Shown: positions 1-64,000 of the stretch, one piece after another
Numbering within the stretch: position 1 is the stretch's first letter
Layout: each line of letters begins with the position of its first letter
From: Streptomyces sp. NBC_01235
Lineage (GTDB): Bacteria > Actinomycetota > Actinomycetes > Streptomycetales > Streptomycetaceae
NCBI RefSeq assembly: GCF_035989285.1
Contig: NZ_CP108513.1
Span: 6,572,001-6,636,000 of the forward strand
Direction: 5' to 3'
Length of the DNA: 64,000 bases
Made by a program: the position numbers and the translations under genes
The notes under the pieces: generated by a model
What the model was told of the DNA's origin: nothing
Database searches by the model: none
What the model saw: only the letters and a program-made list of their open reading frames with translations

Positions 1-20
1 CCCGGTCAAGGGAGACCGCG

Positions 21-1397
21 ATGTCCCCGTCCCCCATCGCATCACCGTCCCCGTCCTCCTCCCCGTCCTCCTCCATGACGGCCGAACGCACCCGGCAGCT
101 GCGCGTGGTCGCCGCCTCCGGACTGCTCGGTACCGCCGTGGAGTTCTACGACTTCCTCGTCTACGGAACCGTCGCCGCACTCGTCTTCGGCGAGCTGTTC
201 TTCCCCGGCGCCGACCCGGCCGTCGGCACCATCGCCGCGTTCGGCACCTTCGCCGCCGGCTACGTCGCCCGCCCGCTCGGCGGCATCCTGTTCGGGCACT
301 TCGGCGACCGGCTCGGCCGCAAGTCGATGCTGCTGCTCACCATGGGCCTGATGGGCGGCGCGAGTTTCCTCGTCGGCCTGCTGCCCACCTACGACACGAT
401 CGGCGTGTGGGCGCCGGTGCTGCTGATCGCCCTGCGCGTCGTGCAGGGCATCGCCATCGGCGGTGAGTGGGGCGGCGCGACCCTGATGGTCGTCGAGCAC
501 GCGGGGGAGCGGCGGCGCGGACTGTGGTCCAGCTTCACGCAGATGGGAGCCCCGCTCGGCTCCCTGCTCTCCACCACCGTCGTCACGCTCGTCGTCGCCC
601 TCCCCAAGGACGAGTTCGCGGCCTGGGGCTGGCGGGTGCCGTTCCTGCTGAGCGTGGTGCTGCTCGGCGTCGGACTCTTCGTCCGTCTCAAGGTCGTCGA
701 GAGCCCGCTGTTCGCCGAGGTGAAGAAGGACCGCGCCGAGTCACGGCTGCCCATCCTCGACGTGCTGCGCCGACCCCGCCCCGTCCTGCTGGCCTGCTGC
801 GTCGGCATCGGCGCCTTCACCGCACAGTCGCTGCTGACCAGCTACCTGATCGCCTACGCCACCGGCATCGGCTACGCCCGCCCGCAGGTGCTCACCGCGC
901 TCACGGTGTCCGCGTCGGTCGCCCTCGTCGTGCTGCCCTGCGCCTCCGCGCTCTCCGACCGGGTCGGCCGCCGCCCCGTCGTCCTGGCCGGGGCCCTCGC
1001 CTCGGCGGCGCTCGCCTTCCCCGTCATGGCGCTGGTCGACTCCAGGTCGCCCGGACTGCTGATCCTCGCCGTCGTCCTCGGCCACGGCATCGCCCAGTCC
1101 ACGATGTACGGGCCGCTGGGCGCCCTGCTCACCGAGATGTTCGGCACCCGGGTCCGCTACACCGGCGCCTCCCTCGGCTACCAGGGCGCCACCCTCATCG
1201 GCGCCGGCTTCTCCCCGATGATCGCCGGAAGCCTGGTGGCGGGCAGCGGCGACAGCACCCCCGTCGCCCTGCTGCTGTGCGGCGGCGCCGCCATCACCGC
1301 CGTGACCGTCCTCTTCGTCCGCGAGACCAGCAGGCAGTCCCTCGCCGGCACCGCCGAAGGCTCCGGAGTCCCCCACGCGCAGGAGATATCCGCATGA
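21..1397 (+). CDS. MHS-family MFS transporter
   Basis: Integral membrane transporter of 458 aa with about 12 hydrophobic segments. The pattern AVEFYDF near residue 40, the FFP.AD segment, and ARPLGG followed by GHFGDRLGRK are typical of the metabolite:H+ symporter branch of MFS (ShiA-like). These carriers import organic acids such as shikimate or ketoglutarate; the substrate here cannot be read from sequence. A Ser/Pro-rich start precedes a second Met (position 75) that could be the true start. GGGAG lies 5-10 bases before the first ATG. The next gene is a PaaX-type regulator in the same direction, which may control it. Confidence 0.85.
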   Translation: MSPSPIASPSPSSSPSSSMTAERTRQLRVVAASGLLGTAVEFYDFLVYGTVAALVFGELFFPGADPAVGTIAAFGTFAAGYVARPLGGILFGHFGDRLGRKSMLLLTMGLMGGASFLVGLLPTYDTIGVWAPVLLIALRVVQGIAIGGEWGGATLMVVEHAGERRRGLWSSFTQMGAPLGSLLSTTVVTLVVALPKDEFAAWGWRVPFLLSVVLLGVGLFVRLKVVESPLFAEVKKDRAESRLPILDVLRRPRPVLLACCVGIGAFTAQSLLTSYLIAYATGIGYARPQVLTALTVSASVALVVLPCASALSDRVGRRPVVLAGALASAALAFPVMALVDSRSPGLLILAVVLGHGIAQSTMYGPLGALLTEMFGTRVRYTGASLGYQGATLIGAGFSPMIAGSLVAGSGDSTPVALLLCGGAAITAVTVLFVRETSRQSLAGTAEGSGVPHAQEISA

Positions 1398-1483
1398 CGA
1401 CCCGTGCCCGTCACGTGTCCTGCGGCCCCACCCCGTACCTGCGCCCGTCCGAACTCGCCCACCCCGCCGACCACCGGTGATGC

Positions 1484-1524
1484 CGTACGACCGCCCGCCG
1501 TACCCGTCGACGGGCGGTCGTACG
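1484..1524. promoter_or_regulatory. 14-bp perfect inverted repeat before the PaaX gene
   Basis: Arms CGTACGACCGCCCG (1484-1497) and its exact complement (1511-1524) are separated by 13 bases. The right arm overlaps TACGCT (1521-1526), a TANNNT -10 box placed 7 bases before the GTG at 1534, so the gene is probably transcribed leaderless and the palindrome would cover its promoter. It could be an autoregulatory operator. A terminator for the upstream transporter gene is the alternative. Confidence 0.6.
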
Positions 1525-1533
1525 CTTTCCCCC

Positions 1534-2385
1534 GTGGAGGACGACGACATCCCGGACACGGACAGCATCGACGGCGCCCCGCAGCTGCGCCCGCAGTCGC
1601 TCATGCTCGCCTTCTTCGGCAACCACGTGCTGGAGGAGGGCGACCTGTGCGTGTACTCGGGCAGCATCATCGACGTCCTCGGCCGCGTCGGGGTCGGTGA
1701 ACAGGCCGTACGCTCCACGCTGACCCGCATGGTCAGCCGGGGTCTGCTGCGCCGGCAGCGCGAGGGCCGCAGGATGTACTTCGGCCTGACCGAGCAGGCG
1801 ACGCGCGTCCTGCAGGACGGCCGGACCCGGATCTGGCGCGAGGGCGCGGTCAACGACGACTGGGACGGCAACTGGACACTGCTGGGCTTCTCCCTCCCCG
1901 AGGCCCGCCAGCGTGAACGCCACGACCTTCGCTCACGGCTCGTCTGGTCCGGCTTCGGCGCGCTGTACAGCGGGCTGTGGATCGCGCCGGGAAGGGTGGA
2001 CGTCGCCGCTGTCGTCGCCGAACTCGGTCTGACCGCGCACGTCAAGATCTTCCACGCCTCGGCCGACGAGGCCACCGACATCGGCCTCATGATCCGCGAC
2101 ACCTGGAACCTGGAGAGCGTCGCCGCCCGCTACGTCTCCTTCGACAAGCGCTGGACCGCCCACCTGAACGCCGGCCCGGGCGACGATCCGATCGGAACCC
2201 GGCTGCGGCTGGTCAGCGAATGGCTCTGGACGATCCGCACGGACCCCCGCCTCCCCGCCCGCCACCTCCCCCCGGACTGGCCGGCCCGCCCCGCACAGGA
2301 CACCTTCCGCAAGGTCGCGGAGCAGACCGCGGCCCCCGCGCGGCGCCTGGCCCACGAACTCCTGGACACGACGCCGCCGCGGTAG
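1534..2385 (+). CDS. PaaX-family transcriptional regulator
   Basis: Protein of 283 aa from the GTG at 1534. A longer reading from 1477 would translate the palindrome and is less likely. The N-terminal winged helix includes QSLMLAFFGNHVL and AVRSTLTRMVSRGLL. The middle has the PaaX signature W.L..F..PE..R..R..LR..L.W.GFG.L, and a C-terminal PaaX domain follows. The family represses catabolic genes (phenylacetyl-CoA in PaaX itself). The transporter just upstream is the obvious candidate target. No RBS is seen before 1534, consistent with leaderless expression. Confidence 0.85.
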   Translation: MEDDDIPDTDSIDGAPQLRPQSLMLAFFGNHVLEEGDLCVYSGSIIDVLGRVGVGEQAVRSTLTRMVSRGLLRRQREGRRMYFGLTEQATRVLQDGRTRIWREGAVNDDWDGNWTLLGFSLPEARQRERHDLRSRLVWSGFGALYSGLWIAPGRVDVAAVVAELGLTAHVKIFHASADEATDIGLMIRDTWNLESVAARYVSFDKRWTAHLNAGPGDDPIGTRLRLVSEWLWTIRTDPRLPARHLPPDWPARPAQDTFRKVAEQTAAPARRLAHELLDTTPPR

Positions 2386-2426
2386 AACAGGTGGACCGCC
2401 GTCTTCGGCCGGTCTCCAGCTGTGCT

Positions 2427-3257
2427 TCAGCCGTTCTTGCGGGCCACTCCGCCGTAGATGCCGATCGGCGGGGCGTCCTGCGGCTGGGGCTCGTCGGGGC
2501 GCCAGTCCGGGACCAGGACCAGACCCGGGTCGGTCAGGGTGAGGTCGCCGAAGAACTTCAGGACGCGGCCGCGGCCGCGGGGGTTCATGGTGGCGGTGGC
2601 GTTCTTGTAGACGTTCACCGCGTCCTCGCGGGCGTTGTCGTGGATGTCGACCGTCGCGTGGGACAGCACGAGGTAGGAACCGGCCGGCAGCGCCTCGAGG
2701 AGCGTGGCCACGATGGCGTCCGGGTCCTCCTCCTCGGTGATGAAGTGCAGGATGGCCACCAGCAGCAGCGCCACCGGCTGGTCGAAGTCGATGACCCGGC
2801 GCACGTCGGGGTGGTCGAGGATGGCCCGGGGGTCGCGCAGGTCGGCCAGGACGACGGAGGTGTGGTCGTCGTCGTCCAGCAGGGACCGCGAATGGGTGCT
2901 GACGATCGGGTCGTTGTCGACGTAGGCCACGCGGGTCTCGGGGGCGACGGCGCGCGCTATCTGGTGCACGTTGGGTTCGGTCGGCAGGCCCGTGCCGACG
3001 TCGACGATCTGCCGGATGCCGCCCTCGGCGACCACGTGCCGGACGGCGCGGTGCATGAAGAGCCGGTTCGCCCGGACGGCCAGCCGGACCTCCGGAGCCG
3101 CCTTGATGAACTGTTCGGCGGCTTCCTGGTCGACCTCGTAGTTGTCCTTGCCGCCGAGGAAGTAGTCGTACATCCGGGCCGGGTGGGGCTTGCTCGTGTC
3201 GATCGTCAGCGGCTTGACGCCGCTGTCGGCGTCGCTGCCGCCGCGAGGAGAGGTCAT
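2427..3257 (-). CDS. SAM-dependent methyltransferase, DUF574 family
   Basis: Protein of 276 aa of the actinomycete DUF574 (Methyltransf_19) family. Diagnostic segments are the N-terminal HPARMYDYFLGGKDNYEVD, the SAM-binding loop DVGTGLPT near residue 85, VAYVDNDPIV, and VALLLVAILHFI. Substrates are unknown; these are abundant paralogues in Streptomyces. It is convergent with the PaaX gene across a 41-bp gap and appears monocistronic. Confidence 0.92.
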   Translation of the reverse strand: MTSPRGGSDADSGVKPLTIDTSKPHPARMYDYFLGGKDNYEVDQEAAEQFIKAAPEVRLAVRANRLFMHRAVRHVVAEGGIRQIVDVGTGLPTEPNVHQIARAVAPETRVAYVDNDPIVSTHSRSLLDDDDHTSVVLADLRDPRAILDHPDVRRVIDFDQPVALLLVAILHFITEEEDPDAIVATLLEALPAGSYLVLSHATVDIHDNAREDAVNVYKNATATMNPRGRGRVLKFFGDLTLTDPGLVLVPDWRPDEPQPQDAPPIGIYGGVARKNG

Positions 3258-3406
3258 GCTGCCTGGCTCCGTCCTGGACTTCGTGTCCTGCCGCCGGATG
3301 AACCGTGACGAGTGACTGTCGGATCATCATCCTGGCATGACCTCGTCGTCGGCCAACCACGGCCTGCTCCAGGGCAGTTGTCCGCAGGGGCGGAGCGGGG
3401 CCCGTC

Positions 3407-3691
3407 TCAGCCGAGAAGCCTGCGCTTCTGTTCCGTGAACTCGGCCTCGGTGAGCACTCCTTGCTTCCTGAGCTCGCCGAGATCCTTGAGCTGGTCGAGC
3501 TTGGCGTTCATGTCGTCGGCCGGCGGCGCGGCCTGCTGCGGCTCCGGGGGAGCGGCTTGCGGCTGGGGCTCCCGGTAGCCCTCCTGGGCCGCCCAACGTC
3601 CCTGCTGACGGCGTGACACGCGGTTGGAGACGGCGGTCGCCGTACCCGCGACGACCGCGGTGCGGGCGACTCCGCGAAGAAGACCTGGCAT
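3407..3691 (-). CDS. SHOCT-domain small protein
   Basis: Protein of 94 aa. The ATG at 3691 has GAGGAG seven bases upstream, which decides the start inside a much longer open frame. The N-terminus (MPGLLRGVARTAVVAGTATAV) looks like a short membrane-associated helix. A Pro/Gln-rich linker follows, then a C-terminal SHOCT motif with LDQLKDLGELRKQGVLTEAE and an ending KRRLLG. SHOCT domains are short oligomerisation modules of unknown specific role. Confidence 0.88.
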   Translation of the reverse strand: MPGLLRGVARTAVVAGTATAVSNRVSRRQQGRWAAQEGYREPQPQAAPPEPQQAAPPADDMNAKLDQLKDLGELRKQGVLTEAEFTEQKRRLLG

Positions 3692-3856
3692 GGCCCATCT
3701 CCTCTCGTCCGGAGGTAATTCCATTGGACCACCGCGCGCGGACCGCCGCGATTCCTCCCCCGATCTGCCGATCACCGCGACCAGTGGCAGGCTGGAGGTG
3801 TGTCCACGGCCGGGCGTTCGTTCCGGCGATGAGGCCCAGTCGAAGGAGCCCGAGAA

Positions 3857-4285
3857 ATGGCCACACAAAGCACGGGAATGCAGCGGACCACCGCCCGGGG
3901 AATGGGCGCGGTGTCCGGCTGGACGGTATTCGCCGCGGTCATGATGATGTTCGGCGGCACCCTGGCGATATTCGAAGGAATAGCCGCCATCGCGGAGGAC
4001 GACGTATTCGTCGCCACCCGGAACTTTTCCTTTCAGTGGAGCCTGACCAGCTGGGGCTGGCTGCACCTCTCCCTCGGCATCGTGGTGGTGCTGGCGGGCA
4101 TCTCCCTGTTCAGCGGGTCGATGTGGGCCCGCGTCGTCGGCATCGCCGTGGCGGGTCTGAACCTGGTCGCCAATTTCATCTGGCTGCCCTGGTACCCGTT
4201 CTGGGCGATCACGCTGATGGTCATCGACGGATTCGTGATCTGGGCCCTGTGCGTCGGCCCGCGAAAGGAAGCCAGGACCGTCTGA
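3857..4285 (+). CDS. DUF7144-type four-helix membrane protein
   Basis: Protein of 142 aa with four hydrophobic helices (about residues 20-45, 66-86, 90-110, 115-135). An AAGGAG box precedes the ATG. The GWTVFAAVMMMFGGTLAIFEG first helix and the WLPWYPFWAI segment match small actinomycete membrane proteins of this family, whose function is unknown. It is divergent from the SHOCT gene and appears monocistronic. Confidence 0.85.
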   Translation: MATQSTGMQRTTARGMGAVSGWTVFAAVMMMFGGTLAIFEGIAAIAEDDVFVATRNFSFQWSLTSWGWLHLSLGIVVVLAGISLFSGSMWARVVGIAVAGLNLVANFIWLPWYPFWAITLMVIDGFVIWALCVGPRKEARTV

Positions 4286-4438
4286 CCTCCGGTCCCGCCG
4301 GTATTGCGCCGTTCGGCCCCGGCCGCCACTCGCAGGTGCGGCCGGGGCACGCGCCACCGGACCGCTCGGAACCTCTGGTGTTTTCGTTGTGGGGTGTATT
4401 CGCCCGGTGACGGGGTGACATCCAGAGGGAGACCATCA

Positions 4439-5278
4439 GTGGAGATCAGCGGCAGCCAGGGTGCCCAACCGATCGCCTTTCCTCTCCTCGAGGGCCAGAA
4501 AGCGCTCGTCACGGGCGCGAACTCCGGCATCGGCAAGGCGACCGCCATCGCCCTCGGACGAGTGGGCGCCGACGTCGTCGTGAACTACGTCGCGGGCCGG
4601 GACGCCGCCGAGGAGGTCGTCCGCGAGATCGAGGGCTTCGGAGTCCGCGCGTACGCGCACGAGGCGGACGTCTCCCAGGAGGACCAGGTCGTCGGCATGG
4701 TCGACCGCATGGTCGGCGAGTTCGGCACCATCGACGTGATGGTGGCCAACGCGGGCCTCCAACGGGACGCGGCCCTCACCGACATGACCGTGGAGCAGTG
4801 GCACAAGGTGCTGGACGTCAATCTCACCGGCCAGTTCCTGTGCGCCCGCGAGGCGGCCAGGGAGTTCACGCGCCGGGGCGTCGTCCCGGAGGTGTCACGG
4901 TCCGCCGGGAAGATCATCTGCATGAGCTCGGTGCACCAGATCATCCCCTGGTCCGGGCATGTGAACTACGCGTCGTCCAAGGGCGGCGTGCTGATGCTCA
5001 TGGCGACCCTCGCGCAGGAACTCGCCCCCCACCGCATCCGGGTCAACGCCGTAGCCCCCGGCGCGATCCGCACGCCCATCAACCGCAGCGCGTGGGACAC
5101 CCCCGAGGCCGAGGACGACCTGCTGCGGCTCATCCCCTACCGCCGCGTCGGCGACCCGGACGACATCGCGAACACGGTCGCCGTCCTCGCCTCCGACCTG
5201 CTCGACTACGTCGTCGGGACCACCCTCTACGTGGACGGCGGCATGACCCTGTTCCCCGGCTTCGCCACGGGCGGCTGA
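4439..5278 (+). CDS. SDR-family oxidoreductase (glucose 1-dehydrogenase-like)
   Basis: Protein of 279 aa. The GTG at 4439 follows AGAGGGAG by about 8 bases, so the longer upstream frame is not used. Rossmann motif TGANSGIGKATA, the NAG motif (VMVANAGLQ), and catalytic Ser-Tyr-Lys (SSVHQIIPWSG, YASSK) are all present. The C-terminal VDGGMTLFPGF ending matches bacterial glucose 1-dehydrogenase-type SDRs using NAD(P). The substrate is not certain. Confidence 0.9.
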   Translation: MEISGSQGAQPIAFPLLEGQKALVTGANSGIGKATAIALGRVGADVVVNYVAGRDAAEEVVREIEGFGVRAYAHEADVSQEDQVVGMVDRMVGEFGTIDVMVANAGLQRDAALTDMTVEQWHKVLDVNLTGQFLCAREAAREFTRRGVVPEVSRSAGKIICMSSVHQIIPWSGHVNYASSKGGVLMLMATLAQELAPHRIRVNAVAPGAIRTPINRSAWDTPEAEDDLLRLIPYRRVGDPDDIANTVAVLASDLLDYVVGTTLYVDGGMTLFPGFATGG

Positions 5279-5447
5279 CAACGGGGTGTGGGCTCGCGTG
5301 CGAGGTGTGGCCTCGCCGAGGCGGGTCCGGGCGTGATTCAGCCGACTGGTCCTGCCCCGGATGCCGAGGGCCGCAGGTCACGGCAGCCTGGGGCGCAGAG
5401 GCCTCAGGCTTCCCGCTGACCTCCCGCACAGACGAGGACTCGTCGCC

Positions 5448-5819
5448 ATGATCTGTCGTAGCCGTGCCGGCCGGCGGGCCGGAGCCGTCGCTCTCCTGCT
5501 CGCCGTCGCGGGCTGTACGGAGCACTCCGCAATGGGCACGATCGAGTACACGACCTCGGCCAAGCGGGTGGTGAAGCTCCAGAGTCCGTCCGACGAGGGC
5601 TGCCATCGCCTGCCGGGCGGCGCCCGCAGCGTGCGGAACTACACGGTCGACGACATCCGGCTCTACGCCAACGCGGACTGCGTGCTGACGAAGGCCGGTG
5701 ACGACCAGGGCGGCCGGACCGGCGGAGAGAGCTTCTACCTCGGGACACAGACGTCCGTGCAGTTCACGCCGGGCCAGTCCCCGTGGCTGAGCTACTCCGT
5801 CGTCGGCGGGGGTGGCTGA
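5448..5819 (+). CDS. Small secreted lipoprotein, function unknown
   Basis: Protein of 123 aa. The N-terminus MICRSRAGRRAGAVALLL is positively charged then hydrophobic, and LLAVAGC is a lipobox with lipidated Cys near residue 22. The mature part has three further Cys and no recognised domain. The sequence after ATG has steady G/C third positions. It converges on a DUF6325-type gene with only 8 bases between stops. Confidence 0.7.
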   Translation: MICRSRAGRRAGAVALLLAVAGCTEHSAMGTIEYTTSAKRVVKLQSPSDEGCHRLPGGARSVRNYTVDDIRLYANADCVLTKAGDDQGGRTGGESFYLGTQTSVQFTPGQSPWLSYSVVGGGG

Positions 5820-5827
5820 GCCACGGT

Positions 5828-6280
5828 TCAGGAGGCGGCCTCGGCCGCTTCCAGCGAGGCGAGGATCGCCGGGACGGGCAGCCGTCCGGAGGCGACCAGC
5901 TGGGCGCCGCCGCGCCGCAGGGCGGCCGCGAAGGGCGCGGCCCACACGTTCTCGTAGATCAGCAGCCCGGCGGAGTTGCCGGGCTCGACGGCCGCGGCGG
6001 CCTCCTCCAGGTCGTCCTGACCGAGCAGACCGGAGTGGGCGCCTTCGAAGACGGCGAGGTCGAGCTTGCTGTCACCGGTGAGATCGGCGATCTCCAGGGC
6101 GGTCACCGAGCCGTCCTCCTCCTTCCTGATGAACATCAGGTCCAGGATCCGGATGAGCCCGCGGTCGACCAGATCGACCAGCAGCGGGAAGCCCTCGCCC
6201 GTCATGCGGTTGCCGGGAAACTCCACCACCAGGTAGTCGATGGGTCCCATCTCGTCGAGTTGCTCGCTCTGCTCGCTCAC
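5828..6280 (-). CDS. DUF6325-family protein
   Basis: Protein of 150 aa from the GTG at 6280, preceded by GAGGTGG. It begins VSEQSEQLDEMGPIDYLVVEF. The core includes RILDLMFIRKEEDGSVTALE and a C-terminal alanine-rich helix. These match small actinobacterial proteins annotated as DUF6325, related to membrane-protein-of-unknown-function regulators. It is soluble, with no signal peptide. Function unknown. Confidence 0.8.
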   Translation of the reverse strand: MSEQSEQLDEMGPIDYLVVEFPGNRMTGEGFPLLVDLVDRGLIRILDLMFIRKEEDGSVTALEIADLTGDSKLDLAVFEGAHSGLLGQDDLEEAAAAVEPGNSAGLLIYENVWAAPFAAALRRGGAQLVASGRLPVPAILASLEAAEAAS

Positions 6281-6420
6281 GTTCCACCTCTGGTGCTCGT
6301 GTGGCGGCCCCCTGGCTGCCATTGCATCACCCGGCACGGGCCGTCGCACCCGGTGCGCGCGTCACCCGACCGGACCCTCCCGGCTCGCCCGCCCGCCCCC
6401 TCGACGATCTCCTCGAAGAC

Positions 6421-7755
6421 ATGACTGGCAGCGATACGCCCCCGCCACGGCCGGAGGGCCCCTCCGGGGACTCCGCCGAAGAACGCCGGCTCGCCCAGAA
6501 GGACAGGGAGCTGGACGAACTGCATCGCCGGCTGAGCGAGTTGGAGAGCGCCCGGCACGAGCCGAAGCACCGGATGCGGGCGCTGGGGTCGGTCCTGCTG
6601 ATCATCCTGGCGTCGCTGCTGTCCCTGCTCGCCGTGGTCGCGGTCTGGGCGAACAGCATCGTCCGCGACACCGACCGCTACGTCTCCACCGTGGCGCCGC
6701 TGGCCTCCGACCCCGACGTCCAGCAGGCCGTCACCACCCGCGTCACCAACGTCGTACTCAAGCAGATCGACGTGGACGCCCTGGTCGCGGAGCTGAGCCG
6801 GGCCGCGGCGCAGAAGGGCGTGCCGCCGAAGGCCGCGAGCCTCATCAACAACCTGAGCGGCCCCATCAACAGCGGTCTGAAGGAACTGGTGAGCAGCACC
6901 GTGATGAAGGTCGTCTCCAGTTCCGCCTTCGAGAAGGCCTGGACGAACGCCAACCGTCGGGCCCACAGCGCCGTCGACAAGGCGCTGACCGGCACGGGCG
7001 GCGGCGCGGTGCAGCTGAAGGACAACCAGGTCGCCATCGACGTCGGGCCCATCGTGGCCCAGGTGAAGCAGCGGCTCGTCGACTCGGGACTCGCGGTGGC
7101 GGCGAAGATCCCCGAGGTGCACACGGACTTCGTCGTGGTCGAGGGCAAGGACGTCGGCAAGATCAAGTCGTATCTGAGAGTGCTCCAGATCGTCGGCAAC
7201 TGGCTGCCGGTCATCGCGGTGCTGATCGCCGCCGGGGGCGTGTTCCTGGCCACCCACCGGCGGCGGGCGCTGATCGGGGCCGCGATCGGGGTGTTCCTCG
7301 CCATGGTGCTCCTGGGCGTGGTGCTCTCCGTGTTCCGCGCCGTGTATCTGGACCACCTGCCGCCGGGGGCGAACTCGGACGCCGCGGGCTCCGTCTTCGA
7401 CGCGCTGGTGCGGTTCCTGCGCTCCAGCATCCGGGCGCTCGGGGCGCTGGCCGTGGTCACGGCGCTCGGCGCGTTCCTCGTCGGCCCCTCCCGGCCCGCC
7501 GTCTTCACCCGGCACTTCTGCGCCAAGGGCATCGGCGCGGGGCGCGAGGTGGCGACCTCGACGGGGCTGCGCCTGGGTGCGGTGGGCCGGTTCGTGCACC
7601 GCTTCAAGGGGTGGATCGGTGCGGTGATCCTGGCGGTGGCCGCGATCGTCCTGTTCACCTGGAGCTATCCGACCATGGCGGTCGTGATCTGGACGGCGGT
7701 GATCGTGCTGGTCGCCTTCGCCCTGCGCGAGTTCCTGGACCCCGGTCCGGCGTGA
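6421..7755 (+). CDS. Integral membrane protein with N-terminal coiled coil
   Basis: Protein of 444 aa. Residues 20-45 form a charged heptad-like helix (AQKDRELDELHRRLSELE). One transmembrane helix follows (about 52-78), then a large extracytoplasmic region of about 200 residues, then four hydrophobic segments. The start is the ATG at 6421; upstream in-frame codons lack an RBS. Homologues are common in Streptomyces without assigned function. Confidence 0.8.
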   Translation: MTGSDTPPPRPEGPSGDSAEERRLAQKDRELDELHRRLSELESARHEPKHRMRALGSVLLIILASLLSLLAVVAVWANSIVRDTDRYVSTVAPLASDPDVQQAVTTRVTNVVLKQIDVDALVAELSRAAAQKGVPPKAASLINNLSGPINSGLKELVSSTVMKVVSSSAFEKAWTNANRRAHSAVDKALTGTGGGAVQLKDNQVAIDVGPIVAQVKQRLVDSGLAVAAKIPEVHTDFVVVEGKDVGKIKSYLRVLQIVGNWLPVIAVLIAAGGVFLATHRRRALIGAAIGVFLAMVLLGVVLSVFRAVYLDHLPPGANSDAAGSVFDALVRFLRSSIRALGALAVVTALGAFLVGPSRPAVFTRHFCAKGIGAGREVATSTGLRLGAVGRFVHRFKGWIGAVILAVAAIVLFTWSYPTMAVVIWTAVIVLVAFALREFLDPGPA

Positions 7756-7959
7756 CACCGGCGCACCGCGGCGACGGCCGGGGTCCCCTCTTCGAGGAGG
7801 CTTTCCGGTCGCTGTACCGGCGGCTGCGGGACACGGCTCCCGGCGCCGCGTCCGCCCGGGGCCCTGGGCACGCTGACGACGGAGCGGGTGCCGGCCGCCG
7901 TGAGCGAGGTGCGGTCGGGCCGTACGGTCTCGCCGGCCGCCGAGGCGAATCGAACGCAG

Positions 7960-8212
7960 CGTAGGCCTCCGTCGCCGGCAGGCTGCTCGTGGCCGGCGGG
8001 CAGTAGCCGAACAGGGCCAGGAAGGAGGAGCCGTGGGACAGGTCGGCGTCCACCACGGTCGCCGCGCCCGCCGCCACGAGCCCCCACGGCCGGCGGAGCG
8101 GCGTCAGCACGGCCGCCTGCCACAGAGAGATCCGGGCAGGCCAAGCACCATCGCCGCCCCCGTGGCCGGTCTCGCTCATGTCCTCGTCGTCACCGGCCCG
8201 CCGCAGGCCCAC
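7960..8212 (-). pseudogene. Possible truncated membrane-protein remnant
   Basis: Between 7756 and 8317 there is no complete gene. On the minus strand the frame from 8212 (or the ATG at 8179) to about 7960 has almost only G/C at third positions and reads a hydrophobic segment (LVAAGAATVVDADL, SFLALFGYCPP). Below 7960 the coding signal is lost. It may be the N-terminus of a membrane-anchored phosphatase or sensor that has been deleted. The rest of this gap shows nothing clear. Confidence 0.25.
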
Positions 8213-8317
8213 AGATCCTCGGGTGTGCGGGCGCCGGCGCTGCCGTCCTCACCCGTTCGGCCCCCGTCTGGCTCCCGCCGCAGGCCGGGAGGGCGTGGTC
8301 CGGGGCACGCTGGCAGC

Positions 8318-9259
8318 ATGCAGCCTGGCGCGGGGCCCCGACGGGACCTCCCGGTTCCCCTGTCCCGCCGGGAGCGGTGGCGTGCGCGGGGTGCGGCGAT
8401 CGGGTCGCGGCTGCGCGGGCTGCGGGTCCGGGCCGAGACACGGTTTCCGGTGATCACGCATCTCATGACGCATCTGATCTCGGTGAACGTGCTGGACTCC
8501 GCGACCCGGCTGGCCGCCCAGACGTTTCTCACCGTCGTACCGCTGCTCTTCGTGGTGGCGTCCGTCGCCCCGCAGGCGCTGCGCGACCAGCTCGTCACCT
8601 CCGTGAGTGACGTCTTCGGACTGACCGGAAGCGCGAAGGACCAGCTGGATCAGGTCTTGAAGGGGGACACGTCCGAACTGCGCGAGACCACCGGTGTCGT
8701 CGGCGGGCTGATGGTGCTGGTCTCGGCCACGGCGTGCAGTCGTGCCATGCAACGGCTCTGCCAGCGGGCCTGGAGCCTTCCGAAATCGGGTGCGCGGGTG
8801 GCCGCCTGGCGGTGGATCGCGTGGCTCGCCGCGTGGCTGGTCATGATCTCGGTGCAGGGGACCCTGCGGAACGGTTTCGGCCTCGGACTGTGGCTGGGCC
8901 TGCCGCTGCTGCTGGTCGCCGAGACCTGCCTGTGGTGGTGGACGCAGCACCTGCTGCTGGCCGCCCGCGTGCCATGGCTGCCTCTGCTGCCGGGCGCGCT
9001 CCTGACGGGAACGGCCCTGAGCGTTCTCACCTCGGTCGCGGATCTGTACGTGCCCCGGGCTCTCAACCACAGCCTCGACAAGTACGGCTCGTTGGGCGCC
9101 GTCTTCACCCTGCTGTCGTGGCTCATCGCGCTGTGCGTGGTCGTGGCCCTCTGCATCAACGCCGGCGCGGTCGTCGCCCGCGAACCCGCGGTGGCGCGGC
9201 GCCTGGGCGGACCCGAGTCGCCGCGCCCATCCACCGGCGATACGTTGGAAGACGGATAG
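8318..9259 (+). CDS. YihY/virulence factor BrkB-family membrane protein
   Basis: Protein of 313 aa with about six membrane helices. SVNVLDSATRLAAQTFLTVVPLL and the glycine-rich YGSLGAVFTLLSWL near the C-terminus are the usual landmarks of the YihY/BrkB family (formerly mis-named ribonuclease BN). The true activity is unknown. The ATG at 8318 is taken as start because coding composition begins there; no strong RBS is visible. The next downstream sequence is a decayed GMC oxidoreductase. Confidence 0.8.
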   Translation: MQPGAGPRRDLPVPLSRRERWRARGAAIGSRLRGLRVRAETRFPVITHLMTHLISVNVLDSATRLAAQTFLTVVPLLFVVASVAPQALRDQLVTSVSDVFGLTGSAKDQLDQVLKGDTSELRETTGVVGGLMVLVSATACSRAMQRLCQRAWSLPKSGARVAAWRWIAWLAAWLVMISVQGTLRNGFGLGLWLGLPLLLVAETCLWWWTQHLLLAARVPWLPLLPGALLTGTALSVLTSVADLYVPRALNHSLDKYGSLGAVFTLLSWLIALCVVVALCINAGAVVAREPAVARRLGGPESPRPSTGDTLEDG

Positions 9260-9321
9260 CGGTCGACCACTTCCTCCGACAGGGACGATCCGGCAGGACG
9301 ATCCGACGGGACCGACCAGGC

Positions 9322-9650
9322 ATGTCCGAGGCGCGGCACTACGACGTCATCGGCACCGGCGCAGGCGGCGCAACCCTCGCCCATCGGCCGGCTCCCAGCG
9401 GGAAACGCGCTCCCCTTCTCGAACGGGGTGACTGTCTTCCCCGCGAGCGGGACAACCGGGATTCCGGCGCGGTCTTCGGCAGGGGGAAGTACCGCGCCCC
9501 CGAATTCCGGTCTGCAAGGCCCACGACCTCGACAACCTCTACGTCGTCGACACGAGCTTCTTCCCGAGCATCGGCGCGGTCAATCCGTCGCTGACGGCCA
9601 TCGCCAACGCCCTGCGCGTCGGCGACCACATCGTGGAGCGTCTGCAATGA
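9322..9650 (+). pseudogene. GMC oxidoreductase remnant, internal deletion and frameshift
   Basis: The first about 60 codons carry an FAD-binding start (YDVIGTGAGGATLAHRP). From about 9511, in another frame, come the last about 45 codons of a GMC oxidoreductase: DNLYVVDTSFFPSIGAVNP followed by SLTAIANALRVGDHI. The roughly 400 central residues are missing. The stop (9648-9650) overlaps the ATG of the DUF2252 gene, so the two were once translationally coupled. It cannot encode an active enzyme. Confidence 0.85.
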
Positions 9651-11065
9651 GCGAGAACAACCCCACCGGCCACGACCTGCGCCACCGCACCCCGACGGAG
9701 CGCGCCGAGCGCGGCAGGACCGCCCGGACCGCCGTACCCCGGTCCGCGCACGCCGAGTTCACGCCGCCGCCGAAGCGCACCGACCCGGTGGAGATCATCG
9801 AGAAGCAGTCCGCGACACGGGTCCAGGAACTCGTCCCGATCCGCTACGGGCGGATGAGCGAGTCACCGTTCCGTTTCTACCGGGGAGCCGCCGCCATCAT
9901 GGCCGCGGACCTCGCCGAGACCCCCCGCACCGGCATCAGGGTCCAGTGCTGCGGCGACGCGCACATGCTGAACTTCCGGCTGCTGGCCTCCCCCGAACGC
10001 CGGCTGATGTTCGACATCAACGACTTCGACGAGACCCTGCCCGGCCCGTGGGAGTGGGACGTCAAGCGGCTCTCGGCCAGCCTGGTCATCGCGGGCCGCG
10101 CCAACGGGTTCGGCTCCAAGGAGCGGGCGTCCGTGGTGCGGGCGACCGTACGGGCGTACCGCGAAGGGATGCGGAAGTTCGCGGGGCTGGGCAATCTCGA
10201 CGTCTGGTACACCCGCTTCGAGGCGGACGAGCTGCAGCAGCAGTTCGGCGTGGACCTCGATGCCAAGACCCGCGAGCGCTGGGCGGAGACCCGGGAGCGG
10301 GCCCGGGAGCACGACACGCTCCAGGTCTTCGACAAGCTCACCCGCGTCGTCGACGGAAAGCGCATCATCGCCAATGACCCGCCGCTCCTGGTCCGGCTCG
10401 AGAACCTGCTGCCGAAGGCGGAGGACCACGCGCTGGAGACGGAGATCAGCCGGCTCGTCGAGCGGTACGGCCAGTCCCTCCAGTCCGACCGCCGGTTCCT
10501 GCTGGAGAGCTACCGCGTCGCCGACATCGCCCGCAAGGTCGTCGGCGTGGGCAGCGTCGGAACGCGCTGCTGGATCGTGCTGCTGCTCGGCAAGGACGAC
10601 GAGGACCCGCTGTTCATCCAGGCGAAGGAGGCCGACGCGTCGGTGCTCGCGCCCTACGTCGGCGCCAGCGGGTTCCGCACCCAGGGCGAGCGGGTCGTCG
10701 CCGGACAGCGGCTGATGCAGGCCACCAGCGACATCTTCCTCGGCTGGGAGCGCACCACCGGCATCGACGGACGCCGCCGGGACTTCTACGTCCGTCAGCT
10801 CAGGGACTGGAAGGGCATCGCCATCGCCGAGAACATGTCGCCGAAGCGGATGGCCCTGTTCGGGCAGCTGTGCGGCGTCACGCTGGCCCGTGCCCACGCC
10901 CGGTCCGGCGACCGGATCGCGATCGCCGCCTACCTGGGCCGCACCGATGTGTTCGACCGTGCGCTGGCGACCTTCGCCGAGCTGTACGCGGACCAGAACG
11001 AGAAGGACCACCAGGCCCTCCTCGACGCCATCGAGGCGGGCAGGGTCCCCGCCGAAGCGGCATGA
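9647..11065 (+). CDS. DUF2252 domain-containing protein
   Basis: Protein of 472 aa starting at the ATG that overlaps the GMC remnant stop. Key segments are VPIRYGRMSESPFRFYRGAA, QCCGDAHMLNF (a kinase-like GDxHxxNF motif), FDINDFDETLPGPWEWD, and RQLRDWKG near the end. DUF2252 proteins resemble phosphotransferase folds, with no defined substrate. A decayed gene lies on each side: GMC oxidoreductase upstream and GH15 downstream. Confidence 0.9.
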   Translation: MSENNPTGHDLRHRTPTERAERGRTARTAVPRSAHAEFTPPPKRTDPVEIIEKQSATRVQELVPIRYGRMSESPFRFYRGAAAIMAADLAETPRTGIRVQCCGDAHMLNFRLLASPERRLMFDINDFDETLPGPWEWDVKRLSASLVIAGRANGFGSKERASVVRATVRAYREGMRKFAGLGNLDVWYTRFEADELQQQFGVDLDAKTRERWAETRERAREHDTLQVFDKLTRVVDGKRIIANDPPLLVRLENLLPKAEDHALETEISRLVERYGQSLQSDRRFLLESYRVADIARKVVGVGSVGTRCWIVLLLGKDDEDPLFIQAKEADASVLAPYVGASGFRTQGERVVAGQRLMQATSDIFLGWERTTGIDGRRRDFYVRQLRDWKGIAIAENMSPKRMALFGQLCGVTLARAHARSGDRIAIAAYLGRTDVFDRALATFAELYADQNEKDHQALLDAIEAGRVPAEAA

Positions 11066-11084
11066 GAGGGAGAGGAACGCCGGC

Positions 11085-11506
11085 GTGGACCGCTACCCGC
11101 CCACCGCCGAGCACGGACTGATCGGGGACCTCCAGACCGCCGCCCCGGTGCCGACCGGGGGGACCTCCAGACCGCCGCCCCGTTGACGTCCGAAGGGGTG
11201 ATCGACCGGTTCGCGGCACCGCGCTTCGACTCGCCCAGCGTCTTCGCGTCCCTGCTGGGCAACGACGGCGGCGGACACTTCCTGTTCGCGCCCACCCACG
11301 CCCTCGCGCGGGCCGGGCCCCTCCCGCAGGCCCGCTGCACCTTCGAGAAGATGCATACGTACGCCCACCATGTCGGGCTGTTCGCCGAGGAGATCGGCCC
11401 CAGCGGGGAGCAACTGGGCAACTTCCCGCAGGCCTTCACCCATCTGTCGCTCATCATGGCCGCGACGACCCTCGACGAGGTACTCGACCGGCTGGTGGCC
11501 CACTGA
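11085..11506 (+). pseudogene. GH15 glucoamylase-type hydrolase remnant
   Basis: The GTG at 11085 opens [19 protein letters not shown], the usual start of GH15 glucoamylase/trehalase-like proteins. A 24-bp direct repeat (11124-11147 and 11159-11182, offset 35) shifts the frame. In the new frame come [17 protein letters not shown] and then, after loss of about 500 codons, the family C-terminus [19 protein letters not shown] and [14 protein letters not shown]. The 3' end overlaps the convergent channel gene by 53 bp. Confidence 0.85.
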
Positions 11507-12839
11507 ACGCCGGGATGCCCGGGCCCTGCGGCAGCAGCTGGGTCAGGACGAAGGACACCACCGCCGCGAGCACCACGAGCGCCACCGTGTCCACGTTGCC
11601 CAGCAGGAGAACGACCAGCACCGCGCTGCTGACGGGCAGTCGCAGGGCCGCCGTCACCGACGCCGCCATCCCGGCCGCCATCGCCGGCACCAGGCCGAAG
11701 CCGGGCAGCGGCGCCAGCAGGGCGCCGGCCGCCCCGCCGAGGAACAGCGCCGGGAAGACGGGACCGCCGCGCAGGCTTCCCAGACAGAGCGAGTAGGCGA
11801 GCCCCTTGAACACCAGCACCGCGACGAGCGCGCCCACCGACCAGGCGTGCGCGTCCTGCGCGAGCTCGGCCAGCGTGCTCTCCCCGGACAGCGCGGCCTC
11901 GGCGGGGGAGCGGCCGGTGGAGACGGCGTAGAGGGCGGTGCAGCCCGCCACGCCGAGCGCGCACAGGGTGGTGTTCCGTACCGTCCGGGACGTCACGAAG
12001 CCGGCCGTGAACCTCCCGCCGACGAAGATCCAGTGGATCAGGAACGCGAGGGCCGGCGCGATCAGCAGCACCCACAGGACGTCCGCCCAGTCCAGCGGCG
12101 GCGGCTTGGGCAGGCCGATGTCCAGGCTCCCGGTCTTCAGGCCGGTCCAGTGGACGAACCCGGTGAAGACCAGGTCCCCGACCCCGCTGGACAGCAGGAC
12201 CGGCAGCATCACCGCGAACAGCTGCGGTCCGCCCACCCCGGCCACCTCCATCAGGAGCACCGCGCCCACCAGCGGGTTCCCGAAGAGCGCCGAGATGGCC
12301 GCGGCGGCACCGGCCGCGCCGAGCAACGCCGTGCTCGCCTCCGTCTGCGGGGCGCGTACGAAGCTCGCGAAGAGCAGGGCCAGACCGCCGCCCAGGGCGA
12401 TCAGCGGAGCCTCGGGACCGAGCACGACGCCGAGCGGCAGGCCGACCAGGGCGGCGACGAGCACACCGGGCAGCGCCTCCTTCGTGACCCCGCCCGAGTG
12501 CAGACCGCCCGCGGGGATGTGCCCGCCCCGCCCGGGAAGCCGCGCGACCACCAGCCCCACGACCACACCGGCCACCAGCAGCAGGGGGAACCCCCACCAC
12601 CACGGTGCCTGCTTCCAGCCCAGGTCCTTGGGCCAGTCCGTCCAGATCAGGCGCTCCAGCTGGTTGACCGTCACGAGGAACCAGAAGGCGATCAGCGCCA
12701 CCGGAATCCCGATCAGACCGCAGAAGACCAGCGCCTTGAGGTATTCGGGCCGACTCAGCATCGTCCGCAGCAGGTCGGCTTCCGGGGGCTGGCTGCCCGG
12801 CGCGGACGCGGCGGGTGACTCCGGCTTCGTCCCGGCGAT
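11454..12839 (-). CDS. ClC-type chloride/ion channel protein
   Basis: Membrane protein with about 10-12 helices. ClC landmarks are [15 protein letters not shown] (GPE..PL), a second glycine-rich selectivity region [15 protein letters not shown], and [13 protein letters not shown]. The first ATG (12761) has no RBS. A perfect AGGAGG (12846-12851) instead lies 6 bases before ATC at 12839, from which an in-frame extension [18 protein letters not shown] reads. The start is therefore either a rare ATC or a mutated ATG; from 12761 the protein is 435 aa. Confidence 0.85.
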
Positions 12840-13201
12840 GGGGTCCTCCTGGGCTCGTCGACTCGACAGGCGATTTCCCCCCGTATCCCCTCATTTCCGG
12901 ACGAGGCTATCCGTCCGCTCGCCCGTCGCCCGCCGCCACGCCGGGCAGAACCGGCCCACGGCGACGACGGCTCGCGTGCGGTGCGCTTCTCGACCCGGGG
13001 ACGCTCACCGTTGCGCCCGCCGGGCCCGACGTAGGAGTCGCCGGGGAGGTCCTGGGGAGCGGCGTAACGGAGGGGCAGCGCGCCGAACTCGGGCTGCTTC
13101 TGGGCGGAGAAGCTTCCGAGAAGTCCTGAGCCGTGCCACGGTCGTCGACCGCCCCGAGTCCTGATGTACGCGATGTCGGGGAGAGCATGTGAGACGTCTC
13201 G
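12840..13201. other. Intergenic region with a short coding-like stretch
   Basis: No complete gene is seen. From about 12995 to 13129 on the plus strand a frame with mostly G/C third positions reads LTVAPAGPDVGVAGEVL to a stop, which may be the end of a lost gene. A palindrome GAGACGTCTC lies at 13191-13200, just after the stop of the WYL regulator. Confidence 0.4.
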
Positions 13202-14167
13202 CTATCGGGGCTGATCGTTCACGTTGTCCTCGAACAGTTCCCGGGTGCGGCGCAGCAGCGCAGCCCGTACATCGTCCGGTGACAGGACCCGCAGTGGTGT
13301 GGCCAGGCTGAGGAGATATTTGGCGAGCCCGTCCGCGTCGGGACCGCCGATGGTGACGATCGTGGCGTCGGGGCCTTCCGGACGGTGCGCACCGACCGTC
13401 GGCGGGACCAGCCCGAGCGCCTGCTCCACAGGCAAAGGGAGACGGATCGTCACGTAGAGCGGGTAGGCGCCGGTCGCGATGGAGCGGGAGACGAGCAGCG
13501 CCGGATCGGGCGGGTCGATGAGTTCCACCGGGCGCCCGGTCGGCTGTATCCGGCCAACCCTGTCGGCCCGGAAGGTACGCCACTCGTCCCGCGTCACGTC
13601 CCGGGCGACGAAGTACCAACGGCGTCCCGTGTGCACCAGACGGTACGGGTCGACGTCCCGGGTCGTGGCCTTCCCTTCCCGATCGCGGTACGACAGGCGG
13701 CTTCGCTCGCCCCGGCGACACGCGCCGGCCAGTTCCAACAGCATGGCGGGCGCGATCTGCGGCTCGTCGAGCCTTGCGGTGTGAACGAAGGCGGCGTCCA
13801 TCTCGCCCAGCCGGTCCGCGATCCGGCGTGGCAGAACCTGACGCAGTTTCAGCAGGGCCGACAGCGCGGCCTGGTCGCCGCCGAGAACACCGCTGAGCGC
13901 GGCCTCGCGCAGCCCGACGGCCACGGCGAGTGCCTCTTCGTCATCGAGGATCAACGGCGGCACCCGGGCTCCGGCGCGGAGGCGATAACCGCCCCACGGC
14001 CCGGGGTCGGACTCGACTCCGTAGCCGAGTTCTCGGAGCCTGGCGACGTCCCGCCGCACCGTGCGGTCGGTGACCGCCATCTGGTCGGCCAGCTCGCCGC
14101 AGGTCCACGACGGCCGCGCGGACAGCAGTGAGACCAGTCGCAGCAGGCGGGCGGATGTGCTGATCAC
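13202..14167 (-). CDS. WYL-domain (YafY-type) transcriptional regulator
   Basis: Protein of 321 aa from the GTG at 14167. The N-terminal DeoR-like helix-turn-helix is SWTCGELADQMAVTDRTVRRD. A linker with GYGVESDPGPWGGYRLRAGA follows, then the WYL domain with TGRRWYFVARDV and EWRTFRADRV, and a WCX C-terminal extension. WYL regulators sense ligands such as nucleic acid fragments or metabolites. It is divergent from a VOC gene across 63 bp that hold a 9-bp inverted repeat, and it probably controls itself and that operon. Confidence 0.92.
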   Translation of the reverse strand: MISTSARLLRLVSLLSARPSWTCGELADQMAVTDRTVRRDVARLRELGYGVESDPGPWGGYRLRAGARVPPLILDDEEALAVAVGLREAALSGVLGGDQAALSALLKLRQVLPRRIADRLGEMDAAFVHTARLDEPQIAPAMLLELAGACRRGERSRLSYRDREGKATTRDVDPYRLVHTGRRWYFVARDVTRDEWRTFRADRVGRIQPTGRPVELIDPPDPALLVSRSIATGAYPLYVTIRLPLPVEQALGLVPPTVGAHRPEGPDATIVTIGGPDADGLAKYLLSLATPLRVLSPDDVRAALLRRTRELFEDNVNDQPR

Positions 14168-14186
14168 GTTCCGAAGTGTCCCGCAC

Positions 14187-14211
14187 GACCAGGACCGAAT
14201 CTGTCCTGGTC
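14187..14211. promoter_or_regulatory. Inverted repeat operator between WYL and VOC genes
   Basis: GACCAGGAC (14187-14195), 7-base spacer, GTCCTGGTC (14203-14211): a perfect inverted repeat in the divergent promoter region. TAGCGT (14218-14223) fits a TANNNT -10 box 7 bases before the VOC ATG at 14231, implying a leaderless VOC transcript. The palindrome is the likely WYL-regulator binding site. Confidence 0.6.
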
Positions 14212-14230
14212 CCGTCATAGCGTCTTCCTC

Positions 14231-14617
14231 ATGAGCACTGGAGACACGTCCGCACCCGCGATCCGCTACTCGGCCGTCACTTTCGACTGCCCGGACCCCG
14301 CCGAACTGGCCCGCTTCTACGGCGACGCCCTCGGCCTGCCCGTCGTCTACTCCACCGACGACTTCGTCCTGCTCGGCCAGGAGGGCTCGGCCGGACTGGG
14401 GTTCAACCGGCTGGCCGACTACCGGCGTCCCACCTGGCCGGACCCTTCCCAGGAGAAGCAGGCCCACATCGAACTGGGCGTCGATGACCTGGACGCCGGC
14501 CAGGCCCGTCTGCTCGCTCTGGGGGCTGTCGAGCCCGCCGTCCAGCCGGAACCTGACCGGTGGCGGGTCCTCCTGGACCCCGCAGGCCACCCGTTCTGCA
14601 TCACCACCCTGGTCTGA
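14231..14617 (+). CDS. VOC-family (glyoxalase-like) protein
   Basis: Protein of 128 aa with one complete VOC module pair. ARFYGDALGLPVVYSTDDFVLL and the closing WRVLLDPAGHPFCI are characteristic of small VOC-superfamily proteins that bind metals or drugs. There is no way to assign a substrate. It forms an operon with the monooxygenase that begins 2 bases after its stop, and is divergent from the WYL regulator. Confidence 0.9.
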   Translation: MSTGDTSAPAIRYSAVTFDCPDPAELARFYGDALGLPVVYSTDDFVLLGQEGSAGLGFNRLADYRRPTWPDPSQEKQAHIELGVDDLDAGQARLLALGAVEPAVQPEPDRWRVLLDPAGHPFCITTLV

Positions 14618-14619
14618 GC

Positions 14620-14946
14620 ATGATCGGCAGACTGATGACCATGACAGCGCACGCGGGCAAGGGCGGCGAACTCGCCGCCGTCTTGCTGAGGGTGGCGGAG
14701 ACGCTGCACGGCTTCCCCGGCTGCGAGATCTATCTGATCAGCCAGGACGCAGCCGATCCGGACACGGTGCATGTCACCGAGGTCTGGCGGGACGAGGCCA
14801 GTGCGCAGGCGGCCCTCGCCGCTCCGCCGCGCGCCGACGGTCCCGACCCCGCAGATGTCCTCGCGCTGCTGTCGTCCCCACCGCACCGCACGGACCTCAC
14901 CGTCCTGGGCGGAGTGGGCCTGCCCGCTGCCGACGGCCGGCCCTGA
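14620..14946 (+). CDS. Antibiotic-biosynthesis-monooxygenase-fold (quinol monooxygenase) protein
   Basis: Protein of 108 aa. MIGRLMTMTAHAGKGGELAAVLLRVAETL followed by CEIYLISQD and VTEVWRDEASAQA follow the dimeric ABM ferredoxin-like fold. Family members oxidise quinols or act as stress proteins. It starts 2 bases after the VOC stop, so the two genes are co-translated. Confidence 0.85.
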   Translation: MIGRLMTMTAHAGKGGELAAVLLRVAETLHGFPGCEIYLISQDAADPDTVHVTEVWRDEASAQAALAAPPRADGPDPADVLALLSSPPHRTDLTVLGGVGLPAADGRP

Positions 14947-14982
14947 CACACACCCCTGGCCGCGGGAACGGTTATATGCGCT

Positions 14983-15058
14983 ACCTGCGGAAACGCCTCT
15001 CGGTGGTTCTCACTGCTCGGCGCCGTTTCCCAGGCTCATGTGCCCTGGATGTGCCCTC
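14983..15058 (+). repeat. Copy A of element left-end repeat
   Basis: This 76-bp stretch matches 19799-19874 at 71 of 76 positions, including two direct ATGTGCCCT motifs (15038-15046, 15049-15057). Copy B sits just inside the left att repeat of the integrative element, so copy A is probably the left end of an older related element. Both copies can also be read as a short peptide frame (LRKRLS.VLT.RRRFPGSC), so a small coding role cannot be excluded. Confidence 0.7.
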
Positions 15059-15271
15059 GGTGTCGGATGCGCCTGTGCAAGCTCGATCGCCGTCGGCCCC
15101 CGGCCGGACTCATGCTCGGGAGCATGCCCGCTCGGACGGCCGCCTCCTGGAGGGCACCGGCTTTGGGTAAAGCCTTTGCGTGGAGTCGGGGGAAATGAAA
15201 CAGGCGACATGGTGTCGTTCTGTGCGCCGACAGGGGACGCTGTTGTGCACGCGCGGGCCGGGAGGCACTGG

Positions 15272-15802
15272 ATGCGGTGGTGGTGGGCCGGGGTGTCGAT
15301 GGCCGGCGGAGTGGTCGTCCTGGCCGCGTGCAGCGGGTCGGCGGGCGGTGGGTCGCCGGGCGTGCCGTCGGGGAGCCGCAGCCCCGCGGTGCCGTCGACC
15401 CGTGCGCAGACGCAGGTGCCGTCCTCGGCTGCGCCGACTCCCGCGTCCTCCGCTTCGTTGGAGAGCTGTGCCGCCGGGCGCGTGGACGTCGCTGTCGGTC
15501 CCGGTGCCGCCGTCGACCGTCGGCTGTGCGTACGGCCCGGGACTGTGGTGTCCCTGGTCCTGCGGCCTCGTGCGGACGACAAGCGGTGGACGGCCGTACA
15601 CAGCTCCGCACCGGTGTTCGTCCTGGTGTCCGGATGGCAGGTGAGCAGCGACGGTACGGCCCGTGTCTCGCTGCGGTGTGCGGGCACCCGGGCCGGTGCC
15701 GCCGTGGTCGGTGTGTCGGCGAAGGCACCGGACGTGGCGGGTGCGGCGCGCGTCGCGTTCACGCTGTACGTGAGTGTGGTGCCGTACGGGAAGGAGGGGT
15801 GA
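15272..15802 (+). CDS. Small secreted lipoprotein
   Basis: Protein of 176 aa. GGGAGG lies about 9 bases before the ATG at 15272. The signal sequence MRWWWAGVSMAGGVVVLAAC ends in a lipobox, giving lipidated Cys at residue 20. A Ser/Pro-rich spacer of about 45 residues follows, then a small beta-rich domain of about 100 residues with two Cys. No family is recognised. The stretch 15059-15271 before it shows nothing else clear. Confidence 0.72.
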   Translation: MRWWWAGVSMAGGVVVLAACSGSAGGGSPGVPSGSRSPAVPSTRAQTQVPSSAAPTPASSASLESCAAGRVDVAVGPGAAVDRRLCVRPGTVVSLVLRPRADDKRWTAVHSSAPVFVLVSGWQVSSDGTARVSLRCAGTRAGAAVVGVSAKAPDVAGAARVAFTLYVSVVPYGKEG

Positions 15803-15838
15803 CCCCGCGATCTGCCGGGCCGCCCCTCCACATCACGG

Positions 15839-18484
15839 TCAGCCGCAGTCCCGCACCTTGATCGTGTAGATGCCGCGGCCGTGCGTGGCCGCGTACAGAG
15901 TGCTGCCGTCGGGGCTGAGCTTCAGCTGGAGGACGGCGACGGCCGGGAGGTCGCCGACGCGCTGCCACCCGGTCCGGCCCGGCGCGCGGTAGACGACGCC
16001 GAGGTCGGTGCCGACGGCCAGGCCGCCGTTCGGTGTGACGACGGCGGAGTCGGTGGGCACGTCGGGGAGGTTCGCCGAGATGTCCTTCCAGGTGGTGCCG
16101 CCGTCCTTGGACTCGAAGACGTGGCCGACGCCGGCGCCGGGGCCCTCGGTCCACTGCCGGGAGAAGCCGTTGACCGTGAGGAACACGTGGTCGGCGTTCT
16201 TCGGGTCGATGGCGAAGCCGCTGAGGTAGCGGTTGGGGACGGTCCCGTCCACGGGGAGCGTGATGTCGTGCCAGCCGGTGCCGTCCGCGTTGCCGACGGA
16301 GATGCCGCGCGCGAAGCCCTGGTTGTTGCAGGGGCCGCACCAGGCCGCGTAGACCTTGCCGCCGGATGCCGCGACGGCCGTCGCGGTGTGGCCGGCGCCG
16401 AGGTCGTACACGCTGGTCCACTCCGAGCCGCTGCGGATGGCGTACCCGTGGGTCTGCACCCACACGTGGCGGCCGCCCGCGATCCACGTCGACGGGCTCT
16501 TCGCGTCGGCCGCGAGCGGGGCGATGAAGCGGGCTTCGGCGGTGGCGTTGTCGGCCGGGGCGACGTTGTAGGACGTGACCCTGCTGGAGTCGCTGATCCA
16601 GCTGCCGTCGTTGACGGCACAGTTCTGAGTCACCTGGATCGCGAGGTAGACGTACTCCTCGGTGATGTTGCAGCCGTTGGCCGGGTCGGTGAGCGTGTCG
16701 CCGCCGTCGCCGCCGAAGTCGGAGCCCATCACACGGTCATTGCCGCGCAGGATCGACTGGCCGTTGTCCTGGAGGCCACCGGTGACCGAGACGCCTCCGT
16801 GGACCAGGTCCTTGCCGATGCCCACCGAGTAATACTGGAGCGTGTCGATGGTGCCGTCGTTGAGGGAGGTCCAGTCGGTGGCGTGACCAGAGGCGTCCTG
16901 GGAGCCGTTGACCGGGCGCTTGTAGACGCCGCCGTCGTTGCCGACGTACACGAAGCTCTTGCCGTGGTAGCGGCCGATCGCGACGCCGTGCTGGTCGGAG
17001 TGGGTGGTCTGGTTGCAGTCGCCGGTCTGCTTGGCGGGGTCGATGCTCCAGCAGGAGAAGCCGAAGTTCCAGTACGGGCCGACGGTCGACCAGGTGCCGC
17101 CGCCGTCCCTGGACTCGTAGACCTCCTCCAGGCCCGCGTACACGTGCTCGGGATCGGCCGGGTCGACGGTCAGGAACTGGTTGTACCAAGCCTGGACGCC
17201 GGGCATGTAGCCGCTGGACGTCAGCGCCGAACCGGAGGCGGCCAGGCCCTGATAGTCGGCGATCTTCGTCCAAGGGCCGTTCGGGGAACCGGACTTGGAG
17301 ACGTAGAAGCCCTCCAGGCCGCTGTCCGGGTTGGTGTTCAGCTGCTCCGGCGACTGGTCGATGGCGTAGTAGCGGGATCCGTCGGCGGAGCGGGCGAAGG
17401 TGACGTTGCCGACGTCGTCCGGGTCGGTCGGCAGGTCACCCAGGCCGCTGGTGATCCGGGTCCAGGTACCGCCTGAGCCCTTGGCGTAGAAGCCGTTGTA
17501 GTCGTCACCGCTGCGCCAGCCGACCGCCAGGACCACCTTGTCCGGGCTCTTCGGGTCGATCGCGATGTCGTTGGTGATGTTCTTGTACGGGGCGTCGGGG
17601 TCGTCGGCCTCCGAGCCACCCGGCAGGAAGGCGGGGTTGGGAGCGAACTCCAGCTTCCAGGCGCCGGTGAGCTTCCTCGTGGAGTGGCTCCAGACGCCCT
17701 CGCTGGTCGCCGCCCACACCTTGCCGCCGCCGAAGCGCAGCTGGTGGACGGTGGTGCTCTCCAGCTCGTCGCCGCCGACCCGGCTGCGGGAGGCGAAGGT
17801 GCCGTGGTGCGGGTCGGTCAGGACGTAGACGCCGCTGCCGAGGTAGGCGTCCGCGTTGGTCGTCGCCTCGCCGGTGCCCAGCCACAGCCGCCCGGCCCCG
17901 TCGAGGGCGAGCGCGCCGGTGGACTGTGCGGGCAGCCGGTCGCTGATGGGCTGCCAGCGTCCGCCGCCGGTTCGTGAGCGCCAGACTCCACCGCCGGCGC
18001 TGCCCGCGTACACGTACCCGTCGTCGTCGGCGGCCATCGCCGCCATCCGGCCGGTGACGTTGCCCGAGCCGCCGCTGGAGTTGGAGTCGACGTCGCGGTA
18101 CCGCGGGTCGTCGGAGTTGTAGGGGAGGTTGGTGATGTTCCGCCAACTGCCGCCGGTGCTGGGCAGCTTGCTCAGGCTCTGCCAGGCGGAGCCGTACGCG
18201 CCCGGTGCGACGACACCGGGTGAGGTGCGGGCCTCGGCGTACTGGTCCGCGCCCTCGGCGATCTCGTCGGCCTCGTTGCCGTCGTCACCGTCCTCGCCCT
18301 TCAGGCTGGGGGTGAGTGCGCCGACCGACTGCTCGCGTTCCGCGGCGAGTTGGGCGAGAGCGCGGGCTCCGAAGGGGGTGCTGCGCCCGCTGGGCGCGGC
18401 GCCTGCGGGTATCGCGACGAGGGCGGCGGAAGCGGTGAGGGAGCAGATCGTGAGCCATCGTCTTCTACGGGTTGGTGCTGACAC
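15839..18484 (-). CDS. Large secreted BNR/VPS10-like beta-propeller protein
   Basis: Protein of 881 aa. The GTG at 18484 is chosen because GGGAGG lies 5 bases upstream and a signal peptide follows (VSAPTRRRRWLTICSL to AGAAPSG). The mature part has repeated BNR/Asp-box-like segments such as ESRDGGGTWSTV, ESKDGGTTWKDI and RSRTGGGRWQPI. This is as in sortilin-like propellers and xyloglucanase-type proteins annotated as glycosyl hydrolases. No catalytic residues can be assigned. It is convergent with the lipoprotein gene. Confidence 0.85.
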   Translation of the reverse strand: MSAPTRRRRWLTICSLTASAALVAIPAGAAPSGRSTPFGARALAQLAAEREQSVGALTPSLKGEDGDDGNEADEIAEGADQYAEARTSPGVVAPGAYGSAWQSLSKLPSTGGSWRNITNLPYNSDDPRYRDVDSNSSGGSGNVTGRMAAMAADDDGYVYAGSAGGGVWRSRTGGGRWQPISDRLPAQSTGALALDGAGRLWLGTGEATTNADAYLGSGVYVLTDPHHGTFASRSRVGGDELESTTVHQLRFGGGKVWAATSEGVWSHSTRKLTGAWKLEFAPNPAFLPGGSEADDPDAPYKNITNDIAIDPKSPDKVVLAVGWRSGDDYNGFYAKGSGGTWTRITSGLGDLPTDPDDVGNVTFARSADGSRYYAIDQSPEQLNTNPDSGLEGFYVSKSGSPNGPWTKIADYQGLAASGSALTSSGYMPGVQAWYNQFLTVDPADPEHVYAGLEEVYESRDGGGTWSTVGPYWNFGFSCWSIDPAKQTGDCNQTTHSDQHGVAIGRYHGKSFVYVGNDGGVYKRPVNGSQDASGHATDWTSLNDGTIDTLQYYSVGIGKDLVHGGVSVTGGLQDNGQSILRGNDRVMGSDFGGDGGDTLTDPANGCNITEEYVYLAIQVTQNCAVNDGSWISDSSRVTSYNVAPADNATAEARFIAPLAADAKSPSTWIAGGRHVWVQTHGYAIRSGSEWTSVYDLGAGHTATAVAASGGKVYAAWCGPCNNQGFARGISVGNADGTGWHDITLPVDGTVPNRYLSGFAIDPKNADHVFLTVNGFSRQWTEGPGAGVGHVFESKDGGTTWKDISANLPDVPTDSAVVTPNGGLAVGTDLGVVYRAPGRTGWQRVGDLPAVAVLQLKLSPDGSTLYAATHGRGIYTIKVRDCG

Positions 18485-18892
18485 CAGGTCCTCCCAGAAC
18501 GGGCGTTGATACAGCCGTCGCAGGGACCCGATCACGGGCGGTAGGAGAGGCGTCCCGCACTTGGACATCCTTTGACCAGAACCTGTCACTTCGCGTACCG
18601 GGCGCAGCCGGCTCATGGCATGGCGAAAGACGGGCCGCTTGCCGGTCTGCTGCTGTCGATTCTCTGGGCCCGCTCTATCAGCCGTATTCCCAAGGCCGTT
18701 GACGTCCCCCGAAGGACCGGCGGCGAACGCCCCGGACCTAGCTCCCCGAAGTTCTTGAGACGTCTCATGCGTGCAGGTGTTCGCCCTCGTCCTGCCAGCG
18801 GTCAGCGGGTCGCTCCGTACGGCAGGCGCAGCGTCGTTGCGTCAGCGCAGCGACTGAACGGCTTGGAGAACGCCGAGCAGGGCGGCTGGGGT
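18485..18892. other. Intergenic region upstream of the BNR gene
   Basis: No gene is supported. It should hold the BNR-gene promoter. A 12-bp palindrome TGAGACGTCTCA lies at 18756-18767; its 10-bp core also occurs at 13191-13200. Beyond about 18890 the sequence becomes a decayed copy of the XRE regulator found at 31757-32800. Confidence 0.4.
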
Positions 18893-19290
18893 GCCCCGCA
18901 CCGCCTGGACGACAAGGGCCTCTGTCTCGGTGTCGGACAGCGTCACCAGAAGTTCGCGCTCGCACACTGCGGCGCCGGTGGCCTGAGCAGGCCCTGCACT
19001 ACATCGATATCGATATCGCGCGCACCACCGGGCACGGTCGACTCCCCGAAGCAGCGGGTACGCCCGGACACCGCGTGCGGGAACTTCCTTCTGTCGGATG
19101 CGGCGACCCGGAATGATGGGCTGTCCGTCCTCGATCAGGCGGCACAAATGGCTCAGCAGTTCGGGCTGAGCCACCAGCTGCGCAGTATTGCGGGCATCCG
19201 AAGAGGGCCGGCAGGGATGAATCAGGGCGTGCACTTGCCGGAGCACGAGCAGCGTCAGTTCACCGACGAGCAGTTCCACGACGCGACGAC
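18893..19290 (+). pseudogene. Decayed XRE-TPR regulator and YdcF start
   Basis: The sequence is homologous to 32126-32890. It keeps HRLDDKGL, then loses roughly 370 bp, then keeps GTVDSP and DGLSVLDQAAQ. A run of 60 bp (19087-19146) is identical to 32668-32727. From 19217 the first about 23 codons of the YdcF gene follow (NQGVHLPEHE, TDEQFHDAT) before the match stops. Indels and the deletion mean no functional protein. Confidence 0.85.
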
Positions 19291-19296
19291 GAGCCG

Positions 19297-19601
19297 CCGG
19301 AGGACTGGGCGGAACGCCGTGACGCGAAGATCGGCCGGTTTCGAGCCGTGCCCGTTGTCTCCGGCGACGGCCCGAGGGGGTCGCTGCTGAACCCGGACGA
19401 GCCCCGAGCTGTCGAGAGGTGGAACGGCCACAAGTGGGAGCCGTACGGGGTCGCCGCCAACCTGGCCGGGCAAAGGCCGTCCTCTACCCGCAGGTCATCG
19501 AGCCCTCGGCCCCGGGGCCGAAGCCACCCGGATCCGGCACCGGCAAGCACCGCAAACCCCGGACACCCGGATCGGACGGCGACGGTCGGGCACGGTCGTG
19601 A
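19297..19601 (+). pseudogene. DUF6087-family remnant with frameshift
   Basis: The frame reads EDWAERRDAKIGRFRAVPV, SGDGPRGS, and RAVERWNGHKWEPYGVAANL, typical of small DUF6087 proteins found next to XRE/YdcF genes in streptomycete elements. A one-base loss near 19469 shifts the frame; the next frame continues AKAVLYPQVIEPSAPG to a stop at 19601. The 5' end is fused to the YdcF remnant. Confidence 0.75.
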
Positions 19602-19667
19602 ACAGCGCTGCCGAGCCGAACGACAAGGACGGGACCCGAAAGCCCCGTCCGAACTCCGCAGAACCCT

Positions 19668-19746
19668 GGCTCAGGGCCACACAAGGCAATACGGCTGATG
19701 CCCCGCCTCGTGAAGCCGATGCGAGAAGTCCTGCCACTCGTGCAGC
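19668..19746. repeat. Left attachment repeat (att) of the integrative element
   Basis: Positions 19681-19746 match 35267-35332 at 65 of 66 bases. With 13 more bases to the left the match is 77 of 79. On the minus strand it encodes the last about 24 residues of the gene at 35257-35688 (LHEWQDFSHRLHEAGHQPYC) and its stop at 19671. A hairpin downstream of that stop is also shared (GGACGGG... at about 19627-19650). This is the classic result of integration into the 3' end of a protein-coding gene. Confidence 0.88.
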
Positions 19747-19798
19747 GAATAGGAGGGGCGGGGTCGTGACCTGGGCTTTCTTGGTGGGATGTACGCTG

Positions 19799-19874
19799 AC
19801 CTGCGGAAACGGCTCTCGGCAGTTCTCACTGGTCGACGCCGTTTCCCAGGCTCATGTGCCCTGGATGTGCCCTC
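19799..19874 (+). repeat. Copy B of element left-end repeat, with ATGTGCCCT motifs
   Basis: Lies about 50 bp inside the left att repeat and matches 14983-15058 at 71 of 76 positions. Two direct ATGTGCCCT motifs (19854-19862, 19865-19873) resemble GATGTGCCCC motifs at the right end (35131-35140 inverted, 35159-35168 direct). These may be arm-type integrase sites. The rest of 19747-20018 shows nothing else recognisable. Confidence 0.6.
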
Positions 19875-20018
19875 AGAAGTGATGGCTGGCCACCCCAGCA
19901 GGGTGTTGTGGTGTGGCTCACGATATGCCGAGTGTGTGAGCGGCTTTGTGTCGGCCAAGGAGCGAAGCCCAGTACAGCTCAAAAGGCGCTGGGCTCTGAT
20001 GAGGCAGTCTGACACTGG

Positions 20019-23000
20019 TCATGCGGTTGACGAGCCCGGCGTAAGGCGGAGGCAGAAGAGGCCCCCCTCCGTGACGAGCCCCACTACCCCCTCACTGATG
20101 ATTGTGATCCTTCGGATCGTCACTCCGAGATGCACTTGGCACAGCAGGCGTTCTGAGCCTGCCTCCACGAGCAAGACGGTGCCGTCGCTCGTGCACACGA
20201 TTGCGGCGCCGCGGTCTCCAACTGTTGTGAGTGCGAGGTGGGTGACCTGTTGGGTCTGCGGCAGCTTCCAACTCCACTCAAGCGAATCGTCCAGGATGGA
20301 ATAGACGCTGAGCCAGCCGGCTTGATTTACACATCCGGCAACTGGTGATCCGTTCCACAATGCCAGGTCGTGGGCGTACGACCAGTCGTAAGGATTTGCT
20401 GCCAGAGGAACGCCAGGATAATCGGCGGAGTCGATGTGGACGCTTGCGAGCTGATCGAAGTTCGGTAATGTGAAGATTCTGATGGCCTGCTCTTTGATAT
20501 CCACTACAGAGAGCAGCGCGTTCCCTTCCATGGTCAGTGCCCGGAGGCTCAGGCACCGGGAGGCAGCTATGTGTCCCTCAGGGACACCGCGGAGATTCCA
20601 GGCAGTGAGCCCGGCGGAGGATAGGCCGATGACTAGAGGGCGTCCGTCGAATGAGGTTATTTGCATCTCTGTGACTGGCTTAAGGAAGCCACCACTCAGG
20701 CGGACGCTGCGGGATGAATGCCCCTCGAAAACCCTCACCCAATGCAGAGCCGGCCAATGTCGAAGCCATCGGTATGCGACGATCGGCGCTCCTGGCGCAC
20801 CGCAGTAGGACATGTCCTGCAGACGCATCTCTTCCAGGATTCCGCAATCGAAGACTGAGGTCACCTGCCCAGAGGTTGGATCGACCAGACGGGGTGGCTT
20901 GGTCGAGTCGCACCGCGCCAGGACGGGTTTACCAGAGATTTCTCCCACGACCAGGCGGGTGTACCTGGCGTCGACAGCATCGGATCGGCGTTCCCTCGGC
21001 CCTTCTTCCATTTCCAAAGGCAGGACCCTGACCTGGACCGAACTACCCTCCGTGCGCCACGTCAGGAGGTCTGCGCGCATTGGGTCGGAGGGAATCACCG
21101 TGAGCTGTGCTGATGTGGACAACTCGGTTTCGAGCCAGTTGGTCTCTTTGCCAGCGGCATCCGTCACCCGGACGAATGAGGACTGGGCCCACACACGGTA
21201 TGAGCCACCATCCGTCATGATCAGCGCTGAAGGCCCCATACCGCGACGGTAAAACCACTCCGTCACTTTCCCCCGCCGGATGACTTCCTGAGCGCGCCCG
21301 GTGATCCGGGGTCGACCCTCCGACGACACGAGGATGTGACCTCGACGTATGGCCAGTGCCGCCACGTTCCTGCCCCTCAAGCGGTAATACCGCTCGTCGC
21401 AGACCCTCCATCCCTGCCCCGGATCCACGGTCCAGGTTGCAAGCTCCGCACGGCCCGACAACCGGGGCGCTGTCCGTCCCACCCCTACAGTCGCCGCCAC
21501 GACCAAGCGGCCGTCAGCAACCTGCATAGCCAGGTGCTGTGGGTGGCGTAGGCCGGAGACCAGGACAGTAGCGGAGTCAGTCGGACGGCGTACCAGATTG
21601 GGGGTTCGCATCTGAGAGGTAAGTCGGGCCAGGACCGAGCCCGTGCTTGCGTCTATCAGTTGTACCAACCCGTCGGTTGACATCAGTCCGATCACGCAAG
21701 TGCCCTCGACTTCAGAGAGCGCGCACTGTGCTGCTCTGGTTTTTACGGGCAAACCCAGTCGGCGCCGTGTGCCGACGTCGAACACCTCGACAGTGCTGTT
21801 CCATTCATTGCCGTGGCCGGAGTGGACGAGTAGCCAGGGTGCGCGCGACTCATCGCAGGACGCGAGTGCCAGGACACGGGATGAGGCCGGGGGAGGCAGC
21901 TGCCCAAGGTGCACTCCCGTGTCGAAGTCCCACAGTTCGAGCTGGCCCAACGCTTGGGCTGTGGCCAGTACCTTCGTTCCGGAGACGTCCAAGACCTCGG
22001 CGCCCCTCAAGGGGGTAGAGAAGGCGCCGATGGCCCGGAAGGGGTAGGGACGCTTCGGTACCTCCGCCCACAACGTGTCCCAGGGGAGATCAGGGAAGCG
22101 TAGGCGTACTGCCTCGGCAAGGGCATGTGCGCCGGACTGAACTGCGGCGAGACGCAGTTGGGCTGCTGGCGAAGTAACGGCGTCTTCCACCAGCACGGGC
22201 GAACAGCGCTCGTACGCGGCGCGGGCGGCCTGCGCCTCGGCACTTCGGACATGTCGTAGCGCCCGGTGCAGAGCCGACGGCTCGGCTACTAGCAAGTAGG
22301 TCGGATCGAGGACAAGGTCGTCAAGCAGCGCATCGCCGGCGGCATGGCTGGCCAGATGTGCACGTACGTACGGATCCGCGTCGGACCATGCGTATGACTG
22401 CGTCCCAGGGACGACCGGCACGGTCGTCAATAGCGCAGCAGCGATGTGTTTGGCCGCTCCAGGCCCGGTGGCGGCCCGAAGTTCCTCTGCGTATGACTCG
22501 TGATAGAGGCGGTAGACGGAGCGTGCCTGACCATCCGGGCCGATGTCCTGGTCTTCGACGATGTGTGCACTCGCCGAGTCCAGGATCCAGCGGATGTCTT
22601 GGCCCGTGACCTCGTCGCCAGTGAAGGCGGAGGCGGTTGCGCGCCAGACATCGCCCGCGGGGAGGCCGGAACCCTCGGCGTGGGCCAGGGCTGTCAGAAG
22701 GGCACGGCCCTGGGCCTCACCAGCCTGCAACTGCTCGTGCAGTGCCCAGCGGAATGCGGGGCCCGCTGAACCATTCGGGAGCGCGCTAAGCCCTGGTAGT
22801 TCCTCCTCCCAGCCGGGAATGCTTGTGTCGACCGGCCGTGCGCGGTGGGCGAGTGGTCGGGCGATAAGGCGGGCGACCAGGTAGTTTCGGTTGGCACGTG
22901 ACGAGATGACGCAGGCCACCGGTTCCGCCGTGGCGGCGTTGTAGATGCCGACGCTGCCGGGGCCGTCGGGAGCAAGGAGTAGCCGACGCGCGTATTCTTC

Positions 23001-23672
23001 GATGTCCCGCTCTCCGGTCCAGCGTGGCTCATCAAGGTCCAGGCAGGCGAACTCGCTGCCAAGGGCATCTCGCATGTGTGGTCGGGCGCCCACGAGTAGG
23101 CGGACGCAGGGAAGTTGGGAGAGCGGACCAAGCAGGGCTGCAGCAATGCGGTGGGGTTCGGCGTCGCCGGTTGCCGTCCCAGCCTCGTCCAGGGCATCGA
23201 CGACGACGACCAGGGGTTCGGTTCGGCTGGCGAGCGCGGCAATGAGCCGTTCCGGATCGGTCTCGGCCAGGCCAGCTGCGTCGGCGATGCCTGCGGTGAC
23301 GTCTTCGAGGAGCTTGTGCCGCGCGTGTACGGCTGCGTGCACGCGCTGCTGGGGCGGGATTGCATTGTGATCGATGTCCGGCAGGGTTGCCCGGAGCAAG
23401 GGATCAGCGAGGAGTATCAGGCGTCCGAGGAGCGAGGACTTGCCGACTCCGCCTCGCCCGGTCACCATCGAGCAGCGGCCGAGCTGTCGGGACCGGCTGT
23501 CCAGCCAGTCGGACAGTTCAGTCAGCGCTGTTAAACGTCCGGTGAAGTAGGAGCCTGTGGTCCCTGTGCAGGCGTCCGTACCGCGGCCACGGGGTTCGAA
23601 GTGGGTGAGCAGTTCTTCGCGGCGCCGGCGTCCTTCCGGGCTGACCCAAGTACGTTGTTCGGCTAGGTCCAT
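20019..23672 (-). CDS. STAND/NACHT-like ATPase with C-terminal beta-propeller (split from caspase domain)
   Basis: Fragment of 1217 aa. Residues 72-80 hold the P-loop GRGGVGKSS. Walker B is LVVVVDALDEAG (154-165). A helical region follows, and from about residue 550 repeated WD-like blades such as LELWDFDTG, VEVFDVGTRRR, VQLIDASTGS and LTAWNLRG run to the end. The ATG at 23672 has no RBS. Upstream, the open frame continues into the IS end; joined across the IS it is continuous with the caspase gene. STAND ATPases sense a trigger with the repeat region, oligomerise and activate a fused or linked effector. As it stands it has lost its effector and native start. Base composition is lower in GC than the neighbours, fitting acquisition. 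Confidence 0.88.
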   Translation of the reverse strand: MDLAEQRTWVSPEGRRRREELLTHFEPRGRGTDACTGTTGSYFTGRLTALTELSDWLDSRSRQLGRCSMVTGRGGVGKSSLLGRLILLADPLLRATLPDIDHNAIPPQQRVHAAVHARHKLLEDVTAGIADAAGLAETDPERLIAALASRTEPLVVVVDALDEAGTATGDAEPHRIAAALLGPLSQLPCVRLLVGARPHMRDALGSEFACLDLDEPRWTGERDIEEYARRLLLAPDGPGSVGIYNAATAEPVACVISSRANRNYLVARLIARPLAHRARPVDTSIPGWEEELPGLSALPNGSAGPAFRWALHEQLQAGEAQGRALLTALAHAEGSGLPAGDVWRATASAFTGDEVTGQDIRWILDSASAHIVEDQDIGPDGQARSVYRLYHESYAEELRAATGPGAAKHIAAALLTTVPVVPGTQSYAWSDADPYVRAHLASHAAGDALLDDLVLDPTYLLVAEPSALHRALRHVRSAEAQAARAAYERCSPVLVEDAVTSPAAQLRLAAVQSGAHALAEAVRLRFPDLPWDTLWAEVPKRPYPFRAIGAFSTPLRGAEVLDVSGTKVLATAQALGQLELWDFDTGVHLGQLPPPASSRVLALASCDESRAPWLLVHSGHGNEWNSTVEVFDVGTRRRLGLPVKTRAAQCALSEVEGTCVIGLMSTDGLVQLIDASTGSVLARLTSQMRTPNLVRRPTDSATVLVSGLRHPQHLAMQVADGRLVVAATVGVGRTAPRLSGRAELATWTVDPGQGWRVCDERYYRLRGRNVAALAIRRGHILVSSEGRPRITGRAQEVIRRGKVTEWFYRRGMGPSALIMTDGGSYRVWAQSSFVRVTDAAGKETNWLETELSTSAQLTVIPSDPMRADLLTWRTEGSSVQVRVLPLEMEEGPRERRSDAVDARYTRLVVGEISGKPVLARCDSTKPPRLVDPTSGQVTSVFDCGILEEMRLQDMSYCGAPGAPIVAYRWLRHWPALHWVRVFEGHSSRSVRLSGGFLKPVTEMQITSFDGRPLVIGLSSAGLTAWNLRGVPEGHIAASRCLSLRALTMEGNALLSVVDIKEQAIRIFTLPNFDQLASVHIDSADYPGVPLAANPYDWSYAHDLALWNGSPVAGCVNQAGWLSVYSILDDSLEWSWKLPQTQQVTHLALTTVGDRGAAIVCTSDGTVLLVEAGSERLLCQVHLGVTIRRITIISEGVVGLVTEGGLFCLRLTPGSSTA

Positions 23673-23710
23673 GCCCTTGTCCGGTACATCCGGGGTGTAG
23701 CGGGGGTTAG

Positions 23711-25383
23711 CCTCGCGCTTTCGCGAGTGGGTCTGTCCGAGTCTTGATCAAATAAATGGAGAGTGCTGCTGACCTGCAACGATGGGACTTGTCGAGGGTC
23801 CTGTCACTGCAAGGAAAGAAGCACTCTCCAGGTGAAGAAGAGTAGCGGGTCGTACCCGCGTGTCCGTGTCGAGGGCGGCGGCCGTGGAGTTGTTGCCCAG
23901 GCCGGGGCCGTGCTGCTGGTCGAGACGGTCCGCAGGTCCGGCCTGGACACCGCGATATCCGCGGCGCTGGCGCCGTGGCGCAAGCGGCGGGCCGTGCACG
24001 ATCCGGGCAAGATCCTGCTGGATGTGGCGCTGGCCGTCGCACTCGGCGGTGACTGTCTGGCCGACGTCGGCATGCTGCGGGCCGAGCCGGCGGTGTTCGG
24101 CCCGGTGGCCTCCGATCCGACCGTCTCCCGCCTCGTCGACGCGCTCGCCGCGTCCGGCCCGAAAGCTCTTGCAGCGATCCGCGGCGCGCGTTCCGAAGTA
24201 CGTCAGCGAGTCTGGGAGTTGGCCGGGGCAAGCAGTCCGGCCGCCGACGGCCAGGTGATCGTGGACATCGACGGCGTGCTGGTCCTCGCCCACTCCGAGA
24301 AACAAGACGCCACCGCGACCTGGAAGAAGACCTTCGGCCATCACCCGCTTGTCGCGTTCGTCGACCACGGCCCAGCCGGGTCCGGAGAGCCGGTGGCGGC
24401 CCTGCTGCGGCCCGGCAACGCGGGCTCCAACACCGCCGCCGATCACATCGAGACCGCCCAACTCGCCCTGGCCCAGCTGCCCAAACGCCTGCGGCGGGGA
24501 CGGCAGACGCTGATCCGCACCGACTCCGGCGGCGGCACCCACGCCTTCCTCGACTGGCTCTCCCGGCGCGGCCGGTGGCTGTCGTATTCCGTCGGAATGA
24601 CCATCACCGACGCCATCCACCAGGCCGTCCTGAAGATCCCGAAGAAGGCATGGACACCGGCCTACGACGCGGGCGGCACCGAACGGCCCGGAGCCTGGGT
24701 CGCAGAGATCACCGACATGCCCGACCTGAGCACCTGGCCGAAGGGCATGCGGCTGATCGTCCGCAAGGAACGCCCGCACCCCGGGGCACAGTTGCGCTTC
24801 ACCGACCTCGACGGACTGCGGCTCACCTGCTTCGCGACCAACACCAAAGGCGGCCAGCTCGCCGACCTCGAACTGCGTCACCGCAGGCGGGCCCGCTGCG
24901 AGGACCGCATCCGCGGCGCCCGCGCCACCGGCCTGCGCAATCTGCCCCTGCACGACACGGCACAAAACCGGATCTGGCTGGAGATCGTCTCCCTCGCACT
25001 CGACCTCCTCGCCTGGATGCCGATGCTCGCACTGAGCGGCGATGCCCGCCGCTGGGAGCCCAAGAAGCTCCGGCTGCGGCTGTTCTCCGCCCCCGCGCAG
25101 CTCGTGAACACCGGCCGCCGCCGCTGGCTCCGCCTGCCCACCCGATGGCCCTGGACCGCCGTCATCAGCCACGCGATCGTCAGGCTCCACGCCCTGCCGA
25201 ACCCCGGCTGACCAGCCACATCGACCGTCCCGACGACCCGCACCACCACACCGGCGAAGTGGAACCCGGCGCCCATCCGACGCGAAAGCCGGACCCTCGC
25301 CCTGCCCCAACCCCGAAAAGACCGCACCACACAAACGCGGAGTCCCCGTCAGCGAACCGACGAGGACTCATGAACGATCGAGG
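23711..25383 (+). mobile_element. IS1380-family insertion sequence, 1673 bp
   Basis: The ends are imperfect 18-bp inverted repeats: CCTCGCGCTTTCGCGAGT on the left and, read inwards on the other strand, CCTCGATCGTTCATGAGT on the right (13 of 18 match). They are flanked by the direct repeat TTAG at 23707-23710 and 25384-25387. A 4-bp target duplication and about 1.7 kb length fit the IS1380 family. It carries a single intact transposase gene. It interrupts the caspase-STAND gene. Confidence 0.92.
23832..25211 (+). CDS. IS1380-family transposase
   Basis: Protein of 459 aa from the GTG at 23832; an upstream ATG (23763) lies in the IS terminus and is less likely. DDE-type catalytic segments are VIVDIDGVLVLAHSEKQDA and LIRTDSGGGTHAFLDWL. 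The C-terminal third has RIRGARATGLRNLPLHD and NRIWLEIVSLALDLLAW, usual for this family. The frame is complete, so the IS may still be active. Confidence 0.92.
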   Translation: MKKSSGSYPRVRVEGGGRGVVAQAGAVLLVETVRRSGLDTAISAALAPWRKRRAVHDPGKILLDVALAVALGGDCLADVGMLRAEPAVFGPVASDPTVSRLVDALAASGPKALAAIRGARSEVRQRVWELAGASSPAADGQVIVDIDGVLVLAHSEKQDATATWKKTFGHHPLVAFVDHGPAGSGEPVAALLRPGNAGSNTAADHIETAQLALAQLPKRLRRGRQTLIRTDSGGGTHAFLDWLSRRGRWLSYSVGMTITDAIHQAVLKIPKKAWTPAYDAGGTERPGAWVAEITDMPDLSTWPKGMRLIVRKERPHPGAQLRFTDLDGLRLTCFATNTKGGQLADLELRHRRRARCEDRIRGARATGLRNLPLHDTAQNRIWLEIVSLALDLLAWMPMLALSGDARRWEPKKLRLRLFSAPAQLVNTGRRRWLRLPTRWPWTAVISHAIVRLHALPNPG

Positions 25384-26117
25384 TTAGGGATGAAGGGGAA
25401 GCCTTCGCCACTCGGCAGAGTTCCCAAAGCGGCATGCTGATACGGGCTGTGCTCGGCGAGGACTTCGTTGACCCGGTCTACGACTTGCTCCAGATAGAGC
25501 TTGGGCTGGCGGTGCCCACCCAGGTCTGGGTCGCTGATCGCCGTCCGGAGGGCGTACGTAAAGGCGCCATCTTCGGCCAGTTCATGGGAGCGGGCGGCCG
25601 CGATCACGGAGAACGCAGTGAGTCGGTGTTCGTCGGCGGCGCGGGTCGTGCTGAGCTGGACACCGAGACCCCTGGCCAGGGCGCGTGCAGCGTCGACGCT
25701 GCCCTGCCCGGCGTAACAGGTATCGATGATCAGCAGAAGCCGCTGAATCCCGCTCTCGGTGATGATCCGGACTAAATCCTCGGTGGCCAGGGCGGTGCCG
25801 GCGAGGCGGTCACTACGACTGTCCCGGCACATCAGGTAGTGGCGTTCGTGATCACGGTCGCCGTGGCCGCTGTAGTAGAGGATCAGAGCGTCCTCTGCTC
25901 GGTCCTCAGCTCCGGCCCAGTTGGCGAGCCCTGCGCGGAAGCCCTCACATGTTTTGTCCAAAAGCTGGTGCCCGGTTTCGTAGCCGAGCAATCCGAAAAC
26001 TCTCCTGACGACATCGATATCCGCGGGCACTTGTGGGAGCTCTGGATGATGGTCGTAACGTGCTGTGCCGCCGACGAGTAGCGTACGTCGTACTGCGCCT
26101 GGTCTCACTTGGGTCAC
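25368..26117 (-). CDS. Caspase-like protease domain (peptidase C14), truncated by IS insertion
   Basis: Fragment of 249 aa. The catalytic His85 lies in YYSGHGD and Cys134 in IIDTCYAGQGS, with the N-terminal RTLLVGGTARYDHHPEL typical of bacterial caspase homologues. The GTG start overlaps the stop of the hydrolase gene (GTGA, 26114-26117). The last five codons (LDRS, stop) come from the IS end. Without the IS the frame runs on through NPRYTPDVPDKG into the STAND gene, making one protein of 1473 aa. The caspase is the probable effector, cutting cellular proteins when the ATPase fires. Confidence 0.9.
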   Translation of the reverse strand: MTQVRPGAVRRTLLVGGTARYDHHPELPQVPADIDVVRRVFGLLGYETGHQLLDKTCEGFRAGLANWAGAEDRAEDALILYYSGHGDRDHERHYLMCRDSRSDRLAGTALATEDLVRIITESGIQRLLLIIDTCYAGQGSVDAARALARGLGVQLSTTRAADEHRLTAFSVIAAARSHELAEDGAFTYALRTAISDPDLGGHRQPKLYLEQVVDRVNEVLAEHSPYQHAALGTLPSGEGFPFIPNLDRS

Positions 26118-26992
26118 GGTGCCATCCGCAGGCCCTCGGAGATTGCTTCACCTGTCTCTGCGGCGGTGAGGTGGGATTCGATGGCGTGGGCCTGCCAGCC
26201 GTTGTCGATGAGGACATCGCGGACGACGTTCTCGCCGTCGCTGAAGAGCGGGCCTAGACGCTTGGCGAGGGCGACGACGTCATGTCGGTCGCACAGATTG
26301 GTCCAGGCTCTTACGCTGCCCGGCCAACTTCCATTGCCTAAGAGTGGCTCAGGCAACAAGCGATCGAAGACGAGGTTCGGGATGCCCAAGGGCGAGCCGA
26401 GCGTGACGAAAGTGTGGACTGGCCACTCTGGATGGGCGCACAGCGCTTCGTAAGAGACGATTGAGCCGAGAGAGTGGCCGACGATCACGCGGGTGTCGGC
26501 TTTGACCGCGGCGGTGATGTCAGCCTGTACGCGCTCGCGGACCTCGGGTGTCGTGAGATAGAGGCGGAGCTGCTTGAGCATACCGATGAGGAAGCGGTCG
26601 GCAGCACGTGCAAAGAAGCGGGAGCGACTGAGCGCGTACAGGGCACGCTGCACAGTCTGTGGCGTCGTCGCCTTACTGGTTCCCGTAGCCGCCGGTGGTG
26701 GTACCCGGTCCGGCTCGACGCGATGTGCCTCCGCCCACCAGCGGATGAGTAATTCGATCTCGAACGGATCGGTCACATCCCGATGCGTGTAGGCCAGGTC
26801 GCCCTTTGTTGGTGCGGTACCCGGCGAGCGGAACAGGTGGCCGTAGAAGGCGACGTGGACGCTGTCCGGCTTCACCTCCGTGACCCCGGCGCGGTTCAGT
26901 CCGTCCAGGAGCGCAGCAGAGATCGGGCCCTGCAGGGAGTTGGCGCCTGAGTACTGCTTTCCTATGCCGTGCACCACAACGATCGTGGACAT
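26114..26992 (-). CDS. Alpha/beta-hydrolase (lipase-like) of the caspase-STAND operon
   Basis: Protein of 292 aa. VVVHGIGKQ at residues 5-13 is the oxyanion-side motif. GHSLG at 172-176 gives nucleophile Ser174. DRHDVVA (about 235-241) is placed for the acid, and His near 274 can complete the triad. No signal peptide is seen, so it acts in the cytoplasm. It overlaps the caspase gene by four bases, so both were made together. It could be a second effector or a processing partner; its substrate is unknown. Confidence 0.85.
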   Translation of the reverse strand: MSTIVVVHGIGKQYSGANSLQGPISAALLDGLNRAGVTEVKPDSVHVAFYGHLFRSPGTAPTKGDLAYTHRDVTDPFEIELLIRWWAEAHRVEPDRVPPPAATGTSKATTPQTVQRALYALSRSRFFARAADRFLIGMLKQLRLYLTTPEVRERVQADITAAVKADTRVIVGHSLGSIVSYEALCAHPEWPVHTFVTLGSPLGIPNLVFDRLLPEPLLGNGSWPGSVRAWTNLCDRHDVVALAKRLGPLFSDGENVVRDVLIDNGWQAHAIESHLTAAETGEAISEGLRMAP

Positions 26993-27166
26993 CGATTCCC
27001 CCGCGTTCCGTTTTCCGTGATCGTACTCGTGCGTGGCGGCGGAGGATGGAGCTCAGCGGTATGTAGGTTCCGGATGCCAGCCGAGAGGCTGAACCCTTAA
27101 TGGCTAGCGACGCGAGGGCGCGGGCCCTGGTGTCGTTCACGCGACGGCGACGAACCTGAGGGCTGA

Positions 27167-27991
27167 TCAAGCCAGTTCTGCAGCCAGAGTGCGGAGCGCT
27201 GGGACGAGTTCGGGATGGTCCCCGCGTGATGCCGACTGCAGTAGTTCCGTGATGACGATGATCTGGGCGACGCGCCCCGCCTCCGTCTTGAGGACGGAAA
27301 AGGTGTCCCGGACGCACTGGGTGAAGCGGGGGTTGAGCAGCGAGTAGGCCAGCAGCGTGGCTGCGTCGTAACCGGCCGGCGCTTGACCGAAACCCTCCCA
27401 GTCAAGGAGATACGGGGTGGTGCTGGTCAGGTTGGCGGTGTGCATATCGCCGTGGGCTGTCGTCCAGTCCGTGATCCGGGGGCCTGGCATGTCGAGGAAG
27501 CGTGGGACGCTGCGGTCCACCCACTCCTGCCGTACGGCCAGGCGGCCCGTGGGGACTCTGCTCACGTACTCCAGGTCGGTGCGGAGCGATTCCCACCAGG
27601 CGGCGGAAGGATTAGGGTCCGTACGGAGGACGGGGCTGGGGGAGGAGGCAGGTTCGGTGACGTACTGATGCAGTTCCGCCAGGTAGGCGTAGCTGCCTGA
27701 TCTTGCTTCCGTGGTCGAGTAGAGCAGGGGCTTGTGGATGTGTCCGTCGAAGATGGCGGCGGCCTGCTGGTTCCCCTCCCAGATCTTGCCCGCCGCTTTG
27801 TCCTCTGGCGTGGTGAGCAGCCTCAGCCAGCAGGCTCCCCGGTCCGTGTGCTGGACGCGGCTGCTGAGGGTGCGGCCGTGCCAGCCCCAGACTTCTGGAC
27901 CGGCGATCGTGGTGCGCAGCGTCTGTGCGCACTGCGCGAACGCCTGACGCATCCGGTGCTGGTCGGCAGGGTCAGGCGGCGGCGAGTACAT
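27167..27991 (-). CDS. Aminoglycoside-phosphotransferase-fold kinase
   Basis: Protein of 274 aa. The catalytic loop is HGDMHTAN (about residues 181-188) and the metal-binding segment is LLDWEGFG, as in APH/choline kinase-fold enzymes. These phosphorylate small molecules or peptides; the context is not a resistance cassette. The start overlaps the end of the aldo/keto reductase gene by 20 bp, so it is the last gene of the operon that begins at 31637. Confidence 0.85.
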   Translation of the reverse strand: MYSPPPDPADQHRMRQAFAQCAQTLRTTIAGPEVWGWHGRTLSSRVQHTDRGACWLRLLTTPEDKAAGKIWEGNQQAAAIFDGHIHKPLLYSTTEARSGSYAYLAELHQYVTEPASSPSPVLRTDPNPSAAWWESLRTDLEYVSRVPTGRLAVRQEWVDRSVPRFLDMPGPRITDWTTAHGDMHTANLTSTTPYLLDWEGFGQAPAGYDAATLLAYSLLNPRFTQCVRDTFSVLKTEAGRVAQIIVITELLQSASRGDHPELVPALRTLAAELA

Positions 27992-28880
27992 CCAGCACCT
28001 TTCGCAGCGTTGCGACCGGGACAGCCAGCCTCTGGAGGGCGGCTTCGGCTTCGGCCCAGTGTGCCGGCGTGGAGGCGGAGAGCAGAATCCGTGTCACCCC
28101 GGGGCATGAGGCGGCCGCCAGCAGGCATGCCTGCGGGACGGTGAGGTTCGGGTTCAGGAGTGTGGTGAGTTCGCGCGTCGCCAGTTGGGGCAGTTCGCCG
28201 CCGAACAGCGGGGCCGAGGCGAACACCTGCCATCCAAGGCCGGCTGCCTGAGCGATGGGTCCCATTCCGCCCAGGGCTTGGGCCAAGGCGGTTGCGGTGA
28301 CGAGGGATACGGGCAGTTGGATCGCGCGCAGGTGGTGCTGCTCCGTGCCGGCGGCTTCACCGGCCAGCCGGTGCAATGCGGGGATGTTCAGCCTGCCGGT
28401 CTCGAAGCCGTCCCAGGAGGCGACGCCGTATGCCGCCAGGGTTCCGGCCGCCACTTCTCCTTCGAGCGCCGTGAAGGCATTGAGCAGGGCTTGGTGTGGG
28501 TCACCGGCTGTGTGCTCGGGGTTGTGGGCGAAGACTAGGTCGAGGCGGTCGCGGCCGAGTTCGGTGCGGTTGCGGGCGCATTGCCAGCGGACGTACGAGG
28601 TGCTCAGGCAGTGCCCGCGCCTTGCCTCGCCTGCGGTCAGGACGCCGGCGGAAACGGCGTCCTTGGCCGCCTGGTCGGTGAGGAATCCGACCTTGGTGGA
28701 GAGCGGAATCGGGTGCGTGGCGAGAGCCGGCGCGAGCAGCGACTGGGCTTGCCCTTCCAGGTAGTTGGGTGCTGTGTCGATCCATGCGGTCGTGGGGTCG
28801 GCGGCCGTGCGGGTGACGATGTCGTTCAGGGCGGAGGGGCGGGTGCGGTAGGTGCCCAGCCCGAGAGCCGCGGTCGTCAT
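27972..28880 (-). CDS. Aldo/keto reductase
   Basis: Protein of 302 aa. It starts TTAALGLGTYRTRPSALND. IDTAPNYLEGQ carries the catalytic Asp/Tyr region and LSTKVGFLTDQ the Lys. DRLDLVFAHNPEH matches the family LDLVFLHNPE pattern. It uses NAD(P)H to reduce an aldehyde or ketone; the substrate is unknown. It overlaps the upstream oxygenase gene by 4 bp and the downstream kinase gene by 20 bp. Confidence 0.85.
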   Translation of the reverse strand: MTTAALGLGTYRTRPSALNDIVTRTAADPTTAWIDTAPNYLEGQAQSLLAPALATHPIPLSTKVGFLTDQAAKDAVSAGVLTAGEARRGHCLSTSYVRWQCARNRTELGRDRLDLVFAHNPEHTAGDPHQALLNAFTALEGEVAAGTLAAYGVASWDGFETGRLNIPALHRLAGEAAGTEQHHLRAIQLPVSLVTATALAQALGGMGPIAQAAGLGWQVFASAPLFGGELPQLATRELTTLLNPNLTVPQACLLAAASCPGVTRILLSASTPAHWAEAEAALQRLAVPVATLRKVLDVLAAA

Positions 28881-30070
28881 CGCTCGGTTCCTTCCACCGT
28901 GACCGCTTGGCCTTCCACCAGCTCGGAGACGACGGCAACGACATCCTCGACCGAGACGCCGGTTGCCACGGCCAGTTCACCGAGGGGCACTGCACAGGGT
29001 GCGGCGGACATCAGCCTCTGGAGCAGTGGCAGGGCCTCGGCAGCCATTTCCCACTCGTTTTCGCAGGCCCGGAAGATTACCCCGTCCCCGTTGGGCGCGG
29101 ACGACAGGTGTGTCCGGGCCGTGATCAGCCTGATGTGGAGGTCAGGGTCGGTCGGGATGCGGGTGATGTGAGGGAGGCTCGGCCGCAGGCGGGTGAGGTC
29201 GGTGGTGTCCCGCGTCGCCGTGTACCGGGCGATCAGAGCCGGGTCTTCCAGGGCTGTGGTGACTTCCTTGCGCAGCCGTTCCAGGTAGACGACCTGCTGT
29301 GCGGCGTTCGCGTGTACGGGCAGGTCCTCGCGCAGGACGTCGTGGCGGCGCAGGTCGTCGGCGAGCCAGGACAGGAGCTGGGCGCCGGTGGTGGTCTGGA
29401 TGCCGAAGGTGAGGTGCAGGGAGTGCTCGCCCTCGGAGGCGGCCACCGAGTGCCACCAGCCGCGCGGGAGGTGTAGCACGTCCCCAGGATGCAGGACCAG
29501 TTCCGCGACCGGCTCCTCCGGCGGAGGCTCGGGCTCGGCAGTGTCCTTGTACATGGGGGCGGTGCGGGTGGGGCCGTACAGCTTCCAGCGTTTGGCGCCG
29601 TCGATCTGGATGACGACGACGTCGTGGTCGTCCCAGTGCACGCCGAAGCCCTCACGGGCGGTGAAGGAGGCGTACAGGTTGGCCTGCACTCCGGTGCGCA
29701 GCCACTGCTCCAGCTCCATGGCCGCCCGGCCGACGGGTGGGTGGAGTTCGTCGACGGCGTCGATGACCAGGGAGGCGCCCTCGACGAGCCGAGCGTGCAG
29801 CTCCGCGGGGTGCAGGCGCTGCCAGACGGTGTGCCGACGGGTGGTGACGGGAGCGGTGTAGCGGTGGGCGGGCAGCATCTCGCCGTCCACCGACAGACGC
29901 AGCCGGGGCGGCTCCAGGCGGTGGGTCGCCAGGATGGTGTTCACGTCGTCCCAGGTGATCAGCTCACCCGGGTTCGGGAGGGCGGCAGGGATGTGGCGGT
30001 AGCGGCGGTGGAGCACCTGGGCCAGGAACTCGTCCTGGCCCAGGTGAGCCGCCAGATTCAGCGGCGACAA
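28877..30070 (-). CDS. JmjC/ROXA-like cupin oxygenase
   Basis: Protein of 397 aa from the TTG at 30070, chosen because AGGAGG lies 7-12 bases upstream and the frame begins LSPLNLAAHLGQDEF. The JmjC core shows FGVHWDDHDVVVIQIDGAKR (His-x-Asp iron ligands), WKLYGPTR, and LHPGDVLHLPRGWWHSV with the distal His. The C-terminus is a winged-helix-like region (VPLGELAVATGVSVEDV). This architecture is that of 2-oxoglutarate ribosomal-protein hydroxylases (YcfD/ROXA). The gene directly follows a 48-aa peptide gene, which could be its substrate. Confidence 0.85.
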   Translation of the reverse strand: MSPLNLAAHLGQDEFLAQVLHRRYRHIPAALPNPGELITWDDVNTILATHRLEPPRLRLSVDGEMLPAHRYTAPVTTRRHTVWQRLHPAELHARLVEGASLVIDAVDELHPPVGRAAMELEQWLRTGVQANLYASFTAREGFGVHWDDHDVVVIQIDGAKRWKLYGPTRTAPMYKDTAEPEPPPEEPVAELVLHPGDVLHLPRGWWHSVAASEGEHSLHLTFGIQTTTGAQLLSWLADDLRRHDVLREDLPVHANAAQQVVYLERLRKEVTTALEDPALIARYTATRDTTDLTRLRPSLPHITRIPTDPDLHIRLITARTHLSSAPNGDGVIFRACENEWEMAAEALPLLQRLMSAAPCAVPLGELAVATGVSVEDVVAVVSELVEGQAVTVEGTER

Positions 30071-30086
30071 CGCTTCTCCTCCTGGA

Positions 30087-30233
30087 TCAGTCGTTGCCGT
30101 CGGTACGGCCGGTGCTGCCGCCGTCGGACGGGGTGACGCCCCGCTCGCGGGCGGCCTGGATGCGACGACGTGCCTTGACCAGTCCGGCCTGGGCCGGCCC
30201 GGCCGTCGGGCCGGTGGCGGTGTTGTTCGGCAT
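30087..30233 (-). CDS. 48-aa peptide, possible modification substrate
   Basis: Short gene with a perfect AGGAGG (30238-30243) five bases before the ATG. The peptide has an N-terminal half rich in T/A/G, a basic helix-like middle (GLVKARRRIQAARERG), and a Ser/Gly/Asp-rich tail (TPSDGGSTGRTDGND). Its stop is 16 bases before the start of the JmjC oxygenase, with that gene's RBS in between, so the two are co-translated. Third positions are nearly all G/C. Leader plus small polar tail resembles a RiPP precursor, but no known class is recognised. Confidence 0.6.
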   Translation of the reverse strand: MPNNTATGPTAGPAQAGLVKARRRIQAARERGVTPSDGGSTGRTDGND

Positions 30234-30306
30234 TGCTCCTCCTGGGGTTTGGGATGAAACGGCATTGCGGACCCGCCCCGGACGGTGCTTGACCTGTCCA
30301 AGGGCT

Positions 30307-30362
30307 CGGGCGGTTGATCCGCCCGGGACGGGGCTTACGACCCGCCCCTGCCGGGGCTTTTT
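30307..30362 (+). terminator. Hairpins, one with a plus-strand T tract, before the peptide gene
   Basis: CGGGCGG (30307-30313) pairs with CCGCCCG (30319-30325). GCCCC (30344-30348) pairs with GGGGC (30353-30357), followed by TTTTT on the plus strand. The latter is a classic intrinsic terminator facing plus, although all genes here read minus. In the minus transcript both stems lie in the leader between the membrane-protein gene and the peptide gene. Confidence 0.5.
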
Positions 30363-30410
30363 GGGTGGGAGGGGACCTCTCGATCGGCTACGTCCGGCAG
30401 GGACGGGAAC

Positions 30411-30536
30411 TCAGGGGTCGGCCGGGGCGGTGGCGACCGCAAGGCCGATCACGAAGTCGCACGAGGTGGCGATCAGCACGATCAACAGGGGACCCGTGTA
30501 GCGCGTGCCCGGTCGGCTCACGACGTGGCTTGTCAC
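30411..30536 (-). CDS. 41-aa small membrane protein
   Basis: The GTG at 30536 overlaps the stop of the upstream DUF7848 gene (GTGA). The peptide has about 16 polar residues, then a hydrophobic helix (GPLLIVLIATSCDFVIGLAV) and a short tail. Third positions are G/C-rich and the overlap supports translation. No family is recognised. Confidence 0.5.
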   Translation of the reverse strand: MTSHVVSRPGTRYTGPLLIVLIATSCDFVIGLAVATAPADP

Positions 30537-30769
30537 GGCTTCCACCAGGCCCGCCATGGCCGGGTGATGATCTCCCGGTACGTGTGGTGCGACGGGTGGC
30601 GGCCTCCGTGCCCGAATACCCAGTCCTGCGGTTCGGCGAAGTCGATGTTGGATGGCGAGGTCTCGCCGCAGACCGCGCACTGCATCGCGTACGTGGTCGG
30701 CTCCGCATCCCGCTCCTGGTCGGGCTGGATGGTCCACTCCATGCGGCGGATGACTGCGTGGGTATTCAC
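30533..30769 (-). CDS. DUF7848-type small protein with CxxC
   Basis: Protein of 78 aa from the GTG at 30769, overlapping the upstream stop (GTGA). YAMQCAVCGETSPSN gives a CxxC motif, followed by FGHGGRHPSHHTYREII, typical of small actinomycete phage- and element-borne proteins of this family. Possible zinc binding; function unknown. Confidence 0.65.
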   Translation of the reverse strand: MNTHAVIRRMEWTIQPDQERDAEPTTYAMQCAVCGETSPSNIDFAEPQDWVFGHGGRHPSHHTYREIITRPWRAWWKP

Positions 30770-31221
30770 CGGCCTGCCTCTTCGTACTCGGTCTGTCTGC
30801 GACAGGCGCCGGAGGGCTTTTCCTGGCCAGCGACGACGTATGGGTGGGATAGCGCGGCGCGGAGGGCGTCGGCGTCCGTGAGAGTGTCGTCGTCGGGCAG
30901 TTCGCACCAGCCGCCGAACCAGTCGTCCATCAGCTCCGGGCCGGGGGCCACCAGCCATGAGTTGCTGGAGAGGTGCCGTACGGGCAGGTCGTTCCAGCTG
31001 TTGGCGTTGCCGGTCCTGATCGCGTAGTAGAGGCGTTCGTTGGGCTTGTCGTACAACACGGGGCCGATCGTCGCGCCGGTGGCGCGGAGGTGTGCAAAGG
31101 CCAGGAGGCCGATGTCCGCAGGGGTCCGTACGAGGTCCCAGTACCCACCGACTTGGAGCAGGCGCAGTCCGGGCACGTCGTTGACCATGGGGGCGCTCCG
31201 CAGAGCTTCGCGTACGAACAT
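30766..31221 (-). CDS. Conserved element-borne protein of unknown function
   Basis: Protein of 151 aa. The ATG at 31221 shares its A with the upstream TGA (TGATG). LLQVGGYWDLVRTPADIGL and the pattern GATIGPVLYDKPNERLYYAI resemble small proteins often found near XRE regulators in Streptomyces integrative elements. The core looks like a compact alpha/beta domain; no catalytic motif is evident. Confidence 0.65.
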   Translation of the reverse strand: MFVREALRSAPMVNDVPGLRLLQVGGYWDLVRTPADIGLLAFAHLRATGATIGPVLYDKPNERLYYAIRTGNANSWNDLPVRHLSSNSWLVAPGPELMDDWFGGWCELPDDDTLTDADALRAALSHPYVVAGQEKPSGACRRQTEYEEAGR

Positions 31222-31637
31222 CACGTGCCCCCTTGCTGCTGAAGGCCAGGGCTTGCGCCGAGGAAAGGCACAGGACCCGGGATCGTCTTGTTGGAACGGA
31301 CCACGATCAGCCGGGTGCTGGTCGCGGTTATCTGCTGCCTCCGCTCGCTGGCGATGCGCTTGGGGCCGAGGTGGCTGAGGACGGGGATCACGATGCCGTA
31401 GGTGTTGGGGAGTTCGAGGGTGTCGAGAAGGCCCACGAAGGCGGGGGAGCGGACGGCCACGGTCGCCTCGCGGTCGGTGAAGACCCCGCACAGGGTCAGT
31501 TCGTGCCGTCGGCAGTACTCGGTGAGGCAGTCGACCAACGCCGCGTGGCGGGCCTGTCCACCGGTGACGTGGCGTACGTAGCCGAAGACCTGCGGGCCGG
31601 TGACCGGGCGGCGTTCCGTGATGAGTTCCTCGTCCAT
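31221..31637 (-). CDS. Serine-recombinase-like small protein lacking the catalytic serine
   Basis: Protein of 138 aa. FGYVRHVTGGQARHAALVD aligns with the resolvase start YVRVST..Q, but the position of the catalytic Ser is Val. CGVFTDREATVAVRSPAF and VIPVLSHLG match later resolvase segments. There is no DNA-binding domain. It is probably not a recombinase; such proteins sit in the same operon context in other elements. First gene of the minus-strand operon. Confidence 0.6.
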   Translation of the reverse strand: MDEELITERRPVTGPQVFGYVRHVTGGQARHAALVDCLTEYCRRHELTLCGVFTDREATVAVRSPAFVGLLDTLELPNTYGIVIPVLSHLGPKRIASERRQQITATSTRLIVVRSNKTIPGPVPFLGASPGLQQQGGT

Positions 31638-31682
31638 GCCCAATAGCGTCGGCCGGCACGGACGGCCTCGAAATGACCTGCT

Positions 31683-31704
31683 GTTGTACTTCCGTTGCAC
31701 TTCC
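31683..31704. promoter_or_regulatory. 11-bp tandem repeat in the divergent promoter region
   Basis: GTTGTACTTCC and GTTGCACTTCC lie directly in tandem between the minus operon (start 31637) and the XRE regulator (start 31757). One-turn spacing puts both copies on the same DNA face. It is the likely binding site of the adjacent XRE regulator, controlling both directions. Confidence 0.55.
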
Positions 31705-31756
31705 CGCCCACGTCGTCACCGTCAGTGCTTCCATACGTGACGGAGGGAGGTCAGCC

Positions 31757-32800
31757 GTGGTCAGCGTGCAGCAATGGACAGGCCGCGAGGCGAGCGCTCT
31801 GCGCGCTGCCCTGCGGATGAGCACGCGCGCCTTCGCCGAGCACCTGGGTGTCGCCCTGCGGACGGTGGCCAAGTGGGAGAGCCTGGGAGTCGAAACCCAG
31901 CCGCGGCCCGATACCCAGGCGATCCTCGACACCGCGCTCGCTCGTGCCGATGCTGCCGCCCACGCCCGGTTCGAGGCAGTGCTGTTCCCGGAGCGGAAGA
32001 GCGCGAGGCCGGCGGACTACGAGACCTGGACCGAGGACATCGAGCGGGCCGTGGTGTGCATCAGCCGCCAGAACTTCCCCTTCGCCTCCACCCTGTTGAA
32101 CCGCTGGCTGGGGAGTCACGACCCGCACCGCCTGGACGACAAGGGTCTCTATTTGTACGGCCGTTCGCTGGTCCTCCTCGGTGACCTTCAACGGGACCAG
32201 GGCGCGATCCTCGGCCCGCTCTCCGCCCTTCACTCCTACCGGACCGCCTGCGGCATGTTCACCGAACTCGACATCCCGCGCCGGGTGGCACAGATCGAGC
32301 TGTCCCTTGCCGTCGTGCAGGAGATGTCCGGCCAGCTTGAAGCCTCCGCCCGCCACTACGAACTGCTCGCCGCGGACGAGCGCTTGAGCCCTCGCGACCG
32401 TGCTCGGGCTCAGCTCTGGGTGGGTACGGCCTTGAGCAAGGAGGGCAACAACGAGTACGCCACCAACGTGATGACGGCCGCCACCCGCTCCTTCGAGGAC
32501 CTGGGCGAGCCGGAGGACTGGTCGGTCGCCCACCAGAAGCTGGCCCTGGCCCACCGCGGCGCCGGCGACCTGAAGCAGGCTCTGCACTACATCGACATCG
32601 CGCGCACCACCGGCACGGTCGACTCCCCGATGCAGCGTGTGCGGCTGGACGCCGCGTACGGGCACATCCTTCTGTCGGATGCGGCGACCCGGAATGATGG
32701 GCTGTCCGTCCTCGATCAGGCGGCACAGGTGGCCCGGCAGTTCGGGCTGAGCCACCAGCTGCGCAGCATCGAGGGCATCCGAAGTGGCCAGCAGGGATGA
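31757..32800 (+). CDS. XRE-family regulator with TPR-like C-terminus
   Basis: Protein of 347 aa. GGAGGGAGG precedes the GTG at 31757. The helix-turn-helix is MSTRAFAEHLGVALRTVAKWE. About 250 residues of paired helices follow, with TPR-like LDQAAQVARQFGLSHQL at the end. This type of regulator lies next to YdcF genes in many Streptomyces elements. The stop overlaps the next start (ATGA). A decayed paralogue lies at 18893-19216. Confidence 0.88.
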   Translation: MVSVQQWTGREASALRAALRMSTRAFAEHLGVALRTVAKWESLGVETQPRPDTQAILDTALARADAAAHARFEAVLFPERKSARPADYETWTEDIERAVVCISRQNFPFASTLLNRWLGSHDPHRLDDKGLYLYGRSLVLLGDLQRDQGAILGPLSALHSYRTACGMFTELDIPRRVAQIELSLAVVQEMSGQLEASARHYELLAADERLSPRDRARAQLWVGTALSKEGNNEYATNVMTAATRSFEDLGEPEDWSVAHQKLALAHRGAGDLKQALHYIDIARTTGTVDSPMQRVRLDAAYGHILLSDAATRNDGLSVLDQAAQVARQFGLSHQLRSIEGIRSGQQG

Positions 32801-33486
32801 GTCAGGGAGTGCACGTGCCGGAGTACCAGCAGTGTCAGATCACCGACGAGCAGTTCCACGACGCGACGTTGATCTGGAACTACCACCAGATGGGACACGA
32901 GGTGCGGCCCTGCTCGGCGGCGATCGGCCTGGGCAGCCACGACCTGGGCGTGGCCACCACAGCAGCCGATCTCTACCGCGCCGGCCTTTTCCCTCTCGTG
33001 GTGTTCAGCGGCGGCAACAGCCCCACGACCCGCGCGCGCTTCCCTCGCGGCGAGGCCGTCCATTACCGCGAGCACGCCCTGGGCCTGGGAGTGCCGGACG
33101 AGGCGATCCTGGTGGAGCCGGAGGCGGCGAACACCGGCCAGAACATCACCTTCTCCCGCGAGCTGCTGGCCGACGCCGGCGTGGAGGTGGAGTCGCTCCT
33201 GCTGATCTCCAAGCCGTACATGGAGCGTCGGTCGTACGCGACCTGCCGCAACCTGTGGCCGGAGGCGGAGGTGGTCTGTGCCTCCGAGCCACTGGAACTG
33301 GACGACTACATCAAGTCCATCGGCGACGAGAAGCTCGTCGTCGACATGCTCGTCGGTGACCTGCAACGGGTGATCGAGTACCCGAAGCTCGGCTTCGCCG
33401 TAGAGCAGGACGTACCGGGGGATGTGTATGACGCCTACGAGCGCCTCCTGCGCGCTGGCTTCGACAGCCGTCTCATCAGCGGCTGA
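32797..33486 (+). CDS. YdcF/DUF218-family protein
   Basis: Protein of 229 aa with DUF218 landmarks: AAIGLGSHDLGVATTAADLYRAG, FPLVVFSGGN, EPEAANTGQNITFSREL and LISKPYMERRSYA. E. coli YdcF binds S-adenosylmethionine; other members act on envelope polymers. This one has no membrane anchor. It overlaps the XRE gene by 4 bp and is followed by WbqC. Confidence 0.88.
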   Translation: MSQGVHVPEYQQCQITDEQFHDATLIWNYHQMGHEVRPCSAAIGLGSHDLGVATTAADLYRAGLFPLVVFSGGNSPTTRARFPRGEAVHYREHALGLGVPDEAILVEPEAANTGQNITFSRELLADAGVEVESLLLISKPYMERRSYATCRNLWPEAEVVCASEPLELDDYIKSIGDEKLVVDMLVGDLQRVIEYPKLGFAVEQDVPGDVYDAYERLLRAGFDSRLISG

Positions 33487-33514
33487 CGCACGCCGATCCG
33501 GGGCGAACGGCGGG

Positions 33515-34297
33515 GTGTGTGCGATCCACCAGCCGAACCTCTTCCCTAGGCTGTCCACACTGGCCAAGCTGTTCGCCGCCGACCGCTGGATCGTCCTCGA
33601 CGACGTGCAGTTCGCGCGACGCGACTACCAGCACCGCGCCAGGCTCGCCGCCCTGGACGATCCCGACCGGCAGCAGTGGCTCACGCTTCCCACGCACCTG
33701 CCGTACGGCCGCCCCACGCTGATCAACCAGACCCGGCTCGTCGACCCCTGCCGCTCCCGTCGTGTGGTCAGCCTGCTCGTTCGCCAGTTCTACGGCCACA
33801 GCCGCCACTGGCCCGCGGTGTGCGAGGTTCTCGACGCCGTCCTCGATGCATTTGCCGACACAGACTGCGTCTCCGACGTCGCGAGGACATCGACACTCGC
33901 CCTGCTCACGGCGCTTGGCTGGGGCGGCGAGGTGGTGGACAGCAGCGCGATCCCGACCCGCGAAGGGCGGTCCGAGCGGCTGGCCGACCTCGCCGCGGCC
34001 ACCGGAAGCACTCACTACCTGTGTGGATCCGGCGGCCTTCGCTACCTCGACCACCAGCCGTTCCGCGCCCACGGCATCCCCGTCGAGCCTTTCCACACCC
34101 CTGTGGACATCGACGACCCGCTCTGGCGATGTGCCCCACGTGTCAGCAGTCTCTGGGCCCTGAGCCGGACAGGGGCAGAAGCCCTGAAGACCAGGCTCAC
34201 AGCTGATCAAGAAGTCATCTCCTCGGATGGGCATCCTGATCGGGTCGTACCAACCCGCACGAGCACAAAGTCGGTCGTGGTGCCCGCGCGAACATAA
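33515..34297 (+). CDS. WbqC-family protein
   Basis: Protein of about 260 aa. CAIHQPNLFPRLSTLAKLF, WIVLDDVQFARRDYQHR and YLCGSGGLRYLD are diagnostic of WbqC-like proteins, associated with polysaccharide or nucleotide-sugar loci. The start is uncertain: the GTG at 33515 gives the family N-terminus, while Met codons at 33422/33428 would overlap YdcF. The family ending (ALKTRLTADQ) is followed by about 28 odd residues that run towards the integrase remnant, so the native stop may be lost. Confidence 0.8.
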   Translation: MCAIHQPNLFPRLSTLAKLFAADRWIVLDDVQFARRDYQHRARLAALDDPDRQQWLTLPTHLPYGRPTLINQTRLVDPCRSRRVVSLLVRQFYGHSRHWPAVCEVLDAVLDAFADTDCVSDVARTSTLALLTALGWGGEVVDSSAIPTREGRSERLADLAAATGSTHYLCGSGGLRYLDHQPFRAHGIPVEPFHTPVDIDDPLWRCAPRVSSLWALSRTGAEALKTRLTADQEVISSDGHPDRVVPTRTSTKSVVVPART

Positions 34298-35209
34298 TCA
34301 GCGCCGCTGACCCTTCCAGCAGCCTCGGCATGGCCGTGGAAGACGGGCTGCCGCCGAAGAACCCCTGCAAGGCGAAGTCGGTCAAGCTGCCGACCGCGAC
34401 CAAGAAGAAGATCATCCCTTGGTCGCTGGAACGCGTGCGTGCCGTCATCGCCGGACTTCCGAAGCGCTTCCAGGCCGGCGGCAAGCTCGCCTTCGGCTGC
34501 GGCCTGCGGGCAAGGCGAGGTGTTCGGCTTCGCCGTCGAGGACATCGACTTCAGGGGCGGCTGGATCCACGTCAACCGCCAGGTGCGCCTTGTCGGCACG
34601 AAGCCCGTCTTCGCCCTGCCCAAGGGCAACAAGATCCGGTCAGTGCCCCTGCCGGCCCAACTTGTCGCCGCCCTCAAGGCCCACATGAAGGAGTTCCCGC
34701 CGGTCGAGGTCACGCTGCCCTGGGCCAAGCCGGACAGCGAACCCAAAACCGTCCGCCTCCTCTTCGTCGATGAGAAGAGCCGGGCGTACAACCGCAGCGT
34801 CTTCAACATGGGCGCCTGGAAGCTCGCCCTGGCCGCCGCCGGCGTGATCCCTCCCCGCGAACGCGGCGCGAGGTACCTCCAGGCGGCTCTGGGAAGACGG
34901 CATGCACGCTCCCCGGCACGCCTTCGCCTACGCCTCCGTGTTCCTGGACGCCGGGGAGAGTATCAAGGCACTCTCCGCGTACCTCGGCCACTCGGCCGGG
35001 GCTTCACGCCGCGGACGTACACGCACCTGCTGCCGTCCAGCGGGCCCCGCACCCGCAGGGCGATCGACGACGCCTCAACGGAGCCGAGACGGAGCCGAGG
35101 CGGACGACGACGGCGACCTGCCCGCCGCCCGGGGCACATCAGTGCCCCCAGCGAAACCGATGTGCCCCGGGCGTGCCCTGGCCGCCTGACGGCCCCTCCC
35201 CGCACATGA
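34285..35209 (+). pseudogene. Tyrosine integrase pseudogene of the element
   Basis: It begins mid-protein (LGMAVEDGLPPKNPCKAKSV), lacking the N-terminal arm-binding domain. A one-base insertion near 34505 separates AFGCGLR from QGEVFGFAVEDIDF. A second shift near 34885 leads to MHAPRHAFAYASVFLDAGES (the HxxR region), and a third near 35000 to GFTPRTYTHLLPSS with the nucleophile Tyr. Catalytic parts are recognisable but spread over three frames. It sits next to the right att repeat, as expected. Confidence 0.9.
35131..35168. repeat. Inverted GATGTGCCCC pair at element right end
   Basis: GGGGCACATC (35131-35140) and GATGTGCCCC (35159-35168) form an inverted pair, with GCGTGCCCT following at 35171-35179. 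They overlap the 3' end of the integrase remnant and resemble the ATGTGCCCT motifs at the left end. They may be integrase arm sites. Confidence 0.45.
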
Positions 35210-35212
35210 CGA

Positions 35213-35240
35213 GGGCGGGACCCGAAAGCCCCGCCCGAAA
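35213..35240 (-). terminator. Hairpin after the gene at 35257-35688
   Basis: GGGCGGG pairs with CCCGCCC around GACCCGAAAGC. It lies 17-45 bases past the stop of the minus-strand gene at 35257. A diverged copy follows the duplicated gene end at the left att site (about 19627-19650). There is no T tract, as usual for Streptomyces. Confidence 0.6.
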
Positions 35241-35253
35241 CCCGTGAAACCCC

Positions 35254-35332
35254 GGCTCAGGGCCAGACAAGGCAATACGGCTGATGCCCCGCCTCGTGCA
35301 GCCGATGCGAGAAGTCCTGCCACTCGTGCAGC
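35254..35332. repeat. Right attachment repeat (att) inside the 3' end of a gene
   Basis: Matches 19668-19746 at 77 of 79 positions. It contains the last about 24 codons and stop of the gene at 35257-35688, so integration left this gene intact by supplying a replacement 3' end. Confidence 0.88.
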
Positions 35333-35688
35333 AGCTGGTACACGTTGAACGCGTCGCGCGGTCCGCCGCGGTCCGGGACCGTCGACCAGATGAACGCCGC
35401 CGCGCCCACCGCTTCCTCGCCGATGTCGCGCAGGGGGTCCACGACCGTCATGGGGAGTTTCACGACGGCGTAGTCGGGGTGGAGGACGACCAGTTCCAGC
35501 GGGGGCACCTTGTGGAGGGGAACGCCTTCGATGCCGGTCAGGACCATCGCGGCCATCGTCTCCGGCTTGATCTTGGTGAACATGCCGTTCATGCCGAGCT
35601 CGTCGCCGCCGAGTTCCTCGGGGCGCATCGAGATCGGGACGCGGGCCGCGGTCGCACCGTCCGGAGCGCCGAAGTACTTGTACGTCAC
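35257..35688 (-). CDS. Conserved Streptomyces protein, integration target
   Basis: Protein of 143 aa from the GTG at 35688 (TYKYFGAPDGATAARVPI). An upstream in-frame extension exists but is low-complexity and repetitive (GMNQGMNQG). No domain is recognised; MTVVDPLRDIGEEAVGAAA and the C-terminal LHEWQDFSHRLHEAGHQPYC look well ordered and soluble. Its 3' end is the insertion site of the 15.6-kb element and is duplicated at 19668-19746. Confidence 0.75.
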   Translation of the reverse strand: MTYKYFGAPDGATAARVPISMRPEELGGDELGMNGMFTKIKPETMAAMVLTGIEGVPLHKVPPLELVVLHPDYAVVKLPMTVVDPLRDIGEEAVGAAAFIWSTVPDRGGPRDAFNVYQLLHEWQDFSHRLHEAGHQPYCLVWP

Positions 35689-36231
35689 CCCCACCCGACC
35701 ACCATTCCTGCTCCCCGCCCGGAGACGATCGACCCGCTGGTCGACTCGCCGGTCGATCCGCTCGGGCTCATTCGGTACACCCTGGTTCATACCCTGGTTC
35801 ATGCCTTGGGTCGGACGTGCTTCGCCGGCTTCCTCCGCGTCGCGCCGGTGCCTTCCCCGATGGGCACGTCGAGGACCCCGGTCGTCAGTCCCCTCGCCCA
35901 GTCCGCCACCGCGATGCATATCTCCACCCGACTGCTTTTCTAGGACGCGTGGCCCCGCCGCGCAACCCGATCATCGTGTCAGTGACCTCCCCCACGGCCG
36001 TACGTCGAAACGTACGTTGAAACACCTGTCCGCAGGATCTTCGCAGCCCCTCGACACCTGGTCGTTGTGAGCTACGTCTATCAGGCTCAGTCCGTCTCAG
36101 TTTCGCAGATGACGAAGAGGTGGAACGGGTGGCGGCGGCCCCGCCTGCCTCCCACCACCGCTGGCCTACCCTGGGAGGTCACTGGCAACCGGAGTCCAGC
36201 AAGTCGGAGAAGGTCGGAGAAGTCGCAGGTC
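35689..36231. other. Divergent intergenic region before hemL
   Basis: No gene is supported. It holds promoters for the gene at 35257-35688 and for hemL. At 36000-36023 a 12-bp unit occurs twice in tandem (GTACGTCGAAAC, GTACGTTGAAAC). At about 35768-35812 the phrase CCTGGTTCAT occurs twice. Confidence 0.45.
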
Positions 36232-37551
36232 ATGAGCGAACTGCCCTATTCATACGATGCGCCTGTCTCGCAGGCACTGTTCGACCGTGCGTCCGTGGTC
36301 ACGCCGGGCGGGGTGAACTCCCCGGTGCGCGCCTTCCGTGCCGTGGGCGGAACGCCCCGGTTCATGGTGTCCGGCACCGGCCCCTATCTGACGGACGCCG
36401 ACGGGCGGGAGTACGTCGACCTCGTCTGTTCCTGGGGGCCCATGATCCTCGGGCACTCGCACCCGGACGTGATCGCCGCCGTGCAGGACGCCGTCTCCCG
36501 CGGCACCTCCTTCGGCACGCCCGGTGAGGGCGAGGTGGCGCTCGCCGAGGAGATGGTCGCCCGCATCGAGCCCCTGGAGCAGGTGCGGCTGGTCTCCAGC
36601 GGCACCGAGGCCACCATGTCGGCCATCCGGCTCGCCCGCGGGTTCACCCGGCGCACCAAGGTGATCAAGTTCGCCGGTTGCTACCACGGGCACGTCGACT
36701 CGCTGCTCGCCGCGGCGGGCAGTGGCGTGGCGACCTTCGCGCTGCCCGACACCCCGGGCGTCACCGGCGCCCAGGCCGGCGACACCATCGTCCTGCCGTA
36801 CAACGACCTGGAGGCCGTGCAGGAGGCCTTCCACCGGCATCCCGGCGAGATCGCCTGCGTGATCACCGAGGCCTCGCCCGGGAACATGGGTGTCGTGCCG
36901 CCGCTGCCCGGGTTCAACCAGGGGCTCAAGGACGCCTGCGCCAACAACGGCGCGCTCTTCGTCTCCGACGAGGTCATGACCGGCTTCCGGACCAGCCGGG
37001 CGGGCTGGTTCGGGATCGACGGCGTGCGGCCGGACCTCATGACCTTCGGGAAGGTCATGGGCGGCGGCTTCCCCGCCGCCGCGTTCGGCGGGCGCGCCGA
37101 CGTCATGGCGCACCTCGCTCCCGCCGGGCCCGTCTACCAGGCCGGCACCCTCTCCGGGAACCCCGTCGCCACCGCCGCCGGGCTCGCCCAGCTCCGGCTC
37201 CTCGACGAGGCCGCCTACACCAGGATCGACGCCGTCTCCGGGCAGATCCAGGCGCTGGTCTCCGAGGCGCTGACCAAGGAGAGCGTCGCGCACACGCTGC
37301 AGAGCGCCTCCAACATGTTCTCCGTCTTCTTCACGGACCGGCCCGTGCGCAACTACGAGGACGCCAAGGCGCAGGAGTCCTTCCGCTTCACCGCCTTCTT
37401 CCACTCGCTGCTGGCGAACGGCGTCTACCTGCCGCCGTCGTCCTTCGAGTCCTGGTTCGTGTCCACGGCCCACGACGACGCGGCCGTCCAGAGAATCGCC
37501 GACGCCCTTCCGGCGGCGGCCCGAGCGGCTGCGGAGGCCACAGCGGCATGA
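36232..37551 (+). CDS. hemL: Glutamate-1-semialdehyde 2,1-aminomutase
   Basis: Protein of 439 aa; the ATG at 36232 is preceded by GGAGAAGTCGCAGG. It converts glutamate-1-semialdehyde to 5-aminolevulinate in haem and corrin synthesis, using PLP. Family landmarks: [43 protein letters not shown], and [19 protein letters not shown] with the PLP lysine. Full length. Its stop overlaps the phosphatase start (ATGA). It lies just upstream of the cytochrome c maturation genes, consistent with haem supply. Confidence 0.97.
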
Positions 37552-38243
37552 CCATCGAAAGCAACGGCACCAAGGACCTCACCGTCGTCCACCTCATGCG
37601 GCACGGTGAGGTCGCCAACCCGGACGGGGTCCTCTACGGCCGTCTCGACGGCTACCACCTCTCCGAGCTGGGCCGGCAGATGGCCGACCGGGTCGCCGAG
37701 CACCTCGCCCCCCGTGACGTGACGTACGTCGTCGCCTCCCCGCTGGAGCGGGCGCAGGAGACGGCCACGCCGATCGCGAAGGCGCACGGTCTCGACCTGG
37801 CCACCGACCCGCGGCTCATCGAGGCCGACAACGTCTTCCAGGGCAAGACGTTCGGGGTGGGGGACGGGGCGCTGCGCCGGCCCGAGAACTGGAAGCACCT
37901 CGTCAACCCGTTCAAGCCGTCCTGGGGCGAGCCGTACGTCGACCAGGTGGTGCGGATGATGGGCGCGCTGGACGCGGCGAAGGACGCGGCCCGCGGGCAC
38001 GAGGCCGTGCTCGTCAGCCATCAGCTGCCGATCTGGATCGTGCGGTCCTATGCCGAGCGGCGGCGGCTGTGGCACGACCCGCGCAAGCGGCAGTGCACGC
38101 TCGCCTCGCTGACGACCTTCACGTACAGGGGCGACAGGATCGTGTCCGTCGGCTACAGCGAGCCCGCCATCGACCTGGTGCCGGCCCATCTCCGCGCCGG
38201 CGCCAAGCCGGTGAAGGGGAAGGACAAGGCCTTCGGGGCGTAG
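37548..38243 (+). CDS. Histidine phosphatase (phosphoglycerate mutase-like)
   Basis: Protein of 231 aa. [20 protein letters not shown] holds the RHG catalytic motif, [13 protein letters not shown] the second Arg, and [16 protein letters not shown] the second His. The ATG overlaps the hemL stop, so the two are coupled. The family acts on phosphosugars or phosphoesters; the specific substrate is unknown. A hairpin follows at 38270-38293. Confidence 0.9.
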
Positions 38244-38269
38244 GCGCCACCCCGCCCGGACGCGCCCCT

Positions 38270-38293
38270 GGCCACCGGCCGGATCCGGTGGCC
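38270..38293 (+). terminator. Hairpin after hemL-phosphatase operon
   Basis: GGCCACCGG (38270-38278), six-base loop, CCGGTGGCC (38285-38293): a perfect 9-bp stem 27 bases after the stop, without T tract. Confidence 0.6.
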
Positions 38294-38400
38294 GAATCGG
38301 TTCCTCTGTTACCGAATCCGGAACTACCGGCGGAACCCCCTCGTTCGTCATGTCCTCTGATTAAGTGACCACTTCAGAGGACACGACGAACGAGGACGCC

Positions 38401-39708
38401 ATGCGCACGATCACCCGAAGGGGAGCACTCGGACTCGGCGCGGGGGCCGCCGCCGTCGCCGGACTGGCCGGCTGCGGCAGCCTCACCAGCTCCGACGACC
38501 CGGAGCCCGCCGGCGGTTCGGGCAAGGGCGGATCCAAGGGCAGCTCCTCCGGGGGTCCGAAGGCCACCGCCCGCCCCCTCGGCGACGGCTCGACGTCCTT
38601 CACCGGCAAGCAGCCCCACCAGCCGGCCAAGCCGGTGCCGCTGGAGCCCGGCCAGGAGCCGCCGCAGTTCGTCGTCTTCTCCTGGGACGGCGCCGGTGAG
38701 GTCGGCAACGGGCTCTTCCCGCGCTTCCTGGACCTCGCCAAGGAGCACGGCGCGAGCATGACCTTCTTCCTGTCCGGGCTGTATCTGCTGCCCGAGTCGA
38801 AGAAGCGCCTCTACGACCCGCCGAACAACCAGCGCGGCGCCTCCGACATCGGCTACCTCACCGACGACCACGTCAAGGCGACGCTCACCAACGTGCGGCG
38901 CGCCTGGCTCGAAGGGCACGAGATCGGCACCCACTTCAACGGGCACTTCTGCTCCGGGCACGGCACGGTCGGCAACTGGACGCCGCAGCAGTGGCGCAGC
39001 GAGATAGACCAGGCCAAGTCGTTCGTGAAGAACTGGCGGACCAACACCGGCTGGACGGACCTGCCCGCGCTGCCCTTCGACTACGACAAGGAACTCGTCG
39101 GCGGCCGCACCCCCTGCCTCCTCGGCCAGGACAACCTGCTGCCCACCGCCAAGGAACTCGGCTGGCGCTACGACGCCTCCTCGCCGGGCGGGCGTCAGAT
39201 GTGGCCGCAGAAGAAGGGCGGCCTGTGGGATCTGCCGTTGCAGCAGGTGCCCTTCCCGGGCCACAGCTTCGAGGTCCTCTCGATGGACTACAACATGCTC
39301 GCCAACCAGTCGGTCAACTCGACCAAGGCGCCCAGCTACAACTACCCGGGCTGGCGCAAGCAGTCCGCGCAGGCCTACATCCAGGGCTTCCAGCGGGCCT
39401 ACGAGTCCAACCGCGCGCCGTTCTTCGTCGGCAACCACTTCGAGCAGTGGAACGGCGGCATCTACATGGACGCCGTCGAGGAGGCCTTCAAGCACATCGC
39501 GCGCGAGAAGGAGAAGGGCGCGGACGTACGGCTGGTCTCCTTCCGGCAGTTCGTGGACTGGATGGACGTCCAGAAGCCCGAGGTGCTGGAGAAGCTGCGC
39601 ACCCTCGATGTCGGTCAGCAGCCGGCCGGCGGCTGGAAGACGTTCCTCGCGGCGACCCCGAAGACCTCGACGAGCCCGACCCCGACGGGTACCGAAACAG
39701 CCGCCTGA
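38401..39708 (+). CDS. Tat-type lipoprotein with polysaccharide-deacetylase-like domain
   Basis: Protein of 435 aa. The ATG at 38401 follows GAGGA. The N-terminus RTITRRGALGLGAGAA with LAGC is a Tat-like lipoprotein signal. A Gly/Ser-rich spacer runs to about residue 60. The core has FVVFSWDGAGEVG and MTFFLSGLYLL with EIGTHFNGHFC, which resemble a NodB-type fold with its Asp and His ligands. Probable extracytoplasmic carbohydrate hydrolase, substrate unknown. It precedes the resA-type gene by 66 bp. Confidence 0.8.
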   Translation: MRTITRRGALGLGAGAAAVAGLAGCGSLTSSDDPEPAGGSGKGGSKGSSSGGPKATARPLGDGSTSFTGKQPHQPAKPVPLEPGQEPPQFVVFSWDGAGEVGNGLFPRFLDLAKEHGASMTFFLSGLYLLPESKKRLYDPPNNQRGASDIGYLTDDHVKATLTNVRRAWLEGHEIGTHFNGHFCSGHGTVGNWTPQQWRSEIDQAKSFVKNWRTNTGWTDLPALPFDYDKELVGGRTPCLLGQDNLLPTAKELGWRYDASSPGGRQMWPQKKGGLWDLPLQQVPFPGHSFEVLSMDYNMLANQSVNSTKAPSYNYPGWRKQSAQAYIQGFQRAYESNRAPFFVGNHFEQWNGGIYMDAVEEAFKHIAREKEKGADVRLVSFRQFVDWMDVQKPEVLEKLRTLDVGQQPAGGWKTFLAATPKTSTSPTPTGTETAA

Positions 39709-39774
39709 TATGCGGTTTTCTCCCCGCAAGGGGGGTGCGCAAGATCCCCGGAACGGACATGCGAAACTTTTCAC

Positions 39775-40407
39775 ATGAGTGCCGCCAGCCGCGCCCCCCT
39801 GCGCTCGACCACCGGGATCCGTTCGCGCCGTACCGCCCTGGCCACGGCCGCAGGCGGAGCCGTCGCCGCGCTGTTGATGTCCGCGTGCACCTCCGGAGGC
39901 ACCTCCGGCGGCGGTGGTGACACCAACTTCGTGATGGGCAAGGACGGCATCTCCACCGTGGACAAGGGGGAGCGCGACGCCGCGCCCGACCTGTCCGGCA
40001 AGACCATCGACGGCAAGCAGCTGGATGTCGCCGCCTACAAGGGCAAGGTCGTCGTCCTCAACGTGTGGGGCTCCTGGTGCTCCCCGTGCCGCGCCGAGGC
40101 GCCGGGCTTCCAGAAGGTCTCCCAGGACCTCCAGGCCGACGGTGTGCAGTTCGTCGGCATCAACACCCGGGACACCAAGGCGGCCAACGCCGTCGCCTTC
40201 GACAAGACGTACGGCATCAGCTACCCCAGTCTGTACGACCCGACGGGCAAGCTGATGCTCCGCTTCAAGAAGGGCACCCTGAACCTGCAGGCCATTCCCT
40301 CCACGCTCGTCCTGGACCGCGAGGGGAAGATCGCCGCGCGCTCGCTGGCCGCGCTCAGCGAGGAGAAGCTGCGCAAGATGATCTCTCCGGTCCTCGCGGA
40401 GAAGTGA
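39775..40407 (+). CDS. resA: Thioredoxin-like lipoprotein, ResA/TlpA type
   Basis: Protein of 210 aa. The signal ends in LLMSAC, so it is anchored outside the membrane. The thioredoxin domain has VVLNVWGSWCSPCRAEAPGF with the CxxC pair, and cis-Pro near IPSTLVLDREGKI. It keeps apocytochrome c thiols reduced for haem attachment. First of the four-gene System II operon: ccdA begins 1 base after its stop. Confidence 0.92.
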   Translation: MSAASRAPLRSTTGIRSRRTALATAAGGAVAALLMSACTSGGTSGGGGDTNFVMGKDGISTVDKGERDAAPDLSGKTIDGKQLDVAAYKGKVVVLNVWGSWCSPCRAEAPGFQKVSQDLQADGVQFVGINTRDTKAANAVAFDKTYGISYPSLYDPTGKLMLRFKKGTLNLQAIPSTLVLDREGKIAARSLAALSEEKLRKMISPVLAEK

Positions 40408-40408
40408 C

Positions 40409-41179
40409 GTGAGCGCAGTCACCACGCTCGCCGCGACGGGCTACAACGACACGGTGCTCAACGGCGCCCTGCTCGTCGCCCTGCCCATCGCGCTGCTCGG
40501 CGGTCTCGTCTCCTTCTTCTCGCCCTGCGTCCTGCCGCTCGTCCCCGGCTATCTGTCGTACGTCACCGGGGTCGCCGGCACGGACCTGGCCGAGGCCCGC
40601 CGCGGGCGGATGGTCGCGGGTGCCTCCCTCTTCGTCCTCGGGTTCACCGCCGTGTTCGTCTCCAGCGGGGCCCTGTTCGGCTACTTCGGGGAGAACCTCC
40701 AGGCCAGCCAGGGCGTCCTGTCCAAGGTGCTGGGCGTGCTCATGATCCTCATGGGCGTCTTCTTCATGGGCCTGATGCCCTGGATGACCCAGCGGGAGTT
40801 CCGCTTCCACAAGCGGCCCGTCGCCGGACTGGCCGGCGCCCCGCTGCTCGGCGCCCTGTTCGGCATCGGCTGGACCCCCTGCATCGGCCCCACCCTCGCC
40901 TCCGTGATCGCCCTCTCCTCCCAGCAGGGAAGCGCGGGCCGCGGTGCCATACTGACCGTCGCCTACTGCCTCGGCCTCGGTGTGCCCTTCGTGCTCGCCG
41001 CGGTCGCCTTCCGCAAGGCGCTCGGCGCCTTCGGCTGGGTCAAGCGTCACTACGTCTGGGTGATGCGGATCGGCGGCACGATGATGATCGTGACCGGTCT
41101 GCTGCTGCTGACCGGTGCGTGGGACCGCCTCGTGCAGGACATCCAGTCCTGGTCCGCCGGCTTCACTGTGGGGATCTGA
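40409..41179 (+). CDS. ccdA: Cytochrome c biogenesis protein CcdA
   Basis: Protein of 256 aa with six membrane helices. FFSPCVLPLVPGYLSYV and IGWTPCIGPTLASV each hold the single redox Cys of the CcdA/DsbD core. It carries electrons from cytoplasmic thioredoxin to ResA. The GTG start is 1 base after the resA stop; resB begins 3 bases after its own stop. Confidence 0.95.
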   Translation: MSAVTTLAATGYNDTVLNGALLVALPIALLGGLVSFFSPCVLPLVPGYLSYVTGVAGTDLAEARRGRMVAGASLFVLGFTAVFVSSGALFGYFGENLQASQGVLSKVLGVLMILMGVFFMGLMPWMTQREFRFHKRPVAGLAGAPLLGALFGIGWTPCIGPTLASVIALSSQQGSAGRGAILTVAYCLGLGVPFVLAAVAFRKALGAFGWVKRHYVWVMRIGGTMMIVTGLLLLTGAWDRLVQDIQSWSAGFTVGI

Positions 41180-41182
41180 TCC

Positions 41183-42925
41183 ATGAGCAAGACCACACCG
41201 ACCGGTGAGACGACCCCCACCGGTGAGACGTCTCCGGTCGCCGCCTCCGACGACCAGGACCTCGGAGCCGCCGGCTCCCAGCTGTCCACGGCGCCCGTGG
41301 AGTCGCTCTCCTCCGCGCCCGGTCTGGGCGTGATCGGCTGGGCCCGCTGGTACTGGCGCCAGCTCACCTCGATGCGGGTCGCGCTGCTCCTGCTCCTGCT
41401 GCTGGCCCTCGGCGCGATCCCCGGCTCGCTGATCCCGCAGACCGGCAACGACGAGACGAAGGTCGCCGACTTCCGCCGGGTCCACGAGACCCTCGCGCCG
41501 GTCTACGACGAGCTCGGCCTGTTCCACGTCTACAGCTCGGTCTGGTTCTCCTCGGTCTACATCCTGCTGTTCGTCTCCCTCATCGGCTGCATCGTGCCCC
41601 GCACCTGGCAGTTCGTGGGCCAGCTGCGCAGCCGCCCGCCGGGCGCGCCCAAGCGTCTGACCCGGCTGCCCGCGTACACGACGTGGCGCACCGAGGCCGA
41701 GCCGGAGCAGGTCCGCGAGGCCGCGCTCGCCCTGCTGAAGAAGCGCCGCTTCCGCGCCAACCCGGCCGGGGACGCCGTCGCCGCCGAGAAGGGCTACCTG
41801 CGTGAGGTCGGCAACCTCGCCTTCCACATCGCGCTGATCGTGATGCTGGTCGCCTTCGCCTGGGGCCAGCTCTTCAAGACCGAGGGCAACAAGCTGGTCG
41901 TCGAGGGCGACGGCTTCTCCAACACCCTCGTCTCCTACGACGACTTCAAGTCCGGCACCCTCTTCGACACCGACGACCTGACGCCGTTCAGCTTCACCCT
42001 GAACAAGTTCACCGGCACCTACGAGGAGAGCGGCCCGAACAAGGGCACCCCGCGCACCTACCAGTCCGCCATCACCTACAGCGTGGGCGCCTACGGCAAG
42101 GACAAGAAGACCCTCGTCAAGGTCAACCACCCGCTGGAGATCGGCGACTCCAAGGTCTACCTCACCGCCCACGGCTACGCCCCCGTCGTGACCGTCCGCG
42201 ACGGCAACGGCAACGTCGTCTACAGCGACGCCGTACCGCTGCTGCCGCTGGACTCCAACGTCACCTCCTCCGGTGTGATCAAGGTCTACGACGGCTACAA
42301 GAACGCCCAGGGCGTCGGCGAACAGCTCGGTATCAAGGCCACGCTCCTGCCGACGTACACCAAGGGCAACGAGGTCTCCTCCACGTTCCCGGCGCTGCGC
42401 AACCCGATGCTGAACCTCACGCCGTACCACGGCGACCTCGGCGTCGACTCGGGCATCCCGCAGAGCGTGTACCAGCTCGACACGGCCCACATGAAGGGCT
42501 TCAAGGGCCCCGACAAGCTCCAGCTGCGGGACAACCTCGCACCCGGTGAGACCATGACCCTCCCGAACGGCGCCGGCTCGGTCACCTACGAGGGCACCAA
42601 GGAGTGGGCCAACTTCCAGGTCACCCAGCAGCCCGGCAGCGGCTGGGCGCTGGGCGGGGCGCTCACCGCGATCTTCGGCCTGGCCGCCTCCCTGTTCATC
42701 CAGCGCCGCCGGGTGTGGGTGCGCGCGGTGAAGGGCGCCGACGGCGTGACGGTCGTCGAGATGGCCGGGCTCGGCCGCAGCGAGTCCGCCAAGGTGCCCG
42801 AGGAGCTCGGCGACCTCGCCGGGATCCTGTACGACCAGGCTCCCGGGGCGCCGGGTGAAACGGGGAAGGAGCCGGACGGTGTGTCCGACTCCAACGCCGC
42901 AGCTGCCGAAGGGTCTGAGAATTGA
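41183..42925 (+). CDS. resB: Cytochrome c biogenesis protein ResB
   Basis: Protein of 580 aa with three N-terminal helices, a large extracytoplasmic domain and a C-terminal helix. WRQLTSMRVALLLLLLLALG, IPGSLIPQ and FSSVYILLFVSLIGCIVPRT are usual ResB/Ccs1 landmarks. With CcsB it forms the System II haem-attachment complex. The C-terminal tail is long and acidic. Confidence 0.95.
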   Translation: MSKTTPTGETTPTGETSPVAASDDQDLGAAGSQLSTAPVESLSSAPGLGVIGWARWYWRQLTSMRVALLLLLLLALGAIPGSLIPQTGNDETKVADFRRVHETLAPVYDELGLFHVYSSVWFSSVYILLFVSLIGCIVPRTWQFVGQLRSRPPGAPKRLTRLPAYTTWRTEAEPEQVREAALALLKKRRFRANPAGDAVAAEKGYLREVGNLAFHIALIVMLVAFAWGQLFKTEGNKLVVEGDGFSNTLVSYDDFKSGTLFDTDDLTPFSFTLNKFTGTYEESGPNKGTPRTYQSAITYSVGAYGKDKKTLVKVNHPLEIGDSKVYLTAHGYAPVVTVRDGNGNVVYSDAVPLLPLDSNVTSSGVIKVYDGYKNAQGVGEQLGIKATLLPTYTKGNEVSSTFPALRNPMLNLTPYHGDLGVDSGIPQSVYQLDTAHMKGFKGPDKLQLRDNLAPGETMTLPNGAGSVTYEGTKEWANFQVTQQPGSGWALGGALTAIFGLAASLFIQRRRVWVRAVKGADGVTVVEMAGLGRSESAKVPEELGDLAGILYDQAPGAPGETGKEPDGVSDSNAAAAEGSEN

Positions 42926-43111
42926 ATCCTCTCCCTCGCGGATCCAGGGAGATTCCTGGCTCACGCCGCCCGGCGGACCAGCGGCCCGCCAGGTCTTCCA
43001 CGATCAACGCCAGCCGGGTTGAAACCAGCCCGATAACACGACCGCAATCTTCCTGCAGACCTCACCGCCCGACACAAAGTCGCCGGGACATTCACCCGAA
43101 GGAGTGTTGAG

Positions 43112-44212
43112 GTGACTCTCGCCGCCGCAACCGATCTGGCCGCCGCCACCAACGAGAACCTCGCGAACATCAGCAACACGCTGATCTACTCCGCGATGGC
43201 CGTCTACACCCTGGCCTTCTTCGCGTACATCGCGGAGTGGCTCCTCGGCAGCCGCAGCAAGGTCGGCCGTACCGCCGCCGCGCTCACCGCCGAGGCGAAG
43301 GCCACGGCCAAGGGCCCGGCCGTCACCGTCAAGAAGAACGGCGGTACGGCCGTCCTGGAGCGCCCGCAGGTCGTCGTACGCTCCGCGTCCGGTGCGCGGG
43401 ACGTGCCCGACGGGCCCGGCGCGCACGGCGGTGACGAGCAGGGCGACATGTACGGCCGGATCGCCATCTCCCTCACCGTGCTCGCGTTCCTGGTCGAGCT
43501 GGCGGGTGTGGTCGCCCGCGCGGCCTCGGTGGAGCGGGCGCCGTGGGGCAACATGTACGAGTTCAACATCACCTTCTCCACGGTGGCCGTCGGCGTGTAC
43601 CTCGCGCTGCTGGCGCTGAAGAAGGAGGTGCGCTGGCTCGGCCTGTTCCTGATCACCACGGTCCTGCTGGACCTGGGTCTCGCGGTCACCGTCCTGTACA
43701 CGGCGAGCGACCAGCTGGTCCCGGCGCTGCACTCGTACTGGCTGTACATCCACGTCTCCACCGCGATCTTCTGCGGCGCGGTGTTCTACGTCGGCGCGGT
43801 CGCCACGATCCTGTACCTCTTCAAGGACGCCTACGAGAACAAGCTCGCGACCGGCGGCAAGCCGGGTCGCTTCGCGAACTCGGTGCTCGACCGGCTCCCC
43901 GCCTCCGCGTCCCTCGACAAGTTCGCCTACCGCGTCAACGCGGCCGTCTTCCCGCTGTGGACGTTCACGATCATCGCGGGCGCGATCTGGGCGGGCGACG
44001 CGTGGGGCCGTTACTGGGGCTGGGACCCCAAGGAGACCTGGTCGTTCATCACCTGGGTCGCCTACGCCTGCTACCTGCACGCCCGCGCCACGGCCGGCTG
44101 GAAGGGCCGCAAGGCCGCCTACCTGGCGCTGCTCGCCTTCGGCTGCTGGCTGTTCAACTACTACGGCGTCAACATCTTCGTCACCGGCAAGCACTCGTAC
44201 GCGGGCGTGTAA
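43112..44212 (+). CDS. ccsB: Cytochrome c biogenesis protein CcsB/CcsA (haem handling)
   Basis: Protein of 366 aa from the GTG at 43112, with AAGGAG upstream. It has about eight membrane helices. The tryptophan-rich haem-binding motif WGRYWGWDPKETWSFITW and conserved His residues in the helices are present. Works with ResB. A cytoplasmic insert at about residues 50-110 is charged and not conserved. The 186-bp gap after resB shows no other gene. Confidence 0.96.
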   Translation: MTLAAATDLAAATNENLANISNTLIYSAMAVYTLAFFAYIAEWLLGSRSKVGRTAAALTAEAKATAKGPAVTVKKNGGTAVLERPQVVVRSASGARDVPDGPGAHGGDEQGDMYGRIAISLTVLAFLVELAGVVARAASVERAPWGNMYEFNITFSTVAVGVYLALLALKKEVRWLGLFLITTVLLDLGLAVTVLYTASDQLVPALHSYWLYIHVSTAIFCGAVFYVGAVATILYLFKDAYENKLATGGKPGRFANSVLDRLPASASLDKFAYRVNAAVFPLWTFTIIAGAIWAGDAWGRYWGWDPKETWSFITWVAYACYLHARATAGWKGRKAAYLALLAFGCWLFNYYGVNIFVTGKHSYAGV

Positions 44213-44224
44213 CTCTCGTACCGA

Positions 44225-44266
44225 GAAGGCCGGTTTCTGTGACCTGGGTCACGGGAACCGGCCTTC
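44225..44266 (+). terminator. Strong hairpin after the cytochrome c operon
   Basis: GAAGGCCGGTT (44225-44235) pairs perfectly with AACCGGCCTTC (44256-44266). The loop itself contains GTGACC/GGTCAC. It lies 13 bases after the ccsB stop and ends the operon. Confidence 0.85.
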
Positions 44267-44289
44267 GTCGTGCGGACAGGTAAGGGGAC

Positions 44290-44913
44290 GTGGATACGAC
44301 TCCGAGCACGACGAGAACGCTGAGGAAACGCATCCGCGCGGGGGACCACGACGCCTTCGGCGAGCTCTTCGACGCCTACGCGCGCTCCGTCTACAACCAC
44401 GCCTACCGGCTCGCGGGGGAGTGGACGGTCGCCGAGGACGTCGTCTCGCTGACCTTCCTGGACGCCTGGCGGCTGCGCGAGAAGCTCGACGAGGACGGCG
44501 GTTCGCTGCGCCCGTGGCTGCTGGGCATCGCCACCAACGTCACGCGCAACACCCGTCGCGCGGCCCGAAGGCACGCGGCGGCCGTCGCCAGGATCCCGCG
44601 CGGCGAGCCGCTGGACGACTTCGCCGACGAGGTCGCGGGCCGCATCGACGACGCGGCGCAACTCGCCCTCGTGCGCGGCGCCTTCGCGAAGCTGCGGCGG
44701 GCCGAGCGGGAGGTGCTGGCACTGTGCGTGTGGGGCGGGCTGGACTACGCGGCGGCGGCCGAGGCGCTGGGGGTGCCGGTCGGGACGGTGCGGTCGCGGT
44801 TGTCGAGGGCGCGGACGAAACTCGCGAAATATACGGAACTCCCGCAAATCTACGGACAGATGAGAGGTGACCGCATCACCGCGGTCGGCCCCCTGAGGGA
44901 GGGAAACCGATGA
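44290..44913 (+). CDS. ECF-type RNA polymerase sigma factor
   Basis: Protein of 207 aa from the GTG at 44290. Region 2 contains AFGELFDAYARSVYNHAYRL and AEDVVSLTFLDAWR; region 4 contains LDYAAAAEALGVPVGTVRSR. It overlaps the next gene by 4 bp (ATGA). Sigma factors of this group are paired with CU044_5270 proteins in actinomycetes; the partner probably controls its activity at the membrane. Confidence 0.93.
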   Translation: MDTTPSTTRTLRKRIRAGDHDAFGELFDAYARSVYNHAYRLAGEWTVAEDVVSLTFLDAWRLREKLDEDGGSLRPWLLGIATNVTRNTRRAARRHAAAVARIPRGEPLDDFADEVAGRIDDAAQLALVRGAFAKLRRAEREVLALCVWGGLDYAAAAEALGVPVGTVRSRLSRARTKLAKYTELPQIYGQMRGDRITAVGPLREGNR

Positions 44914-45866
44914 ACCAGCTTCCAGAACTGCCTGAGAAAGACCTCCCGCCGGGCCGTCACCAACTCCTCAAGGAGCATCTGATGACCGAGATCCGGCAAG
45001 AAGAACAGGCCCCTGTCCGCAAGCGGAACCCGTGGCTGCGGCCCGCGCTCACGGCAGCGGCCGTGGCGACCGTCGCAGCCGTCACGTTCACCGTGCTGCC
45101 GTCCTCCGGCGAGACCGGACCGCGCGTGACGACGGCGGCGGCCGTCCTGGAGGACGCGGCGCTGGCCGCTGGGAAGACGACGGGGTACGACAAGGTCCGC
45201 GACGACCAGTTCACGTACGTCGAGAGCCGGGTGTCCTTGGTGAGGGTCAAGGACGGGAAGCGGATCGTCGTGCCCCTGTATCGCCGGGAGGCGTGGCTGT
45301 CCGTGGACGGCAGCAGTGATGGCTTGGTGCGGGACGAGACCGACCCCAAGGACGTGCGCATGCCCGGCTTCACGAAGGGTGACGGCTACCCCATCCCCTA
45401 CGCCGGCTACAACCACCTGAAGTCCCTGCCCGCGGACCCGAAGGCGATGTACGACTGGCTGCGCGAGAGCTCTCGGCACACGCTCTACATAGTGATGGGC
45501 GGCACGAAGGGCGGTGTCATTGAGAGGAACCAGGCGATGCTGCTGTCGGCGGGCCAGATGATGGAGGACGGGATCATGCCGTCCGCGCAGGCCGCCGCGC
45601 TGTTCCGGGCCGTCGCCCGTATCCCCGGGGTGACGGTGGTCGAGGACGCGGTCGACGCGCTCGGACGGCACGGGGTCGGGGTGGCACGCGAGGACGGGAA
45701 GGAGCCGTTCCGGATGGAGTGGATCTTCGACAAGAAGACGCACCAGCTGCTCGGGCAGCGCAAGACCCTCACCCGGGACTTCGGCGGCCTGAAGAAGGGG
45801 ACCGTGTTCAGCGACTCCGCGACCGTGCGCCGCGCCGTCGTCGACAAGGCCGGCCAGCGCCCGTAA
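44910..45866 (+). CDS. CU044_5270-family membrane protein
   Basis: Protein of 318 aa. A short cytoplasmic head (LPPGRHQLLKEHLMTEI) is followed by one membrane helix (about residues 43-65) and an extracytoplasmic domain that includes FTYVESRVS and a tail like HQLLGQRKTLT. The family is always coupled with ECF sigma genes, and an anti-sigma-like role is inferred. ATGA overlap with the sigma gene. Confidence 0.88.
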   Translation: MNQLPELPEKDLPPGRHQLLKEHLMTEIRQEEQAPVRKRNPWLRPALTAAAVATVAAVTFTVLPSSGETGPRVTTAAAVLEDAALAAGKTTGYDKVRDDQFTYVESRVSLVRVKDGKRIVVPLYRREAWLSVDGSSDGLVRDETDPKDVRMPGFTKGDGYPIPYAGYNHLKSLPADPKAMYDWLRESSRHTLYIVMGGTKGGVIERNQAMLLSAGQMMEDGIMPSAQAAALFRAVARIPGVTVVEDAVDALGRHGVGVAREDGKEPFRMEWIFDKKTHQLLGQRKTLTRDFGGLKKGTVFSDSATVRRAVVDKAGQRP

Positions 45867-45904
45867 CGCGTGCGGAACCCTCCGTCCGGAGTCAGGCTGG
45901 TGTC

Positions 45905-46309
45905 ATGAGCGGTTCCGTCGAACAGGGCACCAGCCAGACCCACGGGAACACGCACATCCTGCACTTCCTGGTGCGGCTCCCGGGGGCCATGGGGGCGGTC
46001 TGGCCGGCGCTGGCCACCCCGGAGGGGCTCGGCGGCTGGTGGACGGCCGTCGACGTCCTCGAACCCCGGCTCGGCGGCACGGTCGCCCTGCGGGGTCTGG
46101 GTGCGGGGCAGGTCACCGCGTGGGACGTGGACCGGGTCGCCGAGTACACGGTGGCGGACGGCGCCCGGATCCGGTTCCACCTGGAGCGGGACGGGGACGA
46201 GGGGACGGTCCTGCGCTTCACCCACGAGTTCCGGGGCGAGGGTGACAGTGAGCCGACCTGGAGGGCTCGATTCGAACGTCTGATCGAAACCCTGGAGGGT
46301 CGGGCCTAG
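45905..46309 (+). CDS. SRPBCC-domain protein
   Basis: Protein of 134 aa; ATG at 45905. VWPALATPEGLGGWWTAVD and the closing FTHEFRGEGDSEPTWRARFE are those of Aha1/START-like SRPBCC proteins that bind hydrophobic ligands. No substrate can be assigned. It overlaps the convergent gene stop by 4 bp. Confidence 0.82.
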   Translation: MSGSVEQGTSQTHGNTHILHFLVRLPGAMGAVWPALATPEGLGGWWTAVDVLEPRLGGTVALRGLGAGQVTAWDVDRVAEYTVADGARIRFHLERDGDEGTVLRFTHEFRGEGDSEPTWRARFERLIETLEGRA

Positions 46310-47859
46310 GACGGCGGCAGGCACTCACCCGTCGGCGGCTTCCCCTCCGGCCAGGCGATCCGGACGAAGCGGGAGCCGCCGTCGGCGTGGAGTTCCACGA
46401 TCGGTACGGCCTTGTCGTACGGGTTGCCGTGCACGTCCAGGCAGATCCAGCCGCTCGCCCCGTTCACCCGCAGCGAGCCCTTGACCTGCGGCCACTGCAG
46501 GCCGACGTCGGCGAGGGGCGGGACGGTCCCGCCGTCGGGGGTGGCCTCGCGGATGCCGTGGACGGCCAGCGTCAGCGCGTCGTAGGCGATGATCACCTGG
46601 CCGTCGTCCAGGGCGACCGGCCCGATCGGGCCGACCGGCTCGCGGACGGCGCGGGCGAGGAGGTCGGTGAGGACCTTCGCGTCCGCCGCCGAGCCGCCCG
46701 GCCCCGCGGGGGACTTCGTCCAGGCGTCCGGGTGGGCGAGGGCGGTGTAGCGGACGGAGAGGTTGTGGGTGAGGGCCGTGCGGTCCAGCTTCTTGTCGCC
46801 GGACAGGTAGGAGCCCTCGTCGCCCGTCAGTACCGTGAACCTGCGGTTCTGGCAGCCGCGGGTGCCGAGCGCGTTGATGAACTGGCGCAACTGGGTGTGG
46901 CGGCCGGCGAACAGGATCGTGTCGGTCTCCGCCGAGGTGTCGCACACCAGGTGGGTGATCTGCCGGAAGGTGTTCGCCGTCGTCCCCTCCTGGGTGCGGT
47001 CGGCGGGCGGGGTGAACGGCTGCGGCTCGTAGGGCGAGCCCTTGAGCAGCGCGGTGAACGACGTCTGCAGCGTCCGCGTGTACGGGTCGCCCGGCTTGTC
47101 GTACACCAGCAGCGCCCGGCCCGCGTTGACCTTGGCGAACGAGGCCAGGGCGCGCGCCTCGTCGGTGTTGGTGGGGGCGACCCGGGCCAGTCCGGGGAGG
47201 GGGTCCTTGCCGTGCTGGCCGTTGGCGAGGTCGTCGGCGGTGATGGAGGCGCCGACCACCGGGATGCCCCGCTCGGTCAGCTCCGCCACGGCCTTCTTGT
47301 TGTTGTCGGTGCTCTGGCCGACCCCTGCGACCGCGCGCAGCCGGTCGGAGCTCTTCGTCATCCGCTCCAGCTGGTCGACCATCGTCTTCCAGTGTTCGCT
47401 GGTGGCGCCGGGGTTGGCGAGCACCAGGCGGATCGCCGGGGCCTGCCCGTTGGAGGTGTGGTTGGCCTGCCACTGCGCCAGGTAGGCGCCCTGCACCTCG
47501 TGCTGGATGTCGCTGAGCGTGGAGGGCGTGGTGGCGGTGTACGGGAGCATCAGCGCGACGGTGACGTAACTGCCCGCCTTGAGACGGTCGTTCTCCCGGT
47601 CGATGGCCTTCACCGCGTCCCGCAGCTGCGGATGCCCGAAGTCGTACGCGCCCGTGGCCACGCCCACGCACTCGTCGCTGTCGGCCGGACGGGCCACCCC
47701 CGGCGCGCACGTACGGTTCTCGTCGGTGACCGCCCGCACGGCGAAGACCACCCCGGTCACCAGGGCCGCCGTGACCAGCAGCGCCAGATAGCGGTAGAGG
47801 CGGATCTCCCAGACCTCTCGCAGCCACCGCAGCAGCGGACTTCTGCCCCCGTCAGCCAT
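46306..47859 (-). CDS. Membrane-anchored periplasmic-binding-protein-like receptor
   Basis: Protein of 517 aa. One N-terminal helix (YLALLVTAALVTGVVFAV) anchors an extracytoplasmic domain with type-1 periplasmic-binding-protein features: VTVALMLPYTATTPS, AVAGVGQSTDNNKKAVAELT, VVGASITADD and ILFAGRHTQLRQFI. It is not a normal lipoprotein and has no ABC permease nearby. The ATG shares one base with the stop of the upstream ATPase gene (TAATG), so the two are co-translated. Confidence 0.8.
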   Translation of the reverse strand: MADGGRSPLLRWLREVWEIRLYRYLALLVTAALVTGVVFAVRAVTDENRTCAPGVARPADSDECVGVATGAYDFGHPQLRDAVKAIDRENDRLKAGSYVTVALMLPYTATTPSTLSDIQHEVQGAYLAQWQANHTSNGQAPAIRLVLANPGATSEHWKTMVDQLERMTKSSDRLRAVAGVGQSTDNNKKAVAELTERGIPVVGASITADDLANGQHGKDPLPGLARVAPTNTDEARALASFAKVNAGRALLVYDKPGDPYTRTLQTSFTALLKGSPYEPQPFTPPADRTQEGTTANTFRQITHLVCDTSAETDTILFAGRHTQLRQFINALGTRGCQNRRFTVLTGDEGSYLSGDKKLDRTALTHNLSVRYTALAHPDAWTKSPAGPGGSAADAKVLTDLLARAVREPVGPIGPVALDDGQVIIAYDALTLAVHGIREATPDGGTVPPLADVGLQWPQVKGSLRVNGASGWICLDVHGNPYDKAVPIVELHADGGSRFVRIAWPEGKPPTGECLPPS

Positions 47860-50057
47860 TACGCCACCCCGTCCCCGTCGTCCCCGTCGTCCGGACCGTT
47901 CCCGTCTCCGTCCCCGTCCGTGTCCTCGTCCCCGTCCTCGTCCCCGTCCTCGGCCGGTGTGCGCAGGGGGCGGCCCGCGAGGGCGTCCTGGGGCCAGGCC
48001 TGGGAGGTCGCGAACAGCAGCGCGCCCCCGGCGGGCCGCAGGTCGGACAGTTGCAGCAGTTCGAACTTGAGCCGCCCGCACACCTTGGGGTCCGGCAGCA
48101 CCAGCGGATCGGTCACCTGCCACACCGCGTGCAGCAGCCGCCGTACCCGCAGATGCAGGGAGGCGTTCACGCCGTCCGGAGGCTGCTGGGCGGCGTCCGT
48201 GCGGCCCAGCGCGATCGCGGACCGGCGGTCGTCATGGCCGTCGGAGTCGCGGCCCTCGGCGTCGTGCGCGTGGAAGTAGGGCGCGGACGCCAGGAAGCAC
48301 AGGGTGTCCAGCCAGGTGCGGGTGCGCAGGGTGGCGAAGGTGTCGCGCAGGTAGGCCACCGCGCCGGCCGTGTCGCCGAGGGCCAGCTCGTGGTAGAGCC
48401 GGTAGCGGGCGTGGGCGGGGTCCGGACGCTCGTCGGAGTCCTGGGTGAAGTGCTGGATCAGCGTCTCGTGCACCTCGCGCCACTTGGCGTGGTCGGCGTG
48501 CCGGTGGTGCAGCCGGAGCAGCAGCAGGGTGCGGATGAAGGGGTCGCCGACGAAGTGGCCCTGCTCGGCCTTGAACCCCTCCTCGGCGAGCCGCGCCCGC
48601 AGGGACCGTACGCCCGACGAACCGAAGTCGTCCGGAAGTTGGGCGTGCGCGAGGGCGACCGCCGAGTCGTGGCCGTGCGCGGCCGCGAGGACCGTCAGCT
48701 CGTCGAGCCGGTCGGCGGGGACCAGCCGGCCGAGCAACTCGGCGTAGGCGGGACGGCCGTCGTCGGCCTGCCCCTCCTCCCTCTTCACCTTCGCGAGGAG
48801 CAGCCGCCCCAACGAGGCGGCCTTGTCCGGGTGCCGGCGGGCGGCGGTCGCGAGCAGGACGATGCCGAGCGGATTGCCACCGGTCAACCGGTGTGTGGCG
48901 TGCGGCAGTTGGGGCGGGATCTCGACGTCGTCGCAGACCGCGCCGACCATGTGCAGGGTGTCGTCGGGGGAGAGCGCCGGCAGCGGCACCAGCAGCGCCC
49001 GCGAGGAGGGCGAGCTGCCCGGCTCCCAGTCCGTGGCCCGGGCGACGTCCGGGAGTTCGCGGCGGACGGCGTCCCCCAGCGCGGGATGGTTGGTGCCACG
49101 TACGGTCGCCACCCAGACCACCTGGTCGGCGACGCCGTCGGCCCGGTCCCGCAGGACGGCGTCCAGCAGTCCCGGACCCGGTCCGCTACGCGCGTTGTCC
49201 AGTAGCACGAGCGGACGCCCCAGGCGCGTGAGCCGCGACCCGATGCCCGCGTACGCCTCGGCCAGGTCGGCGAGCAGCGCCCGCACCAGCCACCGCTCGG
49301 CGTGCTCGCGCGAGGTGCCGCCGGCCCGGAAGTTCCCGGCGAGCAGCAGGAGCCCGCGCTTGGCGTTGCCGCCCGCGTTCGGATACGAGCGGTACCAGGT
49401 GGCCGGCTTCTGCTCCTTGCGGTGCGTGACCCCCTCGGACAGCGCCTCCAGGGTGGCCTCGACGGTCGCCGCGACGAACGGGCCCCCGCCGCTGGCCGCC
49501 GCGATCACCTTCGACGCGACCTTGGCCGCCCACCGCCCGGCCAGACTGAACCGCGTCGCCCGCTCGTTCAGCAGCAGGATCCGCACCAGCTCGCGCCGGA
49601 TGCGGTCCGAGTCGGTCCGGCCGCTCCAGTCGCTCGCCCGGACCGCCACCAGCCCCGCCGTCAGCCGCGGAAACGTGAGCTGACCGGCCGCCCTGACGGG
49701 CTCGGTCAACTGCTCGGCGACCACCAGCAGCGCCTGCCACACCGGCGACCAGGACTCGGGACTCTCCTCGTGCGGCGGCCGCGCGAACTGCTCGTCCTCA
49801 CAGTCGATCAACGCGACCGGAGTACGCCGACGGGCCTCACCTCGGCGGGTGTGCTCGGTATACGCGTCCCACAGTTCACCGAGCACCGCGCTCTTGCCGA
49901 GCCCCCGCCCGCCGGCCAGCACCAACAGCGGCGGACCGCCGGGGTGTTCGAGCCTCTCCGCGTGCAGCTCGTACGGACGGATCCCCACGAGTCGCGGTAC
50001 GAGACCGGCGGGCTCGACATCGAACAGCGCCCCACGCCCGTACAACCGTCCGTGCAC
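47859..50057 (-). CDS. P-loop ATPase paired with a binding-protein-like receptor
   Basis: Protein of 732 aa from the GTG at 50057 with GGGGGAGG upstream. The P-loop AGGRGLGKSAVLGEL lies near residue 50; a candidate Walker B is RPLVLLDNARS, and RLTGGNPLGIVLLA resembles the sensor region of STAND-type ATPases. Helical repeats fill the second half. The C-terminus is a run of Asp/Gly/Glu encoded by GTCCCC-type repeats (47862-47955). No effector domain is seen. The downstream gene encodes an extracytoplasmic binding protein, suggesting a membrane sensing pair. Confidence 0.75.
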   Translation of the reverse strand: MHGRLYGRGALFDVEPAGLVPRLVGIRPYELHAERLEHPGGPPLLVLAGGRGLGKSAVLGELWDAYTEHTRRGEARRRTPVALIDCEDEQFARPPHEESPESWSPVWQALLVVAEQLTEPVRAAGQLTFPRLTAGLVAVRASDWSGRTDSDRIRRELVRILLLNERATRFSLAGRWAAKVASKVIAAASGGGPFVAATVEATLEALSEGVTHRKEQKPATWYRSYPNAGGNAKRGLLLLAGNFRAGGTSREHAERWLVRALLADLAEAYAGIGSRLTRLGRPLVLLDNARSGPGPGLLDAVLRDRADGVADQVVWVATVRGTNHPALGDAVRRELPDVARATDWEPGSSPSSRALLVPLPALSPDDTLHMVGAVCDDVEIPPQLPHATHRLTGGNPLGIVLLATAARRHPDKAASLGRLLLAKVKREEGQADDGRPAYAELLGRLVPADRLDELTVLAAAHGHDSAVALAHAQLPDDFGSSGVRSLRARLAEEGFKAEQGHFVGDPFIRTLLLLRLHHRHADHAKWREVHETLIQHFTQDSDERPDPAHARYRLYHELALGDTAGAVAYLRDTFATLRTRTWLDTLCFLASAPYFHAHDAEGRDSDGHDDRRSAIALGRTDAAQQPPDGVNASLHLRVRRLLHAVWQVTDPLVLPDPKVCGRLKFELLQLSDLRPAGGALLFATSQAWPQDALAGRPLRTPAEDGDEDGDEDTDGDGDGNGPDDGDDGDGVA

Positions 50058-50142
50058 CGCGCACCTCCCCCAGGGCCGGTATCCCAACGCAAGGGTAAGG
50101 AGGGGGAGTTGCTATGTGCCAGATCGCGTGGTGTCCGTTGGG

Positions 50143-50514
50143 TTACGAAATTTCCGGACGGGACGGACCTGGGAACGGTCGCCGGAGGTCAGTCGGCGGT
50201 ACCTCGGCGGTCGCCGCGATGACCAGGTCGGAGACCGAGAGGGCCTTCCAGTTGCCGACGGCGATGAGCCGCGTCTGCACGTCCAGTGCACGGTCCCACG
50301 CTTCGTCGGGCGTGGACAGCCAGTCGAAGCCCCGCATCTCATCGCGGATCCGCTCCGCGTCCGCCTTGGAACGGGCATTGTGCGGAATTTCGAGTTCGAC
50401 AGCGCCGCACACCGCCGGCGGCTCCGCGTCGTGAAGCGGATCGATCACGGCGCGAACCGCCGGTTTCGGGTAGCGGGCGAGCGCGGACTCGTCGATGAGG
50501 TGGCGGTCGTTCAT
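50143..50514 (-). pseudogene. VapC-type PIN-domain toxin, C-terminally broken
   Basis: It reads RHLIDESALARY (first acidic residues), VELEIPHNARSKADAERI and SVSDLVIAATAE as in actinomycete PIN toxins. Right after IAATAE the frame changes to VPPTDLRRPF and stops. The segment with the last acidic residues (normally HYDxDYD) is missing. No VapB antitoxin gene is found upstream. The ATG overlaps the end of an extended reading of the ArsR region. Confidence 0.75.
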
Positions 50515-50589
50515 GCGGCCTGGTGAGGGTCGCCCACGGTCTTCGAGGTTTCGACCGGGCCGGTCGCTACGCGGTGTTCGAGCCGGCGG

Positions 50590-50913
50590 TCAGTCGCGGC
50601 TGAGGGCGAGGGCCAGCAGTCCGGGGAAGCGGGCGTCGAACTCCGCCCGCCGCAGCCGGTTGACCCGCCGGGGGCCCTGGTCGCGCTGCTCGACGAGGCC
50701 CGCGCCGCGCAGTACGGCGAAGTGGTGACTGAGGGCGGCCTTGCCGACGGGCACGTCGAAGCTGCCGCAGGACCGCGTCCACTCGGGGGAGTCGGCCAGC
50801 TCCCGGACGAGCGTGATCCGTACGGGATCGGCGAGGGCGGCCAGCGCGGTGAGGACCGGGACGTCGTCGGGGTGGGTGTGCTCGGGGGCGGCCCGATGGC
50901 CGGCGGTGGCCAT
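50590..50913 (-). CDS. ArsR-family transcriptional regulator
   Basis: Protein of 107 aa. AAGGAGG precedes the ATG at 50913. Winged helix: LTALAALADPVRITLVRELA and GKAALSHHFAVLRGAGLVE. No metal-binding Cys cluster is seen, so it likely senses a redox or organic signal. Divergent from the quinone reductase gene, with an inverted repeat in between. Confidence 0.9.
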   Translation of the reverse strand: MATAGHRAAPEHTHPDDVPVLTALAALADPVRITLVRELADSPEWTRSCGSFDVPVGKAALSHHFAVLRGAGLVEQRDQGPRRVNRLRRAEFDARFPGLLALALSRD

Positions 50914-50944
50914 GCTGTCCTCCTTCTGCCGGGCATTGCCGATT

Positions 50945-50990
50945 GTTCGATGAAAACCATACACTCACCAGTGTTCGCTTTTCATTGAAC
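50945..50990. promoter_or_regulatory. Inverted repeat between ArsR and quinone reductase genes
   Basis: GTTCGATGAAAA (50945-50956) and TTTTCATTGAAC (50979-50990) match as an inverted repeat at 11 of 12 positions, spaced by 22 bases. It sits in an AT-richer divergent promoter and is the likely ArsR operator. Confidence 0.65.
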
Positions 50991-51009
50991 AGTCGAGCGG
51001 GAGTCCTGC

Positions 51010-51978
51010 ATGCGCGCAATCGAAATCCAGGAGTACGGCGGTCCCGAGGTCCTGCGGGTGGTGGAGGTGGACGTCCCCGAGCCCGGCCCCGGCCAGGTGA
51101 GCGTCGACGTGGCCCACGCCGGGGTGAACTTCGCCGACCTGAAGGCGCGCGGCGAGGGCTACCGGGTGCCGGCGCTGCCCTTCCGGCCCGGCCTGGAGGT
51201 CTCCGGACGGGTACGGGCGCTCGGCGCGGGCGTGACCGGGCTGACCGTCGGCCAGGAGGTGACCGCGCTGACGGCGGGCGGCGGCTACGCGGAGGTGGCC
51301 GTCGCCGAGGTGGCGACCGTCTTCCCGCTGCCCGACGGCGTCGACCTGCGCACGGCGGCGACCCTCCCCACGGTGCTGCCGACGGCGTACGCGCTGGTGC
51401 ACGCGGTGGGACGGCTGCAACGGGGCGAGACCGTCCTGGTCCAGAGCGCGGCGGGCGGAGTCGGCACGGTGGTGGGCCAGTTGGCGAAGGCGGCGGGCGC
51501 GGGCGCCGTGTACGGCGTGGTGTCGTCGGCGGCCAAGGCCGAGTACGCCCGCACGCACGGCTACGACGAGGTGTTCGTCGGCGACTTCGAGAAGGCGGTA
51601 CGGGCGGCGACCGGCGAGCGCGGGGTGGACCTCGCCCTCGACCCGGTCGGCGGCGAGACCCTGCGCGCCTCCCTTGCCTCCCTCGCGGTCTTCGGACGCC
51701 TGGTCTCCTTCGGCAACGCGAGCTCCGCCGAGCCGTGGAGCGTGGGGCAGCCGGAGTTGGCTCCCACGGGACTCTCGGTCGCGGCCTTCTCCGTCCTGAA
51801 CCTGGCGCGGACCGCCCCCGCCGCACTGCGCACGCTGGCCGAGCGGGCCTTCGCGAAGGTCGCCGACGGGACGGTCTCGCTGCCGGTCACCGCGGAGTTC
51901 GCCCTGCCGGAGGCGGCGGAGGCACACCGCCTGATGGGCGGACGCTCCAGCACGGGCAAGCTGCTGCTGAGCGTCTAG
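51010..51978 (+). CDS. NADPH:quinone reductase-like zinc-type dehydrogenase
   Basis: Protein of 322 aa. The N-terminal GroES-like part includes VAHAGVNFADLKARGEGY. The Rossmann part includes VLVQSAAGGVGTVVGQLAKA and DLALDPVGGETLRASLAS. No catalytic zinc ligands are evident, as in QorA-type enzymes. It reduces quinones or enones with NADPH. Likely repressed by the divergent ArsR protein. Confidence 0.92.
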   Translation: MRAIEIQEYGGPEVLRVVEVDVPEPGPGQVSVDVAHAGVNFADLKARGEGYRVPALPFRPGLEVSGRVRALGAGVTGLTVGQEVTALTAGGGYAEVAVAEVATVFPLPDGVDLRTAATLPTVLPTAYALVHAVGRLQRGETVLVQSAAGGVGTVVGQLAKAAGAGAVYGVVSSAAKAEYARTHGYDEVFVGDFEKAVRAATGERGVDLALDPVGGETLRASLASLAVFGRLVSFGNASSAEPWSVGQPELAPTGLSVAAFSVLNLARTAPAALRTLAERAFAKVADGTVSLPVTAEFALPEAAEAHRLMGGRSSTGKLLLSV

Positions 51979-52032
51979 GGGCAGGCCAGGGCAGGGCAAG
52001 GCAGGGCGGGTCAGGCAGGGCAGGGCAGCACA
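51979..52032. repeat. Low-complexity GGCAGG repeat
   Basis: About 50 bases of imperfect AGGGC/AGGCA units between convergent genes. It resembles a slipped simple repeat with no coding role. Confidence 0.7.
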
Positions 52033-52037
52033 GGCGC

Positions 52038-53030
52038 TCAGTCGACTGTGATGGAATCCAGCTTCTCCCGCAGGTACGCGTGCGAGTCGACGGGGTCGTG
52101 CGCCACTCGGCCGACCGGCGCCGGTACGGACTCCACGAGCGTCCCCGGTGTGCACTCGCCGAAGTAGACGAGGGACATGAGCTCCTCGGCGGGCGCGTCG
52201 GCGGGCGGGGGCAGGACGCGGTGCCGTCCCGAACGCCATCGGTCACCGGTCCAACGGGCCAGCAGATCACCGATGTTGATGGTGAAGGCGTCGGGGTCGA
52301 AGGGCGCGTCCTCCCAGCCGCCGTCGTCCGTCCACACCTGGAGGCCGCCCTTGCCGGCCTGCCGGTCGAGGACGGTGACCGTCCCGAAGTCGGTGTGGGG
52401 GCCGATGCGGAACTGGCCGGGCTGCGGCTCGCCGACGACCTCCGTGCCCGGGTACCAGTTGATGTTGAAACCGTAGGTGGGGTGGTCCATGTGCCGGGAG
52501 AAGAAGTCCGGTTCGAGACCGAGAGCCTCGCCCAGCAGGGAGAGCAGCTGTTTCTCCAGCTCGGCCATCCGGTCCAGGTACTCCTCGCAGAGCGCCCGAA
52601 GCTCCGGCACCTCGGCGGGCCACACGTTCGGCGCGTACCACTCCGCGTTGACGACCGGGTCGTCGAAGGGCTCGTGGGTGGCGAAGGTCAGGGACTCCTT
52701 CAGGTCCGGGGGAGTCTCCGTCCCCTCGGAGTACCCGTTGGCCTCGGCTCCGGGGCCCAGCCAGCCCCGCCCCCCGACCTTCGCCGCGTACGGCTGCTTG
52801 GCCTCGGCGGGGAGGACGAAGAAAGCCCGCGCGGCTGCCCGGATGCGGTCGCGCAGGGCGGGGTCCACTCCATGGCCGGTGACCAGCAGGAACCCGGCGG
52901 TCTGGAGGGCGTTGTCGACGGTGCGGGCGATGGCGGCGCGGGCCTCGGGGCCGCCGTCCAGCCAGGGGCGCAGGTCGATGGTGGGGATGCGGGGCGGCCG
53001 GGGGGTACCGGGGGCCTGGGGCTCACTCAC
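52038..53030 (-). CDS. 2-oxoglutarate/Fe(II) oxygenase, isopenicillin N synthase family
   Basis: Protein of 330 aa. N-terminal PTIDLRPWLDGG and FLLVTGHGVDPALRDRI match the DIOX_N part. The iron site is HTDFGTVTVL (His-x-Asp) and the distal His in WRSGRHRVL, with Arg-x-Ser replaced by later residues. It is not isopenicillin N synthase itself; the substrate is unknown. Its start overlaps the deaminase gene by 8 bp. Confidence 0.9.
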   Translation of the reverse strand: MSEPQAPGTPRPPRIPTIDLRPWLDGGPEARAAIARTVDNALQTAGFLLVTGHGVDPALRDRIRAAARAFFVLPAEAKQPYAAKVGGRGWLGPGAEANGYSEGTETPPDLKESLTFATHEPFDDPVVNAEWYAPNVWPAEVPELRALCEEYLDRMAELEKQLLSLLGEALGLEPDFFSRHMDHPTYGFNINWYPGTEVVGEPQPGQFRIGPHTDFGTVTVLDRQAGKGGLQVWTDDGGWEDAPFDPDAFTINIGDLLARWTGDRWRSGRHRVLPPPADAPAEELMSLVYFGECTPGTLVESVPAPVGRVAHDPVDSHAYLREKLDSITVD

Positions 53031-53472
53031 CGATGTCCTCGTTCCACAGCGCCGGGTTGGTGTCGACGAAGTCGCGCATCATCGCGACGCATCCGGGGTC
53101 GTCCAGGAGCACGATCTCGACGCCGTGTTCCGCCAGCCAGTCGTGGCCGCCGTGGAAGGTGACCGCCTCGCCGATCACGACCCGCGAGATGCCGAACTGG
53201 CGGACCAGCCCGGAGCAGTACCAGCAGGGGGACAGGGTCGTCACCATCGTCGTGCCGCGATAGGTGCGCTGTCGTCCCGCCGCGCGGAACGCGGCCGTCT
53301 CCGCGTGCGTCGAGGGGTCGTCGTCCTGGACACGCCGGTTGTGGCCACGGCCCAGCAGGGCGCCGTCCGCGCCGTAGAGCGCGGCGCCGATCGGAATGCC
53401 GCCCTCGGCGAGGCCGGCGCGGGCCTCGCCGAGGGCGGTGGCGAGCCAGGTTCGTGCCTGCGACTGATCCAT
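53023..53472 (-). CDS. Nucleoside/cytosine deaminase
   Basis: Protein of 149 aa. Zinc site: STHAETAAF (His and catalytic Glu) and LSPCWYCSGL (PCxxC). The arrangement TTLSPC followed by VRQFGISRVV and DDPGCVAMM resembles fungal-type cytosine deaminases. Co-translated with the downstream 2OG oxygenase gene (8-bp overlap), suggesting a shared pathway on a pyrimidine or related base. Confidence 0.88.
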   Translation of the reverse strand: MDQSQARTWLATALGEARAGLAEGGIPIGAALYGADGALLGRGHNRRVQDDDPSTHAETAAFRAAGRQRTYRGTTMVTTLSPCWYCSGLVRQFGISRVVIGEAVTFHGGHDWLAEHGVEIVLLDDPGCVAMMRDFVDTNPALWNEDIGE

Positions 53473-53758
53473 GCCTCTCACTTTCCCGGGCCGGGAACAC
53501 GAGGGCAACGTGGGGACGGTTCCGGGCCGTGGTCCGGCGCAGGGTGACGAGGCCCGGTCCGTTGAAGGGGGCGTAGCACGTCACCGTCCGCGGGGTGCGC
53601 AGGACGTCGTCCTCGGCGAACAGCTTCCGTGCCGTCTCGTAGGACACCTCGCCGCCGACGACCGGGGCGACACGGTCGTGGAACTCGCGCGACGACTGCG
53701 GCAGCGGCTCCCCGGGCTTGACCTCGTCCTCGCCCCACACGTCCCACAGGAGGGTCAT
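53473..53758 (-). CDS. Hypothetical protein, 3' end unclear
   Basis: The frame from the ATG at 53758 reads TLLWDVWGEDEVKPGEPLPQ to PHVALVFPARES with good codon bias, about 95 codons. The open frame then runs on to 53027 entirely inside the deaminase gene, where composition fits only the other frame. A stop in a neighbouring frame lies just before the deaminase start, so a frameshift may have extended it. No family is recognised. Confidence 0.45.
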
Positions 53759-53895
53759 CGACCACGTGTTCGATTCCGGGTCGGTGTACCCAACCGTGTC
53801 AAAATCCCCCAGAAAATGTCCAGGTGCGGGTCAAGTAACCTGTGCCGATCATCGCCGCAGGCGCGGCAGTTGAGCCCCGGGCGGAAGGAAAGTTC

Positions 53896-54681
53896 ATGGT
53901 TGCTGCTCCTGTTCTGGAGGAGCTGCGGGAGGTCTGCCAGCCGCAGGCGAAGCTCGCCAGCCGCAACGGCGAGCACTGGGCGGGCCGGCTCTACATGCGC
54001 CGCGTCTCGCTCCGCTTCACCCGCCAGCTGGTGCGCACTCGGGTCACCCCCGACCAGCTGACCTGGACGATGGTGGTGTGCGGGGTGCTGTCCGGCGCCG
54101 CGCTGCTCGTCCCGGGGCTGACGGGGGCCGTACTCGCCGCCCTGTTCATGCAGTTGTTCCTGCTCTTCGACTGCGTGGACGGCGAGGTCGCCCGCTGGAA
54201 GGGGCAGAACAGCGCGACCGGCATCTACGTCGACCGGCTCGGCGCCTACCTGGCCGACGCGGCGCTGATGATCGGCTTCGGCTTCCGGGCCGCCGAGTCC
54301 GGGCTCGGCGGCTGGGCGGGCTTCAACGGCTGGGTGTCCCTCGGCCTCGCGACCGCGCTCGGCGTCGTGCTGCTGAAGGCCTCGACCGACCTGGTGGACG
54401 TGGCCCGCGCCCGCCGGGGTCTTGCCGTCGCCGACGACGAGTCCACCGCGCCCCGCTCGCAGGGCGTCGCCTCACTGCGCCGGCTCGCCGCCGCCTTCAA
54501 GATCCACCGGGTCACCAACGGCATCGAGGCCTCCCTCGTCCTGCTGGCCGTCGCGGCCCTGGACGCGGTGACCGGCGGGGTCGAGCCGACCCGCTGGGCG
54601 CTGGCGGCCATCGCCGCGATCACCTGGCTGATGGTCCCGGCCCACCTGCTGTCGATCCTGTCGTCGTCCCGGCTGCGCTGA
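53896..54681 (+). CDS. CDP-alcohol phosphatidyltransferase family protein
   Basis: Protein of 261 aa; GGAAGG lies 8 bases before the ATG at 53896. The catalytic CDP-alcohol motif is clear: DCVDGEVARWKGQNSATG then VDRLGAYLAD (D..DG..AR....G...D...D). It has about six membrane helices. It transfers a phospho-alcohol from a CDP-activated donor in phospholipid or polyol-phosphate synthesis; the acceptor is unknown. The 3' end overlaps the convergent MerR gene by 62 bp. Confidence 0.92.
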   Translation: MVAAPVLEELREVCQPQAKLASRNGEHWAGRLYMRRVSLRFTRQLVRTRVTPDQLTWTMVVCGVLSGAALLVPGLTGAVLAALFMQLFLLFDCVDGEVARWKGQNSATGIYVDRLGAYLADAALMIGFGFRAAESGLGGWAGFNGWVSLGLATALGVVLLKASTDLVDVARARRGLAVADDESTAPRSQGVASLRRLAAAFKIHRVTNGIEASLVLLAVAALDAVTGGVEPTRWALAAIAAITWLMVPAHLLSILSSSRLR

Positions 54682-55576
54682 CGCCGACAGCTGCGGCTGC
54701 GCCGACGTCCTCGTCGTCACCGTTCGGGCTGACGTCGTCGTCGCCGGCTGCGTTGACGCTCTCGGCGTCGTCGCCGTTCGGGCTGACGTCGTCGTCGCCG
54801 GCTGCGTTGACGCTCTCGGCCGTGGCTTCGCCGGTGGTGACGCCGTCGTCTCCGGCCGCGGCGAGGCAGTCCAGGTAGCTGTGCAGACGGCCCGCACCCG
54901 CCAGCATCGCGCGGGTGCGGGCCGTCAGCGACTCCCCGCGCGCCGCGAGCGCCGCCCGCAGCGCCGCCTCGCTGCCGCCCTCCCGGCGCAGCTCCGCCAG
55001 CACCGGGCGGATCTGCGCGAAGAGGTAGTGCCCGCGGCGCAGGGAGTGGACCACCCGGGCGTCGCGCACGTCGGCGGGGCCGAACACGCGGTAACCGGTG
55101 CCGCGTTCACGCGGCGGGGTGAACAGCCCGGCCGCCTCCCACACCCGCAGCGCCGACGTCCGGACGCCCAGCAGCCGGGCGACCTCGCCGATGCGCAGCC
55201 CGGCCGAGCGGGGCGGCGGCACGGATTCCGCCGCCAGCGCCGCCAGGGCCTCGCCCGTCGCCCGCAGGGCGGTGCGCTCCTCGTGCAGCGCGGCGTGGGC
55301 CGCGTCGACGAGGGCGAGGGCGGCCGGGACGTCACCGGCGTGCAGCGTCCGCATGATCCGGGCGGCCGGCACCGGACCGTACCCCTTCACCAGCGCGCGG
55401 TAGGCCAGCAGCGCCTGCCGGTGGACGTCCGTGAAGGTGCGGTAGCCGGACGCCGTGCGCTCGGCCGGAGGCAGGACGCCCGCCTCCTCGTAGTTGCGGA
55501 TCTGCTGCGTCGACAGCCCGGCGAGGCGGGCGAGGTCGACGGAGCGCAGCCGGCCGCCGCCCGCGCGGTCGGTCAT
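54620..55576 (-). CDS. MerR-family regulator with two HTH domains and an acidic repeat tail
   Basis: Protein of 318 aa. First MerR domain: LARLAGLSTQQIRNYEEAG (about residues 15-33). Second: IGEVARLLGVRTSALRVWE (about 129-147). Such tandem-MerR proteins (TioE type) are known in actinomycetes. From about residue 250 the tail is an Asp/Asn-rich sequence built from an 18-residue repeat, present about twice. The tail overlaps the end of the CDP-alcohol gene on the other strand. Confidence 0.88.
   Translation of the reverse strand: MTDRAGGGRLRSVDLARLAGLSTQQIRNYEEAGVLPPAERTASGYRTFTDVHRQALLAYRALVKGYGPVPAARIMRTLHAGDVPAALALVDAAHAALHEERTALRATGEALAALAAESVPPPRSAGLRIGEVARLLGVRTSALRVWEAAGLFTPPRERGTGYRVFGPADVRDARVVHSLRRGHYLFAQIRPVLAELRREGGSEAALRAALAARGESLTARTRAMLAGAGRLHSYLDCLAAAGDDGVTTGEATAESVNAAGDDDVSPNGDDAESVNAAGDDDVSPNGDDEDVGAAAAVGVSAAGTTTGSTAGGPGPSAR
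54713..54820. repeat. 54-bp tandem repeat, two units
   Basis: Units 54713-54766 and 54767-54820 are nearly identical (one difference at position 7). They encode an 18-residue repeat (ESVNAAGDDDVSPNGDD) in the MerR tail. Copy number may vary between strains. Confidence 0.85.
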
Positions 55577-55607
55577 CGGACCACCGTGCTCCCCTCGCGG
55601 CCGGGCC

Positions 55608-56213
55608 TCACGGGCACAGGGAGCGCCAGATCCGGTCCGGAAGCAGCCGCGCCGCCTCGTCGAGGTCCACGTCGTCGATGCCGGACAGCCACCGCCGCGC
55701 GACCCCGACGACCGGTCCCAGGACCAGGGACTCGATCAGCGGCAGCGGCAGCCGCGCCAACTCCCCTGCCTCGATGCGGGGTTGGGTCCATGCGGCGAAG
55801 GCCGACAGCCTGGCCTCCTGGGAGTCGCGCAGTTCCTTGCCCCGGGTCATGCCCTGCTGGTCGGCCCGGGAGGAGTGCAGGAGCAGCGCCGCGTCCCGGT
55901 GGTCGCGGACGAACGCCAGATAGGTCCGCACGATCGCGCGGATGCCCGAGCGTGCCGTGCGGGTGCCGCGCAGGGCGGTGACCAGCTCGCCCAGCAGCCG
56001 GTCCAGCCAGCGCTGCGCCAGCGCGGACAACAGGCCGTCGAGGCTGCCGAAGTGGTGGTAGAGGCTGCCGAGACTGACCCCGCTGGCCTTGGTGACGGCG
56101 CTGACCGTGAAGCCCTGTTCCCCTTCGGCGGCGTACACGCGCAGGGCGACGTCCAGGAGCAACTCGGCGGTGGCCTCGCCGCGCTGCTGCTTGGGGCGCT
56201 GCTTCGTGCTCAT
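55608..56213 (-). CDS. TetR-family regulator
   Basis: Protein of 201 aa from the ATG at 56213. Helix-turn-helix: FTVSAVTKASGVSLGSLYHH. The C-terminal ligand domain has no assigned ligand. It lies 31 bp upstream of the MerR start on the same strand, so the two could be co-transcribed. Confidence 0.9.
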   Translation of the reverse strand: MSTKQRPKQQRGEATAELLLDVALRVYAAEGEQGFTVSAVTKASGVSLGSLYHHFGSLDGLLSALAQRWLDRLLGELVTALRGTRTARSGIRAIVRTYLAFVRDHRDAALLLHSSRADQQGMTRGKELRDSQEARLSAFAAWTQPRIEAGELARLPLPLIESLVLGPVVGVARRWLSGIDDVDLDEAARLLPDRIWRSLCP

Positions 56214-56329
56214 CGAACGCCTGTCCTTGATCGCGCTGTTGTCGCAGTCAGCGTAGAGCACTTGTCTTTCTAGAGTGATTTTCTAGAAAAGGCCTCCGAT
56301 TGGGCTGCCCGCCCCTCCACACTGGGCCC

Positions 56330-57091
56330 GTGTCCTTGCCGGAGATTCCCATATCGCTCACGCCGCAGCAGGCCGCCGCCGGTGCCGTCGTCACCGTCCC
56401 CCTGCCGACCGGTGCCACCCGCGTCCGTATCCCGCCCGCCCGGGACGGCGACCTCGTCCGGGCCACGGTCGGCGACCAGGAGGTGCTGCTGCGCGTCCGC
56501 GTCACCGCCGTCGGCGCGGGCCCTTCGCGCGGCCTCCAGTGGCTCGGGGTGCTCGGCGTCGTCGCCGTGATCGTGTTCGCGGTGGTCCTGGCCGACGGGG
56601 CAGGTGACGACGACGGCAACTCGCCCGCCTCCGCTGCCGGTTCGTCGACGTACGAGCCCTACACCGACGACCCGTACAGCGACGACTCGTACACCGAGGA
56701 CCCCTACTCGCAGGACCCGTACGCCGACGCCACGGACGATCCCGCCACGGGCGACCCCTACGCGGACGACACCGAGGACCCGTACGCCACCGGGGACCCC
56801 TACGCCACCGAGAGCGAGGCCCCCGACCCGTACGAGTCCGGGACCTGCCTCAACGGGACGCTCCCGGACTCCACGACCGCGCAGGAGGTCAGCGGCGTAG
56901 AGGAGGTCTCCTGCTCGGCGTCCGACGCCCACTACCAGGTGATCGAGACGATCCCCTTCACCTCGGACATGAGCAGGTGCGAGGCCGACTCCCGGACGCA
57001 GTACGCGTTCTCGTACCGCTACACGATCAACGGGGCCGCCGTCAACGAGTACGTGTACTGCCTGGTCGGCCTCGGCTCGTACGCGCGCTGA
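56330..57091 (+). CDS. LppU/SCO3897-family membrane protein
   Basis: Protein of 253 aa from the GTG at 56330. Residues 1-65 form a small cytoplasmic beta domain (SLTPQQAAAGAVVTVPLPTG). One membrane helix follows (LGVLGVVAVIVFAVVL, about 77-94), then a spacer of DPY/Asp-rich repeats (about 105-165), then a C-terminal extracytoplasmic domain with four Cys typical of this family. Function unknown. Confidence 0.82.
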   Translation: MSLPEIPISLTPQQAAAGAVVTVPLPTGATRVRIPPARDGDLVRATVGDQEVLLRVRVTAVGAGPSRGLQWLGVLGVVAVIVFAVVLADGAGDDDGNSPASAAGSSTYEPYTDDPYSDDSYTEDPYSQDPYADATDDPATGDPYADDTEDPYATGDPYATESEAPDPYESGTCLNGTLPDSTTAQEVSGVEEVSCSASDAHYQVIETIPFTSDMSRCEADSRTQYAFSYRYTINGAAVNEYVYCLVGLGSYAR

Positions 57092-57110
57092 GAGCGGTGA
57101 CCCGTAGGCC

Positions 57111-57512
57111 TCAGCTCTGCGGAGGCTGCGGGTCCTCGCCGGACTCGCGGCGCTTCAGCTCCTCCTCGCGGCGGCGCAGGTCGGCCTCCCAGTCCTTGAG
57201 GAGCCTCTCGTCCTTCTTGTTCTCGTCCTTCAGGGACTTGAGGAACTCGGGGTTGTCGTCCGGCGCGACGAACTCCGTGCGGTGGCCGCGGTGCCACTCC
57301 GACGGCGTGGCGCCACCCCCGGGCCCGCGGCGCGCCTTGCCGGCCACCAACCAGGCGACCGGCCCGACGAGCACCTCGCCGAAGAGCAGGATGATGATGA
57401 CCCACACCACCTTCGGCAGCCCCCGCACCTCCTCCTCGGGGGTGTTCAGGCAGTCGATGAAGGCATAGATCCACAGCGCCAGGACCAGCAGGAACGGCAG
57501 ATACCTGAGCAT
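57111..57512 (-). CDS. PLDc-N-terminal-domain small membrane protein
   Basis: Protein of 133 aa with two membrane helices (LPFLLVLALWIYAFIDCL and VVWVIIILLFGEVLVGPVAW) as in the phospholipase-D N-terminal module. A charged coiled-coil tail follows (KDENKKDERLLKDWEADLRR). There is no phospholipase domain. Function unknown. Confidence 0.87.
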   Translation of the reverse strand: MLRYLPFLLVLALWIYAFIDCLNTPEEEVRGLPKVVWVIIILLFGEVLVGPVAWLVAGKARRGPGGGATPSEWHRGHRTEFVAPDDNPEFLKSLKDENKKDERLLKDWEADLRRREEELKRRESGEDPQPPQS

Positions 57513-57680
57513 GGCGGCGGGATCTCCCAGAAGACGACGGCGGGGCGCGGGACAGCCCCGGTGACGGGGCCAGGGTAGCGGGTGGCCGCTGTGCCGTCCC
57601 GGGGGGCGACCCCCGGACCCCGGGCAGAAAAGCAGGGGCGGGCGTCAGGACAAAGCGGGCCCTCGGCGATACTGGGTCGC

Positions 57681-59138
57681 ATGGCTTACGACGATCTTCG
57701 TTCCCTGCTCAGGGCACTGGAACGCGAAGGCGACCTCAAGCGCGTCAAGGCCGAGGTCGATCCGTATCTGGAGGTCGGGGAGATCGTCGACCGGGTCCAG
57801 AAGTCCGGTGGCCCGGCGCTGCTCTTCGAGAACGTGAAGGGCTCCACCATGCCCCTCGCGATGAACGTGTTCGGCACCGACCGCCGCCTGCTGAAGGCGC
57901 TGGGGCTGAAGTCCTACGGCGCGATCAGCGAGAAGATCGGCGGCCTGCTGCGCCCCGAGCTGCCGCACGGGTTCGTCGGCGTGCGCGAGGCGTTCGGGAA
58001 GCTCGGCGCGATGACGCACGTGCCGCCGAAGAAGGTGAAGCCGGGGGACGCGCCCGTCCAGGAGGTCGTCCTGTACGGCGACGAGGTCGACCTCGACGCC
58101 CTCCCCGCCCTCTTCACCTGGCCGCAGGACGGCGGCTCCTTCTTCAACCTGGGGCTCACCCACACCAAGGACCCGGAGTCCGGGATCCGCAACCTCGGCC
58201 TGTACCGGCTCCAGCGCCACGACAAGCGCACGATCGGCATGCACTGGCAGATCCACAAGGACAGCCGCAACCACTACCAGGTCGCGGCGCGCAAGGGCGA
58301 GAAGCTCCCCGTGGCGATCGCCTTCGGCTGCCCGCCCGCCGTCACCTACGCCTCCACCGCCCCGCTCCCCGGCGACATCGACGAGTACCTCTTCGCCGGG
58401 TTCATCGCGGGCAGGCGGATCGAGATGGTCGACTGCAAGACGGTGCCGTTGCAGGTGCCGGCGCAGGCGGAGGTCGTGATCGAGGGCTGGCTGGAGCCGG
58501 GCGAGATGCTCCCGGAGGGCCCCTTCGGCGACCACACCGGCTTCTACACCCCGCAGGAGCCGTTCCCGGCCCTGAAGATCGACTGCGTGACGATGCGGAA
58601 GCGGCCGCTGCTCCAGTCGATCGTCGTCGGCCGCCCGCCGACGGAGGACGGCCCCCTGGGCCGCGCCACGGAGCGCTTCTTCCTCCCGCTCCTGAAGATC
58701 ATCGTCCCGGACATCGTGGACTACCACCTCCCCGAGGCCGGCGGCTTCCACAACTGCGCGATCGTCTCGATCGACAAGAAGTACCCCAAGCACGCGCAGA
58801 AGGTCATGCACGCGATCTGGGGCGCCCACATGATGTCCCTGACCAAGCTGATCGTGGTCGTCGACTCCGACTGCGACGTCCACGACCTGCACGAGGTCGC
58901 CTGGCGGGCGCTCGGCAACACGGACTACGCCCGCGACCTGTCCCTCGTCGAAGGCCCCGTCGACCACCTCGACCACGCCTCCTACCAGCAGTTCTGGGGC
59001 GGCAAGGCGGGCATCGACGCCACGAAGAAGTGGCCCGAGGAGGGCTACACACGGGACGGCGGCTGGCCGGAGATGGTCCTGTCCGACCCGGAGACGGCGG
59101 CGAAGGTCGACCGCCGCTGGAAGGAGTACGGGCTGTGA
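57681..59138 (+). CDS. mqnL: Menaquinone-pathway UbiD-family decarboxylase
   Basis: Protein of 485 aa; ATG at 57681. UbiD-type decarboxylases use prenylated FMN. Landmarks: MAYDDLRSLLRALEREGDL, GGPALLFENVKGS, GMHWQIHKD and EGPFGDHTGFYTP. In the futalosine route it removes a carboxyl group from 1,4-dihydroxy-6-naphthoate derivatives. It overlaps the prenyltransferase gene (GTGA), and ubiX for its cofactor follows. Confidence 0.93.
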   Translation: MAYDDLRSLLRALEREGDLKRVKAEVDPYLEVGEIVDRVQKSGGPALLFENVKGSTMPLAMNVFGTDRRLLKALGLKSYGAISEKIGGLLRPELPHGFVGVREAFGKLGAMTHVPPKKVKPGDAPVQEVVLYGDEVDLDALPALFTWPQDGGSFFNLGLTHTKDPESGIRNLGLYRLQRHDKRTIGMHWQIHKDSRNHYQVAARKGEKLPVAIAFGCPPAVTYASTAPLPGDIDEYLFAGFIAGRRIEMVDCKTVPLQVPAQAEVVIEGWLEPGEMLPEGPFGDHTGFYTPQEPFPALKIDCVTMRKRPLLQSIVVGRPPTEDGPLGRATERFFLPLLKIIVPDIVDYHLPEAGGFHNCAIVSIDKKYPKHAQKVMHAIWGAHMMSLTKLIVVVDSDCDVHDLHEVAWRALGNTDYARDLSLVEGPVDHLDHASYQQFWGGKAGIDATKKWPEEGYTRDGGWPEMVLSDPETAAKVDRRWKEYGL

Positions 59139-60037
59139 GTTCCGCATCAGCCGCGATCCCGCAGCCGGGGCGCACCAAGGCGTTCCTGCGCCTGGTGATG
59201 ATCGAGCACTCCGTCTTCGCGCTCCCCTTCGCCTACATCGCCACCCTGACCGCGATGTTCCAGAAGGACGGCAACATCCACTGGGGCAGGCTGCTGCTGG
59301 TCACCGTCTGCATGGTGGGCCTGCGCACCTTCGCCATGGCGGTCAACCGGATCATCGACCGTGAGATCGACGCCCGCAACCCTCGCACGGCCCATCGCGA
59401 ACTGGTGACGGGCGCGATGTCGGTCAAGCACGCCTGGACCGGCGCGCTGATCGCCGTCGCCGTGTTCCTCGGCTCGGCGGCCATGCTCAACCCGCTCTGC
59501 CTCGCCCTCGCCCCCGTCGCGGTCATCCCGATGGTGGTGTATCCGTACGGCAAACGGTTCACGAACTTCCCGCAGGCCATCCTGGGTCTGGCCCAGGCGA
59601 TGGGCCCGATCGGCGGCTGGCTGGCGATCACCGGCGAGTGGTCCTGGGACGCGGTGATCCTGGGCCTGGCGGTGGGCATCTGGATCGGCGGCTTCGACCT
59701 GATCTACGCCTGCCAGGACGTCGAGACCGACCGCGAGATCGGCGTCATGTCGGTCCCGGCCCGCTTCGGCATCCCGGCGGCGATCCGGGGCGCCCGCGTC
59801 TGCCACGCGATCACGACGGCCCTGTTCGTCTGGTACGCCCTCGCCACCGACGCCGGCGCGTTCTTCTGGCTCGGCCTGCTGATCGTCGCGGGCGCGTTCG
59901 TCTACGAGCACACGATCGTGCGGCCCCATGACCTGTCCCGCCTGAACAGGGCGTTCTTCTCGACGAACGGTTTCATCGGCATCAGCCTGTTCGTGTGCGC
60001 GCTGATCGACCTGCTGGTGCGGGGGCTCACGGTGTAG
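59135..60037 (+). CDS. mqnP: UbiA-family prenyltransferase, menaquinone synthesis
   Basis: Protein of 300 aa with about eight membrane helices. The two Asp-rich motifs are NRIIDREIDARNPRT and YACQDVETDREIG. It attaches the polyprenyl chain to the naphthoate precursor at the membrane. The GTG start overlaps the mqnL stop by four bases. Confidence 0.93.
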   Translation: MSSASAAIPQPGRTKAFLRLVMIEHSVFALPFAYIATLTAMFQKDGNIHWGRLLLVTVCMVGLRTFAMAVNRIIDREIDARNPRTAHRELVTGAMSVKHAWTGALIAVAVFLGSAAMLNPLCLALAPVAVIPMVVYPYGKRFTNFPQAILGLAQAMGPIGGWLAITGEWSWDAVILGLAVGIWIGGFDLIYACQDVETDREIGVMSVPARFGIPAAIRGARVCHAITTALFVWYALATDAGAFFWLGLLIVAGAFVYEHTIVRPHDLSRLNRAFFSTNGFIGISLFVCALIDLLVRGLTV

Positions 60038-60170
60038 TCCGTGGCGTGCGACGCGTGGACTCGGTGTACTCCGTATGGGTGAACGGGTGCGCGGAGGGAG
60101 CAAAGGAAGCGCACGGGCTCCACACCCGGCCGGTCCTGAAGACCTTTCCGCCCACCGGTACGCTCAAGGT

Positions 60171-60869
60171 GTGAACGCAGGAGAAACGCAGCGCGTGCCT
60201 TGGATCGTGGGGGTGTCCGGGGCGTCCGGTACGCCCTATGCCGCCGCCGTACTGCGTGCGCTGCTCGCCGTGGGCGAGAGCGTGGACCTGGTGGTCAGCC
60301 GGGCCTCGCGGCTCACGCTGCTCGACGAGACCGGGATCTCCTTCCGGGACGCGCACTGGCGGGACGACCTGCGGGAATGGCTGACGCGGGGGGCCGACGG
60401 CAAGCCGGGCACCTTTGACGTGGACCTCGGCGGCGGCCATGACGTCGACCCGGTGCGGTACTGGGGCGCGGGAGATCTCGCCGCCGGGCCGTCCTCGGGG
60501 TCGTATCCCGCCAAGGGGATGCTGATCGTCCCCGCCTCGACGGCCTGTGTCGCCGGTGTCGCCCTCGGGCTCTCCAAGGACCTCCTCCAGCGGGCGGCGA
60601 GCGTGACGCTCAAGGAGCGCCGGACGCTCGTCGTCGCCGTACGGGAGACGCCGCTGAACGGGCAGACGCTCCGTCACCTCGTCGCCCTGGACGACGCGGG
60701 CGCGAGTGTCGTGCCCGCCTCGCCGGCCTTCTACGCGGGCGCCACCCACATCCAGGACCTGGTGGACTTCGTCGCCGGCCGGGTCCTCGACGCGGCGGGG
60801 GTCGCGCACGGGCTGTATCGCCGGTGGGACGGCGAGCTGGGCGGCGCGAGCGGACCCCGGGCCACGTGA
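60171..60869 (+). CDS. ubiX: UbiX flavin prenyltransferase
   Basis: Protein of 232 aa. GVSGASGTPYAAAVLRALL is the FMN-binding start; MLIVPASTACVAGVALGLS and LKERRTLVVAVRETPLN are typical. It makes prenylated FMN for the UbiD-type decarboxylase encoded 1 kb upstream. An insert at about residues 75-105 (rich in Gly/Asp) is longer than in E. coli UbiX. Confidence 0.93.
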   Translation: MNAGETQRVPWIVGVSGASGTPYAAAVLRALLAVGESVDLVVSRASRLTLLDETGISFRDAHWRDDLREWLTRGADGKPGTFDVDLGGGHDVDPVRYWGAGDLAAGPSSGSYPAKGMLIVPASTACVAGVALGLSKDLLQRAASVTLKERRTLVVAVRETPLNGQTLRHLVALDDAGASVVPASPAFYAGATHIQDLVDFVAGRVLDAAGVAHGLYRRWDGELGGASGPRAT

Positions 60870-60884
60870 ACGCCGTCTGAGCAC

Positions 60885-60926
60885 GTCGCAGTACCTCTCA
60901 GCTCTGTCGCAGTACTTCTCAGCTCT
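60885..60926. promoter_or_regulatory. 21-bp tandem repeat before the Lrp gene
   Basis: GTCGCAGTACCTCTCAGCTC-T and GTCGCAGTACTTCTCAGCTC-T lie head to tail (60885-60905, 60906-60926), with one difference. The 21-bp period equals two helix turns, matching Lrp-type binding along one DNA face. Located 33-74 bases before the start. Confidence 0.6.
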
Positions 60927-60958
60927 TCAGGAACTTTGATCGGAAGGCTTCGATTCGC

Positions 60959-61414
60959 ATGGACGCGGTGGACAGGCAGCTCATCCAGGCCCTGAGGGAG
61001 AACGGCCGGGCCTCCTACGCGGAGTTGGGGCGCCTCGTCGGACTGTCGGGACCCAGTGTCACCGACCGCATCAACCGGCTGGAGGCGGCCGGTGTCATCA
61101 CCGGCTACCGCGCCACGGTGAACGCCGCCCAGCTCGGCCTCGGCGTCACCGCCCTCATCGGCATCTCCCTCTCCGACGCCGCCGACCACGAGGACGTGGC
61201 GAACCGGATGAAGGACCTCAGCGAGATCGAGGACTGCTGGTTCATCGCCGGCGACGACTCGTTCATGCTCAAGGTGCGGGCGAACGACGTGGACGGGCTG
61301 GAGCGGATCATCCGGCGGCTGTCGGGAACGAAGGGCGTCTCCCGGACCCGTACGACCATCGTGCTCTCCACGAAGTGGGAGAACCGGGTCGGGGAGCTGC
61401 CGGAAGAGGTCTGA
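60959..61414 (+). CDS. Lrp/AsnC-family regulator
   Basis: Protein of 151 aa. Helix-turn-helix: ASYAELGRLVGLSGPSVTDR. The C-terminal RAM domain has DCWFIAGDDSFMLKVRANDV and VSRTRTTIVLSTKWE. It lies inside the menaquinone cluster and may control itself or mqnE. Confidence 0.93.
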   Translation: MDAVDRQLIQALRENGRASYAELGRLVGLSGPSVTDRINRLEAAGVITGYRATVNAAQLGLGVTALIGISLSDAADHEDVANRMKDLSEIEDCWFIAGDDSFMLKVRANDVDGLERIIRRLSGTKGVSRTRTTIVLSTKWENRVGELPEEV

Positions 61415-61513
61415 GGAAGAGGCCCGAGCCCGCAGGCCGCAGGCCGGATGGGGGACCCCCGCCCGGAGGGTGGGGGAGTACGTTTAGCAGGTCTGTCTAG
61501 GAGAGGGAACATC

Positions 61514-62677
61514 ATGGACGTCGGGCTCAAGCGCGAGCTGGAGGAGAAGGTCAGGGCCGGTGAGCGGCTGACCCGCGAGGACGGCATCGCGCTGTACGAG
61601 TCGGACGATCTGGCCTGGCTGGGCGGTCTCGCGCACGAGGTGCGCACGCGCAAGAACGGCGACGTCGTCCACTTCAACGTCAACCGTCACCTCAACATGA
61701 CCAACGTGTGCACCGCGTCCTGCGCCTACTGCTCCTTCCAGCGCAAGCCGGGGGAGAAGGACGCGTACACGATGCGCATCGAGGAGGCGGTGAAGCTCGC
61801 CAAGGCGATGGAGAGCGACAACCTCACCGAGCTGCACATCGTCAACGGCCTGCACCCCAACCTGCCGTGGCGCTACTACCCGCGCTCGCTGCGGGAGCTG
61901 AAGGCGGCCCTCCCGGACGTCTCCCTGAAGGCGTTCACGGCGACGGAGATCCACCACTTCGAGACGATCAGCGGCCTGTCGGCGTCCGAGATCCTCGACG
62001 AGCTCATCGACGCGGGCCTGGAGTCGCTGACCGGCGGCGGCGCCGAGATCTTCGACTGGGAGGTCCGCCGGCACATCGTGGACCACCGCACCCACTGGGA
62101 GGACTGGTCGCGGATCCACCGCCTGGCGCACGAGAAGGGTCTCAAGACCCCGTGCACCATGCTGTACGGCCACATCGAGGAGCCGCGCCACCGGGTGGAC
62201 CACGTCCTGCGCCTGCGCGAGCTCCAGGACGAGACCGGCGGCTTCCAGGTCTTCATCCCGCTGCGCTACCAGCACGACTTCGTGGACATGAAGGACGGCA
62301 AGGTCCGCAACCGCCTTCAGGCCCGCACGCAGATGGCCACGGGCGCGGAGGCCCTGAAGACCTTCGCGGTCTCGCGTCTCCTCTTCGACAACGTCCCGCA
62401 CGTCAAGGTCTTCTGGGTCATGCACGGCGTCCAGACCGCGCAGCTCGCCCTCCAGCACGGCGCGGACGACATGGACGGCTCGGTCGTCGAGTACAAGATC
62501 ACGCACGACGCCGACAACTACGGCACCCCGAACAAGCTGACCCGCGAGGACCTGCTGGACCTCATCCGTGACGCCGGCTTCCGCCCGGTGGAACGCAACA
62601 CGCGCTACGAGATCATCCGCGAGTACGACGGCCCCGACCCGGCCCGCCGCGAGGCGCCGCAGCCGATGCGCGTGTGA
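61514..62677 (+). CDS. mqnE: Aminofutalosine synthase (radical SAM)
   Basis: Protein of 387 aa; AGGAGAGGG precedes the ATG at 61514. The [4Fe-4S] motif is CTASCAYCSF (CxxxCxxC). FNVNRHLNMTNVC, ELHIVNGLHPNLPW and LTGGGAEIFDWEVR are MqnE landmarks. It joins the chorismate-derived enolpyruvate product to SAM to give aminofutalosine, the first radical step of the futalosine route. mqnA, mqnC and mqnD are not in this window. Confidence 0.95.
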   Translation: MDVGLKRELEEKVRAGERLTREDGIALYESDDLAWLGGLAHEVRTRKNGDVVHFNVNRHLNMTNVCTASCAYCSFQRKPGEKDAYTMRIEEAVKLAKAMESDNLTELHIVNGLHPNLPWRYYPRSLRELKAALPDVSLKAFTATEIHHFETISGLSASEILDELIDAGLESLTGGGAEIFDWEVRRHIVDHRTHWEDWSRIHRLAHEKGLKTPCTMLYGHIEEPRHRVDHVLRLRELQDETGGFQVFIPLRYQHDFVDMKDGKVRNRLQARTQMATGAEALKTFAVSRLLFDNVPHVKVFWVMHGVQTAQLALQHGADDMDGSVVEYKITHDADNYGTPNKLTREDLLDLIRDAGFRPVERNTRYEIIREYDGPDPARREAPQPMRV

Positions 62678-62736
62678 CACCCGGTCCGTTGGGCCGAAGG
62701 TTGAGCCGCGCGGGCGGTAATGGCTAGCCTGCCACT

Positions 62737-63270
62737 ATGGCCCTTACTTTCACACTCGATCCCGCCGTCACCCCCGCCCTGCGTGACGGCGTCCTCGACC
62801 TCTGGACGGACGTCTCCAACGCGGGCGGGGCCGTCGGTTTCGTGGCGCCGGTGGAGCGGGAGGTGGTCCGGCCGGAGCTGGTCAAACACCTCGCGGCGAT
62901 GGCCGAGGGCCGGCACCGGCTGCTCGTCGGGAAGGACGCGGCGGGAGAGGTCGCCGCGACGGCCTTCTTCTCCTTCAACACGCACCGGTTGCAGACGCAC
63001 TGGGTCTGGCTCTACACGGTGATGGTGCACCCCCGCCACCAGGGCAAGGGGTACGGCCGGGACCTGCTCGCGGCCGCCGCCGACGCGGCCAGAGGCTTCG
63101 AGGGCATCGACGCGATCCGGCTCTCCTGCCGCGGCGGACTCGGCCTGGAACGCTTCTACGGCTCCTGCGGCTACAAGGAGGTCGGCCGGATCCCCGGCGC
63201 CATCCGGGTCGCCCCGGGAGACGACCGCGACGACGTCGTCATGCTGCTGCCGCTGGCCCGAGGCCACTGA
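62737..63270 (+). CDS. GNAT-family acetyltransferase
   Basis: Protein of 177 aa. The acetyl-CoA site is YTVMVHPRHQGKGYGRDLLA. RLSCRGGLGLERFYGSCGYK resembles the C-terminal part. The substrate is unknown. A hairpin follows the stop. Confidence 0.9.
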   Translation: MALTFTLDPAVTPALRDGVLDLWTDVSNAGGAVGFVAPVEREVVRPELVKHLAAMAEGRHRLLVGKDAAGEVAATAFFSFNTHRLQTHWVWLYTVMVHPRHQGKGYGRDLLAAAADAARGFEGIDAIRLSCRGGLGLERFYGSCGYKEVGRIPGAIRVAPGDDRDDVVMLLPLARGH

Positions 63271-63305
63271 CCCGAGGCCGCAGGGGCGGCTGCAAGATCG
63301 GGAGT

Positions 63306-63337
63306 CCGGCGTGCTTCACTGGACGCCGGCCCCTTTT
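63306..63337 (+). terminator. Hairpin with T run after the GNAT gene
   Basis: CCGGCGT (63306-63312) pairs with ACGCCGG (63323-63329), followed by CCCCTTTT. Intrinsic terminator just before the DUF4229 gene. Confidence 0.65.
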
Positions 63338-63359
63338 GGAAACGGAAGAGTGGATTGAC

Positions 63360-63668
63360 ATGCTCCGCTACACACTGATGCGCCTCGGTGTCTTCGCCGG
63401 CTGCCTCGTGGTCGTCTGGGGTCTCGTCTACTCGGGCGTCGTCCCGCGCGGCCTCGGCGACTCCAACATCATGTGGGTCGTCCTGCTCTCGCTGGTGATC
63501 TCCGCGCCGATCAGCTTCGTGGTGCTGCGCAAGGAGCGCGACCGCGCCTCGGTGACGGTCGTGGAGCGCGTGGACCGCATGAAGGCCAACCTGGAGGCCA
63601 ACCGGTCCCAGGAGGACGCCACGGTCGACGAGACGACGCGTACCCAGGGCCGGACGCAGACCTCATAG
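63360..63668 (+). CDS. DUF4229 small membrane protein
   Basis: Protein of 102 aa from the ATG at 63360. Two membrane helices (LGVFAGCLVVVWGLVYSG and IMWVVLLSLVISAPISFVVL) are followed by a charged helix RKERDRASVTVVERVDR. Common in actinomycetes; function unknown. Confidence 0.88.
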   Translation: MLRYTLMRLGVFAGCLVVVWGLVYSGVVPRGLGDSNIMWVVLLSLVISAPISFVVLRKERDRASVTVVERVDRMKANLEANRSQEDATVDETTRTQGRTQTS

Positions 63669-63718
63669 CTGCTGCTCGGCGGGGGCCGGGTCCGGTCGGG
63701 CCCAACTACGCTGTGCGC

Positions 63719-64000
63719 ATGGGTGCCGTGAAGACCAAGCGGATGCCGCGCGCGGTCCGTGAGCAGCAGATGCTGGACGCCGCCGTGGAGACCTTCGGCC
63801 GCCGCGGGTACATGGCCGCGTCGATGGACGAGATAGCCGAACTCGCGGGCGTGTCCAAGCCGTTGGTGTACCTGTACCTGAACTCCAAGGAAGACCTCTT
63901 CACCGCCTGTATCCGGCGCGAGGCCAAGGCGCTCGTCGAGGCGGTCCGCACCGGCGTCCGCACCGACCTGCCCGCCGACCGCCAACTCTGGGACGGACTA
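63719..64000 (+). CDS. TetR-family regulator, cut by window end
   Basis: The first 94 codons are seen. Helix-turn-helix: MDEIAELAGVSKPLVYLYLN. TACGCT (63707-63712) fits a -10 box 6 bases before the ATG, so the transcript is probably leaderless. The ligand domain lies beyond the window. Confidence 0.9.
   Translation, partial: MGAVKTKRMPRAVREQQMLDAAVETFGRRGYMAASMDEIAELAGVSKPLVYLYLNSKEDLFTACIRREAKALVEAVRTGVRTDLPADRQLWDGL

Follow-up and report, generated by a model that had tools for sequence, protein, structure and literature searches.

Are a caspase open reading frame and a NACHT-type ATPase open reading frame that lie on either side of an insertion sequence two genes, or the halves of one, and what became of the protein if they are halves? 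The question is posed by a locus of Streptomyces sp. NBC_01235, within a window of 64,000 nucleotides that was analysed as a whole. Annotation of the genome would enter the caspase and the NACHT protein of this locus as two solitary proteins, although they are pieces of a single gene. The reading that we favour, with a probability of about 0.85, is that an IS1380-family element inserted into a CTAA/TTAG site split the gene for a 1473-residue protein made of caspase, linker, NACHT STAND ATPase and propellers, and that this copy is inactive.

The insertion sequence and its target

The separating element and its target are delimited as follows:

23711..25383, plus strand: IS1380-family insertion sequence, 1673 bp (transposase match, genome copies and plasmid relatives)
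23711..23728, plus strand: left terminal inverted repeat, 13 of 18 positions matching the right end
25366..25383, minus strand: right terminal inverted repeat, imperfect, 13 of 18 positions matching the left end
23707..23710: left copy of the target-site duplication TTAG
25384..25387: right copy of the target-site duplication TTAG
23763..25211, plus strand: transposase, longest frame 482 aa, the true start of which may lie further in

The assignment to IS1380 made in the initial annotation was borne out by the transposase, which matched the IS1380 equivalog NF033539 (E 2.5e-100, 336 bits, cut-off 180) and PF13701 (E 8.7e-88). The features of membership are all present, namely a DDE transposase, terminal inverted repeats and a 4-bp target duplication, the last being a habit of the family. 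The annotation had also placed a 1673-bp IS between TTAG at 23707-23710 and at 25384-25387, and this holds: the genome (G000; one contig, C1, of 11,090,044 bases) contains five full copies of the element, and a perfect 4-bp duplication flanks all five, TTAG/CTAA at four and CTAT at one. The window's copy is identical to one of the others, and the remaining three share one single-base difference. Plasmid relatives of the element were found in 58 records, 55 of them from Streptomyces. Of the 20 of these records that were listed, eight have a match running precisely from base 1 to base 1673, which fixes the ends of the element independently. Fragments of element relatives, with 78-85% identity, lie at 151050-151938, 10679830-10680620 and 5023511-5023820 of C1.

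The near-identity of the copies, 0-1 base apart, makes a very recent move possible, and in this respect it would suit an explanation of the insertion as a laboratory-culture event or an assembly artefact, foreign to the natural state of the strain. An artefact, however, is hard to reconcile with a single-contig genome, a perfect duplication and four other full copies with their own duplications elsewhere, and this explanation is judged highly improbable.

The choice of site has a simple background. CTAA/TTAG and CTAT/ATAG words are scarce in DNA of ~70% GC; the whole interrupted gene holds three CTAA/TTAG and eight CTAT/ATAG sites, and one such site falls in the linker. Because the linker happens to hold a target word, a break that leaves both domains whole is weak evidence for anything. 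An insertion aimed by design at the domain boundary was also considered and set aside as unneeded, given the target words present in the gene.

One ancestral frame for caspase, ATPase and propellers

On the minus strand, the two flanks of the element and the domains that they encode are the following:

25384..26117, minus strand: 5' part of the interrupted gene, with GTG start and caspase domain, through one target-site copy (PF00656; frame and length)
20019..23706, minus strand: 3' part of the interrupted gene, with linker, STAND ATPase, helical region, propellers and stop
25368..26117, minus strand: caspase ORF as now read, 249 aa
20019..23672, minus strand: STAND ORF, 1217 aa, ATG start
25446..26081, minus strand: caspase domain, residues 13-224, with invariant His85 and Cys134 (PF00656, E 2.9e-14)
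22986..23558, minus strand: NACHT/nSTAND1 ATPase domain, residues 39-229 of the downstream ORF (PF20703 and PF05729 above cut-off)
20037..22091, minus strand: beta-propeller region of double WD40-like size, residues ~528-1212 of the downstream ORF (structure model)

When the 734-base 5' flank is joined to the 3688-base 3' flank, leaving out the second TTAG, 4422 bases result, which read in a single frame as 1473 codons plus stop; flank lengths and reading thus reproduce what the initial annotation had calculated. The 3' flank encodes NPRYTPDVPDKG-M, stop-free and in the frame of the STAND ORF, and the element supplies the last four residues (LDRS) and the stop of the present caspase ORF.

The same annotation had proposed that the two annotated genes are halves of one protein and had named intact one-chain homologues as the confirmation. 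Such homologues were found by a search with the STAND half alone, not the joined protein, which retrieved 216 relatives, 120 of them listed including the window's own: both halves were matched in one chain by 115 of the other 119. In the eight closest listed relatives (P0002-P0009, 59-86% over the STAND half) caspase and STAND portions are spaced by 11 residues, precisely the length encoded by the window's 3' flank before its ATG. The four exceptions among the 119, P0038, P0064, P0071 and P0103 (1096-1311 aa), have no caspase match; P0013 (S. davaonensis), as annotated, misses most of the caspase. A scan of genome contigs with a nine-sequence alignment gave four loci, two of which are close relatives. 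Two loci preserve the uninterrupted site: that of Streptomyces sp. MMG1533 (L052) has CTAA at the same codons, and that of NRRL S-244 (L051) lacks CTAA.

These data bear directly on whether the caspase and STAND ORFs are naturally separate genes, with the element merely lying between them. Both halves are indeed open with possible starts, and a search with the caspase half (proteins of ~137-436 aa) returned 14 other proteins, of which P0122, P0125, P0126, P0133 and P0135 are on contigs longer than 10 kb; these five may represent either free-standing caspases or further broken genes. Among the 14, however, P0128 is a fragment (71% over 46%), two are named partial and seven are on contigs shorter than 5 kb, and where a separate caspase spans 80% or more of the query its identity does not exceed 64%, against up to 89% in the caspase part of the fusion relatives. 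With nearly all listed STAND relatives fused and the 11-residue gap constant in the nearest eight, natural separateness retains hardly any probability, and two separate ancestral genes are ruled out by the intact fusions in close relatives. That the caspase ORF and the STAND ORF are halves of one protein is supported by these comparisons.

As to the domains, invariance in the caspase was judged on 30 sequences (the window's and 29 chosen relatives), and His85 and Cys134 are presumably the catalytic pair. The ATPase domain scored 31.1 bits against PF20703 (cut-off 27.1) and 29.3 bits against PF05729 (cut-off 26.7). For the C-terminal region no Pfam match supporting a propeller was found, so the label given to it earlier finds no backing in Pfam and stands on the structure model, in which the region is confidently modelled (pLDDT 88.4) as a beta-propeller, in agreement with Foldseek and VIA matches; Apaf-1 entries 5juy and 3sfz are among the Foldseek matches. 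All features of a metacaspase-NACHT-WD40 protein are thereby present: a caspase with His and Cys, a NACHT/STAND ATPase and a WD40-type propeller. In relatives the three occur in one chain, 115 of the 119 listed matching both halves in this way; for the models, 57 of these 119 were chosen by hand. In the window the chain is split.

The description as two genes was incomplete, as it overlooked a third gene, overlapping the caspase gene, that belongs to the operon:

26114..26992, minus strand: alpha/beta-hydrolase gene, 292 aa, first in the operon, lipase-like fold

It lies upstream and overlaps the caspase gene by 4 nt (GTGA). The hydrolase matched Pfam PGAP1 weakly, below cut-off; Ser174, Asp238 and His269 are invariant when the window's protein is aligned with 70 hand-chosen of 120 listed relatives, and its model (pLDDT 90.5) finds its best folds in lysosomal phospholipase A2 and LCAT. 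At the limits used, sequence search gave no solved relative for hydrolase, caspase or fusion. As an observation apart, the hydrolase of Streptomyces sp. Edi2 (P0136) is 92% identical to the window's, compared with 89% for that of MMG1533. At the level of sequence, the insertion, its duplication, the single ancestral frame, the operon, the domains and the intact relatives can be taken as established.

Some features of the surroundings were also recorded. Third-position GC is 0.71 in the caspase-STAND gene, 0.77 in the hydrolase gene and 0.82-0.85 in the next three genes (window 20000-30300), and 0.86-0.97 in most genes further out; lower values near the operon are as in acquired DNA. At 27167-30301 a tight trio on the minus strand encodes an APH-like phosphotransferase, an aldo/keto reductase and a JmjC/cupin protein. 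Neither RNA families (gathering cut-off) nor tRNAs were detected in the window. Spread of the STAND half on plasmids was considered and rejected: tblastn against 72,556 plasmid records gave 37 records, all below 60% identity, and no record had a single place covering 80% of the STAND half.

Age and effect of the insertion

That the element copies are nearly identical points to a recent move, and the insertion is probably young. L051 and L052 are too distant to date it, because dS to L052 is ~0.31 for both gene parts. Changes confined to the window's lineage were counted with these two loci as comparison, keeping the gene pieces separate. For the STAND half the counts are 26 nonsynonymous and 73 synonymous, versus 59 and 104 in L052 (Fisher p 0.10), and for the hydrolase 7 and 20, versus 10 and 30. 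The caspase half shows 8 nonsynonymous and 5 synonymous changes, versus 8 and 26 in L052 (p 0.02, uncorrected and from small numbers), and at four positions, start codon excluded, the window departs from the residue common to all seven relatives compared. An old pseudogene is unsupported by the STAND half, with fewer amino-acid changes than L052, whereas the caspase half leans the other way; its changes hint that this half may have weakened before or after the insertion. The recent date given in the earlier statement has indirect support from the element copies and from a STAND half without excess changes; the caspase half does have a small excess.

Regarding expression, terminator-like stems were predicted within the element:

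25322..25340, minus strand: terminator-like stem inside the element's right end, on the broken gene's strand (consensus match only)
23822..23859, minus strand: two terminator-like stems inside the element's left end, on the broken gene's strand (consensus match only)

This weak scan found three stems against 0.8 expected (sd 1.0), and a search limited to the sigma-70 consensus found no promoter-like site in 23600-25450. Taken together, these two results make it probable that the STAND half is silent. Should it be transcribed, its ORF could be translated from an ATG of its own.

The proposed course of events is that insertion duplicated four bases, that the caspase chain would now end after four element-encoded residues, and that the STAND-propeller half would be cut off from its promoter and native start. 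In the intact system, the propellers would sense a trigger, the ATPase would then oligomerise as in Apaf-1, and the tethered caspases would activate one another by nearness; caspases and co-encoded lipase-like hydrolase, the latter as co-effector or substrate, would bring about death or arrest of the cell, probably as a defence against phage. The interrupted operon may still yield the hydrolase and a caspase domain without its tether, with no part left to sense or assemble. We infer that the cell has ceased to make the fused protein and that this copy is inactive.

Two other readings of the split gene have to be weighed at this point. In one, the split is tolerated or even used: the strain would make a free caspase domain and the hydrolase, and a STAND-propeller chain, if made separately, might still find the caspase. 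The break in the linker, with both domains whole, would fit it, as would the lack of relaxed constraint in the STAND half and the retention of His85 and Cys134 in the caspase. Nevertheless, a young insertion would leave the halves intact anyway, the linker position may be a coincidence given the other target words in the gene, the caspase half has an excess of amino-acid changes, and the absence of a promoter-like site in 23600-25450, together with terminator-like stems on that strand, speaks against expression of the second half, making this reading unlikely. In the other, the element acts as a reversible off-switch, scarless precise excision restoring the gene in some cells. The transposases of the IS1380 family are related to that of piggyBac, an element with scarless excision, and both gene halves are open. 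In the part available of one study, IS1380 served as piggyBac outgroup, and the CTAA/TTAG targets resemble the TTAA of piggyBac and its TTAG/CTAA variants (PMC10813416). However, this sequence carries no sign of excision, the literature titles and abstracts listed (3 in one case, 20 of 104 in another) included none on scarless excision of IS1380 elements, and an IS insertion can often be young and unspoiled yet not reversible, so that a switch appears very unlikely. Simple inactivation by the insertion is the reading retained.

The loss concerns one operon among several. Elsewhere in the genome, two operons of hydrolase and caspase-STAND genes have open, fused frames, one at 4422-9793 of C1:3226000-3242000 (L085), with a STAND half 42% and a hydrolase 62% identical to those of the window, and a second at 453-6088 of C1:9985000-9996000 (L091); the three operons account for three of the six PF00656 places in the genome. 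At least two intact paralogous operons are kept, and the interrupted one is one of at least three. The description of the system as switched off, itself an inference, would accordingly apply to one such operon only, two open fused paralogues remaining. A single NLR-like gene has been lost at this locus by a natural and probably recent event, and the strain retains at least two others.

The partner hydrolase and comparison with known systems

As a case of IS inactivation in a gene of known kind, the locus is real and ordinary and adds one member to that kind; the partner hydrolase is its interesting part. In a survey of 392 genomes of the genus there were 84 hydrolase matches; 78 have a caspase nearby, and at 72 of the 84 places the caspase is one fused to a STAND core. 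Conversely, a hydrolase was present at 25 of 33 caspase-bearing STAND loci (none seen in the fetched stretch at the other 8) versus one of 28 caspase-less ones (Fisher p 3.3e-9; the loci are related and p is uncorrected for descent). Counts per genome are lower bounds, as the STAND search scored two candidates per genome and the hydrolase search six; as three of the 63 matching STAND rows belong to a single broken gene (G119), the rows were counted as 61 places. Some of the loci examined had also gone into building the caspase and hydrolase profiles, so that very diverged caspases could be missed. At six of the 84 hydrolase places no caspase was seen in the fetched stretch: L199 lies at a contig end, in L152 the STAND gene is cut by the chosen stretch, and L171, L192, L194 and L202 show no caspase. 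Other operon relatives (L108, 3114-6062; L190, 6350-9290; L191; L193; L115, 6054-6886) are split over several frames, through decay or sequencing error. On these sequence associations, the hydrolase appears to accompany the caspase domain and not the STAND ATPase alone, which raises the question of why a lipase-like hydrolase goes with caspase-bearing STAND proteins and almost never with caspase-less ones.

A tentative answer, which we rate well below even odds, is that the intact operon is a two-gene bacterial apoptosome, in which a sensing, oligomerising caspase chain would be joined by a lipase-like hydrolase acting as executioner, either switched on by the caspase or supplying membrane-lipid damage. 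If the caspase acts on the hydrolase, this would be a further bacterial route from protease to membrane damage, beside the gasdermins; and if the apoptosome reading is true, the insertion would be a natural uncoupling of sensor from protease that leaves hydrolase and caspase domain whole. To our knowledge, no phage test of the caspase-STAND-propeller family exists. At E 0.01, PADLOC matched neither the STAND half nor the hydrolase, and its match to the caspase is weak. Among the titles and abstracts listed, with subscription papers and preprints mostly outside the search, no paper was found on a hydrolase paired with caspase-STAND-propeller proteins or on this locus.

The closest known counterparts are the caspase-NACHT-WD40 fusions described in 2012, whose architecture, in the portion of that paper available, is reported as widely distributed, with NACHT-bearing metacaspases in Actinobacteria among others (Asplund-Samuelsson et al., PMC3501461). 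The ancestral protein resembles them in domain order and in its single chain, and differs in that the gene is here split by an element and stands in an operon with a lipase-like hydrolase, a partner of which that portion makes no mention for this architecture.

Pairing of a caspase with a hydrolase has a precedent in the VMAP ternary conflict systems, where, according to the available part of the source, the caspase always occurs with a neighbouring alpha/beta-hydrolase, joint action is suggested, and the pairing is found mostly in multicellular bacteria and thought to serve in biological conflict (Kaur et al., 2020, PMC7159879). The window is alike in that an alpha/beta-hydrolase gene adjoins, and slightly overlaps, the caspase gene, and unlike in that the caspase of those systems is carried on the VMAP protein of MoxR-vWA systems, whereas in this operon its fusion partners are a NACHT/nSTAND1 ATPase and propellers. 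Pfam scans of 17 ORFs of the window showed no VMAP, MoxR or vWA partner, nor did Pfam match these families in ten neighbours of four hydrolase places elsewhere (three without STAND core and one without caspase match), a sample so small that it says little. EACC1-associated caspases, for which the same source, as far as available, mentions occasional fusion to STAND ATPases (Kaur et al., 2020, PMC7159879), offer a further comparison. The window's caspase is of a related type (NCBIfam NF047832, E 2.6e-22), but its 79.4 bits remain below the cut-off of 140, the gene directly upstream is the hydrolase, and the Pfam scans of 17 window ORFs gave no EACC1 match.

Finally, the succession of effector, STAND ATPase and sensor is that of bacterial NACHT and Avs anti-phage STAND proteins, as presented in the available parts of PMC10907252 and PMC13236601, although here the effector is a caspase, the sensor part is a propeller and the STAND half has no PADLOC match. 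A STAND ATPase followed by propellers also recalls the Apaf-1 apoptosome with caspase-9, a likeness of plan to which sequence search added no solved relative, and from which the ancestral protein differs in carrying its caspase in the same chain.
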